DNA of 64,000 nt from Candidatus Thiodiazotropha sp. 'RUGA' (GCA_016842065.1 JAEPDS010000004.1:35892-99891), one strand, 5' to 3'; positions 1 through 64,000 are shown, numbered from the stretch's first letter. Numbers and translations: made by a program. Notes: generated by a model from the sequence alone, not told the origin.

Positions 1-486
1 GAGACTGGTGAACCGGATGAGTCCCAGCAGCAAGAGTCCGATCAAGGCGAGGAGCAGGAAACCGATTCCCAAGAGAGCGGCGCCAAGGAGAGAGAGGAGA
101 GTCAGGAAGGCGATGAAGAAGAACAAAACAGTGAAAGGTCTGCTAACCTGAATAGACCGGATAACGATAAAAATAGAAGCCGATCGCAGGAAAACCTCGG
201 CCAGCAACAGAAAGATCCCGAGTTGAATCCTGACGACCCGCAAAACTCCGAGGCCGTCGATCAGGTAGACCAGCAGGATACCCCCCAATCAGAAGAGGGG
301 CAGGATGACGCCGAGGAAGGCGAAGAGAAAAGCGGCCCCCAGAGCAAGCTCAATCCACTCATGGAACAGTGGCTGGATCAGGTCGAAGGGGATCCAACCC
401 AGTTAATGCAACAACAATTCAAACTGGAAGAGTACAACTATCTACGCAGCCGTGGAGGCAGGGATAGAGAAACCAGACCCTGGTAG
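1..486 (+). CDS. C-terminal tail of a BatB-like VWA/TPR protein (partial)
   Basis: The reading frame is open from base 1, so the gene begins outside the window; the track start at 223 is only an internal TTG. The visible part is a long acidic, Gln/Glu-rich, low-complexity stretch ending in a short conserved-looking block (LMEQWLDQVEGDP, then QQQFKLEEYNYLRSRGG). Such a tail is typical of the inner-membrane von Willebrand A/TPR proteins encoded just before batD in Bat operons. The next gene is a BatD homologue, with its ribosome binding site directly after this stop codon. The VWA and TPR domains themselves lie outside the window, so the identification rests on the tail and the neighbour. Confidence 0.6.
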   Translation, partial: ETGEPDESQQQESDQGEEQETDSQESGAKEREESQEGDEEEQNSERSANLNRPDNDKNRSRSQENLGQQQKDPELNPDDPQNSEAVDQVDQQDTPQSEEGQDDAEEGEEKSGPQSKLNPLMEQWLDQVEGDPTQLMQQQFKLEEYNYLRSRGGRDRETRPW

Positions 487-536
487 AAAAAGGGGGAGGC
501 ACTATCGACATCGTCAAGCTCGCTTTAAGCGCCGTC

Positions 537-2204
537 ATGCTCATGGTCCTGTCGACCATTGCAACGGCCAATCAGTATCCGGGTCAAAACTATTGGTATA
601 ACCCGGCACCCGGCCAATGGAACTATCCGGCCGCTAAACAGAGGCAGCCGGCACCGGCCACCGGGGGGCAAAGATCGAACAATCCCTACGGCAATGCCTG
701 GCCCTCCCAGCAGAGACCGGGCTACCCGGCCTCCAACTACTACGGCAACCAGACAACCAAACCCTTCATAGAGACAAAGATCTCTAGCGAAAACCCCTAC
801 GTACAACAAAACGTCATTCTCAAGCTGAGCGTCGTCAGCCAGAACAACCTGGTGACCGTTTTACCCCAATTACCCCAAATCGGCAGTTTCCTGCTCAATC
901 TGCAGGAGGGCCCGGTAACCTACTCCCGCACCATCAAAGGCAAGCGGCAGATCGTCAACGATTTCTACTACCAGGTCACGCCGCTGAAACCCGGTCAGTT
1001 TGAAATCCCGGCGATCAGTGTCACTGGCGAAGAACAGATGGCCGGTTACCAGCGGGGCAACAGCGCGTTTAAAGCCAGCATGAGCAGCGCCATCAAACTC
1101 AACGTGAGAGAGGCCAATCCTTCCAGCAAACCCTGGCTGCCGGTTGAACAGCTGAACCTGAAAGTCAAACTGCCCGAGAAATTCAAAGCGGCTGCCGGCA
1201 AGCCACTGCCCTTCACAACGGAGATCTCCGCCCTCGGTATCTCCGGCAGTAAACTCCCCAGCCTGGAGAATCAGCTGAGCAGCGATGCCTTCAGAGTCTA
1301 TCGGGACAGGAATCAGACTCACACCTATCTGGATAAGAAATCCAACCGGATCGTTGGACGTCGGGTAGAGACCTTTACCCTGGTGCCCCAGTTCGGCGGA
1401 GACCTGAAACTTCCCCAACTGAGTATCAACTGGTGGAATACCCGATCCGATATGGCACAGCGGGCCTCGGTGCCGATCCAGCCCATTGCGGTCAGTGGCA
1501 ACCGAAAAGAGCGCGGATTTTTCGAAGCCGAGAGCTCTCTCTTCCCCTCTGGCACCTCAGCCGCCTTCTGGGTACCTCTGGGATTAGTCTTCGGCGTCAT
1601 CTTCGGCTACTGGATGGCACTCTGGCTCTCACACCGGAAAGCCGGCGGCAAACAGAATTCTCCTTTGGAGCCTCTGATCGTTTTCTTCAGAAACCCGATG
1701 CAGCGCTTGGCGCCCGCCTTCTCACCCCTCAAGGATAAACTGAGAAGCACCACGGCGATTCTCAATCCGGTGACACGCTGGCATCGTTGGCGCCGTCGGC
1801 TTGTCGGCGCCCTGCCCCTGTCAGTACGTTTCTATTATTGCGTGCGTTTTGTTGACGAGGAGAGCGATCCGGAGATCTGGGGTTACACCTTGCGCTTTCT
1901 CGCCAATAAACATTTAAGTCTTCCGACCAACGCACCCTATAGCGTGATTGCCGACCACATCCTCGATTTCCACCCGAAAGCCGAGCCGCTCAAAATAAGG
2001 CAGTTGATCCATCAACTTGAAGAGGCGATCTACGGCCACAGTGATCTCGATTTCGATCTGTGGAAAGAGGCCTTCAAACACGAAATCCGTCCCAGCCTGA
2101 AGATCTGGAGAATGGATCGAAAGGATCAGCCAAATCAGAAAGACCAGAACAACATTCTACCCAACCTCAATCCGGAGGCTGTTTCCGGGCAGACCACCAG
2201 TTGA
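537..2204 (+). CDS. batD: BatD-family protein (Bat aerotolerance operon)
   Basis: The product is a membrane-anchored periplasmic protein of the Bat system, which is linked to oxygen or stress tolerance and works with VWA proteins BatA and BatB; its biochemical role is not settled. An N-terminal hydrophobic signal is followed by a Pro/Tyr/Gln-rich low-complexity stretch (about residues 17-75), the BatD immunoglobulin-like region (about 80-330), one membrane helix (about 343-363, FWVPLGLVFGVIFGYW) and a cytoplasmic tail. Start choice is uncertain. The good Shine-Dalgarno gggggagg (491-498) is 38 nt from ATG 537 but only 5 nt from an in-frame ATC at 504, and starting there would add a Lys that makes a better signal peptide. 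It follows the preceding gene directly, so the two are probably co-transcribed. Confidence 0.85.
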   Translation: MLMVLSTIATANQYPGQNYWYNPAPGQWNYPAAKQRQPAPATGGQRSNNPYGNAWPSQQRPGYPASNYYGNQTTKPFIETKISSENPYVQQNVILKLSVVSQNNLVTVLPQLPQIGSFLLNLQEGPVTYSRTIKGKRQIVNDFYYQVTPLKPGQFEIPAISVTGEEQMAGYQRGNSAFKASMSSAIKLNVREANPSSKPWLPVEQLNLKVKLPEKFKAAAGKPLPFTTEISALGISGSKLPSLENQLSSDAFRVYRDRNQTHTYLDKKSNRIVGRRVETFTLVPQFGGDLKLPQLSINWWNTRSDMAQRASVPIQPIAVSGNRKERGFFEAESSLFPSGTSAAFWVPLGLVFGVIFGYWMALWLSHRKAGGKQNSPLEPLIVFFRNPMQRLAPAFSPLKDKLRSTTAILNPVTRWHRWRRRLVGALPLSVRFYYCVRFVDEESDPEIWGYTLRFLANKHLSLPTNAPYSVIADHILDFHPKAEPLKIRQLIHQLEEAIYGHSDLDFDLWKEAFKHEIRPSLKIWRMDRKDQPNQKDQNNILPNLNPEAVSGQTTS

Positions 2205-2456
2205 ACTCGATAGACCTTCGCAGAGAATACCGGTTACTTCCGATGACGCTACAAGAGTCAGGTTCAGCACAGATCTGCCTGGCACACTGATCCTGAGCGA
2301 TAGACAAATCTATGATCAGTAGCGTCAAGCAAAGCTTACGAAATCAAGACTACTTTAATCTAGCCCGACCGGCAGCGCCTGCACGCTTGACTTGACGGGG
2401 AAAGAGGCGATGGATAGGGTTTTTAAACAGAATCATTACAAGCATCAAGCATACGT

Positions 2457-3545
2457 ATGAAAACTGAGTTCACCGGCATTCACCATACCGCCTTTGCGAC
2501 CCACGACATCAACCTGACGGTCAAGTTCTGGCGTGATCTGCTGGGAATGCGCCTTGTCTATGCCTACGGCTCACCCGGCTACCGACAGTACTTCTTCCTG
2601 GTCTCCGGCAACAACCGCATCTCGTTTTTCGAATGGCACGATGTAGAGCCCGTTCGACCACGTCGACACGGTGATCCGGTGAAAGGATCGTTCATCTTCG
2701 ACCACATCGCCATCGGCGTGGCCGACAAGAATGCGCTCTGGGACATAATGTCCCGCCTGGATGCGGCTGGATTCCACTGCTCGGATATTATCGATCACGG
2801 CTGTTTCCTGTCGATCTACTCCTACGACCCTAACGGCATTCCCATCGAGTTCAGCTGTGAAGTACCAGGTCATGATCTCTTCTGGAATCCGGTCATGAAG
2901 GACCTGGCAGCGACCTCCAGTTTTCTGACTGAGCCAAACCCGGTACCGGGTCAATGGCCAAAACCGGAGCCCGTAAGCGATGAGGAGCGAGTCATCGTCC
3001 CCGGAGAGGGTAAGGACTTCTTTCCAGAGACCCCCGATAGGACTCCCGCATCAACGCCAACATCGGCAGCAGAGGGCGCCATGAAGGTGCGTGATGTCAT
3101 GCACCACGGTGTCTATACCACCACCGTGAATGACACCATTCAATCGGTAGCGGAGACCATCTCAAACGAAAAGATCAGTGGACTGCCGGTGGTTGATGAG
3201 AATAACCGGCTTGTGGGCGTCATCTCGGAGAAGGATATCCTCAAGGCCCTGCTGCCCGGCTATACCCAGTTTCTTGAGGATCCTGCCCAGGCCCTGGACT
3301 TCCATGCGATGGAATCCTCATATGGCGGCGTGCTGCAGAAGAGTGTCGGTGAGTTGATGTCCCCCTCAGTCATCGCCATCGATATCGACGCCCCCGTGAT
3401 GAAGGCGGCGGCACAGATGGACCTGCACAGTTTTCGTCGCATTCCTGTGGTAGACCAGGATTGCCGGCTGGCCGGGATCATCAGCCTCAGTGATATCCAC
3501 CATGCGATTTTCGTGCGTGAACTGGAAGATGCCTCTGACCACTGA
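2457..3545 (+). CDS. Fusion of a VOC (glyoxalase-fold) domain with a tandem CBS pair
   Basis: Residues 1-140 form a VOC/glyoxalase-type domain: GIHHTAF at the start, FDHIAIGV near 80 and GIPIEFSCE near 135 supply the usual His/Glu metal-ligand positions. A Pro-rich linker (about 150-200) leads to two CBS domains (about 205-265 and 300-358) with typical LPVVDENNRLVGVISEKDIL and IPVVDQDCRLAGIISLSDI endings. CBS pairs (Bateman modules) usually bind adenine nucleotides, so the protein may be a metal-dependent dioxygenase, lyase or binding protein gated by energy charge. The substrate is unknown. It stands alone, 250 nt after batD and convergent with the next gene. Confidence 0.8.
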   Translation: MKTEFTGIHHTAFATHDINLTVKFWRDLLGMRLVYAYGSPGYRQYFFLVSGNNRISFFEWHDVEPVRPRRHGDPVKGSFIFDHIAIGVADKNALWDIMSRLDAAGFHCSDIIDHGCFLSIYSYDPNGIPIEFSCEVPGHDLFWNPVMKDLAATSSFLTEPNPVPGQWPKPEPVSDEERVIVPGEGKDFFPETPDRTPASTPTSAAEGAMKVRDVMHHGVYTTTVNDTIQSVAETISNEKISGLPVVDENNRLVGVISEKDILKALLPGYTQFLEDPAQALDFHAMESSYGGVLQKSVGELMSPSVIAIDIDAPVMKAAAQMDLHSFRRIPVVDQDCRLAGIISLSDIHHAIFVRELEDASDH

Positions 3546-3610
3546 GTTACCCAAGCCACCAGCAGGAAGAGCGCTTCCCGGAGAAGGGTCACAGCACAGG
3601 GCTTTTAGAG

Positions 3611-3635
3611 TCAAGGTCTGTTAGCTGACCCTGGT
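3611..3635. repeat. Short copy of the tcaaggtctgtta...ctgaccctggt repeat
   Basis: The sequence tcaaggtctgtta then gctgaccctggt matches both ends of the 47-bp repeat at 19734-19780 but lacks its middle (gacgaatccaaatg). It overlaps the 3' end of the DUF4345 gene, so the last residues of that protein (TRVS) are encoded by the repeat. Confidence 0.5.
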
Positions 3636-4013
3636 GGTATCGGCGGGAGGTGGATACTTGAGAAATATCAGAGCCAGAATCGATTCAATCGCAAGATAGA
3701 AGAGTGTCGGCCAATCCGGCAAACCTTCACTGAACAGGGAGTAGACACGCGCAGCCACCACCAATGCCAGCGTAAGCCCGATCCCGATTACAAGCGTGCG
3801 TTCTCTTTCAATGCAATAACAGGCTAAACAAGCCATTACTCCCAAGCCTGCCATCATGCCGTGCAACGCCCGAAACTGATTTGCCTGATCCACCAGTTGC
3901 CCATTCAACCCAGCAGGCTCCGGGTGAAACATGGCGATGACACCGGGAATCAACAGACTCAAACCTAAGAACATCAATAGGGCCACCAGTAACCGTTTGT
4001 GTCTTTTTTGCAT
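3621..4013 (-). CDS. Small membrane protein, DUF4345-like
   Basis: A 130-residue protein with four predicted membrane helices: LLVALLMFLGLSLLIPGVIAMF, an Arg-containing segment around FRALHGMMAGLGVMACLACY, TLVIGIGLTLALVVAARVY, and PTLFYLAIESILALIFLKY. The spacing and the QFRALHGMMAGLGV block resemble the DUF4345 family of small inner-membrane proteins, whose function is unknown. The gene is monocistronic, convergent with the VOC-CBS gene, and its last codons lie in a short repeat. Family assignment is from memory of the pattern, so it is moderate. Confidence 0.65.
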   Translation of the reverse strand: MQKRHKRLLVALLMFLGLSLLIPGVIAMFHPEPAGLNGQLVDQANQFRALHGMMAGLGVMACLACYCIERERTLVIGIGLTLALVVAARVYSLFSEGLPDWPTLFYLAIESILALIFLKYPPPADTTRVS

Positions 4014-4120
4014 GGCTTATCCCCAGCTCATGGAATCGTCTAAATCGATCAGGTTCAATCCTTAGCTGCTTTTTATAGCGCTGTATTTTCACCCTGAAAC
4101 ATGTGTTCCCCTGTTTACTG

Positions 4121-4145
4121 TTTGGTGGGGCATGGCCCCACCAAA
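4121..4145. repeat. GGTGGGGC hairpin repeat, copy 1
   Basis: TTTGGTGGGGC and GCCCCACCAAA form a perfect 11-bp stem around the loop ATG. The same core recurs at 28261-28324 and 31794-31821. It lies between the divergent upstream end of the DUF4345 gene and the HEPN gene end. It could act as a terminator or mRNA-end structure, but no U-tract follows. Confidence 0.75.
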
Positions 4146-4207
4146 TCGGGTTTGAGTAACCACTATAAGTAATGAGCGACCCGGTTTATGGGTTTGCACA
4201 GCACAGA

Positions 4208-4654
4208 TCAATCAAGCAACTTAGCTTTATTCCCCTCTAGCCACTGTTTAACAAGCTGTAATAAATTTTCAGCCTGTGTCACGCATTCACTCACCGCAAT
4301 ATCAGGTACCATGTCACCGGAGTACTCAGCGACATTACGCTGTTTTCTCAGGGCATCCAGCACGATAATAGTTCGTATATCTAAATTGACCGTTTGCTTG
4401 AGTGTCTGGATCAACGTCATGTGATGACCAGGCTTACTGGTCAACGTGCGATAGCCACTGGCCTGCAAGGCGGCATTCGACAATTGAATAATCGCCTTAT
4501 AAGCTGCATCAAATCGATTCTCGGCACTGATCTCCGTCACATGAGAGTCGGCAATATTACGTTCTGCCGCCTCAAGCAATCGTTTGATCCGTACCTTATC
4601 TGCAACAATTTCCTCTAAACTAATCCCTAGCAAGTTCTCCAAGTTCATATCCAT
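4208..4654 (-). CDS. HEPN-domain protein, likely toxin/effector of a HEPN-MNT pair
   Basis: A 148-residue, all-alpha protein. The motif LRKQRNVAEYSGD near residue 105 matches the R-x-x-RN-x-x-x-Y signature of SAV_6107-type HEPN proteins rather than the R-x4-6-H of RNase HEPNs. The N-terminal part (NRFDAAYKAIIQLSNAALQASGYR) matches the helical bundle of such proteins. It overlaps the 3' end of the upstream nucleotidyltransferase gene by 35 nt, the classic MNT-HEPN arrangement, so the two are translationally coupled. In known pairs the HEPN protein is the toxin and the transferase modifies or neutralises it. With no RxxxxH motif, RNase activity is uncertain. Confidence 0.75.
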   Translation of the reverse strand: MDMNLENLLGISLEEIVADKVRIKRLLEAAERNIADSHVTEISAENRFDAAYKAIIQLSNAALQASGYRTLTSKPGHHMTLIQTLKQTVNLDIRTIIVLDALRKQRNVAEYSGDMVPDIAVSECVTQAENLLQLVKQWLEGNKAKLLD

Positions 4655-5216
4655 CTCCTAGCACATCCATGCGTGGTTTAGCCAACACCTCAATAACAAA
4701 GGTATCCTGGCCCTCTCTTTTCAGCATCCATTCATTCCTGCGAAAGATCTTCGGATTGATTTCGCGCCCTAATGTCTCCTGTACCGGATAGAGCGCTGCC
4801 ACTAACTCAGAAAAATCCGCATCACCAATGATCATCAAATCGATATCACTCGAAGCGTTCTCCTTGCCGCTCGCCACAGAGCCGAAAATAAACGCCCAGT
4901 CGATCTGGTCGGCGAAGGGAGACAACGCCTCGCGTATAACATCGGTAGTACCAAAGGTCTTTTTGACAATACCCGAAAGCTCTTCATAGATCGGGCATGA
5001 CTTATTGGCCTGGTAGTGATGCTGGTTACCCAGCTTGGTCATGTGGATGATGCCCGCTGCAAGCATGCGGTCCAACTCGCGTTTTATCGTAGCGACACCC
5101 ATCCCTGTGGTGCGGATGATCTGCTTGGTATAGAAGCTCCTCTGAGGGCTTGAATACAACAGACCCAGCACCTTTTGCTGGGTAGTGGTGAAAAGGGCAT
5201 CTGCTAACCGGCTCAT
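4620..5216 (-). CDS. Winged-helix protein fused to a minimal nucleotidyltransferase (MNT)
   Basis: Residues 1-75 form a winged helix-turn-helix (TTQQKVLGLLYSSPQRSFYTKQII...GMGVATIKRELDRMLAAGII). Residues about 95-190 form a pol-beta type nucleotidyltransferase with the GS-x10-D-x-D catalytic block GSVASGKENASSDIDLMIIG. It is the first gene of a two-gene unit with the HEPN protein and overlaps it. The fused DNA-binding domain suggests that this antitoxin-like partner represses its own promoter; two palindromes lie directly upstream (5234-5276). By family analogy it would AMPylate or nucleotidylate the HEPN partner, which is inference. Confidence 0.8.
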   Translation of the reverse strand: MSRLADALFTTTQQKVLGLLYSSPQRSFYTKQIIRTTGMGVATIKRELDRMLAAGIIHMTKLGNQHHYQANKSCPIYEELSGIVKKTFGTTDVIREALSPFADQIDWAFIFGSVASGKENASSDIDLMIIGDADFSELVAALYPVQETLGREINPKIFRRNEWMLKREGQDTFVIEVLAKPRMDVLGDGYELGELARD

Positions 5217-5233
5217 ATTACCGACAAACCATA

Positions 5234-5276
5234 GTACATAATATGTGTACGATAGTTCATATTTTATGAACTATCG
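5234..5276 (-). promoter_or_regulatory. Twin palindromes, probable operator/promoter of the MNT-HEPN unit
   Basis: Two adjacent dyads sit 18-60 nt upstream of the MNT start. GTACATAATATGTGTAC (5234-5250) is nearly symmetric and contains a TATTAT -10-like hexamer on the minus strand. CGATAGTTCAT-atttt-ATGAACTATCG (5250-5276) is a perfect inverted repeat with 11-nt arms. The position and the winged-helix domain of the first gene product suggest autoregulation. Confidence 0.65.
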
Positions 5277-5314
5277 ACTCAACATCGACCAACCGATTAC
5301 GTCGAAATTATTCC

Positions 5315-6262
5315 TCACACCAAAAACTCCACCCACAATGGCCTATGATCTGCAATATGATATTTCACTGTCCTATTAAAATAGTCCGGACTGACATCCC
5401 AGGCTGCTCTGAAGAACGGATCGCGATCAAAGTCGAACACCCCTGAGTTGCCCTGATAGGCGTTGTTCATTGCTCCTGCATGAAAGGCCACCTGATCGTA
5501 GTATTTGTCGCCTGCCAGGTTGCTGCCCATGGCTGTGGAGTGTTGTGGCAGGATGAGGCGTTTGGCCTTCAAGGCTTTATAGACTGAGCTTGAGTTGTCT
5601 CGAATGGGAAGATTGAGATCGCCCATGACGAGGATGTTCTGTGAATAGGCTCCAGCGGCTCGGTTGCGTTGGTCAGCCCAACGGGCCAGAGCGTAAGCTT
5701 CGAGGGCGCGGCGGTCTTCATCGTAATATCGGTTGCTACCAAAATAGAGGTGAGCAGAGACAGCCGTGAACTCCAGCCCCCCTGCCTTGAAAGCGACAAC
5801 GTAAGGGTTACGATCAAAACCTTTATAGGCACCTGAAACACCACGCATGCGGATGAAGCGATGGTCACTCGGGGGTACGGCGATTTCAGCGGCGAGTTCC
5901 AGTCGGGATACTTTTTGGCTGTCGTAGATGAAGCCTGAGCGTTCGTCGTTGCCGCCTATGTCGGAGAGTATGACTCGATAACCTGCTGGCAGGTGACCGA
6001 CCAATGTCGATAGGTCAGTAAGGTCATCGGCGATCTCCTGAATAGCGACAAGGTCGAACCAGCTGATGATTTCGGCCATCAGTGCCAGGTCGTCATCGGT
6101 ACGTTGCTGGACTCCAAAATTAGTCAGATTCCAGGTGGCGGCGAGGAGCCGGTTGGGGGCTTTGTCCGGGATGCCGCGGTGAGCTTTGTTTCCACGCAGG
6201 GCTTGGCGCTCGGTGGTCAAGTCGTAGATGAAATCGGGGCTTTCCTTCTGGTGGGGGACCAT
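5315..6262 (-). CDS. Endonuclease/exonuclease/phosphatase (EEP) family protein
   Basis: A 315-residue protein with the motifs of the DNase I-like EEP fold: WNLTNFG (about 45), the catalytic Glu in VAIQEI, AVSAHLYFG, VMGDLNLP and the terminal ADHRPLWVEF. These place the metal-binding Asn/Glu and the catalytic Asp/His in the usual order. No clear signal peptide is visible; the start is supported by an AAGGGA ribosome site 5 nt upstream. Members of the fold cut nucleic acids, phosphoinositides or sphingomyelin, and nothing here fixes the substrate. It is monocistronic. Confidence 0.8.
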   Translation of the reverse strand: MVPHQKESPDFIYDLTTERQALRGNKAHRGIPDKAPNRLLAATWNLTNFGVQQRTDDDLALMAEIISWFDLVAIQEIADDLTDLSTLVGHLPAGYRVILSDIGGNDERSGFIYDSQKVSRLELAAEIAVPPSDHRFIRMRGVSGAYKGFDRNPYVVAFKAGGLEFTAVSAHLYFGSNRYYDEDRRALEAYALARWADQRNRAAGAYSQNILVMGDLNLPIRDNSSSVYKALKAKRLILPQHSTAMGSNLAGDKYYDQVAFHAGAMNNAYQGNSGVFDFDRDPFFRAAWDVSPDYFNRTVKYHIADHRPLWVEFLV

Positions 6263-6350
6263 GCGCTTCCCTTGGGGATCCGTGTACTATTTTTATTCTG
6301 TTCAATTCTCATTTCAGAATAGATTGCGGCTAGGGGTTAGGCAACTTGAC

Positions 6351-6373
6351 ACAGGAACGGAATTCCTGTTTTT
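6351..6373 (+). terminator. Terminator-like hairpin
   Basis: ACAGGAA-cggaa-TTCCTGT followed by TTTT has the form of an intrinsic terminator on the plus strand, although no plus-strand gene lies upstream. It may shield ygiQ from read-through, or it may be a relic. Confidence 0.35.
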
Positions 6374-6537
6374 AGTCCGCCAATGGGCGGTGATAAATGC
6401 ACAGGGATTGGGTGTAATTTCCAAACGTATGGCGCGGTAAGTTGTGAGCTGGCATTCGGACCATTGCTGGCTGCGCAATTTTCCATGGGAATCACAACAC
6501 TGCCCGACACTCAAAAGCACGATATAATCACTACCCA

Positions 6538-8664
6538 ATGACTCAGCCTGCCAACATCTTCTCCTACCGACCCTACTGGGCCGCCCGCTTTGGTGTCTCC
6601 CCTTTCCTGCCGATGAGCCGGGAGGAGATGGATGACCTGGGCTGGGACAGTTGCGATGTCATTCTGGTGACCGGCGATGCCTATGTGGACCATCCCAGTT
6701 TCGGTATGGCGCTGATCGGGCGGCTGCTGGAGGCACAGGGCTTTCGAGTCGGCATCATTGCCCAGCCGGACTGGAGCCATGCGGACGCTTTCAGGGCGCT
6801 CGGGCGGCCCAATCTGTTTTTCGGCATCACTGCCGGCAATATGGATTCGATGGTCAACCGTTATACCTCCGACCGCCGCATCCGCAGTGACGATGCCTAT
6901 ACCCCCGATGGGGAGGCGGGCAAACGTCCGGATCGTTCCGTGATCGTCTATGCTCAGCGCGCCCGGGAGGCCTTTAAAGGGGTACCCGTGGTCATTGGCG
7001 GCATCGAGGCGAGTCTGCGGCGGATTGCCCACTACGACTACTGGTCGGACAAAGTGCGCCGCTCCATTCTACCCGACTCGAAGGCGGATCTGCTGATCTT
7101 CGGCAATGCAGAGCGGGCCATCGTGGAAGTCGCTCACCGGCTGGCGAAAGGTGACAAGATCGATCAAATCCGCGATATCCGCGGCACCGGGTTCATGAGT
7201 CAGGGGATTTCCGATGAGTGGTTCGAGATCGACTCCACCGAGCTGGATACTCCGGGCGCCAAGGCGACCCACAAGGATCCCTACCAGCATAAACCCGACT
7301 GCGAGCAGGCGATCCGTTTCACGCCCCACAATCGCCCGAGCCGGCTCGACCGCGCGCGCAGCGTGGTTCGCCTCCCCTCCTACGATCAGGTGGTGGAGGA
7401 TGAGATCATCTATGCCCACGCCTCCAGGGTGTTCCATCTGGAGACCAATCCGGGCAATGCCCGGGCGCTGGTGCAACAGCATGGCAAGCGGGATGTCTGG
7501 CTCAATCCGCCCCCCATTCCCTTGACCACGGAGGAGTTGGACCAGGTCTATGAGCTCCCCTACAGCAGAACCCCTCACCCAGCCTACGGGGAGGCGCGCA
7601 ATCCAGCCTGGGAGATGATCCGCCACTCGGTGAATATCATGCGCGGCTGTTTCGGCGGCTGCACCTTCTGCTCCATCACCGAGCATGAGGGGCGCATCAT
7701 TCAGAGCCGCTCGGAGGACTCCATCATTCGCGAGGTGGAGACGATCCGCGACCAGGTACCAGGCTTCACCGGCAACATCTCCGACCTGGGCGGCCCCACT
7801 GCCAACATGTACCGGCTGGCTTGCAAGGATCAGAAGATCGAGTCCGCCTGCCGCCGGCTCTCCTGTGTCTTTCCCGGCATCTGCCCGAATCTCAATACCG
7901 ATCACAAACCGCTGATCGATCTCTACCGGCGCAGCCGCAAACTGCCGGGCATCAAGCGTGTCTTCATCGCTTCCGGCCTGCGCTACGACCTGGCGATTCG
8001 ATCCCCGGAGTATATCCGGGAGCTGGTCACCCACCATGTGGGGGGCTATCTGAAGATCGCTCCGGAACACACCGAAGCCTCGCCCCTCGACAAAATGATG
8101 AAACCGGGGATTGAGAGCTATGAGCAGTTCAAGAAGCTGTTCGACAAATACTCGGCGGAAGCGGGCAAGGAGCAGTATCTGATCCCTTATTTTATTGCCG
8201 CCCACCCCGGCACCAGTGACAAGGATATGCTCAACCTGGCGCTCTGGCTGAAGCGCAACAACTTCCGCCCCGATCAGGTGCAGGCTTTCCTGCCGACCCC
8301 GCTGGCCATCGCTTCGGCGATGTATCACACCGGCCGAAATCCGCTCAGGAAAATCGCACCGGGCCGGGCCAATGTGAGCGTGGTCAGAGGATTAAAGCAG
8401 CGACGTCTGCATAAAGCCTTTTTACGCTACCACGACCCGAAAAACTGGCCCATGCTGCGTGACGCACTGGCCCGCATGGGACGCAGCGATCTGATTGGAA
8501 ACGGCAAAAAACATCTGGTGCCGAGCTGGCAGCCCGCCTCCGCCGACAGACAAAAACAGCCCGCCTCCAAAGGCCGGAGTCAAGCCCCCAAAGCTGCAAT
8601 CCAACAGCGTAGACAAAAGCGCGGTAGCAGTCCAAAAAGAGCCCGCAAAAGCCGCTCAAGATAG
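6538..8664 (+). CDS. ygiQ: YgiQ-family radical SAM protein
   Basis: A 708-residue cytoplasmic protein of the YgiQ family (UPF0313). The N-terminal part has the family's typical opening ([25 protein letters not shown]) and a Rossmann-like stretch. The radical SAM cluster CxxxCxxC is present as [17 protein letters not shown] near residue 370, and the TIM-barrel continues through [10 protein letters not shown] to about 620. The last 80 residues are a basic Lys/Arg/Gln-rich tail. The [4Fe-4S] cluster would cleave S-adenosylmethionine; the substrate of the family is unknown. It appears monocistronic. No strong ribosome site precedes the ATG. Confidence 0.93.
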
Positions 8665-8733
8665 CTTTTTTATTCCTTTAATTTCAAATAGTTGGGGACA
8701 TATTCCCGAAGCTTAAAATTGCCCATCTCAGGG

Positions 8734-8760
8734 CTTGAAAAAGCATTCAAATAGAACCAT
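8734..8760 (+). promoter_or_regulatory. Possible sigma-32 (heat-shock) promoter of hsp20
   Basis: CTTGAA (8734-8739), then 15 nt, then AACCAT (8755-8760) resembles the heat-shock consensus CTTGAA-N13-15-CCCCAT. It lies about 75 nt before the Hsp20 start. The -35 element is perfect but the -10 element has two mismatches. Confidence 0.45.
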
Positions 8761-8834
8761 ATTCAAAGTAGGGGCGAGTCGTAATTCTTACGCATTTCGC
8801 CTCTCTGGAAGCACGTTACGAAAGGAGGTACGTC

Positions 8835-9278
8835 ATGAATATCACACGTTATGACCCCTGGCGTTCCCTTGAGGACTGGCGCCAGGAAATGGACCGGATG
8901 ATCCATCCTCAACTGCATCGGGATGAGGAGACCTCCCACCTGGTAGGCGGTGACTGGGCACCGGCTGTCGATATCAAGGAAGAGACGGATCGCTTCGTGA
9001 TCCGCGCCGATATCCCCGGGGTAAAACCGGAAGATATCGAGATCACCATGGAAAATGGTCTCTTGAGCATTCGCGGCGAACGCCGGTTCGAAGAGACTGA
9101 GGAGCGGGATGACTTCAGACGGGTGGAACGCTCACATGGTGTCTTCTATCGCCGTTTCTCCCTGCCGGAAAACACCGATGCGGAAGCTGTGGAAGCAACC
9201 GGTAAAGATGGCGTCATCGAAATCACCATTCCCAAGACGGAAGATAAAAAACCGAAACGGATCGAGGTGACCCACTAA
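8835..9278 (+). CDS. Hsp20 small heat-shock protein
   Basis: A 147-residue ATP-independent holdase that binds unfolding proteins. The alpha-crystallin domain spans about residues 42-140, with the hallmarks DWAPAVDIKEETDRFVIRADIPGV and MENGLLSIRGER. A C-terminal IEIT motif supplies the I-x-I/V anchor used in oligomer assembly. Translation starts from a near-perfect Shine-Dalgarno (aaaggaggt, 6 nt before ATG). A sigma-32-like promoter and a strong hairpin right after the stop codon suggest a monocistronic heat-inducible gene. Confidence 0.93.
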   Translation: MNITRYDPWRSLEDWRQEMDRMIHPQLHRDEETSHLVGGDWAPAVDIKEETDRFVIRADIPGVKPEDIEITMENGLLSIRGERRFEETEERDDFRRVERSHGVFYRRFSLPENTDAEAVEATGKDGVIEITIPKTEDKKPKRIEVTH

Positions 9279-9286
9279 ACGCTGTT

Positions 9287-9311
9287 GCCGGGGCTCAGTT
9301 CGAGCCCCGGC
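9287..9311 (+). terminator. GC-rich hairpin after hsp20
   Basis: GCCGGGGCTC-agttc-GAGCCCCGGC is a perfect 10-bp stem 9 nt after the stop codon. There is no U-tract, so it may stabilise the 3' end rather than terminate by itself. Confidence 0.55.
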
Positions 9312-9365
9312 TGTTGCTGGTGTGGTGTCGCCCTTTTGGCCGCTAATGGATGCTAATGGTTTGTT

Positions 9366-9547
9366 AAGAAGATTAGTCCGCAAATGAACGCGAATGAACG
9401 CAAATTGTGTGATTAGAGTTCTTCGGGCTGGCAGGTTGCTTCAACGCCATCCAGGCATAAGTCGAAATGATGTGGATCGCTGCAGGTCTGCCTGATTCAC
9501 AAAATCCATTTGCGTTAATTCGCGTTCATTTGCGGACTAAATTCTTT
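9366..9547. repeat. Fold-back repeat, copy A (paired)
   Basis: Left arm aagaagattagtccgcaaat... and right arm ...atttgcggactaaattcttt are inverted copies about 40 nt long with only a few mismatches, enclosing about 100 bp. Each arm is built of roughly 10-nt units (CGCAAATGAA, CGCGAATGAA, CGCAAAT). It fills most of the 326-bp gap between hsp20 and the outer-membrane protein gene; no other gene is visible there. Confidence 0.85.
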
Positions 9548-9604
9548 TACACCAACTCGAACAGACGCTGGCTTGGAATAGACTAGGCAAGCAGAAATGG
9601 TTGA

Positions 9605-10231
9605 TCAGAAACGAAAGATCAAACCCAGGTTGGTCTCGAACTGGGGAAAGGCATCGCCACTGATCTGCAGTTCGCAGCCACTATCACAGAAAAGACTGCT
9701 GTTGGAGTTGACCAGGGTGCTGTAACCGCGCATCTCGAAACGAATCCCCAGACGTTCGGTGGGGTACCACTTGAGACCACCGCCAACACTCAGGGAGAAG
9801 CGGGTCTTGTTCTCATAGCCCGCTTGGGTGGGATGCAGGTAGGTCATTCCCAGGCCACCGGAGAAGTATGGGGTGAAGCGATTCTGGTAGACGTCCACAG
9901 TACCGCCCATGTGGAAGTAGTGCACATCCAGATCGAAGGCATTGTTCGGGTCGGTGGTGTCCGCCAGCGAGGTATCCTGATGGCTGTAGAGAAATTCATA
10001 ACGGGTTGTTTCAGATGCGGGCTGGCTTAAGGTGAAACCCCAATCCGATGCCTCTTCGAAATCCCAACGGCGGTCGTTCCGCTCATCATCCAGGGTACCG
10101 CCAAAGCGATAGCCGACAAAGGGAGTGAACTCCAGCTCACTCTCTGCCGCCAGATTGGAAACGCTACCGAAAACCAGTAGCCAGATTGTCAAAATTTGTG
10201 GTCCGCGCATCATGTCGTACAAATGAAACAC
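9605..10231 (-). CDS. Outer-membrane beta-barrel protein
   Basis: A 208-residue exported protein. A signal peptide (LTIWLLVFGSVSNLAAES) is followed by alternating hydrophobic beta-strands, for example FTPFVGYRFGG, FTPYFSGGLGMTYLHP and FSLSVGGGLKWYPTERLGIRFEMRGY, and it ends ...NLGLIFRF with the C-terminal Phe used for barrel insertion. This resembles the eight-stranded OmpA/OmpW-like 'outer membrane protein beta-barrel' group. Two cysteines (LFCDSGCEL) could form a loop disulfide. The annotated start is GTG at 10231; the ATG pair six and seven codons later is an alternative. No function beyond surface exposure can be read. Confidence 0.75.
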   Translation of the reverse strand: MFHLYDMMRGPQILTIWLLVFGSVSNLAAESELEFTPFVGYRFGGTLDDERNDRRWDFEEASDWGFTLSQPASETTRYEFLYSHQDTSLADTTDPNNAFDLDVHYFHMGGTVDVYQNRFTPYFSGGLGMTYLHPTQAGYENKTRFSLSVGGGLKWYPTERLGIRFEMRGYSTLVNSNSSLFCDSGCELQISGDAFPQFETNLGLIFRF

Positions 10232-10288
10232 CTTGTTAGACTAATTATCGTCCAAAATGCTCACAAATTAATGGTAACAATTCACAAC

Positions 10289-11131
10289 TTAGGCGCGAGA
10301 CAACTCAAGTGCTTGATTATATAGTTTATTTTTCTTTATACCAGTGATGCTAGATGCTAGGGAAACCGCCTGTTTGAGGGGTAGTTCCGCCAGGAGTGTG
10401 ACCAGCATCTGCTCTACATCCACTTCGACGCGTGACTGGGATACAACAGTCGAGCCTTCGATCAGAACGACAAACTCGCCTTTCCGCTGATCCTCCTCTT
10501 GCTGCAGAGTTTGCAGCAAAGATTCAAGATTTCCCCTGAGGAAGGTTTCATAGGTCTTTGTCATCTCTCGGGCAATCACAGCTTCCCGTTCGCCGCCAAA
10601 CACGGCACTCATATCCTCCAGGCTCTCCACCACCCGATGGCTTGCCTCATATAAGACGAGCGTCGCCCGCTCAGCCGCAAGCTCCTGCAACCACTTCTTC
10701 CGCTGGGAGCGGCTGCGCGGCGGGAAACCAGCAAACAGAAATCGATCGGTGGGCAGACCGGCGGCCGAAAGGGCGCAGGCCAGGGCGCTGGCGCCAGGAA
10801 TCGGTACGATCTGCCCCCCCGCTGCGGCATAGCCCCTGACCAGGGGAAATCCGGGATCGCTGATCAGCGGTGTGCCGGCATCCGAGACCAACGCAATTGA
10901 GGCCCCCTCATCCAGTTCCGCCAGCAGGGAGTCCATTTTTGCCCGTTCGTTGAACTGGTGCAGCGATCGCATCGGGGTATCGATGGCATAATGGCGCAAC
11001 AGAGGGCGGGTGTGCCTGGTATCCTCGGCGGCGATGAAATCGACCTGTTTGAGTATTTCGACCGCTCTGGGGGTCAGATCATCAAGATTGCCGATTGGTG
11101 TTGCGACAACGTAAAGTACGCCCTTAGACAC
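10289..11131 (-). CDS. rsmI: 16S rRNA (cytidine1402-2'-O)-methyltransferase RsmI
   Basis: The protein transfers a methyl group from S-adenosylmethionine to the 2'-O of C1402 in the ribosomal P site. It has the full tetrapyrrole-methylase fold at normal length (280 residues), with VVATPIGNLDDLTPRAVEIL, AAEDTRHTRPLL, SDAGTPLISDPGF and GASALACALSAAGLPTDRF. It is divergent from lpoA, the arrangement seen in many gammaproteobacteria. The 173-bp gap between them must hold both promoters. Confidence 0.95.
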   Translation of the reverse strand: MSKGVLYVVATPIGNLDDLTPRAVEILKQVDFIAAEDTRHTRPLLRHYAIDTPMRSLHQFNERAKMDSLLAELDEGASIALVSDAGTPLISDPGFPLVRGYAAAGGQIVPIPGASALACALSAAGLPTDRFLFAGFPPRSRSQRKKWLQELAAERATLVLYEASHRVVESLEDMSAVFGGEREAVIAREMTKTYETFLRGNLESLLQTLQQEEDQRKGEFVVLIEGSTVVSQSRVEVDVEQMLVTLLAELPLKQAVSLASSITGIKKNKLYNQALELSRA

Positions 11132-11304
11132 AGAGTTTCCCGTTTCACAGACACTGTTAGGCAGTGTCTAATGTAAGTTACTGATTTTGAAAATTAATCC
11201 TGACAGTTAAGCGCTGTTCGGATCAACACCATTGTTGAAGCCCAGTTGGCAATCGATTATGTTGCCGGGTTGATTATACTGGATCCCGCTACAGATACTG
11301 AGTT

Positions 11305-13326
11305 ATGCACATCATCCGCCATTTTGCCCTGTTATCGATCTTTGTCCTGTTGTTTCAGCAGGGTTGTACCACGGTCACCAAAGAGCCCCTGCCCGCTCAG
11401 CAGATGTCTCCGGAACTCAGACTGCAGGTCACCGCTCTGCTTGAGGATGAGGATTACGCAACGGCAGCGATGATTGTTGAGAGCTATGCCATGGAGTCTC
11501 AACCCCCGTTTCGCGACCAGCTGCTGCTTGAGGCGGTCGAGTACTGGCTGAAAGCGGGTGAGCAGGAACGCAGCCTGGCATTGGTGAAGCTGATCCGGCC
11601 ATCCGAGACCGATCAGGACTTCAACCTGAAACTGCGGATGCTGAAAACCGAACTGGCGGTGTTGCAGGGCGACATCGACCAGGCACTGGATCTGATGCAG
11701 CCGGAACCGGGACCTGACGCGCCCATCGAATTGCGCCAGCACTATCATCGCAACATGGCGGAGATCTTCCGTCTCTCAGGCAACCTGCTGGAGAGCGCCC
11801 GGGAGCTCGATGTACTCGATCCGCTCATGGAGGCGGATGAGGAGCAGCGTCTGGCGATCCAGGAACTGCTGGTGCAGACCCTGACCACCATGACCGATAC
11901 CGCCTTGACCCTGCTGCAACCGCAACCCCCCTCCACCCTGATCGGCTGGATGGAATTGGCAAAAGTCATCAAATCCCAGACCGCGGATCCGGAGGAGCTG
12001 AGTAATAGCCTGGCGGAGTGGCGACAGCGCTTCCCCGACCACCCGGCGATGCAGACCCTGATGGCGGGTCTGCTTGAGCTACAAGGGCTCAGTCCCGATG
12101 ACCATATCGCCATCATGTTGCCACGCAGTGGACCCTACGCGAAAGTCGCGGCGGCGGTCAGGGATGGGCTGATGGCAGCCTGGTATCAGCAGCCGCCCCA
12201 ATATCGTCCCAAACTGCAGTTTTACGACAGCAGCGAGCTGCAGAGCACCCTGACCATCTATCAGCAGGCTGTGTTGAATGGCGCACAGATGATCGTCGGC
12301 CCGTTGAACAAGGACTCGGTGAAGATGATCTCCAATCTGGAGTTGCTGGATATCCCGGTGCTGGCGCTCAACCAGGTGGAGGACGAGCTCTATGAGACCA
12401 ACCCCAACCTGTTCCAGTTCGGCCTGGCGCCGGAGGATGAGGCGGAACAGGTCGCCGAACGCGCCTGGCTGGAAGGCCATAGAACGGCCCTCTTACTGAC
12501 CCCCCAGGGTAATTGGGGAGACCGCCTGGCCAACAGTTTCCGCAATCGTTGGCTGACTCTGGGTGGTGAAATCATGGAGAGCCAGACCTATCTGCCCAAG
12601 GAGAACGATTTCTCGGTACCGATCCGAATGCTGCTGAATATCAATGAGAGCGAGGCACGGATACGCTCACTGACCCGATTGATGGGGCAAAAGTTCGAAT
12701 CCGAACCACGCACACGAGAGGACGCGGATTTCATTTTTCTTGCGGCCCGTCCACAAAAGGCGAGGCAGATCCGCCCGCAATTGAAGTTTTTCCGTGCCGG
12801 CAACCTGCCGATTCTCTCCACTTCCCACATCTACTCGGGGATCGAACAGGCCGAGCTGGACCGGGATCTGGGCAAGATCAGTTTTGTCGACACCCCCTGG
12901 CTGCTTGAAGACAATCATGGTGGTGCTCTTTCGCGCAAAAGCCTCGAGCGGTTCATGCCCGGGGTGAAAGGTCGCTATGCGAGACTCTATGCCATGGGGA
13001 TCGACAGCTACAATCTGCTCTCACAGCTACAGGCCATGCAGCAGCAGCCGGGCAGACTCTACAACGGCAAGAGCGGCACCATCTATCTGGATGCGCAGAA
13101 CCGCATGCACCGTTTATTGGCCTGGGCCGATATGGAGAAAGGCAAGGCAAGTATCATCGGTTATGCACCACGCATCGAGATGCCGCACAACAGCCAATCC
13201 CTGGATGACATCAACAGCATCGATGAGCTGGATTTCGACCAGGAAGCAGATCGCCCCGAAGCAATCGAATCGGGTCTGCCACCGGTGTCGGATCACGATC
13301 TCTCCGAGCCCGCCAGCCGACCATGA
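11305..13326 (+). CDS. lpoA: Penicillin-binding protein activator LpoA
   Basis: An outer-membrane lipoprotein that reaches through the peptidoglycan to stimulate the synthase PBP1A. The signal peptide ends at a lipobox-like LLFQQGC (Cys21). The N-terminal region (about 25-250) is helical/TPR-like, and the C-terminal region (about 255-600) is a periplasmic-binding-protein fold (IAIMLPRSGPYAKVAAAVRDGLMAAW, MIVGPLNKDSVK). At 673 residues it is a normal LpoA, here with an acidic tail after residue 610. It overlaps yraN by 4 nt, and the order rsmI / lpoA-yraN-diaA-dolP matches E. coli. Confidence 0.93.
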   Translation: MHIIRHFALLSIFVLLFQQGCTTVTKEPLPAQQMSPELRLQVTALLEDEDYATAAMIVESYAMESQPPFRDQLLLEAVEYWLKAGEQERSLALVKLIRPSETDQDFNLKLRMLKTELAVLQGDIDQALDLMQPEPGPDAPIELRQHYHRNMAEIFRLSGNLLESARELDVLDPLMEADEEQRLAIQELLVQTLTTMTDTALTLLQPQPPSTLIGWMELAKVIKSQTADPEELSNSLAEWRQRFPDHPAMQTLMAGLLELQGLSPDDHIAIMLPRSGPYAKVAAAVRDGLMAAWYQQPPQYRPKLQFYDSSELQSTLTIYQQAVLNGAQMIVGPLNKDSVKMISNLELLDIPVLALNQVEDELYETNPNLFQFGLAPEDEAEQVAERAWLEGHRTALLLTPQGNWGDRLANSFRNRWLTLGGEIMESQTYLPKENDFSVPIRMLLNINESEARIRSLTRLMGQKFESEPRTREDADFIFLAARPQKARQIRPQLKFFRAGNLPILSTSHIYSGIEQAELDRDLGKISFVDTPWLLEDNHGGALSRKSLERFMPGVKGRYARLYAMGIDSYNLLSQLQAMQQQPGRLYNGKSGTIYLDAQNRMHRLLAWADMEKGKASIIGYAPRIEMPHNSQSLDDINSIDELDFDQEADRPEAIESGLPPVSDHDLSEPASRP

Positions 13327-13679
13327 AAGCCGACCATCTGCAGCAGGGAGAAGCCGCAGAGCAGCTGGCTGTTGACTACCTGAGTCGTCGTGGGCTGAAA
13401 CTGGTCACCCGTAACTTTCGCTGTAAAGTGGGAGAGATCGATCTGATCATGCGTGAAAAGCACACCCTGGTATTCGTTGAGGTGCGCTATCGTCAATCCG
13501 ATGACTACGGTTCAGCCTTGGAGAGCATCACGCCAAGCAAACAACGTAAGCTGTTGGCCGCCGCCAATCTCTACCTGCAAAAGAACCAGATCGACCAGGC
13601 CTGCCGGTTCGATGTGGTGGCAATAAACGGTTCCGCGAACAAACGGACCACCTGGATCAAGGATGCCATTCAGAGTTAG
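13323..13679 (+). CDS. yraN: YraN / UPF0102 nuclease-fold protein
   Basis: A 118-residue protein with the UPF0102 signature: GEAAEQLAVDYLSRRGLKLVTRNFRCKVGEIDLIMREKHTLVFVEVRYR. The E-x-D and E-x-R residues correspond to a Holliday-junction resolvase-like (PD-(D/E)XK) active site. Its cellular role is unknown. The start codon overlaps the lpoA stop (ATGA-type junction), so translation is coupled. A fold-back repeat follows the stop. Confidence 0.92.
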   Translation: MKADHLQQGEAAEQLAVDYLSRRGLKLVTRNFRCKVGEIDLIMREKHTLVFVEVRYRQSDDYGSALESITPSKQRKLLAAANLYLQKNQIDQACRFDVVAINGSANKRTTWIKDAIQS

Positions 13680-13713
13680 GGAGTACTGTTGCCGCCTGGC
13701 CGGTTGTTCTATT

Positions 13714-13903
13714 AAGAATTTAGTCCGCAAATGAACGCGAAAAACGCAAATAGTCTGTTTCTTTTCGATAAATATAGTTTGAGAGCTACATGTGGCAATA
13801 TCAGGGCTTGCTATGGTGACAAGGCTGAATGGAGTCACCCAGAATTACCCGACAATTAACAAATCATTTGCATTCATTAGCGTTCATTTACGGACCGATT
13901 CTT
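13714..13903. repeat. Fold-back repeat, copy B (paired)
   Basis: Left arm aagaatttagtccgcaaatgaa... (13714-13751) and right arm atttgcattcattagcg...cggaccgattctt (13866-13903) are imperfect inverted copies around about 114 bp. The arm sequence is nearly identical to copy A. It occupies the centre of the 323-bp yraN-diaA gap; nothing else is evident there. Confidence 0.8.
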
Positions 13904-13951
13904 CTTCTGACATACACGGAATTGAATGATGCCGGACTGAGGAATTTATGA

Positions 13952-14590
<639 letters not shown>

Positions 14591-14641
14591 TGGTGTCGCC
14601 GATCAGTTCTCAATCCGACCTAACGAGCAAAATACGGGCAA

Positions 14642-14912
14642 TTAGGGCCTGTTAACACGAATCCAATTGGCCCTGTTGTGCATGAAAAAGCGCCAATCAA
14701 GGCGCGAGGAGAGAGGTTTGGTGATTCCAAATGAACGACGAGCAACGCCGAGTGGCGCTTTTTCAGGCGCAACCCGGAGGGCTGGGGCTATTTTTCCGCC
14801 CAGCGGCGTTATCATTCGCTCATGTAGAACAACTACACGTCGCTCATTCTGCCTTGCTGGACGAAAAAATAGCCCCAGCAGGGCCGATTGGATTAGTGTT
14901 ACCAGGCCCTAA
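14642..14912. mobile_element. 271-bp MITE-like element with terminal inverted repeats
   Basis: The ends are imperfect inverted repeats of about 32 bp: ttagggcctgttaacacgaa... on the left, and on the right the reverse complement of ttagggcctggtaacactaa.... A TA dinucleotide adjoins the first G of each end, as expected of IS630/mariner-type insertion. Inside are two strong hairpins: GAAAAAGCGCCA/TGGCGCTTTTTC (14684-14695 with 14753-14764) and GCTGGGGCTATTTTT/AAAAATAGCCCCAGC (14781-14795 with 14865-14879). No transposase is encoded, so it is non-autonomous. It fills the diaA-dolP gap and gives the ORF caller a false N-terminal extension of dolP. Confidence 0.8.
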
Positions 14913-14937
14913 GACAGATAACCTTAAGAGGAAGCTC

Positions 14938-15519
14938 ATGCAGATAAAATTCCCAACCACACTCTACGTCATCCTCGCTGCACTCACCCTGCAGGGATGT
15001 GCCGCAGCCATTGTCGGCGGTGCAGCGGCCACGGCCACCATCATCCATGACAGACGGACGACCGGAGTGATCGTCGAGGACCAGAGCATCGAGCTCAAGT
15101 CCTACGATGTGTTGAAGAAAGATCCAATGATCAAAGAACAGACCAATATCTCCGTCACCAGTTACAACATGGTGGTGCTGCTCACCGGACAGGCGAGCAA
15201 TGAAAATCTGCGCCGCAAGGCCGAGCAACTGGTAACCGGTGTGGACCGGGTGCGCCGGGTGGTCAATGAGATCGAGATCGGCAGCACCTCCTCGATTGGT
15301 GAGGATAGCCGTGACGTCGCTCTGACCTCCGAGGTCAAGCTGAAACTCTCAAGCATCGACATACCCGGTTTCGATCCACTCAGAGTCAAAGTGGTCACCG
15401 AACGGGGAACCGTGTTTCTGCTTGGCCTGATCACCAAGCAGGAGGGTGATGCGGTAACCGAGGTAGTGCGTCATATCAGTGGTGTTCGACGGGTTGTGCG
15501 GGTCTTCGAGTACATCTGA
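14938..15519 (+). CDS. dolP: BON-domain outer-membrane lipoprotein DolP
   Basis: A 193-residue lipoprotein (formerly YraP) that helps maintain outer-membrane integrity. The signal peptide ends at the lipobox LTLQGC (Cys20). Two BON domains follow (about 48-118 and 125-193), each with the hydrophobic-Gly pattern (VVLLTGQASNENLRRKAEQ; TVFLLGLITKQEGDAV). The ATG at 14938 is preferred over the track start at 14731: it has an aagaggaag ribosome site and begins directly with the signal peptide, while the extra 69 residues would be translated MITE sequence. The FAD-oxidase gene begins immediately downstream. Confidence 0.92.
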   Translation: MQIKFPTTLYVILAALTLQGCAAAIVGGAAATATIIHDRRTTGVIVEDQSIELKSYDVLKKDPMIKEQTNISVTSYNMVVLLTGQASNENLRRKAEQLVTGVDRVRRVVNEIEIGSTSSIGEDSRDVALTSEVKLKLSSIDIPGFDPLRVKVVTERGTVFLLGLITKQEGDAVTEVVRHISGVRRVVRVFEYI

Positions 15520-15520
15520 G

Positions 15521-16909
15521 TTGAGCGATAAACTCTCAGCCGAGCTGATCAGCCAGCTCGCCAGGATCGTCGGTAAGGAGAATCTCTTTACCGATCCAGG
15601 GGACTGTCTACCCTACGGCTATGACAACAGTCGTTTGCAGGCCACACCGGCAGCCGTGGTATTTGCCCGGGAGCACGATCAGGTTGCCGGCATCGTCAAG
15701 CTCTGCCATCAGCACCGCATCCCGCTGGTAACCCGGGGCAAGGGTACCGGCACAACCGGCGCCACGGTGCCACAGCGGGGCGGCATCGTTCTCTCACTGG
15801 AACGCATGAACCGGATCCTGGAGATCGACCGGGAAAACCGTCTGGCCAGGGTCGAACCGGGGGTTACCAACAAGGAGCTGCAGACCGCACTGCAAGCGCA
15901 GGGCTTCTTCTGGCCACCGGACCCGACCAGTGCCGCCGTCTGCACCATTGGTGGCAATCTCGCCTACAACTCAGCCGGCCCAAGGGCCGTGAAATATGGC
16001 ACCCCAAGAGAGAGTACCCTTGGCCTGAAAGGGGTCACCGGCAGCGGTGAAACCTTCTACACCGGTGTCAATACGACCAAGGGTGTGGTGGGTTACGATC
16101 TGACAAGACTGATTATCGGATCGGAAGGCACCCTGGCGATCATCACCGAAGCACGCCTTAAACTGACACCCTTGGCGCAGACCAAAAGAACCCTGCAGGC
16201 CACCTATTGCGATATCCATGCGGCGGCCAAGGCGGTCTCCGCCATCATGGGACAACCGGTCATCCCCTGCGCGCTTGAGTTCATGGATAAATCGGCGCTG
16301 GAGATGGTCAGGGAGTTCTCCGACCTGGCCCTCGATTCATCGGTTGGCGCACTGCTGATGATCGAAGTGGATGGCGCTGAACACTGCATCGCCGATGAAG
16401 TGACTGCGGTCGCCCAGGCCGCCAGCGTTGAGGGTCTGATCGACATCCATACCGCAGAGACCCAGGAGGAAGTGGCCAAACTGTGGAAGACCCGCAAGGC
16501 CCTCTCGCCGGCACTGCGCAATATTGCACCGAAAAAAATCAATGAGGATGTGGTGGTGCCGGTCTCACGCATCCCCGAGTTGATCGAGACTCTGGAGAAC
16601 CTCTCCAGGGAGACAGGGATCACCATCGTCAATTTCGGCCATGCCGGCAACGGCAACATCCATGTAAACCTGCTGCTCGACCCGGACGACCCGAAGCAAC
16701 TCGCCGCCGGTGAGCGGTGTCTGAATGCGCTGTTCGAACTGGTACTGGGATTGGGTGGCACACTCTCCGGCGAGCACGGCATCGGTGTGGTCAAACGCCA
16801 GTTTGTCGACCAGGAACTCGATCCTGTGGAGCTGAAACTGATGCGCAGCATCAAACAGCAGTTCGATCCTCATCAGATTCTCAATCCGGGCATTCTGTTT
16901 CCCGACTGA
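15521..16909 (+). CDS. GlcD-like FAD-binding oxidoreductase
   Basis: A soluble flavoprotein of the GlcD / D-lactate-dehydrogenase group, which oxidises 2-hydroxy acids such as glycolate or D-lactate. The FAD PCMH domain (about 40-215) contains VTRGKGTGTTGATVPQRGGIVLSLERMN and GGNLAYNSAGPRAVKYGTPRE. The C-terminal FAD-oxidase domain (about 215-460) ends with VNFGHAGNGNIHVNLL and GGTLSGEHGIGVVKRQF. The TTG at 15521, one nucleotide after the dolP stop, gives the family's usual length (462 residues). The track's GTG at 15479 would overlap dolP by 41 nt. No iron-sulfur GlcF partner is adjacent, so the electron acceptor is unknown. Confidence 0.85.
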   Translation: MSDKLSAELISQLARIVGKENLFTDPGDCLPYGYDNSRLQATPAAVVFAREHDQVAGIVKLCHQHRIPLVTRGKGTGTTGATVPQRGGIVLSLERMNRILEIDRENRLARVEPGVTNKELQTALQAQGFFWPPDPTSAAVCTIGGNLAYNSAGPRAVKYGTPRESTLGLKGVTGSGETFYTGVNTTKGVVGYDLTRLIIGSEGTLAIITEARLKLTPLAQTKRTLQATYCDIHAAAKAVSAIMGQPVIPCALEFMDKSALEMVREFSDLALDSSVGALLMIEVDGAEHCIADEVTAVAQAASVEGLIDIHTAETQEEVAKLWKTRKALSPALRNIAPKKINEDVVVPVSRIPELIETLENLSRETGITIVNFGHAGNGNIHVNLLLDPDDPKQLAAGERCLNALFELVLGLGGTLSGEHGIGVVKRQFVDQELDPVELKLMRSIKQQFDPHQILNPGILFPD

Positions 16910-16960
16910 ACTTGATCTCATCGCACGGACCGCTGTCAGTGTATGCGAGCCGTTGTCAGT

Positions 16961-17064
16961 TGACCGCTAATGGACGCGAATCACCGCAAAATACCGCAAA
17001 CAGTTATCTTGAGATGACTTCTTCTTTGCGATTATTTGCGGTGATTCCCGTTCATTGGCGGCTA
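16961..17064. repeat. Fold-back repeat, copy C (paired, short)
   Basis: Left arm tgaccgctaatggacgcgaa... (16961-17000) and right arm tttgcgattatttgcggtgatt... (17025-17064) are inverted copies separated by only 24 nt. As RNA or cruciform this would be one long imperfect hairpin. It occupies the gap after the GlcD-like gene; the rest of the 16910-17222 gap holds only the minus-strand terminator. Confidence 0.82.
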
Positions 17065-17102
17065 TTCTCCAAACAAGGTTTTATGCAGGCGTGGATTCAG
17101 GC

Positions 17103-17137
17103 AAAAAAAAACACTCTCGGCCGAAGACAGAGAGTGC
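17103..17137 (-). terminator. Intrinsic terminator of the small exported-protein gene
   Basis: Read on the minus strand, CACTCTC-tgtcttcggcc-GAGAGTG is followed by nine T residues. It lies about 85 nt beyond the stop of the 57-residue ORF at 17223-17396 and supports that ORF being a real transcription unit. Confidence 0.8.
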
Positions 17138-17222
17138 TACCCAAATGAGAGGTCGAGCAGTAGAGAAATCGTTTGGTTCAGCATCCGTTGCAGTGCAGTC
17201 GTCCTGACTGCAGGTTAACCAT

Positions 17223-17396
17223 TCAAGAGTTCCGTTTCCCTCCCAGCTCTGACCCGTTAGTCTGTTCAGTCTCCACAAACGAGAGCAGGATCTGCAGTGG
17301 AGATTCGTGAGAGATCTGGAACCGGTCCAGGCATAGGGGGGCGGAGAAAAAACTGATCATTAAACCGATGGTGATGATGAGTGTTTTGTGCCACAT
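17223..17396 (-). CDS. Small exported or membrane-anchored protein (57 aa), unknown
   Basis: This ORF is too short for the track. It starts with ATG behind a ggggagag ribosome site and encodes MWHKTLIITIGLMISFF... with a likely signal peptide ending near SAPLC, or a lipobox-like APLC. A 35-residue polar mature part with no recognised domain follows. Its own intrinsic terminator lies downstream at 17103-17137. It is read in the same direction as, and 120 nt after, the peptide transporter gene. The function is unknown. Confidence 0.5.
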   Translation of the reverse strand: MWHKTLIITIGLMISFFSAPLCLDRFQISHESPLQILLSFVETEQTNGSELGGKRNS

Positions 17397-17518
17397 GCCT
17401 TTCTCTCCCCGACTGGTTCAAGCAACTGAAAGTTCATGCTTTAAGGATAGGGAATGGGGATTTTTATGGCTGTGAAATATTCACATCTCAGCTGCGACTT
17501 TTTTCCAGCGGGGTCAGT

Positions 17519-18856
17519 TCAGTCGGATTGGTTCAGCTCTTGCTGCAGATGGGTGCGCTCTCGATAGTAGCGGGATAGGAGTGCGTACAACACAGTAGTA
17601 AAGAGCATCAGCAGCATGAAAAAGAGGTAGTAGTCCACACCCTGCAGCAGCGAGGTACCCTCAATGGCGAAGTTGACGATACTGGTGAAGAGATTACCGA
17701 TCGCAATCGACATCATGAAAAAGGCCATGACAAAGGATTTCATACGGACCGGCGCCTGGGTATAGGAAAACTCCAGACAGGTGATGGAGACCATCACCTC
17801 ACCACTGGTCAACACCAGATAGGCGAGCAGCTGCCAGCTAATGGATGGGGTATGGCCGGCATCGATTTGATACTGAATCCAGGCAGAGATGGCGAAGGCC
17901 AGCGAAGCGAGCAGCATACCGAAACCGATTTTTCGCAGCGGAGTCAAGCGCCATCTTCGCTGTATCGCCGGATAGATCAGGTAACTGAAAGTGGGCACCA
18001 GCAACATCACCAACAGCGGATTGGCGGCTTGGATCTGGGCCGGCAGAACCTCGAACCCAAACAGTTGCAAATCCATGCTTTTGGCCTGTAGCACCCAGGC
18101 GGAGCCGGTCTGATCGAACAGCGACCAGAATACCGCGACAAACAGATAGAGGCCAAAAAGCCGCAACAGCACCGACAAGCCATGAGGGCTGAAGACCTCC
18201 CGCACAAAGCCGAGACCGGCAGGGGGTATATGAACGAACCTGCGGCGACCGGACCAGAAGATAATGGTCGCAATGACCATCAGAATTCCCGGCACGCCGA
18301 ACGCCCAATCAGGCCCGGCCTGGGACAGCAGCCAGGGAGTGGCCAGGGTCGAGGCGAAGGCCCCGAGATTGATGGCAAAGTAGAACCATCCGAAACTACG
18401 CGGCAACAGATGGGCATTGCTGCGACCGAACTGATCCCCGAGGTGAGCTGAGACACAGGGTTTGATGCCACCGGAACCCATTGCGATCAAGCCCAACCCC
18501 AGCAGCAATCCCAAACGGGTGTGATCGAGCGCCAGGGCAAAGTGACCCACACAGTAGACCAGGGAGAGCAGAATAATGGTTCGGTACTTGCCCAGCAGAC
18601 CATCGGAGATCAATGCACCAAACAGGGGCGTAAGATAGACCGCCGATACAAACAGATGAAACCAGCCCTTGGCCTCCTCCTCGTTCATCGGATTGGCGGC
18701 ACCGCTGCTGTCGACCAGATACTGGGTCATGAACACCACCAGAACCGCACGCATGCCGTAGAAGCTGAAGCGCTCAGCCGCTTCGTTACCGATGATGAAC
18801 GGGATACCTGCCGGCAGATCTTTGGAAGCTAAGGGGGCGCGCAGGTAGTCAGTCAC
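17519..18856 (-). CDS. Proton-dependent oligopeptide transporter (POT/PTR2 family)
   Basis: A 445-residue inner-membrane transporter with about 12-14 helices that imports di- or tripeptides with protons. The family fingerprint is at the start: IIGNEAAERFSFYGMRAVLVVFMTQYL contains the E-x-x-E-R-F-x-Y-Y-G proton-coupling motif in the form EAAERFSFYG. GLGLIAMGSGGIKPCVSAHLGDQF and FGWFYFAINLGA are the second and third POT blocks. The specificity cannot be deduced. It appears to have its own promoter, next to the Crp-family regulator read in the same direction. Confidence 0.92.
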   Translation of the reverse strand: MTDYLRAPLASKDLPAGIPFIIGNEAAERFSFYGMRAVLVVFMTQYLVDSSGAANPMNEEEAKGWFHLFVSAVYLTPLFGALISDGLLGKYRTIILLSLVYCVGHFALALDHTRLGLLLGLGLIAMGSGGIKPCVSAHLGDQFGRSNAHLLPRSFGWFYFAINLGAFASTLATPWLLSQAGPDWAFGVPGILMVIATIIFWSGRRRFVHIPPAGLGFVREVFSPHGLSVLLRLFGLYLFVAVFWSLFDQTGSAWVLQAKSMDLQLFGFEVLPAQIQAANPLLVMLLVPTFSYLIYPAIQRRWRLTPLRKIGFGMLLASLAFAISAWIQYQIDAGHTPSISWQLLAYLVLTSGEVMVSITCLEFSYTQAPVRMKSFVMAFFMMSIAIGNLFTSIVNFAIEGTSLLQGVDYYLFFMLLMLFTTVLYALLSRYYRERTHLQQELNQSD

Positions 18857-18932
18857 AGCGAAAGGATTCTCCGATTACACGCCACCCAGAGTGATTACCA
18901 AGCAGACTCATTGGAGCAATCGATGTAAGGGA

Positions 18933-19577
18933 TCAGTAGCGGGCCGGCAACTGCTTATTGATCACATACTGATTGGTGTTGGAGGTGATATAGCCCCCTT
19001 TGACAAGATCCTTGAAGATTCGGCAGACCATCTCACGGGATGCACCAATGCGATTGGCCAACTCCTGCTGGGTGACGTGCCCTTCGATGACCAACTGCCC
19101 ATCCTTCTCTTCAGCCAGACTCAACAGAGTTTTACTCAGTCGTCCGTAGACGTCCGACAGAGCAAGACTCTTGACCTCATCGGTAAGTGTTCTGACCCGT
19201 TGAACCATATCTTTCAGCAGATGGATACTGATATTCGGATTGGCCTGCAAAACCTGATGGAAGGCCTGTTTGGACATGATCGCCACAGTGGTCTTGACAG
19301 TGGTCATGATCGAGGCGGATCTCTTGTAGTCATCGATCAGTGAGAGCTCACCGAAATACTCACCCTCCTCCTGATAGTTGATGATGGCCTCTTTGCCATT
19401 TTCATCGTTCAGGTAGACCTTCACCTTGCCACTCAGGATGACATACAGAGAGTCGCTGTTATCCCCTTCCGAGAGGATGATGGTGTTTCGTGGATAGCTC
19501 CTTCTGACCATACGCTGTTCGATCAGCGCGAGATCGCTTGGGTCCATACCGGTAAAAATGGAGACGTTTTCTATCAT
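18933..19577 (-). CDS. Crp/Fnr-family transcription regulator with a cyclic-nucleotide-type pocket
   Basis: A 214-residue protein. The cyclic-nucleotide-binding domain (about 1-120) holds the phosphate-binding cassette FGELSLIDDYKRSAS, with Glu and Arg at the spacing seen in cAMP-binding proteins. The C-terminal winged helix (about 145-210) has VTQQELANRIGASREMVCRIFKDL; its recognition helix keeps the R-E-x-x-x-R of E. coli CRP, which reads TGTGA half-sites. There are no Fnr-type cysteines, so oxygen sensing is unlikely. It is divergent from the CHASE2 cyclase across 391 bp, suggesting that the cyclase product is its ligand; this is inference. Confidence 0.88.
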   Translation of the reverse strand: MIENVSIFTGMDPSDLALIEQRMVRRSYPRNTIILSEGDNSDSLYVILSGKVKVYLNDENGKEAIINYQEEGEYFGELSLIDDYKRSASIMTTVKTTVAIMSKQAFHQVLQANPNISIHLLKDMVQRVRTLTDEVKSLALSDVYGRLSKTLLSLAEEKDGQLVIEGHVTQQELANRIGASREMVCRIFKDLVKGGYITSNTNQYVINKQLPARY

Positions 19578-19733
19578 GGCTTTATTAATATCGTCTGTGG
19601 GTAAATGTTATCTGCAGGGACCACTCTCCATATCATCCCCCGCCGCTTGCCACATTGCCTGGAATGACGCACCACTCTCCCTTCACGCCCCCATGTTGTA
19701 CACTGTGGATCAAACACCCTGAATACACATACT

Positions 19734-19780
19734 AACCAGGTCAAGGTCTGTTAAGACGAATCCAAATGGATGACCCTGGT
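19734..19780. repeat. 47-bp imperfect palindrome with MITE-like core
   Basis: accaggtcaaggtctgttaa... ends with ...tgaccctggt, an inverted match of about 10 bp. The core ctgttaagacgaatccaaatgg resembles the left end of the 14642 MITE (cctgttaacacgaatccaattgg). The rest of the 19578-19968 gap holds no gene I can support; the agcctc-gct-gaggct hairpin near 19910 is the only other structure. Confidence 0.6.
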
Positions 19781-19968
19781 AAAACTTTAACAGAAAATAG
19801 TGACTTCGACAGTGGCAAGTTCAACCGTATTGAGTTGTGGTGAACCAAATCTCACTCTGAATCGGCTCGCCGGACAATTTGCTTTCTGGGCTTCTGAGGT
19901 GTTTTTAGCCTCGCTGAGGCTGATAACAGGATACTTGTTCGACTGCTTGAAAAACCAACAGGGTCGTT

Positions 19969-22131
19969 GTGGAAAAACATCAGTTTAGATCGGCACTACT
20001 ACTGGGTATCTCGATCGGTATTCTGGGCGCGCTTATCGGCCTGATGCCAATCGGTGCTGCCTGGGAGGAAGATTCCGGTCTGGGCCTGCTGTTCAAGTTA
20101 CGCGGCCAAAGAGCGGCACCTGAATCGATTGAGATCATCTCGATCAATGGAGAAACCGCAGCCCAACTCGGGCTGGGTGAAGAGATCCCGGATTGGCCGC
20201 GCAGCCTGCATGCGGATCTGATCAAACAACTCAATCAGGCCGATGTCAGATTGATCGTTTTCGATATCTTTTTCAAAAAGGCCAGGGCAACCGAATCGGA
20301 CAGTCAGTTTGCTGAATCCATACGCCAAAGCGGTAATGTTCTGTTGGTCTCCTATCAGCAACAACAACAGATCAAGAACAGCAATGGCACCCACATCGTC
20401 GAACGACTGATTCCCCCCGCCGCCATGCTGGCCGATGCGGCACTCGAACTCGCACCCTTCGTACTACCGAAGGTACCGGTCAAGGTCAGCCGCTTCTGGA
20501 CCTTCAGCGGCAACCAGCAGCTGCTTTCCCTGCCGGCTGCGGCACTGCTGCATGCCGCCGACCCCGCAGGCAACAAACTGAAACAGCTGTTGCTTGAATC
20601 CCTTGATCTACAGAACCCACCGCTGCAAGCGCCAAACCTGACAGACCTGCATGAGACCGCGCTGTTCATTCGCAACCATCCCACCCTGATCGATCACATG
20701 AAAATCCAACTGGAGGAGCAGCATAAGCTGAGGATGTCGAATCTCCGTTATCAGCAGATGCAATCTCTGATGGATCTGTTTGACGCCCCGGCCTACCCCC
20801 ACCTCAACTTCTATGGGCCACCAGGCAGCATCAAAACCCACACCTTTCAGGAGATTCTCGCATCACCGGCTGACTCATTGAATCATCTGCGGGGCAAGAC
20901 CCTCTTCATCGGTTATGCGGGGGACTATCAACCGAAACAGAAAGACGGCTTCTACACCGTCTTTTCCCAATCGAATGGCCTGGATATCAGTGGCGTGGAA
21001 CTTGCGGCTACGGCCTACGCCAATCTGCTCCACCAGGAGACCCTGAATCGTACCCATGCAGTCTGGCTCGCGCTGTTGCTGTTCGCCTTTGGCGTGGCAA
21101 TCAGTCTGCTGTTTCGCTACAACCCGGGAGTGAACGGAATTATCGTGGGCTTGGTGGTAGGCAGTGGTTATTTCGGCTCTGTCCATCTGCTGTTCAACCA
21201 CTTCAATCTGTGGCTGCCCTGGTTCATCCCGCTTGTCATTCAACTTCCGGCGGCCCTGATCTACAGTCAGATCTGGCACTATCAACAGATGCGCACCAGC
21301 CGCGAACATCTGCGTCGTCTGTTTGGTTACTATCTGCCGGGTGATGTGATAGAGAAACTGGCTCGGGATAACAGACAGCCAGCCGGCCTGATCGAATCAG
21401 CCTACGGGGTATGTCTCTCCTCTGATGCACAGAACTACACAGCAATGGCGGAAAAGATGCAGCCGAAAGCGCTGCAGGAGTACCTGAACCGCTACTTCAA
21501 AATCCTCTTTACACCGGTACGGGAAAACAGAGGTATCGTTTCGGATGTGGTCGGCGACGCAATGCTCGCCATCTGGCCGGCGACCGAGATCAATCACAAT
21601 CTGGAACAGCTGGCCTGTGATGCGGCCTTGAAGATCGGAACGGCGATCGAGCACTCCGACCTTGAACCCAAACTCTTCACCCGCATCGGCCTGCATGCAG
21701 GTGAACTGGTGATGAGTCATGTGGGCGCTATCGACCATTTCGAATACCGCGCAGTGGGAGACATGGTCAACACCACTTCCCGCATCGAGAATCTCAACAA
21801 ACTCCTGGGCACCCGGATTCTCGCCTCGGAGGACTTCGTCAAACACCTGAAGGGCATCCAGACCCGGGAGCTGGGTCTGTTTACTGTCTCAGGCAAGGAG
21901 AAGCCGATCAAGATCTTTGAGATTGGCGCCAAATCAGACGCTGTCGACGCCACGATGCTCAGCCTGCACCAGGCTTTTGCAGAAGCGCTGCTATTGTGGC
22001 AAATGGGCGAGCGCTCAGCGGCCCACAGGAAATTCCAATCGATCTCTAAGGATTTCCCTTCGGACGGCCCAACAAATTACTACATCAACCAGTTTGCTGA
22101 ACGGAGAAGCGCTGAAAAGAGCAAATACTAA
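19969..22131 (+). CDS. CHASE2-domain class III nucleotidyl cyclase
   Basis: A 720-residue inner-membrane sensor enzyme. Membrane helix 1 (about 8-30) is followed by a periplasmic CHASE2 sensor (about 35-355, including LIVFDIFFKKA), three helices (about 362-440) and a cytoplasmic class III cyclase domain (about 475-650). The metal aspartates are present in CLSSDAQNYTAM and VVGDAMLAIW, as is FEYRAVGDMVNTTSRIENLN. The residues that choose the purine are unusual: Asp where adenylate cyclases have Lys, and Arg where they have Asp or Thr. Nucleotide specificity is therefore open. It starts with GTG and is followed by the FecR-TPR-barrel gene, suggesting one pathway with the divergent Crp-like protein. 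Confidence 0.88.
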   Translation: MEKHQFRSALLLGISIGILGALIGLMPIGAAWEEDSGLGLLFKLRGQRAAPESIEIISINGETAAQLGLGEEIPDWPRSLHADLIKQLNQADVRLIVFDIFFKKARATESDSQFAESIRQSGNVLLVSYQQQQQIKNSNGTHIVERLIPPAAMLADAALELAPFVLPKVPVKVSRFWTFSGNQQLLSLPAAALLHAADPAGNKLKQLLLESLDLQNPPLQAPNLTDLHETALFIRNHPTLIDHMKIQLEEQHKLRMSNLRYQQMQSLMDLFDAPAYPHLNFYGPPGSIKTHTFQEILASPADSLNHLRGKTLFIGYAGDYQPKQKDGFYTVFSQSNGLDISGVELAATAYANLLHQETLNRTHAVWLALLLFAFGVAISLLFRYNPGVNGIIVGLVVGSGYFGSVHLLFNHFNLWLPWFIPLVIQLPAALIYSQIWHYQQMRTSREHLRRLFGYYLPGDVIEKLARDNRQPAGLIESAYGVCLSSDAQNYTAMAEKMQPKALQEYLNRYFKILFTPVRENRGIVSDVVGDAMLAIWPATEINHNLEQLACDAALKIGTAIEHSDLEPKLFTRIGLHAGELVMSHVGAIDHFEYRAVGDMVNTTSRIENLNKLLGTRILASEDFVKHLKGIQTRELGLFTVSGKEKPIKIFEIGAKSDAVDATMLSLHQAFAEALLLWQMGERSAAHRKFQSISKDFPSDGPTNYYINQFAERRSAEKSKY

Positions 22132-22295
22132 TCATTCTCATCTTTTCCATCGAAAGTTTGATCAATACCACTGTATGGAATAAGGAAATGTATGGTGCTA
22201 CATTCGACTTCGTGAATAAAACGCCTAAAATGTAAATCATTGTTTATAAAAAAGGACGAACAGGGACGTTGTCACAACCATCGGGATAATGGAGC

Positions 22296-25200
22296 ATGGT
22301 TACACGATACACAATAACAACTACATTCAAACATCTGTTCATCTTTTGGCTGCTCAGCCTGAGCGCCAGCACCACTCTCCACGCCGATGATTGCCAGCCA
22401 GTGGTCGCCCGCATGGTTTCGCTGCAGGGTGAGGCGGAAGTCCGCAGATCCGGGGCTGACTCATGGAGTTCGGTCAGCCGGGATTCCAGTTTCTGCCCGG
22501 GAGACCAGTTGCGGGTTAAAGATAACAGCCGAGTCGGCTTGCAACTCAACAACGAAACATTTCTCCGCTTGAGTGAACAGAGCAACATCCGTTTTGCCCC
22601 GCCGGCAGACCAACAGACCAGCTGGCTGGAGATCATCAAGGGTATCGCCCACTTCATCAGTCGCATTACCCGCCCAGCGCAGGTCAATACACCTTACGTG
22701 AATGCCTCGATTGAAGGCACTGAATTCACCGTAGAGGTCACCGACAACACAACACTGATCAGCGTTGCAGAAGGCAAAGTGCGAGCGCATAACAGCCAGG
22801 GGGAAGCCCTGCTCAGCAGTGGCGAGATGGCAGAGACAAGCCAGGGCAATGCCCCAGTGATCAGTCAGATGGTCAATCCATTGGATGCGGTACAGTGGGC
22901 GCTCTACTATCCGGCGATCATCGATTTCACCCACCAGGGATCCTCGGTCAATGATTCGATCAACCGATCCTACCAGGCCTATCGTCAGGGTAAGCACTCG
23001 GAAGCCTTCGAACGGCTGGAGAGATCAGCCAGTGAAAAGGATGCGGACACTCTGAGCTTCCGAGCAGCCCTCAATCTGGCGGTTGGCCGAATTGAAGCCG
23101 CCACCCGGGACATACAGCAGTTACTGGCTGACAATCCACAGAGTGCCTCTGCCCTGGCCCTGAAATCGATCGTCGCCACCATCCAGAACCAACAGGACGC
23201 AGCACTCAGCTCGGCACAACAGGCTGTCGCTGCCTCCCCTGAATCGACCACGGCACTGCTGGCACTCTCCTATGCCAGACAGTCCCGCTTCGAACTGGAT
23301 AAAGCCCTTGAAGCGGCAACCGAGGCCACCCGACAGGCCCCAGACAATGCACTCGCCTGGTCCCGTTTATCACAACTTCACCTGATGTTCCGTCAGATGG
23401 ATGAGGCGACTGCAGCAGCGCAGAAGGCCGTGGAAATCAATCCACAAATCGCCCTGAGCCAGACCACTCTGGGCTTTTCCCACTTGATACAGCTTGACCT
23501 GGAGGATGCCCGGCAGGCTTTCCAACAGGCCACCTCACTCGATCAGGCATCCCCCATGCCGAGACTTGGCCTTGGACTGGTGACGATCCGCGAAGGCGAC
23601 CTTGCCGAAGGCCGGCAACTATTGGAGACAGCGGTCCATCTCGATCCGGGTAATGCCCTGTTGCGCAGCTATCTGGGCAAGGCTTACTACGAAGAGAAGC
23701 GCAATGATGAGGCAGGAAAGCAGTTTAAACTCGCCAAACAACGCGATCCACTTGACCCGACAGCCTGGTTCTATGATGCGATTCTTAAGCAGAGTGAAAA
23801 TCGCCCTGTAGAAGCCCTGACAGACATCCAACATGCCATTGATCTGAACGACAACCGTGCTATCTATCGCTCTCGTTTACTACTGGATGATGATCAGGCT
23901 TCGCGAAATATCAGTCAGGCTCGAATTTTTACAAATCTTGGAGCTGATGGTGTTGCTCGAAAAGAGAGCTCACGATCTCTGATCAATGATCCTGGAAACG
24001 CTTCAGCCCATTTATTTCTATCTGAGGCCTACTCTGGGCTGGTACGTCATGAAAAAGCGCAGGTCAGTGAGCTCCTGCAAGCCCAACTATTACAGCCAGA
24101 GATCACGCTACCAGTAAGCCCAAGTTCGAGTGTACCCGATTTACACGCATTCAGTGGCAGCGGGCCATCTGTTGCAGGATTCAATGAATACAACCCTATG
24201 TTCAATCGCAAGGGGTTTTCAGTGCTATTAAGTGGGGTGACTGGTGGAAACAATACCCGTGGTAGTGAAATTGTACTCGGCGGTTTTACCAATAGGGGCA
24301 TGCTTAGTGCCGGTCACTATCGAGAAAGTTCGGACGGTTTCCGCATAAACAATGACAGTGACCAAACTATTAGTAATTTGTTTGGGCAGTACCGTATTAC
24401 CCCTGAACTAAGCGTCCAAGGAGAAATCAGGAAACGAGAAGGTGATTTTGGCGATTTAGCTCAAAGATTCGATTCTGATGTATTTTCTAGATCTTCTAAC
24501 AGAGCTATAGATTCTGATACCTACAGACTGAGTGCTAATTATTCCCCCAGCAATCAAAACACCTTTCTGATTAACGCAATTCAGGAGGACCTTTTAGATG
24601 GTACAGCGATCGGCTCTCTAGTCGTGGACGGTGACAGAGAGAACTCTCAATACGAAGGTCAATATATTTATCAGGGCAATCTCTTTAAAGTGGTATCAGG
24701 CTTCACCATTGCTGATGAAGATTCAATAATCACAACAAATATCCCCACGCCTTTTGGATTGATAACTCAAACTGAAATGGAAGATAAAGAAGGCAGCAAT
24801 GGATATATCTACATACATATTCCTTGGTCAACAATTACAGGTGTAATCGGTGCGGAATATGCTCAAGCCGAAGACAACATTCAGATAGATGAAAGCCAAA
24901 TCAACCCAAAGCTTGGCGCCATTTGGGACATCACAGACAACTCCACGTTACGCATAGCTGCCTTCAGAACTTTACGAGCTAATTTCATAAATCAATCTCT
25001 TAGTCCAACTCAAGTTGCTGGATTTAACCAAGTATTTGACGACTCTTTTGGATCCGATGCATGGCGCTACGGCATCGCACTTGATAGTGTTTTACTGAAT
25101 AATCTATATGGCGGTGTGGAGTTTACTCGCCGAACGCTAACAAGCTTTCTCACTGCCGATACACTCCCAGTCCAAGACCAAGAAGAAGAAAATCATTCTG

Positions 25201-25640
25201 CCTATATCAACTGGAGTCTTTCAAACAACACCATCATGAGCGGTCGTTATTTCTTTGATGATTTTGAAAGTGAGTACATAGATGGCGAAGTTATCATTGA
25301 CCAACCTGTTGAAATGAACACCCAAACACTCTCTTTGAGCATAAAACACTCCACCTCAATTGGGCTGTTTGCCGAATTGGAGGCAGTACACATATCTCAA
25401 GAGATCAATGACACATTAGAAACTGGAGGACTGACATCTTCAAGCGATCGTTTCTGGCTTGGCAACATCTCTCTAGGAATGAAGTTCCCAAAAAGAACGG
25501 GGATATTAGCACTTGATATACATAACGTGTTCGATCGTGAATTCAATTACCAGAGCATCGATCCAGGCACAGGCACACCTGTCACATCAAGCAACTACCC
25601 TGAGCGTTACGCAATTGTACGAGCACATGTATGGTTTTAG
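22296..25640 (+). CDS. FecR-TPR-outer-membrane beta-barrel fusion protein
   Basis: A giant exported protein of 1114 residues. It has a signal peptide (about 1-31), then a FecR-type domain (about 40-165, with the diagnostic VNTPYVNASIEGTEFTVEV), about nine tetratricopeptide repeats (about 225-525), a linker, and a C-terminal beta-barrel of about 470 residues. The barrel ends like a TonB-dependent receptor (DIHNVFDREFNYQ...YAIVRAHVWF, terminal Phe). TPR plus barrel is the plan of polysaccharide exporters such as PgaA, and FecR domains are found beside CHASE2 cyclases. The role is inference: an envelope sensor or exporter coupled to the cyclase. Base composition drops sharply from about 23860, in the middle of the gene, so it may be chimeric. 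Confidence 0.85.
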   Translation: MVTRYTITTTFKHLFIFWLLSLSASTTLHADDCQPVVARMVSLQGEAEVRRSGADSWSSVSRDSSFCPGDQLRVKDNSRVGLQLNNETFLRLSEQSNIRFAPPADQQTSWLEIIKGIAHFISRITRPAQVNTPYVNASIEGTEFTVEVTDNTTLISVAEGKVRAHNSQGEALLSSGEMAETSQGNAPVISQMVNPLDAVQWALYYPAIIDFTHQGSSVNDSINRSYQAYRQGKHSEAFERLERSASEKDADTLSFRAALNLAVGRIEAATRDIQQLLADNPQSASALALKSIVATIQNQQDAALSSAQQAVAASPESTTALLALSYARQSRFELDKALEAATEATRQAPDNALAWSRLSQLHLMFRQMDEATAAAQKAVEINPQIALSQTTLGFSHLIQLDLEDARQAFQQATSLDQASPMPRLGLGLVTIREGDLAEGRQLLETAVHLDPGNALLRSYLGKAYYEEKRNDEAGKQFKLAKQRDPLDPTAWFYDAILKQSENRPVEALTDIQHAIDLNDNRAIYRSRLLLDDDQASRNISQARIFTNLGADGVARKESSRSLINDPGNASAHLFLSEAYSGLVRHEKAQVSELLQAQLLQPEITLPVSPSSSVPDLHAFSGSGPSVAGFNEYNPMFNRKGFSVLLSGVTGGNNTRGSEIVLGGFTNRGMLSAGHYRESSDGFRINNDSDQTISNLFGQYRITPELSVQGEIRKREGDFGDLAQRFDSDVFSRSSNRAIDSDTYRLSANYSPSNQNTFLINAIQEDLLDGTAIGSLVVDGDRENSQYEGQYIYQGNLFKVVSGFTIADEDSIITTNIPTPFGLITQTEMEDKEGSNGYIYIHIPWSTITGVIGAEYAQAEDNIQIDESQINPKLGAIWDITDNSTLRIAAFRTLRANFINQSLSPTQVAGFNQVFDDSFGSDAWRYGIALDSVLLNNLYGGVEFTRRTLTSFLTADTLPVQDQEEENHSAYINWSLSNNTIMSGRYFFDDFESEYIDGEVIIDQPVEMNTQTLSLSIKHSTSIGLFAELEAVHISQEINDTLETGGLTSSSDRFWLGNISLGMKFPKRTGILALDIHNVFDREFNYQSIDPGTGTPVTSSNYPERYAIVRAHVWF

Positions 25641-25714
25641 CACTACCGGTTACTTGTAGATTTGAATAACACTAAACTTATAGCGTCACAGACCACAACC
25701 CCCAAGGAGAAAGC

Positions 25715-26104
25715 ATGAAGAAAATACTAAGTTACACAATAGCTTTAACGCTATTTTCAATATTTATCTCGGGCTGCGCACCCTCCCATTACAAAACTTC
25801 AAAAATATTGAAGCAGGATAATGCCCAAGTAGCCATAACTCTGAACAAAGGCTTTGAGACAACAGTCATATCTACAAATGACGGCAAACGAATTGAGCCC
25901 ATTTGTGTTATGGATGAAAAAGCGAAGAAAAGGAATGCATCTGTACCAATGTGTGAAGAGAATGTATTTTCTGATAAAGACAATAAAGTACTTTATGAGA
26001 AGACATTCAACGTAAAAGTCGTTGAAGGTTCAGTTTGCGTGAAGGTAAGAATTGGGTCAGCTGTCTACAAATTCTGTGATCCTCCTTACGATTTAGGCTT
26101 CTAA
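25715..26104 (+). CDS. Small lipoprotein, unknown
   Basis: A 129-residue lipoprotein. The signal peptide MKKILSYTIALTLFSIFISGC ends at a clear lipobox (ISGC). The mature part is Lys-rich with four further cysteines (PICVMDE, PMCEEN, SVCVKV, KFCDPP), which could form two disulfides in the periplasm. Ribosome site aaggaga precedes ATG by 5 nt. It follows the FecR-TPR-barrel gene by 74 nt in the same direction and shares its AT-rich composition, so the two probably arrived or evolved together. I recognise no family. Confidence 0.7.
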   Translation: MKKILSYTIALTLFSIFISGCAPSHYKTSKILKQDNAQVAITLNKGFETTVISTNDGKRIEPICVMDEKAKKRNASVPMCEENVFSDKDNKVLYEKTFNVKVVEGSVCVKVRIGSAVYKFCDPPYDLGF

Positions 26105-26226
26105 GGCTAAACACTTGATCACTAACCATACCAAGGAAGGTACACATACTCTTACTGATGCACTAACCTCAATAGCTCTTAATACATATTGCTATTAGAT
26201 ATTATGAGACAATAATCACTCATTAA

Positions 26227-26250
26227 TGTGGCCAATTAACTTTGGCCACA
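26227..26250. other. Perfect 8-bp-stem hairpin in the gap after the lipoprotein
   Basis: TGTGGCCA-attaactt-TGGCCACA has no U-tract. It is the only structure I can point to in the AT-rich 312-bp gap 26105-26416. It could be a weak terminator for the lipoprotein gene or a protein-binding site. Confidence 0.4.
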
Positions 26251-26416
26251 AACTAATGCATGCATTCCAAGAGCACGTCAGTTACCCAGTTAAAGAGAAC
26301 TTAGAAAACCCCAATTTAAAACTTATCCCGATTATCGAACCCCAAATCGTAGCATGATCAAATTATAAGAAATCAGAAACATCAATATAGCTAACTGCTT
26401 CCCGGAGACATATAAA

Positions 26417-26854
26417 CTATTGCAGAGTTACATTCGGAGTAACTGGGAAAGACCCTTCCTCCATAAATCCTTCTTTTTCATCTTTTCCTACTTGCTTTTT
26501 ACGCGTAGCCTCTATCAAGCTATCGGTATTACCCAATCTATGAACAACGCGTATGTTCCTGTACCCGGCAACTTGAAGTAGACTGGCCGCTCTTACCCCT
26601 TTACGGTTCGACTTGGTTATCAAAACAATTGAGCTATCCCGATAGAGCCCATAATCTCGTATCAGATCAAACACACTGTTGATAAAGCTGGTATTGCCAT
26701 GGGTGAGAAAGCTTTGCTGAAACACATTCCACTCATCAATCGGCCCGCCATAGTAGGGAATGTGGGCGTCCGCATCTTCAGCCAAGCCATACAACATGAC
26801 CTCTGCACTGCTGCGAATATCGATTGCCAGGGCTTGATCAGTTGGAAGAAACAT
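26417..26854 (-). CDS. Rhodanese-fold protein lacking the catalytic cysteine
   Basis: A 145-residue protein with a rhodanese-like core: ALAIDIRSSAEVMLYG at the start and SSIVLITKSNRKGVRAASLLQVAGYRNIRVVHRLGN in the active-site region. Where active rhodaneses have a Cys-led loop (CxxGxR), this protein has TKSNRKG, so it has no sulfur-carrying Cys and is probably a binding or regulatory domain. The start is supported by an agaggag site 8 nt upstream. No signal peptide is visible. Its neighbours give no clear functional link. Confidence 0.6.
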   Translation of the reverse strand: MFLPTDQALAIDIRSSAEVMLYGLAEDADAHIPYYGGPIDEWNVFQQSFLTHGNTSFINSVFDLIRDYGLYRDSSIVLITKSNRKGVRAASLLQVAGYRNIRVVHRLGNTDSLIEATRKKQVGKDEKEGFMEEGSFPVTPNVTLQ

Positions 26855-27226
26855 TTTGCAATCTCCTCTGGAGTACGATTGTTATCAACAACTGCTAAAC
26901 GGCTTGTTCTTATTATCCTTCCCTGGCTTTTGAATTCTGCTATTTACCGGAATGAGTGAAAATCAGATTGTCGTTTTCAACTTTGGTAACACCGGTTCCT
27001 TTTCTTTTAATTCTTGTAGAAACAGCAGAAATCTGTTGTGGATTTATGCCGACCAGAATGTGCAATAGTGACACCCGGCAAAGCAAAGCCAGAAACCGGT
27101 TTGCGATTTGAAACGGACACAAAGCAGGGAGTGGCACCCCCCTGCCCTGTAACCCGATGAACATACCTATTCGCGAATACTATTTGCGTTCATTCGCGTT
27201 CATTTGCGGATTATAATCAGTACGAA
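26855..27226. other. 372-bp gap with one solo fold-back arm (copy D, 27182-27217)
   Basis: atttgcgttcattcgcgttcatttgcggattataat (27182-27217) is an unpaired right-type arm of the fold-back repeat family, ending 10 nt from the sugar-transferase stop. The rest of the gap contains no ORF with a convincing start or ribosome site; the 74-residue track ORF has no recognisable features. Confidence 0.6.
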
Positions 27227-27979
27227 TTATCTCGCCCCATGCCCGGTCAGGATTACCGGTATGGTCCGCAACAGCACCATCAGGTCGAACAGCACGCTGT
27301 TTTTACGCACATAGGTCAGGTCGTAGTAGAGTTTGTGCGCAGCATCTTCCACTGTCTCCCCATAGGGATACTTGACCTGCGCCCAACCGGTGATTCCCGG
27401 TTTTACCTGATGTCTCAGGGCGTATCCACGAATCTTGCGCTGAAACTTGTAGACGAACTCCGGGCGTTCCGGACGGGGGCCCACCAGGCTCATGTCACCA
27501 ATAAAAACATTCCACAACTGTGGCAGTTCATCGATGCGGGTCTTACGAATGAATCGACCGATTCGGGTTACACGGCTGTCGTTCTTCGCCGCCATCTGTG
27601 CACCATTACGCTCGGCATCGGTACGCATACTGCGAAACTTCCAGACATAAAACTCCCGACCTTTCAGACCCACCCTGAGCTGACGGTAGAACACCGGATC
27701 ACGGCCCATGGAGCTCAACCAGATCAGTGCGCCAGTGAGCAAAATCACCGGACTTGCCAGTAACAGGATCAATCCACCAAGAACAAGATCGAATTGCCGT
27801 TTACCGAGACTTTCAACGCCCGCTTTGCTGGTCAACACACTTTGACTGAACAGGTAGTTACCGGTCATCGAACCGGATGCATTGATAGCACCCAGTGAGT
27901 CTGTGGTGTCGATTTGATTGAATCCGTAACCCGGTCCATCTTGACTTACGAACATGTCGCGATCAGTCTGAACATTCAT
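27227..27979 (-). CDS. Polyprenyl-phosphate sugar-1-phosphate transferase
   Basis: A 250-residue bacterial sugar transferase that starts polysaccharide repeat units by moving a sugar-1-phosphate from a UDP-sugar to undecaprenyl phosphate. One membrane segment (FDLVLGGLILLLASPVILLTGALIWL, about 63-88) precedes the catalytic region, with KFRSMRTDAE, RKTRIDELPQLWNVFIGDMSLVGPRPERPEF and PGITGWAQVKYPYG. It corresponds to the short, catalytic-core form (PglC/WcaJ C-terminal type). In exosortase-bearing bacteria such enzymes often belong to the extracellular polysaccharide locus; here that locus lies at 52-59 kb, so the set appears split. Confidence 0.9.
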   Translation of the reverse strand: MNVQTDRDMFVSQDGPGYGFNQIDTTDSLGAINASGSMTGNYLFSQSVLTSKAGVESLGKRQFDLVLGGLILLLASPVILLTGALIWLSSMGRDPVFYRQLRVGLKGREFYVWKFRSMRTDAERNGAQMAAKNDSRVTRIGRFIRKTRIDELPQLWNVFIGDMSLVGPRPERPEFVYKFQRKIRGYALRHQVKPGITGWAQVKYPYGETVEDAAHKLYYDLTYVRKNSVLFDLMVLLRTIPVILTGHGAR

Positions 27980-28260
27980 CTTCCTCTCCCCGTCTGTTTA
28001 TAGATTTGAGCTTCCCTACTCAACTCAGCCGATTCACCAGGCTTAACCAGACCTCTTATCCATTGAAACGAATCATTATCTGCTCCTGCGGCGCCGTTCC
28101 CGTCTGGTATGACTATATGATTTCAAATCCCAGGGCTGGGAAGTTATCGAATGGCACACTGTAGCTGTGTGACATATTCACTTGTCAGTCAGGAGTTATC
28201 TGCTACTGCCGATAGAATGACGGGGGAGTTTATTGGTACTGCGTATCTTTATAACGAGCA

Positions 28261-28324
28261 TTGGTGGGGCATCGCCCCACCCTACACCCTGAAATCAATC
28301 TTAGGGTGGGACCATGTCCCACCA
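28261..28324. repeat. GGTGGGGC hairpin repeat, copy 2 (double)
   Basis: TTGGTGGGGC-atc-GCCCCACCctacaccct is followed by agggtGGGAC-cat-GTCCCACCA, so two hairpins face each other and the intervening ccct/aggg also pair. It lies in the 466-bp gap 27980-28445, which shows no gene; a solo fold-back arm follows at 28377. Confidence 0.7.
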
Positions 28325-28376
28325 GATGCACTCTGAGTAAGCACTGAATCTTCAGGATCTGCTCAGTTGTTGGCGA

Positions 28377-28410
28377 GTTTTTGCGGCGACTTGCGTCCAT
28401 TTGCGGCGCA
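28377..28410. repeat. Fold-back repeat, copy E (solo arm)
   Basis: tttttgcggcgacttgcgtccatttgcggcgca shows the same tttgcgg / 10-nt periodic pattern as the right arms of the paired copies. No matching left arm is visible nearby. It lies 36 nt from the end of the unknown 215-residue gene. Confidence 0.55.
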
Positions 28411-28445
28411 TCTCAGATGCTGTATCCGCTAAGACTCAGCCAAAG

Positions 28446-29093
28446 CTAATTCACGCTCATCACACAGGGAGGACGTCCATCCCCCTGCTGGTGGCTACCG
28501 CTGATCGGCATCTTGAAATGCAACAGCAGCTCTTTCTCTGAATCGACACGAATCTGGGAGTCGATACGATTACCGAAAACCGGCACGAACTCCGGATCCA
28601 GTTCCGGCACCTGGTTCCACGAAAGCACCGCCCGCACCACCGGTCGATAACCCTGCATCAACGACTCCCAATAACGGTCGGCATTGAAACCGAGTGAGAC
28701 CAGATGACAGACCGGAAACCGATCTTCGGGTTCATCCGATGCGGCATCACAGACCTTGAAATGACTCAAACCCAAAGCCTGAAATCCCGATTGATCACCC
28801 CAGTCGATAAAAAACCGGACATACTGAACCGAGCCGTGGCGTCTGAGAATGCCGCTGTAGCCTTCAGGTTGGTGTCGGCTGACAATGGCAATGAGCTTTT
28901 CGGCTTTGGGATAGATTGCCGCACACAACACCTCTTCCCAATGAGTCACCTCTGAATAGCGGCGCACACAACGCAATATATCCTCCGGCGGTACCTTGCC
29001 GGAAAACATATTGTCCAACAGCACACTTCTGGCAAGGATCAGTTCGTCTTCTCCCGCCTCTCCCTTCTCCGGAATGATTCTATTTTTTTCCAT
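28446..29093 (-). CDS. Conserved protein of unknown function (215 aa)
   Basis: A soluble 215-residue protein with no signal peptide and no membrane segment. The middle block (VQYVRFFIDWGDQSGFQALGLSHFKVCDA) and the later AVLSWNQVPELDPEFVPVFGNRIDSQI resemble a pattern I recall from other uncharacterised bacterial proteins, but I cannot name the family. It looks beta-rich. It is monocistronic, flanked by a GGTGGGGC hairpin and fold-back repeats on both sides. Its promoter region separates it from prk. Confidence 0.6.
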   Translation of the reverse strand: MEKNRIIPEKGEAGEDELILARSVLLDNMFSGKVPPEDILRCVRRYSEVTHWEEVLCAAIYPKAEKLIAIVSRHQPEGYSGILRRHGSVQYVRFFIDWGDQSGFQALGLSHFKVCDAASDEPEDRFPVCHLVSLGFNADRYWESLMQGYRPVVRAVLSWNQVPELDPEFVPVFGNRIDSQIRVDSEKELLLHFKMPISGSHQQGDGRPPCVMSVN

Positions 29094-29271
29094 TAGCTTG
29101 TCCTGAAGCCATTGATGCGAGCCTGCCCAGACAGCATGCCGTACGAAAGCGATTCCCAGCGATGAAAAGACGCATCCTCCCGATGTGACATATTCACTTG
29201 ACTGCTTGCCGGGATTGCCTGGTGCAGCGGTGATTCAACAGCCCTTTCCCTGGACATTTGTGGAATGGAGA

Positions 29272-29476
29272 GTCGCGAATGGACGCGAATCACCGCGCAA
29301 AAACGCTAATTCAAAAAACTGCTTCGAGCAGGCCGATGCTGACCAGAGCGCTTTCAATGCATCCAGTTCATCCCGCAAGCGCGATGGCAAAAAAAGCTAA
29401 TCAAGCGAATGGCTTAGCGAAGTCAAAATGATCTAATTTGCATATATTTGCGGTCAATTGCGTCTATTTGCGGTTA
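29272..29476. repeat. Fold-back repeat, copy F (paired)
   Basis: Left arm gtcgcgaatggacgcgaatc... (29272-29311) and right arm aatttgcatatatttgcggt... (29435-29476) are imperfect inverted copies. The remaining part of the gap 29094-29775, including the 300 bp before prk, contains no gene I can support; it should hold the prk promoter. Confidence 0.72.
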
Positions 29477-29775
29477 AATTATCAAAATCAAGAGATCTCA
29501 TTACCAACCATTTTTATCGCTGGACAGATGCTCCCAAAGCGGCTCGGATATTGCGTCGCAGCATCATATTTTTGCCTCCCCGAATGCTGCATGTTGCAGT
29601 GTGGGTGGTCAGGCTAGCGGGTTAAACTGTGCCTGCAAATCGCTGGTATTGGGGAAATGCCGTGTTATAGTTGGCAACCATTTTTTTAACGAAATCCGGT
29701 CCGGATAGAGAAAAACCACCCCCAAGAGGGGCCACCGGACATTACCATTACAATGATCAGATTAGGGAGAAGCAC

Positions 29776-30648
29776 ATGTCAAAGAAGCATCCAGTGGTGG
29801 CCGTAACCGGCTCATCAGGCGCTGGCACCACAACTGTTAAACGTGCCTTCGAGCACATCTTCTATCGTGACGGCATCAAACCTGCAGTCGTAGAAGGCGA
29901 CAGCTTTCATCGCTATACCCGTGTGGAAATGCGTGAGAAAATGGCACAAGGCATGAGCCATTTCGGCCCGGAAGCTAACCATTTCGACAAGATCTCCGAA
30001 CTCTTCAAAACCTACGGAGAGACCGGCAGCGGCAACAAGCGCTACTACCTCCACAGCCCTGAAGAAGCTGCTGAACATAACGCCCGTCTCGGCTGCGATC
30101 AGCAGCCCGGTGAGTTCACACCCTGGGAGGAGATCTCTCAAGGTACCGACCTGCTGTTCTATGAAGGTCTGCACGGCATGGTGGTCGACGGTGACACCGA
30201 TGTGGCCAAATATGTCGACCTGGGTGTCGGCGTGGTACCGATCGTCAACCTGGAGTGGATACAGAAGATCTTCCGTGACAACGCAGAGCGTGGCTACAGC
30301 GAAGAGGCGATCGTCGATACCATCATGCGACGCATGCCAGACTACATCAACCACATTACTCCCCAGTTCTCCCGTACCGACATCAACTTCCAGCGGGTAC
30401 CAACTGTGGATACCTCGAACCCCTTTATCGCGCGCGATATTCCGACGCCGGATGAGAGCTTCGTGGTGATTCGTTTCAGCGATACGAAGAAGTTCGATAT
30501 CAACTTCCCCCATCTGCTGTCGATGATTGACGGTTCCTTCATGTCTCGGCGCAACTCCATCGTTGTGCCTGGCGGCAAGATGGGATTCGCGATGGAGATC
30601 ATCCTGCAGCCGATCATTGAGCGCATGATGGACGCCCGTAACGTCTGA
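29776..30648 (+). CDS. prk: Phosphoribulokinase
   Basis: The enzyme phosphorylates ribulose-5-phosphate with ATP to give ribulose-1,5-bisphosphate, the CO2 acceptor of the Calvin cycle. At 290 residues it is the proteobacterial (class I) form. The P-loop is VTGSSGAGTTTVKRAFEHIF, followed by VVEGDSFHRYTR and FYEGLHGMV. The ATG at 29776 sits behind a ttagggaga site; the track's earlier start at 29671 adds a non-homologous leader. An intrinsic terminator follows. It lies about 7.6 kb from the cbb operon and not next to other Calvin genes. Confidence 0.95.
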   Translation: MSKKHPVVAVTGSSGAGTTTVKRAFEHIFYRDGIKPAVVEGDSFHRYTRVEMREKMAQGMSHFGPEANHFDKISELFKTYGETGSGNKRYYLHSPEEAAEHNARLGCDQQPGEFTPWEEISQGTDLLFYEGLHGMVVDGDTDVAKYVDLGVGVVPIVNLEWIQKIFRDNAERGYSEEAIVDTIMRRMPDYINHITPQFSRTDINFQRVPTVDTSNPFIARDIPTPDESFVVIRFSDTKKFDINFPHLLSMIDGSFMSRRNSIVVPGGKMGFAMEIILQPIIERMMDARNV

Positions 30649-30668
30649 TTTCAGACCGCTCAAACAGA

Positions 30669-30703
30669 GAGCCGCCCTGCCTCCCGGCACGGCGGCTTTT
30701 TTT
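30669..30703 (+). terminator. Intrinsic terminator after prk
   Basis: AGCCGCC-ctgcctcccggcac-GGCGGCT is followed by seven T residues, 20 nt after the prk stop codon. Confidence 0.9.
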
Positions 30704-30828
30704 ATCCCGCAAGCCTGCCCATACACGGATGGATCATAGGGAATTTGAGAATATTCAATGTTCCGACCACCCTCCTAACTTACCATTTCAGTCAACAATT
30801 AATGCCGATCTACCCCGGAATCGAATCC

Positions 30829-31788
30829 ATGAAAGAAACATCGCGTCTCGCACATTTCCCAATCTCCTTTTTTGCGATGGTCATGGGTTTGGCCGGTCTC
30901 TGTATCGCCTGGGAGAGAGCGCAAAGCGTATTCCAACTACCGATCCGTATCGATATGGCCCTGATTCCCTTCACCGTGCTGATCTTTATCCTGTTGTTCG
31001 GGCTCTATAGCCTGAAACTGTTACGTTTTCCGCAACAGGTGGTGAAAGAACTCCATCACCCGGTCAAACTCAACTTCTTTCCTGCGGTATCGATCAGTCT
31101 TATTCTGTTGTCGACCACCCTGCTACAGACACTGCCGTCGATCTCCTATCTGCTCTGGTCGATCGGAAGCGCACTGCATCTCGGTTTTACTCTCTACGTT
31201 ATGAATATCTGGATTCATCACGACAAGTTTGAGATCAACCATATCAATCCCGCCTGGTTTATTCCTGTGGTCGGTAATGTGCTGGTACCGGTGGCCGGCA
31301 CCACCCATGGACACACTGAAATCTCCTGGTTCTTTTTCAGTATCGGCATTGTCTTCTGGATGGTACTGCTGACCATCATCATCTATCGGGTTCTGTTTCA
31401 TAACCCGCTGCCGGATAAACTGATGCCCACCTTCTTCATCCTGATTGCACCACCGGCGGTCGGTTTCATCTCCTATGTGAAACTCAATGGCGGATTGGAC
31501 AACTTTGCCCATGTGCTCTACTACAGCGGCCTGTTCCTCACCCTTCTGCTGACCAGTATGGCGCCTCGCTTTACAAAACTTCAGTTCTTTCTCTCCTGGT
31601 GGGCCTACTCATTCCCACTGGCGGCGATCACCATTGCCACCCTGATGATGCATGAAATCACCGGCCTATCTGGATTTGCGGTGATTGGATGGCTGCTGCT
31701 CTCGGTGCTGACTCTGGTTGTTACCTACCTGTTTTACCAAACACTGAAAGCGGTTGGCGGGAAGAAAATCTGCGTGCCGGAAGATTAG
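30829..31788 (+). CDS. SLAC1/TehA-type (TDT family) anion channel or transporter
   Basis: A 319-residue protein with about ten membrane helices. RLAHFPISFFAMVMGLAGLCIAWERA at the N terminus and PAWFIPVVGNVLVPVAG in the middle are typical of the tellurite-resistance/dicarboxylate (TDT) family, which includes plant SLAC1 anion channels, TehA and sulfite exporters. The ATG at 30829 is chosen because homologous sequence begins there; the track start at 30745 adds 28 residues. Substrate is unknown. Its place next to prk in an autotroph makes an inorganic or carboxylate anion plausible, but this is inference. A GGTGGGGC hairpin follows the stop. Confidence 0.8.
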   Translation: MKETSRLAHFPISFFAMVMGLAGLCIAWERAQSVFQLPIRIDMALIPFTVLIFILLFGLYSLKLLRFPQQVVKELHHPVKLNFFPAVSISLILLSTTLLQTLPSISYLLWSIGSALHLGFTLYVMNIWIHHDKFEINHINPAWFIPVVGNVLVPVAGTTHGHTEISWFFFSIGIVFWMVLLTIIIYRVLFHNPLPDKLMPTFFILIAPPAVGFISYVKLNGGLDNFAHVLYYSGLFLTLLLTSMAPRFTKLQFFLSWWAYSFPLAAITIATLMMHEITGLSGFAVIGWLLLSVLTLVVTYLFYQTLKAVGGKKICVPED

Positions 31789-31793
31789 CCTGG

Positions 31794-31821
31794 TTGGTGG
31801 GGCACGGCCCCACCCTACACC
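31794..31821. repeat. GGTGGGGC hairpin repeat, copy 3
   Basis: TTGGTGGGGC-acg-GCCCCACC followed by ctacacc is nearly identical to the first half of copy 2. It begins 5 nt after the stop of the SLAC1-type gene and may serve as its 3'-end structure. Confidence 0.75.
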
Positions 31822-31857
31822 TCGTCAGTTCTATGGTTTGCAGACAGCGAGAATTCA

Positions 31858-31982
31858 TAACCGCGAATGGACGCCGATCACCGCAAATAATCGCTAACAA
31901 CTCAGTAGATCACCATTCGGCTTTAAATCCTGGTTTGTTGTTCGCGTGCATTAGCGGTGATTGGCGCCCTTTTGCGGCCAAT
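31858..31982. repeat. Fold-back repeat, copy G (paired)
   Basis: Left arm ataaccgcgaatggacgccg... (31858-31900) and right arm ttgttcgcgtgcattagcgg... (31938-31982) are imperfect inverted copies about 40 nt apart. It fills the gap between the convergent SLAC1-type and rhomboid genes. Confidence 0.75.
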
Positions 31983-31994
31983 AGCACCCTCCAC

Positions 31995-33131
31995 TCAGGT
32001 GATGTTCTTAAGGTAATCGAGACCTTCCGATGTTCGACCCTGCTCATCCAACAACCTGGCATATCGGTAAGGCAGATTGCTGTCGAACAGACAGGCAGCA
32101 TGCCTCTTGCGCATCAGCAGCATGATCTTATCCAACTCACTACTCCATTTGCGATCGACAAAAAGATCAGCAAGGTGAAACAGCATCGATTCATTGAACC
32201 TGGGCCCAGGTTCCGTTAAACGGATATAGTCTCGATAGGTTTGAAAAACCAGCTCGACTGTTTTGCTGTCACGCTCAGGCAGACTGAAGATTGTTCGTGC
32301 AGCCCGGTGCACATCCTCTTGTAGTGGAAAATGCCGGCCACACTGATAGTAGAGCGACAAAAACTTCAGCTCCCGACACTCCTCCCGATAGATCTGCCTG
32401 AGCACCTTCAAGGCATCACTGAACTGTTGCTCATCAACAAAGACTCCGGCCCGATCCATTTCAGCGTCGATGTTCCCGGCGGCGGCTGTTTCTTTGAACA
32501 GATTCAGGCTCGAAACCCAGTGGGTTTTCTTGATCACCAACGCCAACACCGCACCGATCAGCAGACCAAGGATGTGCACAAGGTAGTTCATCTGACTGTT
32601 GGAGTAGACCATGAACTGAATGAACTCGATGCTTATCCAGAGTGGCAACAAGCCGAACACCGGCATAGACCGCACATCGCTGTAACGGCCGGACAACCTC
32701 AACAGAGGAATCTGTCGATGACCGAAGATTACTGCCGAAAGCCCCAGCACACCCGAGATCGCACCAGAGGTACCAAACCCAGGAACCAGCGTTTCTGGTA
32801 CAAACATCAGAGCCAGAACAGTGACCACCAAACCGGATGCCAGATAGAGGGCAAGAAACAGATGACGCCCAAGCAACCTTTCAGTCATATAACCAAGTAA
32901 CGCCAAAAACAGCAGATTGCTGATGAGATTGAGTAATCCTGCGTGGACAAACATATGGCTGACCAGTGTCAGACCGATCCACTTACCGGTATACAAACCA
33001 CAATCGATGCAACCGATAACGCTTGGTTGATACCAAATCGAATAGATAAAAAGGTTGATCAGGATCAGCGCAAACGTCACCAGAGGCAGGCGTTTGAGAT
33101 CAGAGGTGATTGTTCGTGGAGCAGTTGCCAT
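31995..33131 (-). CDS. Rhomboid-family intramembrane protease with C-terminal helical-repeat domain
   Basis: A 378-residue protein. The N-terminal half (about 15-205) is a six-helix rhomboid domain with the catalytic serine in FGTSGAISGVLG and the catalytic histidine in NYLVHILGLLIGA; SHMFVHAGLLNLISNLLFL is the L1/helix-2 region. The C-terminal 170 residues are cytoplasmic and helical, probably TPR-like (FSDALKVLRQIY, LDEQGRTSEGLDYLKNI). The fusion suggests that protease activity or substrate choice is controlled by a protein-interaction domain. The physiological substrate is unknown. It is monocistronic. Confidence 0.85.
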   Translation of the reverse strand: MATAPRTITSDLKRLPLVTFALILINLFIYSIWYQPSVIGCIDCGLYTGKWIGLTLVSHMFVHAGLLNLISNLLFLALLGYMTERLLGRHLFLALYLASGLVVTVLALMFVPETLVPGFGTSGAISGVLGLSAVIFGHRQIPLLRLSGRYSDVRSMPVFGLLPLWISIEFIQFMVYSNSQMNYLVHILGLLIGAVLALVIKKTHWVSSLNLFKETAAAGNIDAEMDRAGVFVDEQQFSDALKVLRQIYREECRELKFLSLYYQCGRHFPLQEDVHRAARTIFSLPERDSKTVELVFQTYRDYIRLTEPGPRFNESMLFHLADLFVDRKWSSELDKIMLLMRKRHAACLFDSNLPYRYARLLDEQGRTSEGLDYLKNIT

Positions 33132-33281
33132 TTGGTCTTCCCTGACTTGGAGTTACATTTTTCCTTTACAAACTCGTGTCACATTCACTGTAAGACTCGA
33201 GCCCTGGTCATACTGGGTAGAAGCGGATGACCCGTGTTGCCGAAAGGTTAATTGAACAGCCGACTAAGAGACTCCCTCCCC

Positions 33282-34061
33282 TCAATCATATTCCCTATCC
33301 TTCCATTGACGGATAACCTTAAAAATTTCTGCGTTGTCGGTCAAGGTTTTTCCTGCAACTTTTTCCGCTGCTGCCACGACGGATGGAACCTGAGTACGCA
33401 GAAATGGATTGGTCGCCAACTCGATCTGCAGCGTTGAGGGTAGAGTCGGCTCGCCGCTTTGCCGTTTAGCCTGTTCGGTCTCTATACGCAGCGTGACCGC
33501 CTCGCTTTGAGGCTCCACCCAGCGGGCAAAGCCCAGATTGTCGAGGGTGTATTCGTGGGCGCAATAGATACTGGTCTCTGCCGGTAAATCGGCAATCCTT
33601 CGCAGGGAGTTCGCCAGTTGCGCCATCGATCCATCAAACACCCGCCCACAACCTGCTGCGAACAGCGTATCACCACAAAACAGCGCTTGCTCGCCCAGAT
33701 AGGCAATATGTCCGGCGGTATGACCGGGTACCTCAAGTACCTGGAAATCTGCATCCAGACCCGGTATCAGCGGCCGATCCCCCTCATGCAGAGGTTCAGT
33801 AACCCCCTTGATCGACTCCCTGGCGGGACCGAAAACCTTCAGATCGGGAAACGCCTCCCGCAGCTCCGGAACCCCACCTACATGATCATAGTGATGATGG
33901 GTGATGAGTACCGCACTCAACGTCAGCGAATTTTCCTGCAGCCAGTCGAGCAGTGGTGTTTCATCACCAGGATCAACGGCAACGGCTGTTGCAGCGCCGG
34001 GATTTCTGATCGCCCAGATGTAGTTGTCATCGAAGGCTTTGATTGGGGTGATCTGCAACAT
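33282..34061 (-). CDS. gloB: Hydroxyacylglutathione hydrolase (glyoxalase II)
   Basis: The enzyme hydrolyses S-lactoylglutathione to lactate and glutathione, completing methylglyoxal detoxification. It is a metallo-beta-lactamase fold protein with the binuclear motif THHHYDHVGG (about 53-62), VPGHTAGHIAYL and LFCGDTLFAAGCGR. The C-terminal domain has the substrate-binding CAHEYTLDNLGFA block. At 259 residues it is a normal GloB. It starts 6 nt after the dxs stop on the same strand, so it is co-transcribed with dxs. Confidence 0.94.
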   Translation of the reverse strand: MLQITPIKAFDDNYIWAIRNPGAATAVAVDPGDETPLLDWLQENSLTLSAVLITHHHYDHVGGVPELREAFPDLKVFGPARESIKGVTEPLHEGDRPLIPGLDADFQVLEVPGHTAGHIAYLGEQALFCGDTLFAAGCGRVFDGSMAQLANSLRRIADLPAETSIYCAHEYTLDNLGFARWVEPQSEAVTLRIETEQAKRQSGEPTLPSTLQIELATNPFLRTQVPSVVAAAEKVAGKTLTDNAEIFKVIRQWKDREYD

Positions 34062-34067
34062 CGCAAC

Positions 34068-35978
34068 TCAGACCAGGCGCAGCTTGGTTGAACGACTGCC
34101 CCTTTCAATGGCCGACAGGATGCCCGCATAATCCAAACCGGCCTCCGCCAACTGCTCCTGATGACTGGCATGATCCAGGTAGCGATCAGGCAGCCCCAGA
34201 TTGATCAGATTGACTTGGATACCCTCGGCCGCGAGGAACTCGTTGACCGCGGAGCCAGCACCACCTTGCACCACATTCTCCTCGAGGGTAACCAGAATCT
34301 CATGACTGGCGGCCATCTGCCGAATCAGGGCTTCATCCAGTGGTTTGATAAATCGCATATTCACCAGCGTGGCATCGAGGTGATCGGCAACCTGCTGGGC
34401 GGTGGCAAGCAGACTGCCAAACACCAGCAGCGCCACCTGCTTACCGCTGCGCCTGACCTCACCCTTACCAATCTCCAGTGCCGCTGATCCGACCGCGACC
34501 TCAACCCCCGGACCGGCTCCTCTGGGGTAGCGGATCATCGCGGGCCCCTGATACTCATATCCGGTTTGCAGCAGACGATCACACTCCTGCTCATCGCCTG
34601 GCGCCATGATCACCATATTCGGCAGACTGCGCACATAACTCAGGTCGAAACAACCCGCGTGAGTCGCCCCGTCAGCACCAACCTGCCCGGCCCGATCCAC
34701 CGCCAGGGTGACATCCAGATTTTGCAGGGCCACATCGTGAATCAACTGATCGTAGGCCCGCTGCAGAAAAGTGGAGTAGATCGCCACCACCGGTTTCAGC
34801 CCTTCGCAGGCAAGACCGGCAGCGAAGGTAACTGCGTGCTGTTCGGCAATCCCCACATCAAAATAACGCTGTGGAAAACGTTTCGCGTAGCTCACCATGC
34901 CAGAGCCTTCGCTCATCGCCGGCGTGATGGCGACCAGCTTGTCATCCCGCTCGGCAACATGGCATAACCACTCTCCGAATACCTGGGTATAGGTCTTGCT
35001 GCTGGTGCCTTTCTCCATTTTGCCGGTGGCCGGATCGAACGGAGTCACCCCGTGGTAGACACAGGGATCCTGCTCCGCCGGGATATAGCCCTTACCCTTC
35101 TGGGTCACCACATGCAGCAGACGGGGTCCGCGCAGTTGCCGCATGTTGTGCAGCGTGGTGACCAGGGTATCGAAGTCATGCCCTTCGATGGGGCCGATAT
35201 AGTTGAAGCCCATCTCCTCAAACAGGGTGCCGGGCATCACCATGCCCTTCATGTGCTCCTCCCACTTGCCCACCAGATCGCTGAGTTGGTGTGGCAGATG
35301 GCTGAGTGCGGATTTACCACCCTCACGCATGCTGGTATAGACCTTGCCGGAGAGCAGTTTCGCCAGGTGATTACTGAACCCACCCACAGGTTCAGAGATC
35401 GACATATCGTTGTCGTTGAGGATCACCAGCAGGTCCTGATCCAGCGCGCCGGCCTGGTTGAGGGCCTCGAAGGCCATCCCGGCTCCCATCGCGCCATCGC
35501 CGATAATGGCGACAACCTTGCGGTTCTCCCCCTTCTGTTTGGCGGCCACCGCCATACCCAGCGCAGCACCGATGGAAGTGCTCGAGTGACCGGTACCGAA
35601 GGCGTCATATTCACTCTCGCTGCGCTTGGGAAAACCGGATAGCCCGCCTTTTTTACGCAGGCTCCCCATCCGTTCGCGCCGCCCGGTGAGGATCTTGTGC
35701 GGATAGGCCTGATGCCCCACATCCCAGATCAACCGGTCATAAGGGGTATTGAACACATAATGCAGTGCGATGGTCAGCTCCACGACCCCCAATCCAGCGG
35801 CCAGATGCCCGCCGGTCTGGGATACGCTGTCGATGAGGAATCGCCGCATCTCCAGCGCCAGTGGCCGCAGCTTGATCGGGTCCAGCTTTCGCAAATCACC
35901 CGGGGTGTTAACCTGGTTCAGGATTGGATAGTCACCCGTGCTCTTGGGGTTGTTACCCGTCGCGCCCTGATCTGACAT
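34068..35978 (-). CDS. dxs: 1-deoxy-D-xylulose-5-phosphate synthase
   Basis: This thiamine-diphosphate enzyme condenses pyruvate and glyceraldehyde-3-phosphate, the first step of the MEP isoprenoid pathway. At 636 residues it has a normal length. Motifs include [21 protein letters not shown], the ThDP-binding [18 protein letters not shown] with [26 protein letters not shown], and the C-terminal transketolase domain [10 protein letters not shown]. It is first in a two-gene operon with gloB. The upstream 222 bp (35979-36200) separates it from the end of cbbR and should hold its promoter. Confidence 0.96.
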
Positions 35979-36200
35979 GTTTAGGATGGCTCCTTGGTGA
36001 TGCAGTCTGAAAATGAGGCTGGTCTCTGCCAGACAGCCCCGCTACTGCAGAAACCTTTGATCGAATCTAGAATCGGCAGAATGGTTAAAAGTCCGCTGAT
36101 GGTTCAGCGCTGCGAGGGTAAAAACCCGGCCATTAGCAGCGACACCCTGAAGCAGTGGACGTTAGACAGTGATTATACCCTTTCAGTGCCACGCCTGCAT

Positions 36201-37109
36201 TCAAACCGGCTCATCTCTGATGTGCTGAGCTTGATCCATCACGAAATCGAAAAATGCCCGGGCGGCTGGAGATAAGCGCTTGTTTTTACGATAAACCAGG
36301 TACCAGTGGCGCTGCAGAGGAAAACCCTCGATATCGAGCACCACCAGGCGTCCCGTCTCCAGCTCAAGCTCGATAGTGTGGGTGGAGACCACACCCAGCC
36401 CCATCCCCGCACGCACCGCCTGCTTGATCGCTTCGTTACGGGTCATCTGCATGCCGGTTCTGATTTCGATCTGCTGCTCATCGAAATAGCGCTCCATGGC
36501 CAGTCGTGTGCCTGATCCCGCTTCGCGCATGATGAAAACCTCTTCACTTAAGCACTTGGCAGGAATTTTCCGCCGATTCTGTAAAGGATGGCCCGGTGGT
36601 GCGATCACCACCAATGGATTGTCCATGAAGGGCTTGAACTCCAGATCAATGTCCTCCGGTGGCCGCCCCATCAGCACCAGATCGGTCTCATTGTTCTGCA
36701 GCAGGCTCATCAAGCGTTCACGGTTGGTCACGTCGAGACGCAGATCGATACTCGGAAAACTGCGGCTGAAAGCCGCCAACAGCCTGGGTGCGAAGTAGTT
36801 GACGGTACTGGCCACCGCGATATCCAGATGCCCGGTGTCGAGCCCCTTCAGGGCCGACACCACATCTTCCATCTCTTCAAAGGTCTGAAAGATCGTGCGG
36901 GTATACTGATGGACCTCCCGGCCCACTTCGGTCAGTTGGATCTTTTTTCCGGTGTGTTCGAACAGGGGCATACCCACGGATTCTTCCAGCTGTTTGACCT
37001 GCATCGACACGGCAGGCTGGCTCAGATGCAGCGCCTTGGCAGCCTGGGTGTAGTTCAAATGTCGTGCAACGGTCTCAAAAACCTTTAATTGACGGAGAGT
37101 TACGTGCAT
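36201..37109 (-). CDS. cbbR: LysR-type regulator CbbR
   Basis: A 302-residue LysR activator. The N-terminal helix-turn-helix (LRQLKVFETVARHLNYTQAAKALHLSQPAVSMQVKQLEESVGMPLFEHTGKKIQLTEVG) precedes a periplasmic-binding-type effector domain (about 90-295). It is divergent from cbbL with a 255-bp intergenic region, the classic CbbR position. It is expected to bind T-N11-A sites there and to sense metabolites such as RuBP or NADPH. Identity as CbbR rather than another LysR protein comes mainly from location. Confidence 0.9.
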   Translation of the reverse strand: MHVTLRQLKVFETVARHLNYTQAAKALHLSQPAVSMQVKQLEESVGMPLFEHTGKKIQLTEVGREVHQYTRTIFQTFEEMEDVVSALKGLDTGHLDIAVASTVNYFAPRLLAAFSRSFPSIDLRLDVTNRERLMSLLQNNETDLVLMGRPPEDIDLEFKPFMDNPLVVIAPPGHPLQNRRKIPAKCLSEEVFIMREAGSGTRLAMERYFDEQQIEIRTGMQMTRNEAIKQAVRAGMGLGVVSTHTIELELETGRLVVLDIEGFPLQRHWYLVYRKNKRLSPAARAFFDFVMDQAQHIRDEPV

Positions 37110-37204
37110 TCCAGCGGTTTCCGGCTATTCAAGTATCAGAAAAAATGATTATGAGGCCATTATAGTATAAGTTTTTATTTATGATTTCGATTAAAAGTTC
37201 TGAC

Positions 37205-37232
37205 TTCCCTTAAGCTCTGAGATACCTATACT
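37205..37232 (+). promoter_or_regulatory. Candidate cbbL promoter
   Basis: TTCCCT (37205-37210), 16 nt, TATACT (37227-37232) lies about 130 nt before cbbL. The AT-rich upstream tract (37140-37195, with several T-N11-A matches such as in tttatttatgatttcga) would be the CbbR-binding region. Confidence 0.45.
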
Positions 37233-37241
37233 AGCTGCACC

Positions 37242-37278
37242 TTGATTGAGCATATGCTGAAACATTGATTGAGCATAT
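37242..37278 (+). repeat. 14-bp direct repeat in the cbbL leader
   Basis: TTGATTGAGCATAT occurs at 37242-37255 and again at 37265-37278, with a 23-bp period (about two helical turns). It is between the candidate -10 and the cbbL start, so it may bind a protein, or it may act in the transcript leader. Confidence 0.7.
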
Positions 37279-37295
37279 ACATGAAATCTTTACTT

Positions 37296-37322
37296 ACAGC
37301 CGGTCAATTGACTACCGGCTGT
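37296..37322 (+). promoter_or_regulatory. Perfect hairpin in the cbbL 5' leader
   Basis: ACAGCCGGT-caattgact-ACCGGCTGT gives a perfect 9-bp stem. It ends 28 nt before the Shine-Dalgarno ggagga and 42 nt before the ATG. It is likely a 5'-end mRNA stabiliser or attenuation structure for the highly expressed cbbLS messenger. Confidence 0.6.
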
Positions 37323-37364
37323 ATTTCAAGGCAACGCAATCCTAAATTTGGAGGAATCGCTATA

Positions 37365-38783
37365 ATGGCCAAGAAATATGATGCGGGTGTAAAAGAGTAC
37401 CGCGAGACATACTGGATGCCCGAGTACACGCCACTGGATACCGATATCCTGGCATGCTTCAAAGTTACCCCTCAGCCGGGCGTACCACGTGAAGAGGTGG
37501 CAGCCGCTGTGGCCGCTGAGTCTTCAACCGGTACCTGGACCACTGTATGGACCGACCTGCTGACCGACCTGGATCACTACAAAGGTCGTGCCTACGCCAT
37601 CGAAGACGTTCCTGGCGACGACACCTGTTTCTACGCCTTCGTAGCCTACCCGATCGATCTGTTCGAAGAGGGCTCTGTCGTTAACGTCATGACCTCTCTG
37701 GTTGGTAACGTTTTCGGCTTCAAGGCCCTGCGTGCACTGCGCCTGGAAGACATCCGCTTCCCAATTGCCTATGTCATGACCTGTAATGGACCACCTCAGG
37801 GTATCCAGGTTGAGCGTGACATGCTGAACAAGTACGGTCGTCCACTGCTGGGTTGTACCATCAAGCCAAAGCTTGGCCTGTCCGCTAAAAACTACGGCCG
37901 TGCCTGCTATGAAGGTCTGCGCGGTGGTCTCGACTTCACCAAGGATGACGAGAACGTCAACTCCCAGCCTTTCATGCGCTGGAAACATCGTTTTGACTTC
38001 GTCATGGAAGCGATTCAGAAAGCGGAAGCTGAAACCGGCGAACGCAAGGGTCACTACCTGAACGTTACTGCACCGACTTCCGACGAAATGATGAAGCGAG
38101 CTGAATACGCAAAAGAAATCGGCGCGCCGATCATCATGCATGACTACATCACTGGTGGCTGGTCTGCAAACACCCAGCTGGCTCAATGGTGTCAGGACAA
38201 CGGCATGCTGCTGCACATTCACCGTGCTATGCATGCGGTACTTGACCGTAACCCGCACCACGGTATCCACTTCCGCGTACTGACCAAGATCCTGCGTCTG
38301 TCCGGTGGTGACCATCTGCATTCCGGTACCGTTGTCGGTAAGCTGGAAGGCGACCGTGACGCGACCCTGGGCTGGATCGACATCATGCGCGACTCGTTCG
38401 TCAAAGAAGACCGCTCACGCGGTATCTTCTTCGATCAGGACTGGGGCTCCATGCCTGGCGTACTGCCTGTTGCTTCCGGTGGTATCCATGTATGGCACAT
38501 GCCTGCACTGGTTAACATCTTTGGTGACGACTCTGTACTCCAGTTCGGTGGTGGTACCCTGGGTCACCCATGGGGCAACGCTGCTGGCGCCGCTGCTAAC
38601 CGTGTTGCGGTTGAAGCCTGTGTTGAAGCTCGTAACCAAGGCCGTGAGCTGGAGAAGGAAGGTAAGGACATCCTTACCAATGCTGCTGCTTCCAGCCCTG
38701 AGCTGAAAGCCGCCATGGAAACCTGGAAAGAGATCAAGTTCGAATTCGACACCGTCGACAAGCTGGACGTTTCTCACAAGTAA
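37365..38783 (+). CDS. cbbL: RuBisCO large subunit, form IA
   Basis: The catalytic subunit that carboxylates ribulose-1,5-bisphosphate. It has 472 residues. The activation loop holds [15 protein letters not shown] (carbamylated Lys in KDDE), [13 protein letters not shown] supplies the catalytic Lys, and loop 6 is [11 protein letters not shown]. The sequence is proteobacterial 'green-like' form I. Association with cbbQ and cbbO, and no carboxysome genes, indicates the IAq subgroup, which works free in the cytosol. The ATG at 37365 has a perfect ggagga ribosome site; the track start at 37269 would translate the leader. cbbS follows after 79 nt. Confidence 0.98.
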
Positions 38784-38862
38784 TGACCAATTCAGCGGTG
38801 GTCGGCACCCGACCACCTGCTGAACGACTCAATCAAATTCGAACAGTTAGAGGTATATACCA

Positions 38863-39219
38863 ATGAGTGATATGCAAGACTACAAGTCAAGCTTGGCCAA
38901 TGCAGATAGCCGCAAGTTTGAAACTTTCTCCTACCTGCCTTCAATGGATGCTGACCAGATCCGTACCCAGATCGAGTTCATCGTATCCAAAGGCTGGAAC
39001 CCATCCATCGAACATACTGAACCAGAAAATGCGAGTGGCAGCTACTGGTACATGTGGAAACTTCCGATGTTCGGTGAGACCGACGTTGACGCCATCCTGG
39101 CCGAGTGTGAAGCTTGCCACCAGGCTCACCCGAAGAACCACGTACGCCTGCTGGGCCTGGACAACTATGCCCAGTGCGCTGGTGCGTCCATGGTTATCTA
39201 CCGTGGTGAAACTGTCTAA
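38863..39219 (+). CDS. cbbS: RuBisCO small subunit
   Basis: The 118-residue small subunit that caps the L8 core of RuBisCO. Typical blocks are [81 protein letters not shown] ribosome site (ttagaggtatata) precedes the ATG. A strong intrinsic terminator follows, so most cbbLS transcripts probably end before cbbQ. Confidence 0.97.
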
Positions 39220-39247
39220 GTTCTGATCACAGAAGCTTAGTCGAAGG

Positions 39248-39285
39248 GCCCCGCCCCCCTACCCTGGGCGGCGGGGCTTTTTTTT
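39248..39285 (+). terminator. Intrinsic terminator after cbbS
   Basis: GCCCCGCC-ccctaccctgggc-GGCGGGGC is followed by eight T residues, 29 nt after the cbbS stop. It would reduce expression of cbbQO relative to cbbLS. Confidence 0.93.
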
Positions 39286-39308
39286 GAAACAGCTGCTCAA
39301 AGTCAGCT

Positions 39309-39345
39309 GGTTTTCCAAAACGATGTGTTAGGGTTTCGGAAAACC
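39309..39345 (+). promoter_or_regulatory. Inverted repeat before cbbQ
   Basis: GGTTTTCC (39309-39316) and GGAAAACC (39338-39345) are perfect inverted copies 21 nt apart, between the cbbS terminator and the cbbQ start (ribosome site aaggtagg). It may be a regulator site for a separate cbbQ promoter. Confidence 0.4.
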
Positions 39346-39421
39346 TGCTTCCAACTAATACCCCCATGTTGCCTTTGGCATCCTGGTGGTTAACAACCTG
39401 ATTACAATAAGGTAGGAAAAC

Positions 39422-40228
39422 ATGAGCGATATCAACTCAGACCAGTATCAGATCCAAGAAGAGCCTTACTACCGCTCCGTAGGTAATGAAGTCGAGATGT
39501 ACCAGGCAGCCTACGATGCGCGCATGCCGGTCATGCTCAAAGGCCCAACAGGTTGCGGTAAATCACGCTTTGTTGAATATATGGCGTACAAGCTGAAAAA
39601 GCCGTTGATCACCGTTGCCTGTAATGAGGACATGACCGCCTCTGATCTGGTTGGACGTTTCCTACTCGATATCAACGGCACCAAGTGGCAGGACGGACCG
39701 TTGACCGTGGCGGCTCGGATTGGCGCCATCTGCTATCTCGATGAAGTCGTTGAGGCCCGCCAGGATACCACTGTGGTCATTCACCCGCTGACAGACCATC
39801 GTCGCGAACTGCCGCTTGAAAAGAAAGGTGAACTGGTCAAGGCACATCCGGATTTCCAGATTGTTATCTCCTACAACCCGGGCTATCAGTCGTTGATGAA
39901 GGATCTTAAACAGTCCACCAAACAACGCTTTGGCGGCATGGACTTTGATTATCCGGAAACCGAAACCGAAACCGAGATCGTACAGCATGAAGGCGGCGTG
40001 GATGCAGAGACTGCCGGCAAGCTGGTACAGATCGCTCAGCGTTCCCGCAACCTTAAAGGTCATGGCCTGGATGAAGGCATGTCTACCCGGCTGTTGGTTT
40101 ATGCGGCACAGCTGGTTGCCAAAGGCATCGATCCGATGTCGGCCTGTCAAATGGCCCTGGTCACCCCGCTTACCGATGATCCGGATATGCGCGACACCCT
40201 GAGTGCTGCGGTCAACACCTATTTCTGA
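39422..40228 (+). CDS. cbbQ: RuBisCO activase AAA+ subunit CbbQ
   Basis: A 268-residue MoxR-type AAA+ ATPase. The Walker A is [15 protein letters not shown] and the Walker [12 protein letters not shown]; a sensor-1 Asn occurs in [15 protein letters not shown]. CbbQ hexamers with CbbO remodel RuBisCO to release inhibitory sugar phosphates. It is separated from cbbS by a terminator and from cbbO by a 220-bp spacer with a long inverted repeat. Length and order match other IAq loci. Confidence 0.96.
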
Positions 40229-40236
40229 TACGCGTT

Positions 40237-40438
40237 GGACGCAGAGAACGTACAGGAGCACAGACTACGCAGAGGGTTCGATCAATGACTCATGTCGTGC
40301 ATCGATTTGAAAGTGCGCCTTCCCAGGAGTTAAGCACCTGGGCAGAAGGCCACTTCCAGTCAGCACACACTGATTGTTATCCATCTGTAATAACTGTTTG
40401 TTCTGTGGACTCTGCGTACCTCGGCGGAATTTGCGTCC
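40237..40438. repeat. Long imperfect inverted repeat in the cbbQ-cbbO spacer
   Basis: The left arm ggacgcagagaacgtacagg... (40237-40275) and the right arm ...ctctgcgtacctcggcggaatttgcgtcc (40398-40438) share inverted ggacgca and tacgcagag blocks. The pattern is of the same kind as the fold-back family, but with 'gcagag' units. The right arm ends at the cbbO ribosome site (ggagag), so pairing could influence cbbO translation. Confidence 0.5.
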
Positions 40439-40448
40439 GGAGAGAACC

Positions 40449-42830
40449 ATGAGCGTCAACTTTTCAGAATATATCACCTGCCTCGATGAGGGCGACCACG
40501 AGCACTCTGAGGCACTTGAGTCATCCTACCATGAGGCCCAACGGGTCATGTCACCGCGCGGCCTGCAAAACTACCTGGAAGGAATGCGCGCCTTCTGTAC
40601 TCTGGGACGCGGCCAGGACTTGGTGCTGACCTATGTACAGGAAATGCCCGGGGTTGCCAAAGAGGTGGGTGAGGACATCATCCCCGATATCGTCGAAGCG
40701 ATGATGAAACTGGCTTCGCACACCTCCGGCAGTGTCATCACCCTGATTGTGGCCAGCCTACCACTTGCAGCCTCCCGCCTCGGTGATGCGGATGTCATGC
40801 GCGGTTTCCTCAAGCTGCTGCACCAGATGACAGGCAAGGCCCCAAGGGGGCTTCGTCCGATGATGGAGAACCTGGACGAACTTCTCTCCAAGCTGACTCT
40901 GGGCGGGCTTCGCCGCTGGGTGATGTGGGGTGCACAGGCACATCAGCGTGACCTGGACGGACAACTGGCTTACTTTGGCCTGCAGACCGAGTCAGCCCGC
41001 TCCATTCTCCAGTCTGAACGACGCGGCACCCTGTTCATCGACAATCAGCGCAAGCTCAACTTCTACTTGCGCGCACTCTGGGCGCGTGCCTTTTTCATGC
41101 GCCCCACGGCAGGCGACTTTGAGTCCCGCCAGGGTATTCGACCCTATATCGAGCGTTTTCAGATCCACGTACCGGATGCCTTCGATCCGTTCCGTGGCAT
41201 CGATGGCATGGAGGTCTATCGGGCAACCGCAGCTCATGCCGCTGCACACATGGTCTATACCCGTGAACCGATCTCTGCAGAACAACTCTCACAGGCCCAA
41301 ATGCGTATGATCGAACTGTTCGAGGATGCTCGCATCGAGTACCTCGCCTACAGTGAATTTCCCGGTTTACGCAAACTCTGGTTGCAGTTCTTCACCTCCG
41401 AGCCTGGTGAGAACGACGATTACGGCAAACCCCACGAGACTATGGATCTGATGATGCGCACGACCCGCGCCATCATGGATCGTGATTATCGTGATGAGAG
41501 TGATGCAATCAACCAGGCTGCCGATGATTTTGTAACCAAATTGGAAGAGGATCCTTACAATCCACGTTTGTCCTGGATGGCAGGCATCGATTTCTACAAC
41601 AAAATTGTCGAAATCGCCAAGATCCCCAGTGTGCGTATCCTCTCTGAGTGGCCGATCCCCTATCGAGACGACAATCGCTACTTCTGGGATTTCTCTGAGA
41701 ACATGTTTGAATCACAGGGTGTCGACTACCTGCCGACTTCACAGCAGACAGTTCGTCGATACGTCAGCCTGATGGAGTTCGTTAACGACCTCGACTCGGA
41801 GATGACACACGACAATCCGGATGAGATCCTGGTGCTGGCCACTGAGCTGTTCCCCTACGAAGACATGGGTGTCAGTTACAATGAGATGGAAGGGGTGGAG
41901 CCGGTATCCGATCCATACCACTACAACGAGTGGGATTACCATGTCCAGCTTGCACGTCCTGAATGGGCAACCGTCATTGAGCGTAAGCAAGGCGTTGGCG
42001 ATCCCGAGATCATGGACGAGATCCTTACCAAGCATAAACCAATCGCTTCGCGGATCCGCCATCTGATCGATGCGCTGCAACCCCAGGGCATTGTTCGACG
42101 CAGAGGTTACGAAGAGGGCGAAGAGCTGGATCTTAACGCGGCAGTTCGGGCGATGATTGACATCCGTCGTGGCGTCATGCCTGACCCGCGGATCAACATT
42201 CGTATCACACGCCATATCCGTGATCTCTCGATTGTGCTGTTGCTCGATCTCTCTGAATCGACGAATGAAAAGATTGGCGATATCGCTGAAGGAGAAGAGG
42301 GTTACGAGGATCAGGAGAGCATTCTCGACCTGACACGGGAATCTGCAGGACTGCTCTCCTGGGCGATCGACTCCATTGGTGATAACTTTGCCGTGCACGG
42401 CTTTGCATCGGATGGCCGTCATGATGTGCAGTATTATCGTTTCAAGGACTTCGAACAGAGCTACGACGACGAAGCCAAAGCACGCATGGCGGGCATGAAG
42501 GGTGGACTCTCCACCAGGATGGGTGCGGCGTTGCGTCATGCCGGCTGGCACCTGACCCAACAGAATGCACAAAAGAGACTGGTGCTACTGGTTACCGATG
42601 GAGAGCCGGCGGATATCGATGAGCGGGATCCCCAGTACCTTAGACACGATGCCAAAAAGGCGGTCGATGACCTGGCCATGCAGGGTGTCTATACCTACTG
42701 TCTGACCCTTGATCCCAACGCCGACCGCTATGTGTCCAGAATCTTTGGTGAGAACGGCTACTCTATCGTGGATAATGTGGAACGTCTGCCGGAAAGGCTA
42801 CCGAGTGTATTCGCCGCACTGACCGGCTAA
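40449..42830 (+). CDS. cbbO: RuBisCO activase VWA adaptor subunit CbbO
   Basis: The adaptor of the CbbQO activase. It has 793 residues: a long N-terminal helical region (about 1-560) and a C-terminal von Willebrand A domain (about 590-790) whose MIDAS motif is LLLDLSEST (D-x-S-x-S), with LLVTDGEPADIDERD as a later metal-site block. The MIDAS recruits the activase to RuBisCO. The ATG at 40449 is favoured over the track start at 40374, since the ribosome site ggagag is adjacent and the extra 25 residues would lie in the repeat. It is convergent with two small unknown genes. Confidence 0.95.
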   Translation: MSVNFSEYITCLDEGDHEHSEALESSYHEAQRVMSPRGLQNYLEGMRAFCTLGRGQDLVLTYVQEMPGVAKEVGEDIIPDIVEAMMKLASHTSGSVITLIVASLPLAASRLGDADVMRGFLKLLHQMTGKAPRGLRPMMENLDELLSKLTLGGLRRWVMWGAQAHQRDLDGQLAYFGLQTESARSILQSERRGTLFIDNQRKLNFYLRALWARAFFMRPTAGDFESRQGIRPYIERFQIHVPDAFDPFRGIDGMEVYRATAAHAAAHMVYTREPISAEQLSQAQMRMIELFEDARIEYLAYSEFPGLRKLWLQFFTSEPGENDDYGKPHETMDLMMRTTRAIMDRDYRDESDAINQAADDFVTKLEEDPYNPRLSWMAGIDFYNKIVEIAKIPSVRILSEWPIPYRDDNRYFWDFSENMFESQGVDYLPTSQQTVRRYVSLMEFVNDLDSEMTHDNPDEILVLATELFPYEDMGVSYNEMEGVEPVSDPYHYNEWDYHVQLARPEWATVIERKQGVGDPEIMDEILTKHKPIASRIRHLIDALQPQGIVRRRGYEEGEELDLNAAVRAMIDIRRGVMPDPRINIRITRHIRDLSIVLLLDLSESTNEKIGDIAEGEEGYEDQESILDLTRESAGLLSWAIDSIGDNFAVHGFASDGRHDVQYYRFKDFEQSYDDEAKARMAGMKGGLSTRMGAALRHAGWHLTQQNAQKRLVLLVTDGEPADIDERDPQYLRHDAKKAVDDLAMQGVYTYCLTLDPNADRYVSRIFGENGYSIVDNVERLPERLPSVFAALTG

Positions 42831-42849
42831 TCGAGACGGCTGACTCTGA

Positions 42850-43305
42850 TCAGGAATCTGCTTTTGGAAACGGCAGGACCCGTTTGACTTTGGGTTCGCA
42901 GCCATGCTCTTTGGCCCGCTCCTCAAGCAGATCCATGGCTTTCTTAAACTCGCCGATCAGGCGATTATGAAGCTCTCTGGCCTCCTCGTCATAGTAGATC
43001 ATATCGATTGGCGCCGGTTCGGTCAGATTATCCCGATCCAGATCGCGACGAAACTTCCAGGCCAATCGAATCAGCTTACCACCCTGGCCATCCTTAACCG
43101 CATAGGCCAGGTTATCAATAAAAATCACCTCATTTTCATCCAGCACGGCCTGTATCTGCATGGTACGAACTGGTATAAAAACATGTTCATACTGACACCG
43201 ACTCAACATAAGTCGGCACTGATTGTAGAGAGGAGCCGGAATGGTCAGGCGTTCACAAGCCAGCTCATCCGGCCTAAAGAAGACTTCACTGAGATTTTCC
43301 CCCAT
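42850..43305 (-). CDS. Conserved protein of unknown function (151 aa)
   Basis: A soluble 151-residue protein with no signal peptide. A beta-rich first part (HVFIPVRTMQIQAVLDENEVIFID) is followed by a long helical tail (IYYDEEARELHNRLIGEFKKAMDLLEERAKEHG). It is the second gene of a two-gene unit, 11 nt after the 100-residue gene, and convergent with cbbO with only 19 nt between stops. I cannot name the family. Its position suggests, but does not prove, a link with carbon fixation. Confidence 0.65.
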   Translation of the reverse strand: MGENLSEVFFRPDELACERLTIPAPLYNQCRLMLSRCQYEHVFIPVRTMQIQAVLDENEVIFIDNLAYAVKDGQGGKLIRLAWKFRRDLDRDNLTEPAPIDMIYYDEEARELHNRLIGEFKKAMDLLEERAKEHGCEPKVKRVLPFPKADS

Positions 43306-43316
43306 GTCAGCAAACC

Positions 43317-43619
43317 TCAGTCATCTTCACCCAATTCAGGATCCCATCCTTTCGCCTTCGCCTCGATGATCGCCTGTTGATAGATTCGACTGTGTTTTTC
43401 AGCCAGATCTTCCGGTAGATTCGACACCAAATGTCCATATTTTTCCCACTCCAGAGTAACCTTGTCATAGAGTGCGGTGATCCCCTGAACCGTCCAGCCT
43501 TCGCAGGTTTCAGTCTCTGGAATCAAGCCGAAAACCCAGGCATCCCGAATAATGTTGCCGGTGGGATTCATGGCGCCTTTGGGATCTTTGTGAATGCCTT
43601 CGTATATTCTCTCTGTCAT
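43317..43619 (-). CDS. Conserved protein of unknown function (100 aa)
   Basis: A 100-residue soluble protein with NPTGNIIRDAWVFGLIPETETCEGWTVQGITALYDKVTLEWEKYG and an acidic C terminus. The strongly patterned central block suggests a conserved family, but I do not recognise it. It is the first gene of the unit with the 151-residue protein. The 459-bp gap upstream (43620-44078) contains no gene; it holds a perfect palindrome and the promoter of the VPLPA-CTERM gene. Confidence 0.65.
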   Translation of the reverse strand: MTERIYEGIHKDPKGAMNPTGNIIRDAWVFGLIPETETCEGWTVQGITALYDKVTLEWEKYGHLVSNLPEDLAEKHSRIYQQAIIEAKAKGWDPELGEDD

Positions 43620-43956
43620 GGTCTTAACACACTGTTGAGTCGTTGTTGATTAAAAAACGTTTTTTCCTATCTTGTATATTGTAAACAGGTTTTACTCATT
43701 CTCACATAGCTGAAACCACTCTATTTTCTGGATTTACAGTTAGTCAGCAACACATTGTCCTTCAATTATAAAAATCCCCGACGAGCACTTACACTGAAAT
43801 ATCCAGTCTAAAACAGCCTACTCCCAAGCATCGCTCTACACTTCGATCTGCAACTGACCTCTCTTTTTCAAACTGAGAATCCCTAGTTCAACTGCGGTAA
43901 CTAAAACTTTCAAAGAGTCGATCGATTCACACTTCATTCGCTGCTGCGTTTCACAG

Positions 43957-43974
43957 ACTAGGGTAAACCCTAGT
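43957..43974. promoter_or_regulatory. Perfect 18-bp palindrome upstream of the VPLPA-CTERM gene
   Basis: ACTAGGGT-AA-ACCCTAGT is perfectly symmetric and lies 105 nt before the ATG of the VPLPA-CTERM gene. A half site (atccctagt) occurs about 80 nt earlier near 43881. The form suits a dimeric regulator such as a LuxR/FixJ-type protein; no regulator is encoded nearby. Confidence 0.6.
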
Positions 43975-44078
43975 GTTTAACAATCTATCAACTGGATATC
44001 GTCATAGCGGCACAGCTTGTGAAAAATCAACTGCGCAAGGCAAAGCTGCTTCAATTAATCAAGAACAAGGAGATGCAA

Positions 44079-44732
44079 ATGAAGTACCGACACACAATGA
44101 AATGGATAGCCGCATTGATGACGCTAGCCAGCTGCAACGCCATGGCAGCGACCGCTCAATATAGCTCCCAGCTGGATCTCACCAACCCTCAGTACCCGGT
44201 CGATATCAATGGCGCCACAGGTACCGTCGCCGCCGATATCGTCAGATTCGACCTTGGTAATGGCTGGGATGGAGAGATGGATATCCAAGTGACGACCAGC
44301 AGCTATACCACACTAGGCACCACTTTGGGTTTTGCGCTCACCACAGATCCGAATGATGCTCTGTACAACGACCCAAGCGCTTTTCTTGCCCTATCTGATA
44401 CGAATGTGGATGTAACCCAGTTCTTTAATGACAATGTTGTGGGCTGGGAGATCTATAGTTGGGGCTCAGACTATATTGCACCTGACACGACGAATGACAT
44501 TACCGGATCGTTGAACCCGAGAAACTTTGATCCTGCTGAAAACTATTACGCCTTTCTTGCAGGTGGATCACTGCTGCCGACCACAATTGATATTCAACTC
44601 GATGTATCCGATGGCAATGATGTCAGTGCTGTACCGGTGCCTGCTGCAGTCTGGTTATTTGGCTCTGGCTTGATCGGTATGCTCTCTTTAAACAGAAGAA
44701 AAAGAGTCAGTAGTGAAGAGCGCATGAGCTAA
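44079..44732 (+). CDS. VPLPA-CTERM (PEP-CTERM-like) sorted surface protein
   Basis: A 217-residue exported protein. The signal peptide is WIAALMTLASCNAMAA. The mature part is beta-rich, Asp/Asn/Thr-rich and unknown. The C terminus is a textbook exosortase sorting signal: VPVPAAVWLFGSGLIGMLSLNRRKR, that is V-P-x-P-A, a membrane helix and a basic tail. An exosortase would cut near this signal and attach or release the protein. The ATG at 44079 is chosen for its aaggag ribosome site; the track start at 44019 adds a non-signal leader. The exosortase is encoded in this window at 57968-59515. Confidence 0.9.
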   Translation: MKYRHTMKWIAALMTLASCNAMAATAQYSSQLDLTNPQYPVDINGATGTVAADIVRFDLGNGWDGEMDIQVTTSSYTTLGTTLGFALTTDPNDALYNDPSAFLALSDTNVDVTQFFNDNVVGWEIYSWGSDYIAPDTTNDITGSLNPRNFDPAENYYAFLAGGSLLPTTIDIQLDVSDGNDVSAVPVPAAVWLFGSGLIGMLSLNRRKRVSSEERMS

Positions 44733-44762
44733 CTCGCATTGGAATTCACCTGTACTCATGCG

Positions 44763-44804
44763 ACACAGCCACAGAGACAGACGCAAACTGTTCTGTGGCT
44801 GTGT
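44763..44804. terminator. 13-bp-stem hairpin after the VPLPA-CTERM gene
   Basis: ACACAGCCACAGA and TCTGTGGCTGTGT pair perfectly around a 16-nt loop, 30 nt after the stop. There is no U-tract; it is probably a terminator or 3'-end stabiliser. Confidence 0.6.
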
Positions 44805-44922
44805 ATGATCCCTATAGAAAAGCAACTAAAGTCTTTATCAAATTGTTTCACTACGCCTTGCTGACGCTTTCTGTCATCCTTTCAAACTTCCGCCTTCTTA
44901 CAGCAGAGAAGCTTAATTACAT

Positions 44923-44943
44923 CAATCCCATGCCATGGGATTG
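44923..44943. promoter_or_regulatory. Perfect 21-bp palindrome upstream of the lipoprotein gene
   Basis: CAATCCCATG-C-CATGGGATTG lies 114 nt before the ATG at 45058. It is the notable structure in the otherwise gene-free 325-bp gap 44733-45057, together with the hairpin at 44763. Confidence 0.5.
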
Positions 44944-45057
44944 CATAGCCAGAGGGAAGCTGCCCTCGTTATAAACCGTTTTAATGACCGCTGAATCATA
45001 ACGGCAACAATCTCTGCGCCTCTTAATTTTTTCAAACTCTGATCGCTAATAGTAGAT

Positions 45058-45837
45058 ATGAATAAACTCATTGGCATCATAGTGACTGGGACTTCTCTTA
45101 TTAAGTTGTGCTATCTCCTTCTCTTGTCGATCCTGCTGTATGGTTGCGGTGGTGGTGATGGTAGTAGCAACGATGATTCCAACAATGGCTCATCCATAAA
45201 CTCAGTCGTTTTCTCGGAACCCTGGCCAGAGAATATTAGTTCTGTTTATAGCGTAAACTACACCGAAGAGGCACATGACCATCAGGTGGCGCCTGGTGGT
45301 GCACCTGATTACGAGAACCCCGTAGACTACCCTCCTGTTGACCTGATTGCGCTCTCTATGGGCACTGACGAACTGTTTTTCTACATCAGGTTTGATTTTG
45401 CAAGTGATATTCCCACAGAGAAAGATCCAATTCCTAGCGACGGTGCAATAGAAGCACAACAGGTGCTGAGTCAAAGCATCAGTATAAACTTCAACTCAGA
45501 TGGTGACCTGAGCACTGGTGCTGGTGGCGAAGGAATTGATGGCATCGATATCTTTTTTGCGTTTTCGTACAAATATGGAACCCCTCCCTATGTCTATGCC
45601 AACTACGGATTTCCCGATGGGGATATTCACAACCACCTTGGCCAGGCTGACGGTGAGATGGGTGAAGGTGGACCTGGCTACAGTTTCGTTATTTTGAGAT
45701 TCTTACTCAGCGATGTTGCAGACTACCTTCCACAAGATCAGACATTGGATTACGGTGGTTGGTCGGAAGCAGAGAGTGATCTATACCATCACTTCTCCTT
45801 CGATCCATTTGAGCCCGGGCAGATGCATATCGAGTAA
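45058..45837 (+). CDS. Exported lipoprotein, unknown
   Basis: A 259-residue lipoprotein. The signal sequence (TSLIKLCYLLLLSILLYGC) ends at a lipobox and is followed by GGGDGSSNDDSNNGSS, a Gly/Ser/Asn flexible tether typical of surface lipoproteins. The rest is acidic with aromatic-rich strands (LFFYIRFDF, DGIDIFFAFSYKYG, SISINFNSDGDLSTG) reminiscent of an Asp-rich, calcium-binding beta domain, but no family is recognised. It is convergent with the acyltransferase gene, with 17 nt between their stops. Confidence 0.7.
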   Translation: MNKLIGIIVTGTSLIKLCYLLLLSILLYGCGGGDGSSNDDSNNGSSINSVVFSEPWPENISSVYSVNYTEEAHDHQVAPGGAPDYENPVDYPPVDLIALSMGTDELFFYIRFDFASDIPTEKDPIPSDGAIEAQQVLSQSISINFNSDGDLSTGAGGEGIDGIDIFFAFSYKYGTPPYVYANYGFPDGDIHNHLGQADGEMGEGGPGYSFVILRFLLSDVADYLPQDQTLDYGGWSEAESDLYHHFSFDPFEPGQMHIE

Positions 45838-45854
45838 CCCCCCATAGACTCAAA

Positions 45855-46472
45855 CTACAAGCTTTCCCATCGATCGAGCAGATCTTCCGGCTTGGATAGT
45901 ATCGCACCGATCTGGACCGATTTTTTTGAATGCGGCTCTTTAAGCGTGTCACCCAAGACAGACATCTCTGAAACTTTAAGTCCGATCGGATAGACAGGCA
46001 GCTTCCTCACTAACGCCTGTGTTATCAGGTTTTGGTGCAATTCGCCAAAATACCCTCCCACCAGGCAGCACTCAGGAAATACACCCACACATTTACCACT
46101 TTGGGTAAATCTAAGAATTGCATCGATGTCCTCACGCAGCAACTCCCCTTGAAGACTCCTCTTTACTGGAATAGCCCCCCATAGTTTGAGCCAGTAGGAT
46201 TTTATTCGATTGGTAAATATTTTTTCATCCGCCAACCATCTGACGGGTAGCAAATGAAATGGAACAGAAGCTGGAACTATGACTACATCCGAATGCTTGG
46301 TGTGGGGTGCAACAGCAAGCAGAACAGGTGCATCTGATCTGTTCATATCAGATACATCAATAAGCCTTACACGCTTTAGTTTAAAGTAATATAACCGACA
46401 TAGCGGATATATAAGTCGTTGTAATAACCGTGCTGTTGTTGAGTAGAATGAATGGGTTATCTCATTATCCAT
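45855..46472 (-). CDS. PlsC-like 1-acyl-glycerol-3-phosphate acyltransferase family protein
   Basis: A 205-residue member of the glycerolipid acyltransferase superfamily. The catalytic H-x4-D occurs as PHTKHSDVV (about 57-66), the second block as KIFTNRIKSYWLKLWGAIPVKR, and the third as GVFPECC where FPEG(T) is usual. The substrate may be lysophosphatidic acid, but divergent members also acylate other lipids. The gene is shorter than typical PlsC (about 240 residues). It has no operon partner. Moderate identity, uncertain substrate. Confidence 0.75.
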   Translation of the reverse strand: MDNEITHSFYSTTARLLQRLIYPLCRLYYFKLKRVRLIDVSDMNRSDAPVLLAVAPHTKHSDVVIVPASVPFHLLPVRWLADEKIFTNRIKSYWLKLWGAIPVKRSLQGELLREDIDAILRFTQSGKCVGVFPECCLVGGYFGELHQNLITQALVRKLPVYPIGLKVSEMSVLGDTLKEPHSKKSVQIGAILSKPEDLLDRWESL

Positions 46473-46688
46473 GCAGCCTTCAACCCGAGTAATTCCATGA
46501 CCAAATATTATTATTGATAATTTGCTTGTTATTTTTGCTTCTATCTACTTCACACCCCCGGCCATAAGGGTAGATGCTTCATCAGGCATCAAGGAATCAT
46601 TTAAGGGCAACACTTAAACTCGAAAATCAACTCTACCATACGTTTGACCTTCTCGCATACTGGACTATTGAATTACCCATGACATCAT

Positions 46689-49280
46689 TCAGCTAGACAA
46701 CCATATGATGTTACTTTGTCCTTTTTTACTGCTTAGATAGTCCTCGATTGGTTTAGGTCGAGCAATACTGTAGCCTTGGCCATAATAGATACCAATCCTT
46801 TTCAGCTCCTCCCGGATCAAACTGTCCTCGACAAACTCAGCTATGGTAACCAGCCCCATCGTATCGGCAACTGTTTTAATCGCCTCCACCATACCCTTAT
46901 CAACAGGACTTTTATTTATCTCCTTAACGAACATTCCATCTATTTTAACGAAGTCGATTGGAAGATTCTTGAGATACCCGAAAGATGATAGACCAGAGCC
47001 AAAATCATCCAGCGCAAACCGACAACCAAGCGCTTTCAACTCATTAATAACCTTCAGCGCGCTGGTCAGATTTTGTATCGCCGCCGTCTCCGTCACCTCG
47101 AATACCAGCTTTTGTGGGTTTAGCTGGTACTTTTCCAGTAGCAATTTGAGTTTGGGTGAAAGTTCATTCCGACTTAATGTCATGCCGGAGATATTGATAA
47201 AGCAGTCTGGGTAATCAGTGCCAGACCGAGCCAGAAGCTGCATGACTTTTTCAATCACAGCGTAGTCGATACGATCTATCAAGTCATACCGCTCTGCTGA
47301 TGGCAGAAAAGCTCCCGGTGGTATAAGCTCTCCTTCCTGGGACTTCATCCTGACCAATATCTCAATTCCTTTGATCATCAAATCATCACTCTGCAAACCT
47401 GCAATGGGTTGTGCGTAGAGAATCAATCGATCATCGCTTAATGCATTGTTTATTTGTGAAACCCATTGCATTTGCCCCAACAACTGCTTGGTGGAACTGC
47501 TGTCGCGCTGATAGACCGTGATACAGTTTCTGCCAGAATCCTTAGCAGAGTAGCAGGCCGCATCGACTGAGCTCATCAGCATTCCAATACTCTCGCTATA
47601 TTGATCAATCTCTACAATCCCAATACTGATACTGATGCGGAAGTTATGCTCCTGCCAGGTAAAGGTATGCTCCTGAATCTCTTTGCGTAATCCATTCACA
47701 CGATCCTGAGCCATGGGAAGAGGACAATCAGTCAAAATCGCAGCAAACTCATCCCCACCCACACGTGCGAGCACATCGCTGCCCCGAAAATGGCGCCGCA
47801 TGATTGCTGCGATCTGTCTTAACAGCTCATCTCCTGCTACATGGCCACAGGTATCATTCACGACTTTGAATTGATCCAGATCCATAAAGCAGAGAATATG
47901 TTGGTGCCCCCGTTTTCTGGCCGATTCCAAGGATTGTTCCAGATGCGATTCAAATGCACTACGATTCAACAGCTCAGTAAGATTGTCATGACTGGCTTGT
48001 CGGTAAAGCTCCTCCTGCAACCGCCTCTCTCTTGTCACGTCTCTGATAACAACAACGATACCTGACATCTCCTTATCATTACTCAGAATCCGATTGGCGG
48101 TTATATTCACATGCAGGTTGTTACCATCAACCAACGCCAAACGAGCCAACTGACTCACGACGGCCCCACTCTTGTTCAGCTGACACTGAACCAACAGGTC
48201 ATTGATTTGAGTATCCCGCTCTTCATCCAGCAGGACAAATACCGCTTCAAAGTGCTTCCCAACCACAGATTCAGCATCCTGATCAAGGATTTTCAAGGCG
48301 GAATCATTTAAATAGACCACACGACCATTTGCATCTGTTGTAACAACGGCATCAGCAATCGATGTTAAAGTCGTACGTGCCTGATTTCGTTCATCGATCA
48401 ATGCCTGCTCAGCAAGTCTCAGAGCAGTTACATCCTGTATGTAGACATAGACCTCTTCCACGAGATCAATCCACTGGTAGTGCAGTAGCAGGTGTTTGTA
48501 ACCGGTATCCACTTCCGCATAGAGTTGATTCTCGCCACTGCCGATTCTTCTGAGGATTTCATCATGATCATCCGGTAATAAGATGCCATTGTCTTTGGCA
48601 TGCAATAGATCGATCAACCGCTTGAATGCCGGATTGCAGAATATCTCCTTACCATCCAGATCAAACGCAGCTATCGGGTTAGGATTAGCCTTAGGATATG
48701 CAGCCAGTCGTTTGTTACGTGATTCTGCATCTTTCAGCTCTTCAACCATGTTGGTAAGAAGATCCGCTTCCTGCCTGCGCGAAGCAAAAAGATAGAAAAG
48801 CAGGGAAAAGACGAAAGAGATACTCAAACCTGCCAGGATCATTTGAAAAACAAGATCACTGGTTAACTTGTACGCACCCTCCAGGCTGTAAGCCATCATC
48901 AACTTGGCTTTACCCCGATAGGAGTAGGTAATCTCCTTTTCCGTTACAAATCTTCTGTCAGCCGGGTTCAGAGGGCCGTAACCGGCAATCATAAAGCCGT
49001 TCTTTGAGATCAGTTCAACCTCATCTACTTCAACATACTGACCTGCCCACTGTTTAAACAATAATGCAATCGAATCGTAGTTTCCTTTTTGCAACTCTTC
49101 CTGGGTAATAAAAGAGATGACTTCCATTTGCCCACTGGCAAGTGCTTTGGTGACCTCCATGTGATGGTCGTGCTGATGCTTGATGAATACCCATATCGCG
49201 CCAAACAAGAGAATCATGAAAAACAGCGTTGATATACTGACAAGCAGCAGAATGGGTTTGCGATTCACATGCTCTACCAC
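46689..49280 (-). CDS. Membrane PAS-GGDEF-EAL protein (c-di-GMP turnover)
   Basis: An 863-residue inner-membrane enzyme. Two membrane helices (about 10-32 and 150-172) enclose a periplasmic domain of about 115 residues. Two PAS-like domains follow (about 195-290 and 305-420), then GGDEF (about 430-590, with intact ARVGGDEFAAIL) and EAL (about 610-855, with EILVR, DDFGSGLSSFGYL, VKIDGMFV). Both catalytic signatures look intact, with EIL in place of EAL, so it may both make and degrade c-di-GMP. It overlaps the upstream PhnD-like gene by 7 nt. That protein probably presents a ligand to the periplasmic domain. Confidence 0.9.
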   Translation of the reverse strand: MVEHVNRKPILLLVSISTLFFMILLFGAIWVFIKHQHDHHMEVTKALASGQMEVISFITQEELQKGNYDSIALLFKQWAGQYVEVDEVELISKNGFMIAGYGPLNPADRRFVTEKEITYSYRGKAKLMMAYSLEGAYKLTSDLVFQMILAGLSISFVFSLLFYLFASRRQEADLLTNMVEELKDAESRNKRLAAYPKANPNPIAAFDLDGKEIFCNPAFKRLIDLLHAKDNGILLPDDHDEILRRIGSGENQLYAEVDTGYKHLLLHYQWIDLVEEVYVYIQDVTALRLAEQALIDERNQARTTLTSIADAVVTTDANGRVVYLNDSALKILDQDAESVVGKHFEAVFVLLDEERDTQINDLLVQCQLNKSGAVVSQLARLALVDGNNLHVNITANRILSNDKEMSGIVVVIRDVTRERRLQEELYRQASHDNLTELLNRSAFESHLEQSLESARKRGHQHILCFMDLDQFKVVNDTCGHVAGDELLRQIAAIMRRHFRGSDVLARVGGDEFAAILTDCPLPMAQDRVNGLRKEIQEHTFTWQEHNFRISISIGIVEIDQYSESIGMLMSSVDAACYSAKDSGRNCITVYQRDSSSTKQLLGQMQWVSQINNALSDDRLILYAQPIAGLQSDDLMIKGIEILVRMKSQEGELIPPGAFLPSAERYDLIDRIDYAVIEKVMQLLARSGTDYPDCFINISGMTLSRNELSPKLKLLLEKYQLNPQKLVFEVTETAAIQNLTSALKVINELKALGCRFALDDFGSGLSSFGYLKNLPIDFVKIDGMFVKEINKSPVDKGMVEAIKTVADTMGLVTIAEFVEDSLIREELKRIGIYYGQGYSIARPKPIEDYLSSKKGQSNIIWLSS

Positions 49281-50176
49281 TTGACACCTCTCTGCTCCAA
49301 CGTATTCAGAATTCCTCGCAAGCCATCGTAGTCCTGATGATTGGTTTGCACCAGTGCAGTGGCTGTCTGCTTAATCGGCTTCAGTACAGATGCTGTATCA
49401 CTGTTTTTGTGGTCGAGTTTCAGAAGCGCGTCTTTCAACTTATCGAGTAACTGGCTATCTGTGTTCAGCGTTCCGATAAATAGATGCTCAGATACTGCCT
49501 CTGTTGTCTCAATGGCTACGATTCCGTGTCTCTTATATTTTTCAAAGACTGCCTCTTTCACGGCACCGGCATCGGCATCACCGGCCAGCACCGCCAGAGC
49601 GACATTATTATGATTGCTGTAGTGGCGATAACCGGCAAAATCATGCAAATCGATACCAGCCTCGTAGAGCATCTGTCTGGGTACCAAATGACTCATGGTT
49701 GAGGATCTGTTCCCAAAGGCAAACTGGCGTTGCCTGAGATCTTCGATATCGCTAATCTCACTATCATCACTAACGATAATTTTACCAGTAAATGTCGGTT
49801 TACCGTTTACTTCCAATCGGGCCAATAGGGGAATATCGTTATTCGTACGCGTCAAAGAAACCAACAATGAAGGCCCGATATAGGCAAAATCAACATCACC
49901 AGCGAGGATTGCATCATTATGCGACTGGTAGGAATCCCCGATTCTAACCTCGATCGTCTGACCTAACTCCAAACTCAGATAATTCGCCAACGGCTGAAAC
50001 ATCTCTTTCAGTTCATTGTGAGGACGGTATGGATGCACACCCATTACCAGACTTTCAGAAGCATACCCGATCGTAGAGACAAACAACCACACAGCCAGCC
50101 CTGAAAGGACCCACTGATGACCAGGCATTCTGGTGCCGTTCCGTTTGAAACAGGCACTAGGCTTCAGTAACCACAT
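49274..50176 (-). CDS. PhnD-like periplasmic binding protein paired with the GGDEF-EAL enzyme
   Basis: A substrate-binding protein of the phosphate/phosphonate (PhnD) superfamily, about 300 residues. The signal peptide is QWVLSGLAVWLFVSTIGYASES. Family blocks are LVMGVHPYRPHNELKEMFQPLANYL, DFAYIGPSLLV and FAFGNRSSTMSHLVPRQML. No ABC permease or ATPase genes are present, so it is probably a sensory rather than a transport component. It overlaps the GGDEF-EAL gene by 7 nt. The ATG at 50176 follows the track's TTG by one codon; the ATG at 50128 is another possibility. Confidence 0.88.
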   Translation of the reverse strand: MWLLKPSACFKRNGTRMPGHQWVLSGLAVWLFVSTIGYASESLVMGVHPYRPHNELKEMFQPLANYLSLELGQTIEVRIGDSYQSHNDAILAGDVDFAYIGPSLLVSLTRTNNDIPLLARLEVNGKPTFTGKIIVSDDSEISDIEDLRQRQFAFGNRSSTMSHLVPRQMLYEAGIDLHDFAGYRHYSNHNNVALAVLAGDADAGAVKEAVFEKYKRHGIVAIETTEAVSEHLFIGTLNTDSQLLDKLKDALLKLDHKNSDTASVLKPIKQTATALVQTNHQDYDGLRGILNTLEQRGVKW

Positions 50177-50179
50177 CAA

Positions 50180-50899
50180 TCTCTATAAATCCCCGACACA
50201 ACCATCAACTTTTGAGATTCCAAGTCATTCACCCGACAAGATGAAATCTCTATTTATAACGATCTCTATATACCCCGAAAGAACTCTCAGCATGGATGAT
50301 CTTACTCGGCACACCCAGCACCTCGATACTTCATCTTACGATAAAGGCTGGTTTTTATAATAAGTTCGGATGTCACTAATACCCACACAATACGAGCAGA
50401 ATACCGATTTAGCCTGAAACACCCTTGCAGTCTGGTGGCAGGCAGTTTATGCCTCTGCCATCCACCTCAGCACATAAGTTAAGACTAGGATAATCCGTCT
50501 TTAAAACAAGCAATTCGACAGTTGCAATGATGAGTGCGCGTTTTATAAGTCTCATTTGCGATCAGTCATAAATATATATTTATACTTAATTTGTACTTAT
50601 AAATATATACTGATCATTCTATCGCCTAGATAATAAAACCAGGCTCACGATAGGGTCAGGAGTATCACCGTTGACAGGGTATGGATACCCTTCACCACTG
50701 GTTTCTGTATGAGGGAGAGCTGTTGCGTATCCAATTGAGCAGACTGGGTTTCAATCTACCCAGACAATTCGTTTATCAGGATCAGATATTCACCTACATG
50801 GCCGGTTGACAGCTTAAACAGGGATATCGGCAACCATCGGGACAAAAGCAGAAACCCACCACCATCCTTCAAAGAATGGTAGTGAGCCCACTAGATTTA
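50180..50899. other. 720-bp region without a supported gene; long AT-rich dyad at 50560-50615
   Basis: gatcagt...atatatttata and tataaatatat-actgatc are inverted copies (outer 7-bp arms plus an inner AT-rich match) within 50560-50615. A 42-codon ORF at 50681-50809 (MDTLHHWFLYEGELLRIQ...) has no convincing ribosome site and is not called. Otherwise I see nothing in the gap. The promoter of the PhnD-like gene must lie near 50200-50350. Confidence 0.5.
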
Positions 50900-51709
50900 T
50901 TACTGGTTAAGCAGTACAGGAGGTGAGGGAGGAGCGTTTGCTGGCGCACCTGAATCCGGATCCGTTTCACCAAGATAGTAGTCATCATGGTAGATGATGC
51001 CGTTTTCAGTTGTAACCCTGTTATCAACCCAGCTGGAGAGTATCAGTTTATTCGGGTTGAAGTTCGTAGATTCTCTGAGATTGACGTTCGTATACTCTAC
51101 CTTGAGCACATTGTTAACCCACATTCTGACGATGCCGTCAGAGGCACCTGGCGTATTGTTCCTGAAATAGACCTTTAATGTATCCCACTGTCCAGGTCTT
51201 ACAGGACTTGCAGCACCGCCAACATTTTGCGGCAGGAGAAAAAAGCGCCAGTCATTGATATAACTATGCTCAATGGCATATTCACCCTGATAATTATAGA
51301 CGATAACCTGATAGCGGCGTTGACTGTCCACACCATTGGTAAAATTGACCAAAGCCAGTTTCTGCTTACCGCTGGGTGTAAAGCGCCCGTCATATTTAAC
51401 ACTGAGTTTTAACCACAATTCGTTTGCGGCTTCACCTCGAGTGTGGGATCCAATGCTGACATGATCACCAAAGTAGTAGTCGAGATAGTTGTCCCAGTTC
51501 TCAGTGGCACTGTAGTTGATCTGAGCACAGTAGTTTCCGTCGTAGGCATCGGCAGTATTGATTACTGTGGTATTCGCATCGTTACCCCAGAACCAGTCGC
51601 TAAGATCACCACTCTCGAATGAAGTAGTAAAAGGTAGTCCTTGTACTGAGTAGGCAGATCCGGATACCAGCAATAACAACCCAAAAATAATAGTATGTGA
51701 GTATTTCAT
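50900..51709 (-). CDS. Exported lectin-like / polysaccharide-lyase-like protein
   Basis: A 269-residue secreted protein. The signal peptide is HTIIFGLLLLVSGSAYS. The mature part (TSFESGDLSDWFWG..., ELWLKLSVKYDGRF, GQWDTLKVYFRNNT, GIVRMWVNNVLKVEY, ILSSWVDNR...YHDDYYLG) has the pattern of a concanavalin-A-like jelly-roll, as in polysaccharide lyases of the heparin-lyase I or PL20 type. It ends with a Pro-rich tail. Whether it cuts or only binds sugar is not clear. It lies beside the exosortase polymer operon, which suits polymer processing. It is monocistronic. Confidence 0.65.
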   Translation of the reverse strand: MKYSHTIIFGLLLLVSGSAYSVQGLPFTTSFESGDLSDWFWGNDANTTVINTADAYDGNYCAQINYSATENWDNYLDYYFGDHVSIGSHTRGEAANELWLKLSVKYDGRFTPSGKQKLALVNFTNGVDSQRRYQVIVYNYQGEYAIEHSYINDWRFFLLPQNVGGAASPVRPGQWDTLKVYFRNNTPGASDGIVRMWVNNVLKVEYTNVNLRESTNFNPNKLILSSWVDNRVTTENGIIYHDDYYLGETDPDSGAPANAPPSPPVLLNQ

Positions 51710-52270
51710 CTTACGATCTCAATATTCCAATTTTGTCTTTAGTCAGGGCATTGATATACAGCGCTCAAAATATTTCAAACTATCCACGACTGATAAGCTG
51801 TACCAGGTGCACGGCTCAATACGAATTATATTCCCCTGCCGATACACCAACTCAACTGAAATGATTCTGTTTCGCAAGCCGAATCCGCAGTCTCAAGCTC
51901 AGTTGATTTTCACCCTGATTCAGGAACTATATTAGTAGAATAAACATTAAGTGTGTGTGAACCAGGTCAGATAACCTATGAGGATGAGTTCTAAAAAATG
52001 ATAAGCTACTGTTTTTTTTGCTGTTTCAACTGTTTAATTTGTCCTTGTGATCAATCTGAAACGCTCTTTTCTTCCGCTTTTCACAGAACCGCTTGAGGCG
52101 CATGATTCACGCTTTGCTTATGCAGTGATTTTCGATACAAAACCCCCGCTGCAGCCTGGTTATAGCCACCTCAACCCTATGGTTTCTAGCAATCTGATCC
52201 TCATCGGTTACTCTTATCCCGGCAATCCAATAGTTCACTTTCAGCTGCATTGAGCCTACCAGCAGTACGA
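51710..52270. other. 561-bp region with no gene found
   Basis: The 68-residue plus-strand track ORF (52047-52253) has no recognisable domain or clear ribosome site. I see no strong hairpin that would terminate the exosortase operon, which ends at 52271. The promoter of the jelly-roll protein should lie near 51720-51800. Confidence 0.4.
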
Positions 52271-53239
52271 CTATCTGGATGATTGAGCATTCGGGTAATT
52301 TTTCGAAAGCCAGTCTTCCACATATTCATAAACAGAGGCTTCCCAATCTCTACTTGCCAAGATATGGTTTGCTTCAGGAATCGTATGTACCTGATAACTG
52401 CCTTTATATTGTTTCAGCTTCTTTTTGTAGATGTTTTCAAATTTCTCTTCAAATTCCCATAACAGTCTGTCCGCACCGCTGAATATCAGCAACATTTTTT
52501 TTGAATCCTTCAGCATTTTGAAAAATGAGGGTGCGAATTTAGGGTTTACGTTACTGCCCTGAAGTGCTTTAGGCAGGGTGACTTCCGACTCCTCGGATTT
52601 ACCGGCTTTTACACTACTCGTAAGTTTGCGAAGCGGTTTTAAGAGAATTTTGAAAATAACTCTGAAATCACTTTTAAAACTCAGCAACCGCTTCCAGGAG
52701 TTCAAGTCCGTCAATTTCTTGATGTATCCATCTTTTAATGAGCTAAGTTGACCTTCTGTCACGAACTTTCCGAAATTATCTTCACCGCCCTCGAAGACAT
52801 TGATAAGGCCCAGAGCGAGCAACCCTGTAACCCGCTGATCTTCACAGGCAGTCAATAGGCCGGTCAGCGCACCGCCACAAAGCCCACCGAGGATAAACTG
52901 ATTTTGACCCTGCTTGTTTTCAAGCCAGTTCATTGCATCGACTGTATCGCCAATGAACCGACCATCCAATATGGTGTTGTATACATCTTTCAGTACGGAT
53001 TCTTCAATGACACCCTCTGAATCGCCTAATCCAAAGAAATCGAACCTGAAAACGTTGACACCATGATCTACAAGTTGCTTTGAAAGCTTGTTATAGAGAC
53101 GGTGAGGTCCAACACGCATTTTCACACCGGGTGAGAGTAACAACACCGTGGTATCGGAACTTGTATGCTCAGGTTGCTCATAAATTCCATATAATTTGTA
53201 ACCATCCCTGTTTTTGAATAAAACTGGCGTTGTTTTCAT
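52271..53239 (-). CDS. Alpha/beta hydrolase, exosortase-associated type, with Cys at the nucleophile elbow
   Basis: A 322-residue alpha/beta hydrolase. VLLLSPGVKMRVGPHRLYNKLSKQL and VFRFDFFGLGDSEG match the exosortase-system hydrolase pair. The nucleophile elbow is LGGLCGGALTGL, with Cys where G-x-S-x-G has Ser, as I recall for the 'hydrolase 1' type. The start is set at 53239, where ATGA overlaps the stop of the upstream hydrolase gene; the track's start adds five residues. It is the last gene of the exosortase operon. The substrate is unknown but may be an activated acyl or aminoacyl group on the polymer. Confidence 0.75.
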   Translation of the reverse strand: MKTTPVLFKNRDGYKLYGIYEQPEHTSSDTTVLLLSPGVKMRVGPHRLYNKLSKQLVDHGVNVFRFDFFGLGDSEGVIEESVLKDVYNTILDGRFIGDTVDAMNWLENKQGQNQFILGGLCGGALTGLLTACEDQRVTGLLALGLINVFEGGEDNFGKFVTEGQLSSLKDGYIKKLTDLNSWKRLLSFKSDFRVIFKILLKPLRKLTSSVKAGKSEESEVTLPKALQGSNVNPKFAPSFFKMLKDSKKMLLIFSGADRLLWEFEEKFENIYKKKLKQYKGSYQVHTIPEANHILASRDWEASVYEYVEDWLSKNYPNAQSSR

Positions 53240-54063
53240 TTGCTTTCCAACCATGATAAAGATCCAGCTAAAAGATTATCAGCCCGATCGTAAAATGATT
53301 TAATCTCCTTCCAGAACTGCTCTTCATGCGCTTTGTCAATGGTAGGGTTATTACTGAATTTCTCAGAAAACTTAATATACTGATTGTTTATCGGTTGTTT
53401 AGGGTTTCTTACCACCTGCAAAATACAACAGCTCAAATTTTCCGGGTACTCTCGATCCAACAGATTGATGGATGATATCTCCTGAAAATAATTGTAGTTT
53501 ATGTAGTACCCCTCAATATTGACCGCTTCACCAGACTTCATTTTCTCCACCAGTTCATCCCTGGTGATTTCCACTTTCCCTTTGATGGCCATTTGCGAAG
53601 CAAGATTACTACGCAGTATCTCCTGCATATACCTGTCACCGTCGAGAACCGGATCCCAGAGTATCAATTCATCGATATCATTCCTTGATAACGCAGTTAA
53701 TGTTGCAATGGTTGCACCAAGTCGCAGACCGAACAGCCCGATGCTTTTAACTGAGGGAGTTGTGCTCTTTATATGATCGATAACAGCATTGACATCTTTT
53801 AGGTGCCTCTCCAAAGAGGCCTCATCGTAATCTCCGTCACTATCACCATGACCTCGAAAATCAAATCGCCCAACCACTATCCCTTGCTCACAAAACGCTC
53901 GAGCCGTTGTCACATAGACTCTGTGACTCCAAAGTTTCTCCTCGGCAAAAGGATGCACAAAAATATAGGCCTTGGTTGGCTCGCTTTGCTCGGGAAAGTG
54001 CTCGATCGTGAAAAGACGCTCACCATCCACTTCTAATACGGTTAGATTTTCATTCATGTTCAT
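53236..54063 (-). CDS. Alpha/beta hydrolase, exosortase-associated type, with Arg at the nucleophile elbow
   Basis: A 275-residue alpha/beta hydrolase fold protein. The N-terminal IFVHPFAEEKLWSHRVYVTTARAF and GRFDFRGHGDSDGDYDEASLERHLKDV are typical of the exosortase-associated 'hydrolase 2' group. The elbow reads LFGLRLGATIA: the serine is replaced by Arg, so classical serine hydrolysis cannot occur. It overlaps the next hydrolase gene by 4 nt (ATGA) and follows the MBOAT gene by 20 nt. The two hydrolases probably act as a complex or in sequence. Confidence 0.78.
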   Translation of the reverse strand: MNMNENLTVLEVDGERLFTIEHFPEQSEPTKAYIFVHPFAEEKLWSHRVYVTTARAFCEQGIVVGRFDFRGHGDSDGDYDEASLERHLKDVNAVIDHIKSTTPSVKSIGLFGLRLGATIATLTALSRNDIDELILWDPVLDGDRYMQEILRSNLASQMAIKGKVEITRDELVEKMKSGEAVNIEGYYINYNYFQEISSINLLDREYPENLSCCILQVVRNPKQPINNQYIKFSEKFSNNPTIDKAHEEQFWKEIKSFYDRADNLLAGSLSWLESK

Positions 54064-54083
54064 TAATAATTGGATTCACTTTC

Positions 54084-55505
54084 TCAAAACTGGAAGTAGA
54101 TGAAAACCTGTTTTTGCAATGGCACAAAAAACAGTAACATCAGTACCATGTAGAGATAAGAAACATACTGTATGGCTGGGTTGGCAGTTACCAGGTAGAG
54201 TAGATCATTCTTTCTCTCGGTCATGTATTCAAAAAACATCAGCGGAACGACAAAGAACAGGATATTACCTAGCACATAGATCGAATAATCGGTAATCCGA
54301 TAGTCAGTTGCGAGTAAGTAGACCATATCCACAACCTGTTGCATTGACTCCGCCCTGAACAGCAACCAACTGATACAGGTCAGATGGAACAGGATAACGA
54401 CATACAGTACATGCCGACCCAGCGACGTTGGCTGAGTGAAATAGTCCTTTCCTTTAGCCGCTTCTATGGCATGGTAGACAACCAATATGGCACCGTGAAA
54501 CAGCCCCCATACGATGAATGTCCACCCTGCCCCATGCCAGAGACCACCTAAAAACATGGTAAGAACCAGATTCCGAAAAGTCAGAAAATTACCCAGCCTT
54601 CCACCACCCAAAGGGATATAGATATAGTCTCTGATCCAGGTGGAGAGACTGATATGCCAACGGGACCAGAAATCACTCGGGGATGTTGCAAAATATGGAT
54701 TCCTGAAATTCCACATCAAATCGAAACCCATCCACCTGGCAACACCTTTTGCAATCGATGAATAGCCGGAAAAATCGCCATAGATTTGAAAGGCAAAGGC
54801 ATACAAACCGACCAGCACCTCAAAACCTGTCAGTTCATTAACGGGCTTTGAAAAAATCGTATTGACTATTGGTGCCATATTGTCAGCAATGACAACTTTC
54901 TTGAACAATCCGGAGATGACCAGAAACAGCCCTTCTGAAAACGCTGGCCCATCTAATTTACGAACCTGAAGTATCTGTGGCAACAGATGACTGGCTCTCT
55001 CAATCGGCCCGGCCACCAGTTGAGGAAAAAAGGAGACATAAAGGGCAAAATCGAGAAACTTATCCGTTGGTTGAACTTTGCTTCTGTAGGTATCAATGGT
55101 ATAGCTGAGGGTTTGAAAGGTATAGAACGAGATACCAACAGGAAGAATAATATTCAACACAGGCAAACTGACATCGACGCCCACTGTGCCGAGCATCGCG
55201 GCAAATTCATTGGAGAAGAAGTTGTAATACTTGAAGAATCCCAAAAAGCCCAGATTGGTGAAAATCGATAACAACAGCAGCTGCTTTCTGAGTTTGGCGT
55301 CATCCTGTTTTGCAATATTCAGGGCAACGAAGTAGTCAACGACAGTAGAAATAAAGATCAGCGACAGAAAACGATAATCCCAGTAACCATAGAAGATATA
55401 GCTGGCCACCAGCAACATTCTGTTCTGATATTTATGAGGAAGCCGCAAATAGAGCAGCATGACGACTGCAAAAAAGGCCCAGAATATGTAACTGTTGAAT
55501 AACAT
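54084..55505 (-). CDS. MBOAT-family O-acyltransferase (AlgI-like)
   Basis: A 473-residue membrane-bound O-acyltransferase with about ten helices. Typical blocks are PVGISFYTFQTLSYTIDTYR, FVSFFPQLVAGPIERA (here YVSFFPQLVAGPIERA), DFWSRWHISLSTWIRDYIYIPLGG and the catalytic-His region GGLWHGAGWTFIVWGLFHG. AlgI and DltB homologues move acetyl groups across the membrane onto a polymer. The next gene upstream, an SGNH-like protein with 3 nt between them, is the expected periplasmic partner (as AlgJ/AlgX or DltD). Together they suggest O-acetylation of the exosortase-locus polysaccharide. Confidence 0.92.
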   Translation of the reverse strand: MLFNSYIFWAFFAVVMLLYLRLPHKYQNRMLLVASYIFYGYWDYRFLSLIFISTVVDYFVALNIAKQDDAKLRKQLLLLSIFTNLGFLGFFKYYNFFSNEFAAMLGTVGVDVSLPVLNIILPVGISFYTFQTLSYTIDTYRSKVQPTDKFLDFALYVSFFPQLVAGPIERASHLLPQILQVRKLDGPAFSEGLFLVISGLFKKVVIADNMAPIVNTIFSKPVNELTGFEVLVGLYAFAFQIYGDFSGYSSIAKGVARWMGFDLMWNFRNPYFATSPSDFWSRWHISLSTWIRDYIYIPLGGGRLGNFLTFRNLVLTMFLGGLWHGAGWTFIVWGLFHGAILVVYHAIEAAKGKDYFTQPTSLGRHVLYVVILFHLTCISWLLFRAESMQQVVDMVYLLATDYRITDYSIYVLGNILFFVVPLMFFEYMTERKNDLLYLVTANPAIQYVSYLYMVLMLLFFVPLQKQVFIYFQF

Positions 55506-55508
55506 TCT

Positions 55509-56429
55509 CTACCGCCCACTCAATTCCTGATTTATCAGCCTGCCCAGAGTGGCGGTAAATTGCTCACGACCTTTCTCATTAAAATGGACACCATCTTTAT
55601 AGATCGCACCGAAAGATCTGAAGTTCTCCCTGTAATCCTTGTAGAGATACGCCCGCTTCTGTAGCGTCTCTTTCAACTTCTGGTTGACTGAATAGGCTCC
55701 CTCGATTGGCATCGCCATCATGATCAGTTTGATCCCCCGCTGATCCAGCTGGTCGATCAAATCATTCAACATTCTGTAATCCGGCATCAGCTGGTTGGCT
55801 TGAGTCTGATCACCGGCCTCAACCGGTGCACCAGCCTGGTTCTGTGCCTGAACGAACTGTTCATAGTGGGGCACCAGATTATTCAATATTTTGTTTCGGA
55901 CCGCTTCCCTGTTGACGAAGAGTTTCGATGTCCAGCCAATAACGAACTCAGATAACTCGGCAAAATCGCTCATTCCATAATCGAAAAGCAGCAATCCATC
56001 ACCCATTCCGGAGAAGTAACCACCCAATCGGCTTGGATTTGGTCGATAATCATCATTGAGCAATCCCCAGGCGAAACCGATCACCAGATAATCCAGCTGC
56101 ATATCAGGTGTAATCAGATTGTTTCTCAGGATCATATTCCAATCCCAGAGCGAGGTACCATCCGGAGTTATTTTCTTAACCAGATAGTCATCAGATAACT
56201 GCCTGTCCAGCTGATCGATGTCGACTGCCTCATTGATCAAGGAGTTTCCAAGAAACAAGATATTTGTACCTTGGTGCTGTTCATACTCTGCTGCAATGTT
56301 CGGTATCTGATTAATATGATTCAGATTACCTGAAAGACGGTTTTCAAATGTTCGAATACCGATCTCCAGGAGTGCAACTGTGAGGAGCACGGCAATCAGG
56401 ATGAATAGGGTGTGCTTGGCCCTCATCAT
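55509..56429 (-). CDS. SGNH/DltD-like periplasmic acyl-transfer partner of the MBOAT
   Basis: A 306-residue protein with an N-terminal membrane anchor (TLFILIAVLLTVALLEIGI) and a periplasmic SGNH-type domain. NILFLGNSLINEAVD carries the Ser of block I (GNS), MMAMPIE the next region, and IYKDGVHFNEKG the D-x-x-H pair near the C terminus. This resembles the AlgJ/AlgX/DltD group. It is translationally coupled to the phosphatase gene upstream (4-nt overlap) and nearly abuts the MBOAT gene, so the pair likely acetylates the polymer. Confidence 0.8.
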   Translation of the reverse strand: MMRAKHTLFILIAVLLTVALLEIGIRTFENRLSGNLNHINQIPNIAAEYEQHQGTNILFLGNSLINEAVDIDQLDRQLSDDYLVKKITPDGTSLWDWNMILRNNLITPDMQLDYLVIGFAWGLLNDDYRPNPSRLGGYFSGMGDGLLLFDYGMSDFAELSEFVIGWTSKLFVNREAVRNKILNNLVPHYEQFVQAQNQAGAPVEAGDQTQANQLMPDYRMLNDLIDQLDQRGIKLIMMAMPIEGAYSVNQKLKETLQKRAYLYKDYRENFRSFGAIYKDGVHFNEKGREQFTATLGRLINQELSGR

Positions 56430-57055
56430 GTGCCACCCTTGGCTGTGATACCATTCACTGACTGATCGCTATCAACCACCTTAGCGGTGATATCAACCAC
56501 ACATTGCTCTAGTTGAGATATAACCTGACGGGTCTTTTCATTCCCCTGATTGTATGGATCTATTACCTCTACAGAGAGATCCGGTGAAAACGCACCAATC
56601 CAGATGGTTTTGTTCAAAGCTGACTGGTCCATTGAACTGAGCAGATCCCAGTTCTTTCGATCCATGATCACAATCAGGTCAGCCCACTTGATATCATCTT
56701 GTGAAATCCTGCTTGATCGATGTGCTGTCAGGTCATAACCCCGCTCGGCCAGCAGTTTCTGATACTCTTCGACACAACTTCGACCCGTTTTATCGTGAAA
56801 CCCGGCAGACCTGATCTCTATATCCGCATTGGAAAGTGATTTCTTAAGCAGGTATTCAACTAACGGGCTCCGATAGATATTGCCATAGCAGAGCACCAGG
56901 ATATGATCTATGTTCTGAGCTGAATTGATCGCGGCTTCGCTTTTTTCCCTGACAACCCGCAACAATTTCTGGTGACGAATACGTCTCTTAATCGAGCGGA
57001 TAATACGAACTAAAAGTGATTTCGGCATATCATTTTCAGTCATACTGTCACTCAT
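56426..57055 (-). CDS. Low-molecular-weight protein tyrosine phosphatase
   Basis: A 209-residue protein with an LMW-PTP domain (about 45-200). The P-loop is LCYGNIYRSPL (C-x5-R-S) and the general acid lies in VEVIDPYNQG (D-P-Y). The first 40 residues are a basic extension (LVRIIRSIKRRIRHQKLLRVV) absent from the minimal enzyme, which may bind membranes. Such phosphatases (Wzb type) regulate the tyrosine kinase of polysaccharide export, but no kinase gene is visible here. It overlaps both neighbours by 4 nt, so it is fully coupled in the operon. Confidence 0.88.
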   Translation of the reverse strand: MSDSMTENDMPKSLLVRIIRSIKRRIRHQKLLRVVREKSEAAINSAQNIDHILVLCYGNIYRSPLVEYLLKKSLSNADIEIRSAGFHDKTGRSCVEEYQKLLAERGYDLTAHRSSRISQDDIKWADLIVIMDRKNWDLLSSMDQSALNKTIWIGAFSPDLSVEVIDPYNQGNEKTRQVISQLEQCVVDITAKVVDSDQSVNGITAKGGT

Positions 57056-57915
57056 ACATCAAAATTCATTCGCTGCAACACATCTGAAACAGTCGAGAAC
57101 TCGAAATCCCTTATCAGCTTCAGCAACCTGGTTTCAAATTTATCAATATTGTTATAGTGCCTGAACTCAGAGAGCCTACTCGATTTAATCTTCGGCTGTC
57201 CTTCGTCGATTTCCCATGGATGCATGTAGAAAATAAATGGCATCTGATCATTCCGGTTGACGCGATTCAATCCCGCCTTCGACAGCCAATAGGGAAACAG
57301 TCTGAAATAACCTCCGCCACTCACCGGTAAACGACGCTTGGCAATGCCCACAGTCGAGAGGGGAAACTCGATAATCTCATTACCTTTTGCAGTTTTTAAC
57401 CGGTGAGGCATGGTCTTTGCCCCAGGGATACCATATCGATCATGCATGATGGGAAAAATGCTCGAGTCGTAGGTAAAACCACATTCCGTGAGAATGTCCA
57501 GTGCCCAAAGGGATTTTTCTGTAATCGAGTAACTGGCGGCGCGATAGCCTTTGATCGGTTTGCCAATGATATCTTCAAGAATCGCTTTGGATTTCTTGGT
57601 CTCTTCAAGGAATTTATCGGGCGTTTGGTTATACACCAGATCATGGCTATAGCCATGACAGGACACTTCATGTCCCAGTTCCGAAATCTCGGTAATCAGC
57701 TTTTTATTACGTTCGGCCACCCAACCCAATACAAAGAATGTGCCCTTTATACTATTGTCATCAAATATCTTCAGAATCCTGTGTGTATTGTCATAGACAC
57801 GTGACTCATAGCCTTCCCAGTCAGCTTTTGTTACCTGCTTGTTAAATGCCGAGACCTGGTAGTAGTCCTCTACATCGACGGTTATGGCATTAATTTGTCT
57901 GTTTTGCGAAATCAT
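57052..57915 (-). CDS. Exosortase-system polysaccharide deacetylase
   Basis: A 287-residue NodB-type deacetylase that removes acetyl groups from N-acetylated sugars. The metal and catalytic motifs are ITVDVEDYYQV, EVSCHGYSHDLVY (H-x3-H) and KGYRAASYSI. The overall sequence, including PVSGGGYFRLFPYW and FYMHPWEID, is that of the exosortase A-associated deacetylase family. No signal peptide is evident, as usual for the family. It follows the exosortase gene by 52 nt and overlaps the phosphatase gene by 4 nt. Confidence 0.93.
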   Translation of the reverse strand: MISQNRQINAITVDVEDYYQVSAFNKQVTKADWEGYESRVYDNTHRILKIFDDNSIKGTFFVLGWVAERNKKLITEISELGHEVSCHGYSHDLVYNQTPDKFLEETKKSKAILEDIIGKPIKGYRAASYSITEKSLWALDILTECGFTYDSSIFPIMHDRYGIPGAKTMPHRLKTAKGNEIIEFPLSTVGIAKRRLPVSGGGYFRLFPYWLSKAGLNRVNRNDQMPFIFYMHPWEIDEGQPKIKSSRLSEFRHYNNIDKFETRLLKLIRDFEFSTVSDVLQRMNFDV

Positions 57916-57967
57916 GTTTATGTTTGTTATATATAATTCGTTGCAATAACTTTATAAAGATCAGATC

Positions 57968-59515
57968 TCAGTTCTTTTGTGTTGAATAGTGTTGCTCAAT
58001 TTTATCGATTACCAAATCAGCAAATCTTGTCATGCTTTCACGTTCCATTACACCATCACCAGTTTTATCTGTAGAGATCACGACCACAGCTGCATCATGA
58101 CGGCCTTTCAAGGCTCCCAATATGCCATACAGTTTGCTTTGCAGCCTGCTCGATGAGATCTCACCCCCTATGTAATACCATTGCCATATAATGCGCTCAT
58201 TCCTCCTACTATCAACGACTGTCTCTTCCAGCAGTGGAACTGTACGCCCAGCTGATAGCTTGATCTCCCGCTTGACGCGTTCACTGCTGATCCAGTCATC
58301 CCTATTATAAGCCTGATTCAGATCATTGACTGCCTCTTTTCCTTGCTCCTGTGTTGCGTAATAGGCGGTATAAAACTCTGCATTGGTACCGGCAACCAGG
58401 TATGCGGCCCGTTTTTCAAAATCCGCATTGACCCAGACTGGATTCCAGCTTTCATCGAGCGCCACTTCAGTGAGTTCCAATTGACTGAAGCTGAAGTCAA
58501 AATCATGGCTTCCACGCATAACATCGCCATTCATGGCAATCACACTATATATCGGACCGGCACTGGCGGATACCAATAACGCACTTGCAATTAAGGTTTT
58601 TTTACTGTAGGGAACCTTTGCTACAGCGGCCTTATCTGGCTCAGCGTCAGACTGTTTTTGATCGATCTTGAGTCTCTTCTCATAACTCACTGTGGCATAC
58701 ATAAATATTGCGTAGCAGATTACAAACACCACCCATCCAAGCCAGATATGATCATTCAGCAGACTGTGTGTCATATTTGTGTAGTGCCCTGAAAGCACCA
58801 CAATATAGATACGAATCGTGTTTGAGATAAACGCAACGCCTGACGCCAGCAACAGATAGACAATTGCGTGTCGGAGTGAATAGTGGGAGAAGAATGAGTA
58901 GAGAATTGCAAGGGTTATTGCAGCAATCTGATACCTCAGGCCACTGCAGGTATCCCCCACTTCAAACACCCCTTCCGGGATGGTAATAAAATAGGATTCC
59001 TGGAATGAGACATAACCGGTCAAGTGCAGCATTTGGTTAACAAATACTGCCGTTGGCACCTGCAGTGGCTGTGACAGTACAGACCAGACGGAGGTTGCAC
59101 TGATCAATACCAGGATCGGTAAAACCATTCTGGCAGTATGCTTCATTCCAAACAGAGCCATCACACTGACACTCAGTATCATGATCAGTACCATTTGGGA
59201 TCCAACCTGTATCTGAGCGATATCAGATAACAGCCAGATCACCGAAAGGATGGCGAGCAGCAGGAGCAACATAGGCCTGAAGCTTATCTGCAGCTCATGA
59301 CGGCGTGTGTACCACTCCCTGGCAAGCAGATAATACGATAGGGGCAGCAGCAGCAATCCATGGGATTGCAGGCTGTTTTCAGCAACCCACAAACGGTAAA
59401 AGCCGAGTGATGTTTGCCCATACACCAGGGTCAGGATCAACACACATGCAAGCAGAACCGCACCGCTAAACAGTTGATCTGGAGATAACTCTTTTAAAGT
59501 CATTCGTTCCGTCAT
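57968..59515 (-). CDS. Exosortase with fused C-terminal EpsI domain
   Basis: A 515-residue polytopic protease/transpeptidase that processes PEP-CTERM-like sorting signals. The first 290 residues hold about eight helices and the catalytic triad: Cys in EVGDTCSGLRY, Arg in FISNTIRIYIV and His in LNDHIWLGWVVF. A linker and another helix lead to a periplasmic EpsI-type domain (DUF3485, about 310-510). The XrtA versus XrtD subtype is unclear. The deacetylase and hydrolases point to XrtA, while the fused EpsI domain and the VPLPA-CTERM protein in this window point to XrtD. It heads a seven-gene operon. Confidence 0.92.
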   Translation of the reverse strand: MTERMTLKELSPDQLFSGAVLLACVLILTLVYGQTSLGFYRLWVAENSLQSHGLLLLPLSYYLLAREWYTRRHELQISFRPMLLLLLAILSVIWLLSDIAQIQVGSQMVLIMILSVSVMALFGMKHTARMVLPILVLISATSVWSVLSQPLQVPTAVFVNQMLHLTGYVSFQESYFITIPEGVFEVGDTCSGLRYQIAAITLAILYSFFSHYSLRHAIVYLLLASGVAFISNTIRIYIVVLSGHYTNMTHSLLNDHIWLGWVVFVICYAIFMYATVSYEKRLKIDQKQSDAEPDKAAVAKVPYSKKTLIASALLVSASAGPIYSVIAMNGDVMRGSHDFDFSFSQLELTEVALDESWNPVWVNADFEKRAAYLVAGTNAEFYTAYYATQEQGKEAVNDLNQAYNRDDWISSERVKREIKLSAGRTVPLLEETVVDSRRNERIIWQWYYIGGEISSSRLQSKLYGILGALKGRHDAAVVVISTDKTGDGVMERESMTRFADLVIDKIEQHYSTQKN

Positions 59516-59635
59516 CTTGGTGTCTCAGTCAGCTGTCCACAAAGACCAATGTTTAGAAAACACTGGTAATGGTCTGATCAGATTGAGTGTGGATTTTCAA
59601 ATACAAACCAATCTGTATTCAAACATCAGTCCCGA

Positions 59636-60664
59636 TCAGTAATCACCTCTCCCCAGTAACTGGTATAGCGATCTGTTGCCTTTGAAGAGGTCCACAATCG
59701 AACCACGCTTCCGCACATCAAATCGATATCCCTTGCAAGTATAGATACTGAGCTGATCCTTAGCTGAATCAATGACTTCCAGTAAGTCACACAGCTTTTG
59801 CTCAGTCTCATACAAGGCCCTTATCCAATCACCAATATCGGCGCTGAGCTCAGCCTCAAGGAGATCGGTTAAAAGAATCCCAATGTTGCCATCTTCAGCC
59901 GTAACTTCTGCCAGCTCCTCGGGTAGATCGTTGACCGGCAATTTGCTCAATCCGGCCAACCCGCAGAGCAGTGGGTGCGAACCGAACAAGGCGCAATACC
60001 TGTTATCAATCTCAGGGCAAACACCAAATCCGGAGAGCCAAATCCCATTCACGTAGGAGTCTCCCTGAAACATCCTTTGTTGGGTCATCTCCTCCTGATA
60101 AAACAACATCTGTATTTCATTCAGAAGCCCCCGCCAATAAGCGCCATCTGGGCCTGACGGCAGGAAGGTTTCAATATGCCTTCCCGCAACCAACTCGATC
60201 TCGGATGTCGTCATCTCCGGCAGAGCACTCAGCTTCATACACCACTGCCCCTGAGCGACCTCTACCAGTGACAACATGTCGGCTTCGAAATGGGAATTGA
60301 ATCGACTGATCAGCCGATGGGCATAATCACTCTCGATGGACTGGGGAGCCAATCTGATCAATATCAGCCTGTCACGATCCGCCAACAGATGGACAGGGGT
60401 CGCCAAAGCCCAACAATCCCCGTCTGATTGCCGATCAGGTGTATATGCTGTGACAGCGCCGGAAGGAAGATCACAATCGGCAACTGCAGCAACCCCAAAC
60501 AGACTGAACAGAGTTGTCGTCAAATCTGCGCCGGGTTCGGCGACTGACTTTGCCTTACCAAGCACTCTCTCCAGGTTTTTCGGCCGAGTTTCCTGATCAT
60601 TGAGCTGTTTTAGTGCCGTATCCCAATGCAGGCCCGGCAGCAACAGGTCGATCTGTCTCCTCAT
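59636..60664 (-). CDS. RpfE-like conserved protein (annotated elsewhere as phosphoglycerate-mutase-like)
   Basis: A 342-residue cytoplasmic protein. QIDLLLPGLHWDTALKQL, FGVAAVADCDLPSGAVTAYTP, WALATPVHLLADRDRLILI and VNGIWLSGFGVCPE are the blocks of a proteobacterial family that is often labelled RpfE or 'cofactor-independent phosphoglycerate mutase'; I see no phosphomutase active site. The true function is unknown. It follows thrC by about 40 nt on the same strand and is probably co-transcribed with it. The ATG at 60664 is preferred over the GTG two codons earlier. Confidence 0.7.
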   Translation of the reverse strand: MRRQIDLLLPGLHWDTALKQLNDQETRPKNLERVLGKAKSVAEPGADLTTTLFSLFGVAAVADCDLPSGAVTAYTPDRQSDGDCWALATPVHLLADRDRLILIRLAPQSIESDYAHRLISRFNSHFEADMLSLVEVAQGQWCMKLSALPEMTTSEIELVAGRHIETFLPSGPDGAYWRGLLNEIQMLFYQEEMTQQRMFQGDSYVNGIWLSGFGVCPEIDNRYCALFGSHPLLCGLAGLSKLPVNDLPEELAEVTAEDGNIGILLTDLLEAELSADIGDWIRALYETEQKLCDLLEVIDSAKDQLSIYTCKGYRFDVRKRGSIVDLFKGNRSLYQLLGRGDY

Positions 60665-60704
60665 AGTCACGACATTCGTTCAACAAGGAGGGATTACTCG
60701 GTCA

Positions 60705-61847
60705 TCAGACCATGTTGTCCAGAATCGAGTGTTTTACCGCTTCCAACTCGGCATCAATGGTGATGACCGGTGAGGTTGACTGCTGAATCGCCGTATCCGG
60801 ATCTTTCAGGCCATTTCCGGTCAGGGTACAGACAATACTGGAGCCTTCAGGGATCTTGCCGGATTTGATGTCGCGCATAGCGCCAGCCAGTGATGTGGCC
60901 GAGGCGGGCTCACAAAATACCCCTTCATGTTCCGCCAACAGCTTTTGTGCCGCCAGAATATCTTCATCGCTGCACTCGTCAAACCAGCCACCAGACTCCT
61001 GCTGGACTTTCCAGGCCTGATTCCAGGATTGAGGATTGCCGATGCGGATCGCGGTAGCGATGGTTTCAGGATCTTTAACCGGTCCACCACGCATGAATGG
61101 TGCAGATCCCGAGGCCTGATAGCCGACCATTTTTGGTCGTTTCCCGGTGATAGCACCTCCGGCAAATTTACACTGACCACCACAGTAGGCACAGGCATCC
61201 GTGACTTTCTCACCACTGGTGCAACTGTACTCACAGTAGCCTATCCAGTGAGCGGTGATATTGCCTGCATTGCCCACCGGCAGACAGTGGAAATCGGGTG
61301 CATGGCCCAGCTCCTCGACAATCTCGAAGGCTGCGGTCTTCTGCCCCTGCAGGCGATAAGGATTGATCGAGTTGACGATCGTTACCGGGGCGTGATCAGC
61401 CACATCCTTGACCAGTTGCATACCATCATCAAAGTTACCCTTGATCTGGATGGTTATGGCACCGTACATCATCGCCTGAGCCAGCTTTCCCATGGCAATC
61501 TTGCCATCGGGAATCAGCACGAAGGCGGTGATTCCGGCTCTTGCCGCATAAGCTGCCGCTGCCGCGGAGGTGTTACCGGTGGAAGCGCAGATAATCGCTT
61601 TACTGCCCTCTTCCACCGCTTTGGTGACCGCCATGGTCATACCCCTGTCCTTGAATGAACCAGTCGGATTCAGACCTTCATACTTTACGTAGATGTCCAC
61701 ATCCTTAGCCAGTTGTGAGGGAATATTGTGCAGGCGTATCAGTGGTGTATTACCCTCTCCCAGACTGATGATCCGGGTATCATCGTGCACAGGCAGTCGG
61801 TCACGGTAACGGTCGATCAATCCAGTGTATCGGGGACGGAATGACAT
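60705..61847 (-). CDS. thrC: Threonine synthase with a Cys-rich insertion
   Basis: This PLP enzyme converts O-phosphohomoserine to threonine. The PLP lysine lies in [11 protein letters not shown] and the phosphate loop near [20 protein letters not shown]. The length (380 residues) is that of the short, class II-like enzyme. Between the conserved [13 protein letters not shown] and [15 protein letters not shown] sits an unusual segment, [27 protein letters not shown], with five cysteines that looks like a metal-binding knuckle. It lies between hom and the RpfE-like gene in the same direction, so it belongs to the homoserine-threonine operon. Confidence 0.93.
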
Positions 61848-61942
61848 GATATTTAAACCTCAAAAATCTTTTTCTTTATCTCATGGAGTCTGATACTTAG
61901 GCAGACCCCCCTTTCAGAAACTTACTGCGCTATCGACGGCGA

Positions 61943-63256
61943 CTAGCCATCAAGTCGCTCAATCCTGATCCGCATGATCTGTCCTGAGACGCTCCCCAGC
62001 TGTTCAATGGCAGCCAGAGCATCATTCAGGCGCTTCTCCACGACAGTCTGGGTAATCATCACCAGGGGTACGGTACTGTCACCTTCTGCGGGCTCTTTCT
62101 GATGAATCGCTTCAATACTGATCTGAGAATCCGCCAGGATGGTTGCAATTCTGGCGACCACGCCCGGCTTATCTTCAACCTGCATTCTCAGATAGTAGGC
62201 TGACTCGACCTCCTCGATTGGCAGGATTGGCAGATCGACCAGCTCTCCTGGTTGAAATGCCAGGTGGGGAACCCGATTCTCTGAGTCGGTGGTCAGCGCC
62301 CGCACCACATCCACTACATCGGCCAGCACCGCAGATGCGGTCGGTTCGGATCCCGCTCCGGCGCCATAATAGAGTGTTGGTCCAACGGCATCCCCATTGA
62401 CCAATACCGCATTCATCACCCCATCCACATTGGCGATCAAGCGCCGGTGGGGAATCATCGTGGGATGGACCCGCATCTCGATACCCTTATCGGTCTTACG
62501 GGTAACACCAAGATGTTTGATGCGGTAGCCGAAGTCGTTGGCATACTCCACATCCTGAGGCTCAATTTTGGTGATGCCTTCGGTGTAGGTTTTTTCAAAC
62601 TGCAAGGGTATGCCAAAAGCGATTGAGCCCAGGATTGTCAATTTATGGGCCGCATCGATACCTTCCACATCAAAGGTGGGATCCGCTTCCGCATAACCCA
62701 GGGCCTGTGCCTCTTTCAGTACGTCGGAGAACTCACGCGCCTTATCCCGCATCTCGGTCAGAATGAAGTTGCCTGTGCCATTGATGATACCGGCGATCCA
62801 TTCGATGCGATTTGCCGCCAACCCTTCACGAACCGCCTTGATAATCGGAATGCCACCCGCCACAGCAGCTTCGAAGGCCACCATCACCCCATGCTTCTGC
62901 GCTGCTGCAAATATTTCATTGCCATGCATGGCGATCAACGCCTTATTCGCGGTGACCACATGTTTACCGTTTTCGATCGCTTTCAATACCAATTCGCGTG
63001 CCGGTGAATAGCCTCCGATCAATTCGATGATGATTTCGATTTCCGGGTTGTCCACCACCGCAAAGGCATCGTCACTGATCTCAACCTGATCCAGACCGGA
63101 CAATCTGCTGGGATCATAGGCCTTGGCCGCTGCATGGGTAATCTGAATACCGCGACCAGCACGACGGGCAATCTCATCGGCGTTGCGGGTCAGGACATTC
63201 AGCGTACCGCCTCCAACCGTGCCAAGCCCCAACAAACCAACTTTAACTGGATTCAC
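61943..63256 (-). CDS. hom: Homoserine dehydrogenase
   Basis: The enzyme reduces aspartate semialdehyde to homoserine with NAD(P)H. It is the monofunctional form of 437 residues: Rossmann motif GLLGLGTVGGGTLNVL, catalytic domain with EAAVAGGIPIIKAVREGLAANRI, NGTGNFILTEM and EADPTFDVEGIDAAHKL, and a C-terminal ACT domain (about 352-430, YYLRMQVEDKPGVVARIATILADSQISIEAI) for threonine feedback. It is followed 95 nt later by thrC and preceded, 25 nt away, by the alaC-like aminotransferase gene. Confidence 0.96.
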   Translation of the reverse strand: MNPVKVGLLGLGTVGGGTLNVLTRNADEIARRAGRGIQITHAAAKAYDPSRLSGLDQVEISDDAFAVVDNPEIEIIIELIGGYSPARELVLKAIENGKHVVTANKALIAMHGNEIFAAAQKHGVMVAFEAAVAGGIPIIKAVREGLAANRIEWIAGIINGTGNFILTEMRDKAREFSDVLKEAQALGYAEADPTFDVEGIDAAHKLTILGSIAFGIPLQFEKTYTEGITKIEPQDVEYANDFGYRIKHLGVTRKTDKGIEMRVHPTMIPHRRLIANVDGVMNAVLVNGDAVGPTLYYGAGAGSEPTASAVLADVVDVVRALTTDSENRVPHLAFQPGELVDLPILPIEEVESAYYLRMQVEDKPGVVARIATILADSQISIEAIHQKEPAEGDSTVPLVMITQTVVEKRLNDALAAIEQLGSVSGQIMRIRIERLDG

Positions 63257-63281
63257 AGTAATTACTCCTACAGTAGATAGC

Positions 63282-64000
63282 TCAAGATTCGATCAGTCCG
63301 TCTTTACGGAACATATCGCGAATTCCCCGCACCGCCTGGCGGGTTCTGTGTTCATTTTCAATCAAACCAAAGCGGACGTGATCATCACCGTGTTCACCGA
63401 ATCCGATACCTGGTGAAACAGCAACCTTGGCTTCGCTCAACAGCTTCTTGGAAAATTCAAGGGAGCCCATGGCACGATAGGGTTCAGGTATCGGCGCCCA
63501 GACAAACATGGTTGCTTTCGGTTTTTCTACCTGCCAGCCGATATTGTTCAGACCGTCGCACAACACATCGCGACGGCTTTGATACATGCCGCAGATCTCC
63601 CGCACCACATCCTGGGGGCCTTCCAGCGCCGCAATCGCAGCCACCTGAATCGGCGTGAAGGTTCCATAGTCCAGATAGGACTTGATGCGAGCCAGGGCAG
63701 CCACCAGGGTCTTGTTTCCTGACATGAATCCGACCCGCCAGCCCGGCATGTTGTAGCTTTTCGACAGGGAGAAGAACTCCACTGCGATCTCATCGGCCCC
63801 GGGTACCTGCAGAATCGAGGGCGCCACATAGCCATCGAAGACGATGTCCGCATAGGCCAGATCGTGCACCACCCAGATGTTGTACTCCTTGGCGATCTCC
63901 ACGATCTTCTCGAAGAAGTCCAGCTCGACACATTGGGTGGTCGGATTGCCGGGAAAATTCAGCACCAGCATCTTTGGACGTGGCCAGGAGTCCTTGATCG
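63282..64000 (-). CDS. alaC: Class I aminotransferase, AlaC-like (partial)
   Basis: The C-terminal 239 residues of a PLP-dependent aminotransferase; the frame is open to the window edge (upstream residues ...KDSWPRPK), so the track's Met at 63971 is internal. The PLP lysine is in [20 protein letters not shown] and the carboxylate-binding Arg in [13 protein letters not shown]. The block [25 protein letters not shown] is characteristic of the AlaC/YfdZ alanine transaminases, commonly upstream of hom and thrC in gammaproteobacteria. It is probably the first or an early gene of the operon. Confidence 0.9.

Follow-up and report, generated by a model that had tools for sequence, protein, structure and literature searches.

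How could a signal at the surface of a symbiotic bacterium be carried through the envelope to a transcription factor, and could a handful of neighboring genes be enough to do it? The question is raised by one locus in a stretch of 64,000 nucleotides (the window) from Candidatus Thiodiazotropha sp. 'RUGA', a genome assembled as 4.77 Mb in 177 contigs, whose closest named relatives are Candidatus Thiodiazotropha, the sulfur-oxidizing symbionts of lucinid clams. In it, a gene for a Crp-family regulator (18933-19577, minus strand, 214 aa; open reading frame and Pfam) is divergent, across an intergenic region at 19578-19968, from a gene for a CHASE2-class III nucleotidyl cyclase (19969-22131, plus strand, GTG start, 720 aa; open reading frame, Pfam, and structure model). 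On the plus strand there follow a gene for an NsrA-like outer-membrane protein made of a FecR domain, TPRs, and a 22-strand β-barrel (22296-25640, 1114 aa; open reading frame, Pfam, and model) and one for a small lipoprotein with four conserved Cys (25715-26104, 129 aa; open reading frame and comparison of relatives). All four reading frames are open where an original prediction, made from the DNA alone, had placed them, and the Pfam domains, the barrel model, and a lipobox confirm the parts that it listed, just as coordinates and strands confirm its divergent regulator and cyclase.

We argue that this locus likely encodes an envelope-to-transcription pathway of the NsrA-CyaK-Clr type, a reading that draws, through sequence and structure models, on the domains and their likely compartments, on the catalytic residues, and on the conserved linkage. 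In such a pathway, the 22-strand barrel, alone or together with the lipoprotein, would bind an external ligand; the resulting change would travel along the TPR superhelix in the periplasm to the FecR domain, which belongs to the same chain; FecR would in turn act on CHASE2, the periplasmic part of the cyclase; and the catalytic part, in the cytoplasm, would make a cyclic nucleotide that activates the neighboring Crp-family regulator.

Is there a precedent for such an arrangement? The original prediction knew of no characterized system with this layout, and here it was mistaken. The NsrA-CyaK-Clr system of Sinorhizobium meliloti was reportedly the subject of a study by Garnerone in 2018. The response of S. 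meliloti to ribosomal protein uL2 depends on both NsrA and CyaK (PMC7529298), with cAMP as the activator of the Clr regulon in the next step (PMC13001267); this is a direct precedent for the predicted pathway. NsrA (1200 aa) consists of FecR (66-160), TPR, and barrel regions, and it matches the window protein by BLASTP at 5e-15 over FecR and TPR with 23% identity, the barrel match being weak. In both systems, a FecR-TPR-barrel protein with a signal peptide has its gene next to that of a CHASE2 class III cyclase, the readout is a Crp-family regulator with a pocket for cyclic nucleotides (for the window, at the level of sequence), and the owner is a host-associated symbiont. They differ in that nsrA lies directly upstream of cyaK and overlaps it, whereas the barrel gene of the window lies downstream of its cyclase; in that no Crp gene accompanies nsrA and cyaK; in the active site, which is Lys/Ser in CyaK and Asp/Arg in the window; and in the lipoprotein and the exchange of receptor heads, which belong to the window system. 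The Sinorhizobium pathway, moreover, has been shown to act, whereas that of the window is read from its genes and from models.

Other known systems resemble parts of this one. In Campylobacterota, CHASE2 cyclases are clustered with a FecR-domain outer-membrane protein (PMC9239204), but together with a phosphodiesterase and a separate TPR protein, and an adjacent Crp gene is not described there; with NsrA, these clusters make the layout one that is known in kind. In the BiofilmReg operon of Burkholderia contaminans (PMC5192318), too, a FecR-domain protein has a CHASE2 sensor as its neighbor and the output is transcriptional, although the operon uses LysM-FecR with a histidine kinase and response regulator, where the window has TPR-barrel-FecR with a cyclase and Crp. 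The iron-citrate signaling system FecA-FecR-FecI shares the 22-strand barrel of the TonB-dependent receptor kind and the FecR relay; the window system, in contrast, joins barrel and FecR in a single chain, lacks both plug and sigma factor, and has a CHASE2 cyclase in the place of FecI. Finally, the available part of the paper on GcyB-GcyC-CgrA of Rhodospirillum centenum (PMC4681086) describes cyclase genes clustered with a Crp-family regulator in a cGMP-based system, and that part does not mention CHASE2, FecR, or a barrel protein. The novel features are a Crp gene adjacent in many lineages, an active site with Asp/Arg, the exchange of barrel and lipoprotein, and the one-to-one bookkeeping of FecR and CHASE2 domains. 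The findings also extend a host-signal pathway of a legume symbiont to chemosynthetic clam symbionts, Nitrosomonas, Desulfobacterota, and methanotrophs.

If the locus works in this way, which nucleotide carries the message? In the cyclase, Pfam recognizes CHASE2 (2e-25; residues 34-375, 20068-21093, plus strand) and Guanylate_cyc (3e-12), and the model runs from an N-terminal transmembrane helix through a periplasmic CHASE2 domain and more transmembrane helices to a class III catalytic fold (residues 475-655) with C-terminal helices after it. The class III pair of metal-binding aspartates (Asp486 and Asp530) and the transition-state pair (Asn601 and Arg605) are present and are kept in nearly all of 81 cyclase sequences. 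At the two substrate-specifying positions, where Lys (for ATP) and then Asp, Thr, or Ser are canonical, the enzyme has Asp526 (codon 21544-21546, plus strand; its register confirmed by alignment to solved cyclases) and Arg594 (codon 21748-21750, plus strand; alignment). Since the adenine-specifying pair of canonical adenylyl cyclases is absent from the window cyclase, we have filed it as a nucleotidyl cyclase and left its substrate unspecified. Asp/Arg is found in 70 of 82 cyclase sequences, a figure biased upward by sampling with peptide seeds, since the Asp is part of one of them; orthologues found without seeds are likewise Asp/Arg, except that of a distant relative (L060), whose cyclase is degenerate at the first motif. 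Guanylyl cyclases have Glu at the first substrate position and varied residues at the second (PMC4215837); the first residue of the window enzyme is acidic but not Glu, and Arg is not among the residues listed for guanylyl cyclases. One of them, Cya2 (2w01), which has Glu at the first position, is among the best or close PDB matches of the cyclase.

The regulator was predicted to have a cAMP-type pocket, and part of that prediction stands. Pfam finds cNMP_binding (3e-24) and HTH_Crp_2, the recognition helix is of the CRP type (RExxxR), and the phosphate/ribose cassette GE..RS is intact (G76 E77, R86 S87), but where Escherichia coli CRP has its base-contacting Thr127, the window regulator, like nearly all its relatives, has Leu (Leu131), and Ser128 has become Thr132. 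The counterpart of Thr127 in Clr contacts the adenine amine (PMC10127613). We rejected an identification of the regulator as the global CRP on these two residues and on its score of 143 bits, below the 266-bit cut-off of the NCBIfam CRP equivalog model.

With Asp/Arg in the cyclase and Leu at the adenine-contact site of the regulator, the messenger may differ from cAMP. Quite possibly, to judge from these residues, it does, with cGMP the likeliest substitute, and the cAMP that the original prediction implied is so far unsupported, cyclase and regulator both departing from the residues that specify it. It is possible, too, that the nucleotide is cAMP after all, if Asp526 and Arg594 do not read the base and the Leu131/Thr132 pocket accepts cAMP: the pocket is otherwise CRP-like, and S. 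meliloti CHASE2 cyclases produce cAMP in vivo, although the acidic residue at the Lys position is a guanylyl-cyclase signature (as Glu, including that of Cya2) and Asp/Arg has been retained in 70 of the 82 sequences. This alternative bears on the messenger alone and leaves the pathway that we favor intact. No operator of the CRP type was found in the window's intergenic regions. The best candidate for TGTGA-N6-TCACA matched at 8 of 10 positions and was rejected, being equalled or bettered in 15% of shuffles, and the region between crp and the cyclase has no such site above shuffled expectation. A GGTGA-N6-TCTCA-like element recurs in several relatives, without aligning as a conserved block. 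Perfect copies of TGTGA-N6-TCACA precede the FecR-TPR-barrel gene, right after the cyclase, at two loci of Nitrosomonadaceae (L119 and L156), as though the receptor were under CRP control in these bacteria. The Asp/Arg cyclases as a family are candidates for bacterial cGMP signaling or for other signaling without cAMP.

And what of the receptor? The 1114-residue protein matches FecR (4e-15) and TPR (9e-17) in Pfam, and its AlphaFold2 model (mean pLDDT 74, from an alignment of 15 rows) begins with an N-terminal signal helix and continues, all on the plus strand, with the FecR domain (residues 38-191; 22407-22868), TPR helices (residues 220-599; 22953-24092) that Foldseek matches to the O-GlcNAc transferase superhelix, and the barrel (residues 640-1113; 24213-25634). 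In this predicted model, the barrel has the 22 strands of TonB-dependent receptors, and its best Foldseek matches are the receptors FpvA, FecA, BtuB, and FptA; the plug of such receptors is missing, the gap between TPR and barrel being only ∼40 residues, and a Pfam search of the protein found neither Plug nor TonB_dep_Rec. The signal helix at the N terminus departs from the classical FecR anti-sigma layout (cytoplasmic N terminus and single transmembrane helix), and a Pfam scan of neighboring open reading frames turned up no sigma factor. A PHROGs search gave TPR-like matches only, and the FecR and CHASE2 segments were without a convincing solved-structure match by sequence. Pfam, the structure model, and Foldseek agree that one chain carries both a FecR domain and an outer-membrane barrel, and the predicted Cys-rich lipoprotein is likewise borne out, its lipobox and four Cys being conserved in four relatives. 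It belongs to no family in a Pfam search (a weak ExtJ-like match, E 0.002, fell under the model's cut-off and was not used), and its gene was seen only after a barrel of type A, together with which it is exchanged.

That exchange is seen most easily against a close relative, G008, to which the window has 96% identity in the cyclase, 99% in Crp, 97% in FecR, and 94% in TPR, but only 42% in the barrel; against the much more distant G007, it has 58% in the cyclase, 59% in FecR, and 55% in the barrel. At the nucleotide level, identity to G008 falls from 95-97% to ∼50-67% from ∼23,850-23,900 and remains low through the lipoprotein, whose own identities (37% and 50%) track the barrel's in G008 and G007. 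Elsewhere, the proteins of G005 and G018 are nearly 100% identical over their first 150 residues and then of different types, and in G007, which has two copies, these are 82-85% identical for roughly their first 90 residues. By these comparisons, the block of TPR end, linker, barrel, and lipoprotein (23850-26104, plus strand; nucleotide identity vs. G008) has been swapped by recombination onto a conserved FecR-TPR base. The evidence is the discordant identities and not GC content: the barrel is low in GC (42%), but since all relatives examined show a lower-GC barrel, we discarded this as an indication that it was recently imported. A kept base with an exchanged head is the pattern expected of a receptor whose ligand, or whose attacker, keeps changing, and the barrel is probably an exchangeable ligand-binding head.

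Might the barrel instead be an export porin of the PgaA, BcsC, PelB, or Slam kind, which makes or exports a surface product under the regulation of the cyclase and Crp? TPRs followed by a barrel are indeed the layout of an exopolysaccharide porin, there is a weak match to a PgaA model in the TPRs (E 0.004), a gene for a sugar transferase is close by, an exosortase locus lies at a distance of 32 kb, and literature on S. meliloti may be cited in its favor (PMC5498481). However, the barrel has 22 strands and finds its best fold matches among TonB-dependent receptors, not 16-strand porins; the chain carries a FecR domain; its closest characterized homologue, NsrA, is a signal receptor; and exchange affects its barrels but spares the base. 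We regard export as improbable.

The conserved linkage expected by the original prediction is found in relatives. Counted over 80 named loci, the FecR-TPR-barrel gene adjoins the cyclase outside the genus at 54 of 59 testable loci, and the Crp gene does so at 24 of 57 (not adjacent in the other 33); at named Thiodiazotropha loci, the figures are 9 of 16 for the barrel gene and 16 of 16 for Crp. The loci span Gammaproteobacteria, Betaproteobacteria (Nitrosomonas), Desulfobacterota, and Nitrospirota, a conservation across phyla that chance falls far short of explaining. Because gene order and strand vary (fecR-cyc-crp at L059, crp-cyc-fecR at L058), the linkage is not merely inherited position, and its conservation makes the mechanism plausible. 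Within the genus, crp is divergent from cyc in every member with enough sequence, and full-length cyclase orthologues occur in 19 of 21 other members searched, the gene being frameshifted in G014 and not detected in G011. The original interpretation as a whole thus keeps its linkage, its barrel and FecR on one chain, and its pathway, now with a precedent, and loses its lack of precedent and its implied cAMP.

Findings in the genus also speak for another view: that the Crp-cyclase pair is self-sufficient, with CHASE2 sensing a periplasmic small molecule and the barrel protein a passenger or a separate system. Nine Thiodiazotropha genomes have cyc-crp without an adjacent barrel gene, and many CHASE2 proteins have no FecR neighbor. 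All nine, however, carry elsewhere a FecR-TPR-barrel paralogue, type B (∼1080-1110 aa, 36-39% identity), with no cyclase or Crp nearby in all five of those genomes in which the locus was read. In one of them, G004, there are three CHASE2 and three FecR domains in two adjacent pairs, leaving over only this cyclase and the unlinked type-B protein; elimination settles, at the level of gene content, that the window-type cyclase would pair with the type-B protein there. With the 54 of 59 adjacencies outside the genus and the genetics of NsrA and CyaK also against it, self-sufficiency seems to us very unlikely. G011, which has a type-B barrel protein and no detected cyclase, is an exception. In G014, whose genome is 2.6 Mb, cyc and crp are both frameshifted and a FecR domain is missing; an assembly error is possible, as is joint decay of the whole pathway (L054/L095). 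Type B itself is a second, unlinked FecR-TPR-barrel gene at a conserved locus (L217 7045-10284, L218 7826-11062, and equivalents in other Thiodiazotropha), and in G002, G012, G016, G017, G007, and G018, it is found at the cyclase locus, where it replaces type A or lies beside it.

We return, then, to the pathway and to its central step: does FecR speak to CHASE2? The signal that CHASE2 senses has been stated to be unknown (PMC5192318). In the window's genome, there are exactly three FecR and three CHASE2 domains, and they occur as three adjacent pairs with different outputs (cyclase, response-regulator-linked, and GGDEF-EAL), which suggests that FecR domains are partners of CHASE2, commonly if not universally. 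Among 60 CHASE2 loci sampled across Pseudomonadota, a FecR open reading frame lay within 1.5 kb in 21 and within 6 kb in 26, rates that are approximate because six of the 60 picks are unconfirmed as CHASE2 proteins; the pairing, then, is enriched yet falls short of universality, and the notion of a universal partner was given up. For the remaining CHASE2 genes (many of them for Ser/Thr kinases or cyclases), neighbors include GAF/HD, PP2C, and SpoIIE proteins, and FecR was not among the 25 commonest Pfam families. We think a contact between FecR and CHASE2 probable, and the one-to-one bookkeeping, with three outputs in one genome, turns the question of what CHASE2 senses into a binding experiment. 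A fuller proposal is that a FecR-paired CHASE2 senses the FecR domain of a co-encoded envelope protein and not a small molecule, that the window protein is a one-chain FecA/FecR whose barrel-lipoprotein head is exchanged among strains, and that a guanylyl or other non-adenylyl Asp/Arg cyclase is read by a matching Crp-family regulator; that all of this should hold together is less likely than not. That the cyclase domain is catalytically dead and a mere scaffold, as its noncanonical substrate pair and the degenerate L060 might hint, is highly improbable given Asp486, Asp530, Asn601, and Arg605.

Several other gene arrangements were seen along the way. One of the two further FecR-CHASE2 pairs in the genome is a LysM-FecR gene directly upstream of CHASE2-GGDEF-EAL (L062 8709-12820, G000:C3), a pair with a c-di-GMP output; the other is an operon of response regulator, LysM-FecR, and CHASE2 protein in the gene order of BiofilmReg (L061 2672-4762 and below, G000:C63), so that a BiofilmReg-type operon is present in the window's own genome. 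In the window, an exosortase/exopolysaccharide locus (54084-60670, minus strand) with exosortase EpsH, a polysaccharide deacetylase, and an MBOAT protein lies in a lower-GC stretch (46-60 kb, ∼44%), and at 46689-50179 (minus strand), a gene for a PAS-GGDEF-EAL protein overlaps one for a phosphonate-type periplasmic binding protein, likely a ligand-to-c-di-GMP pair.
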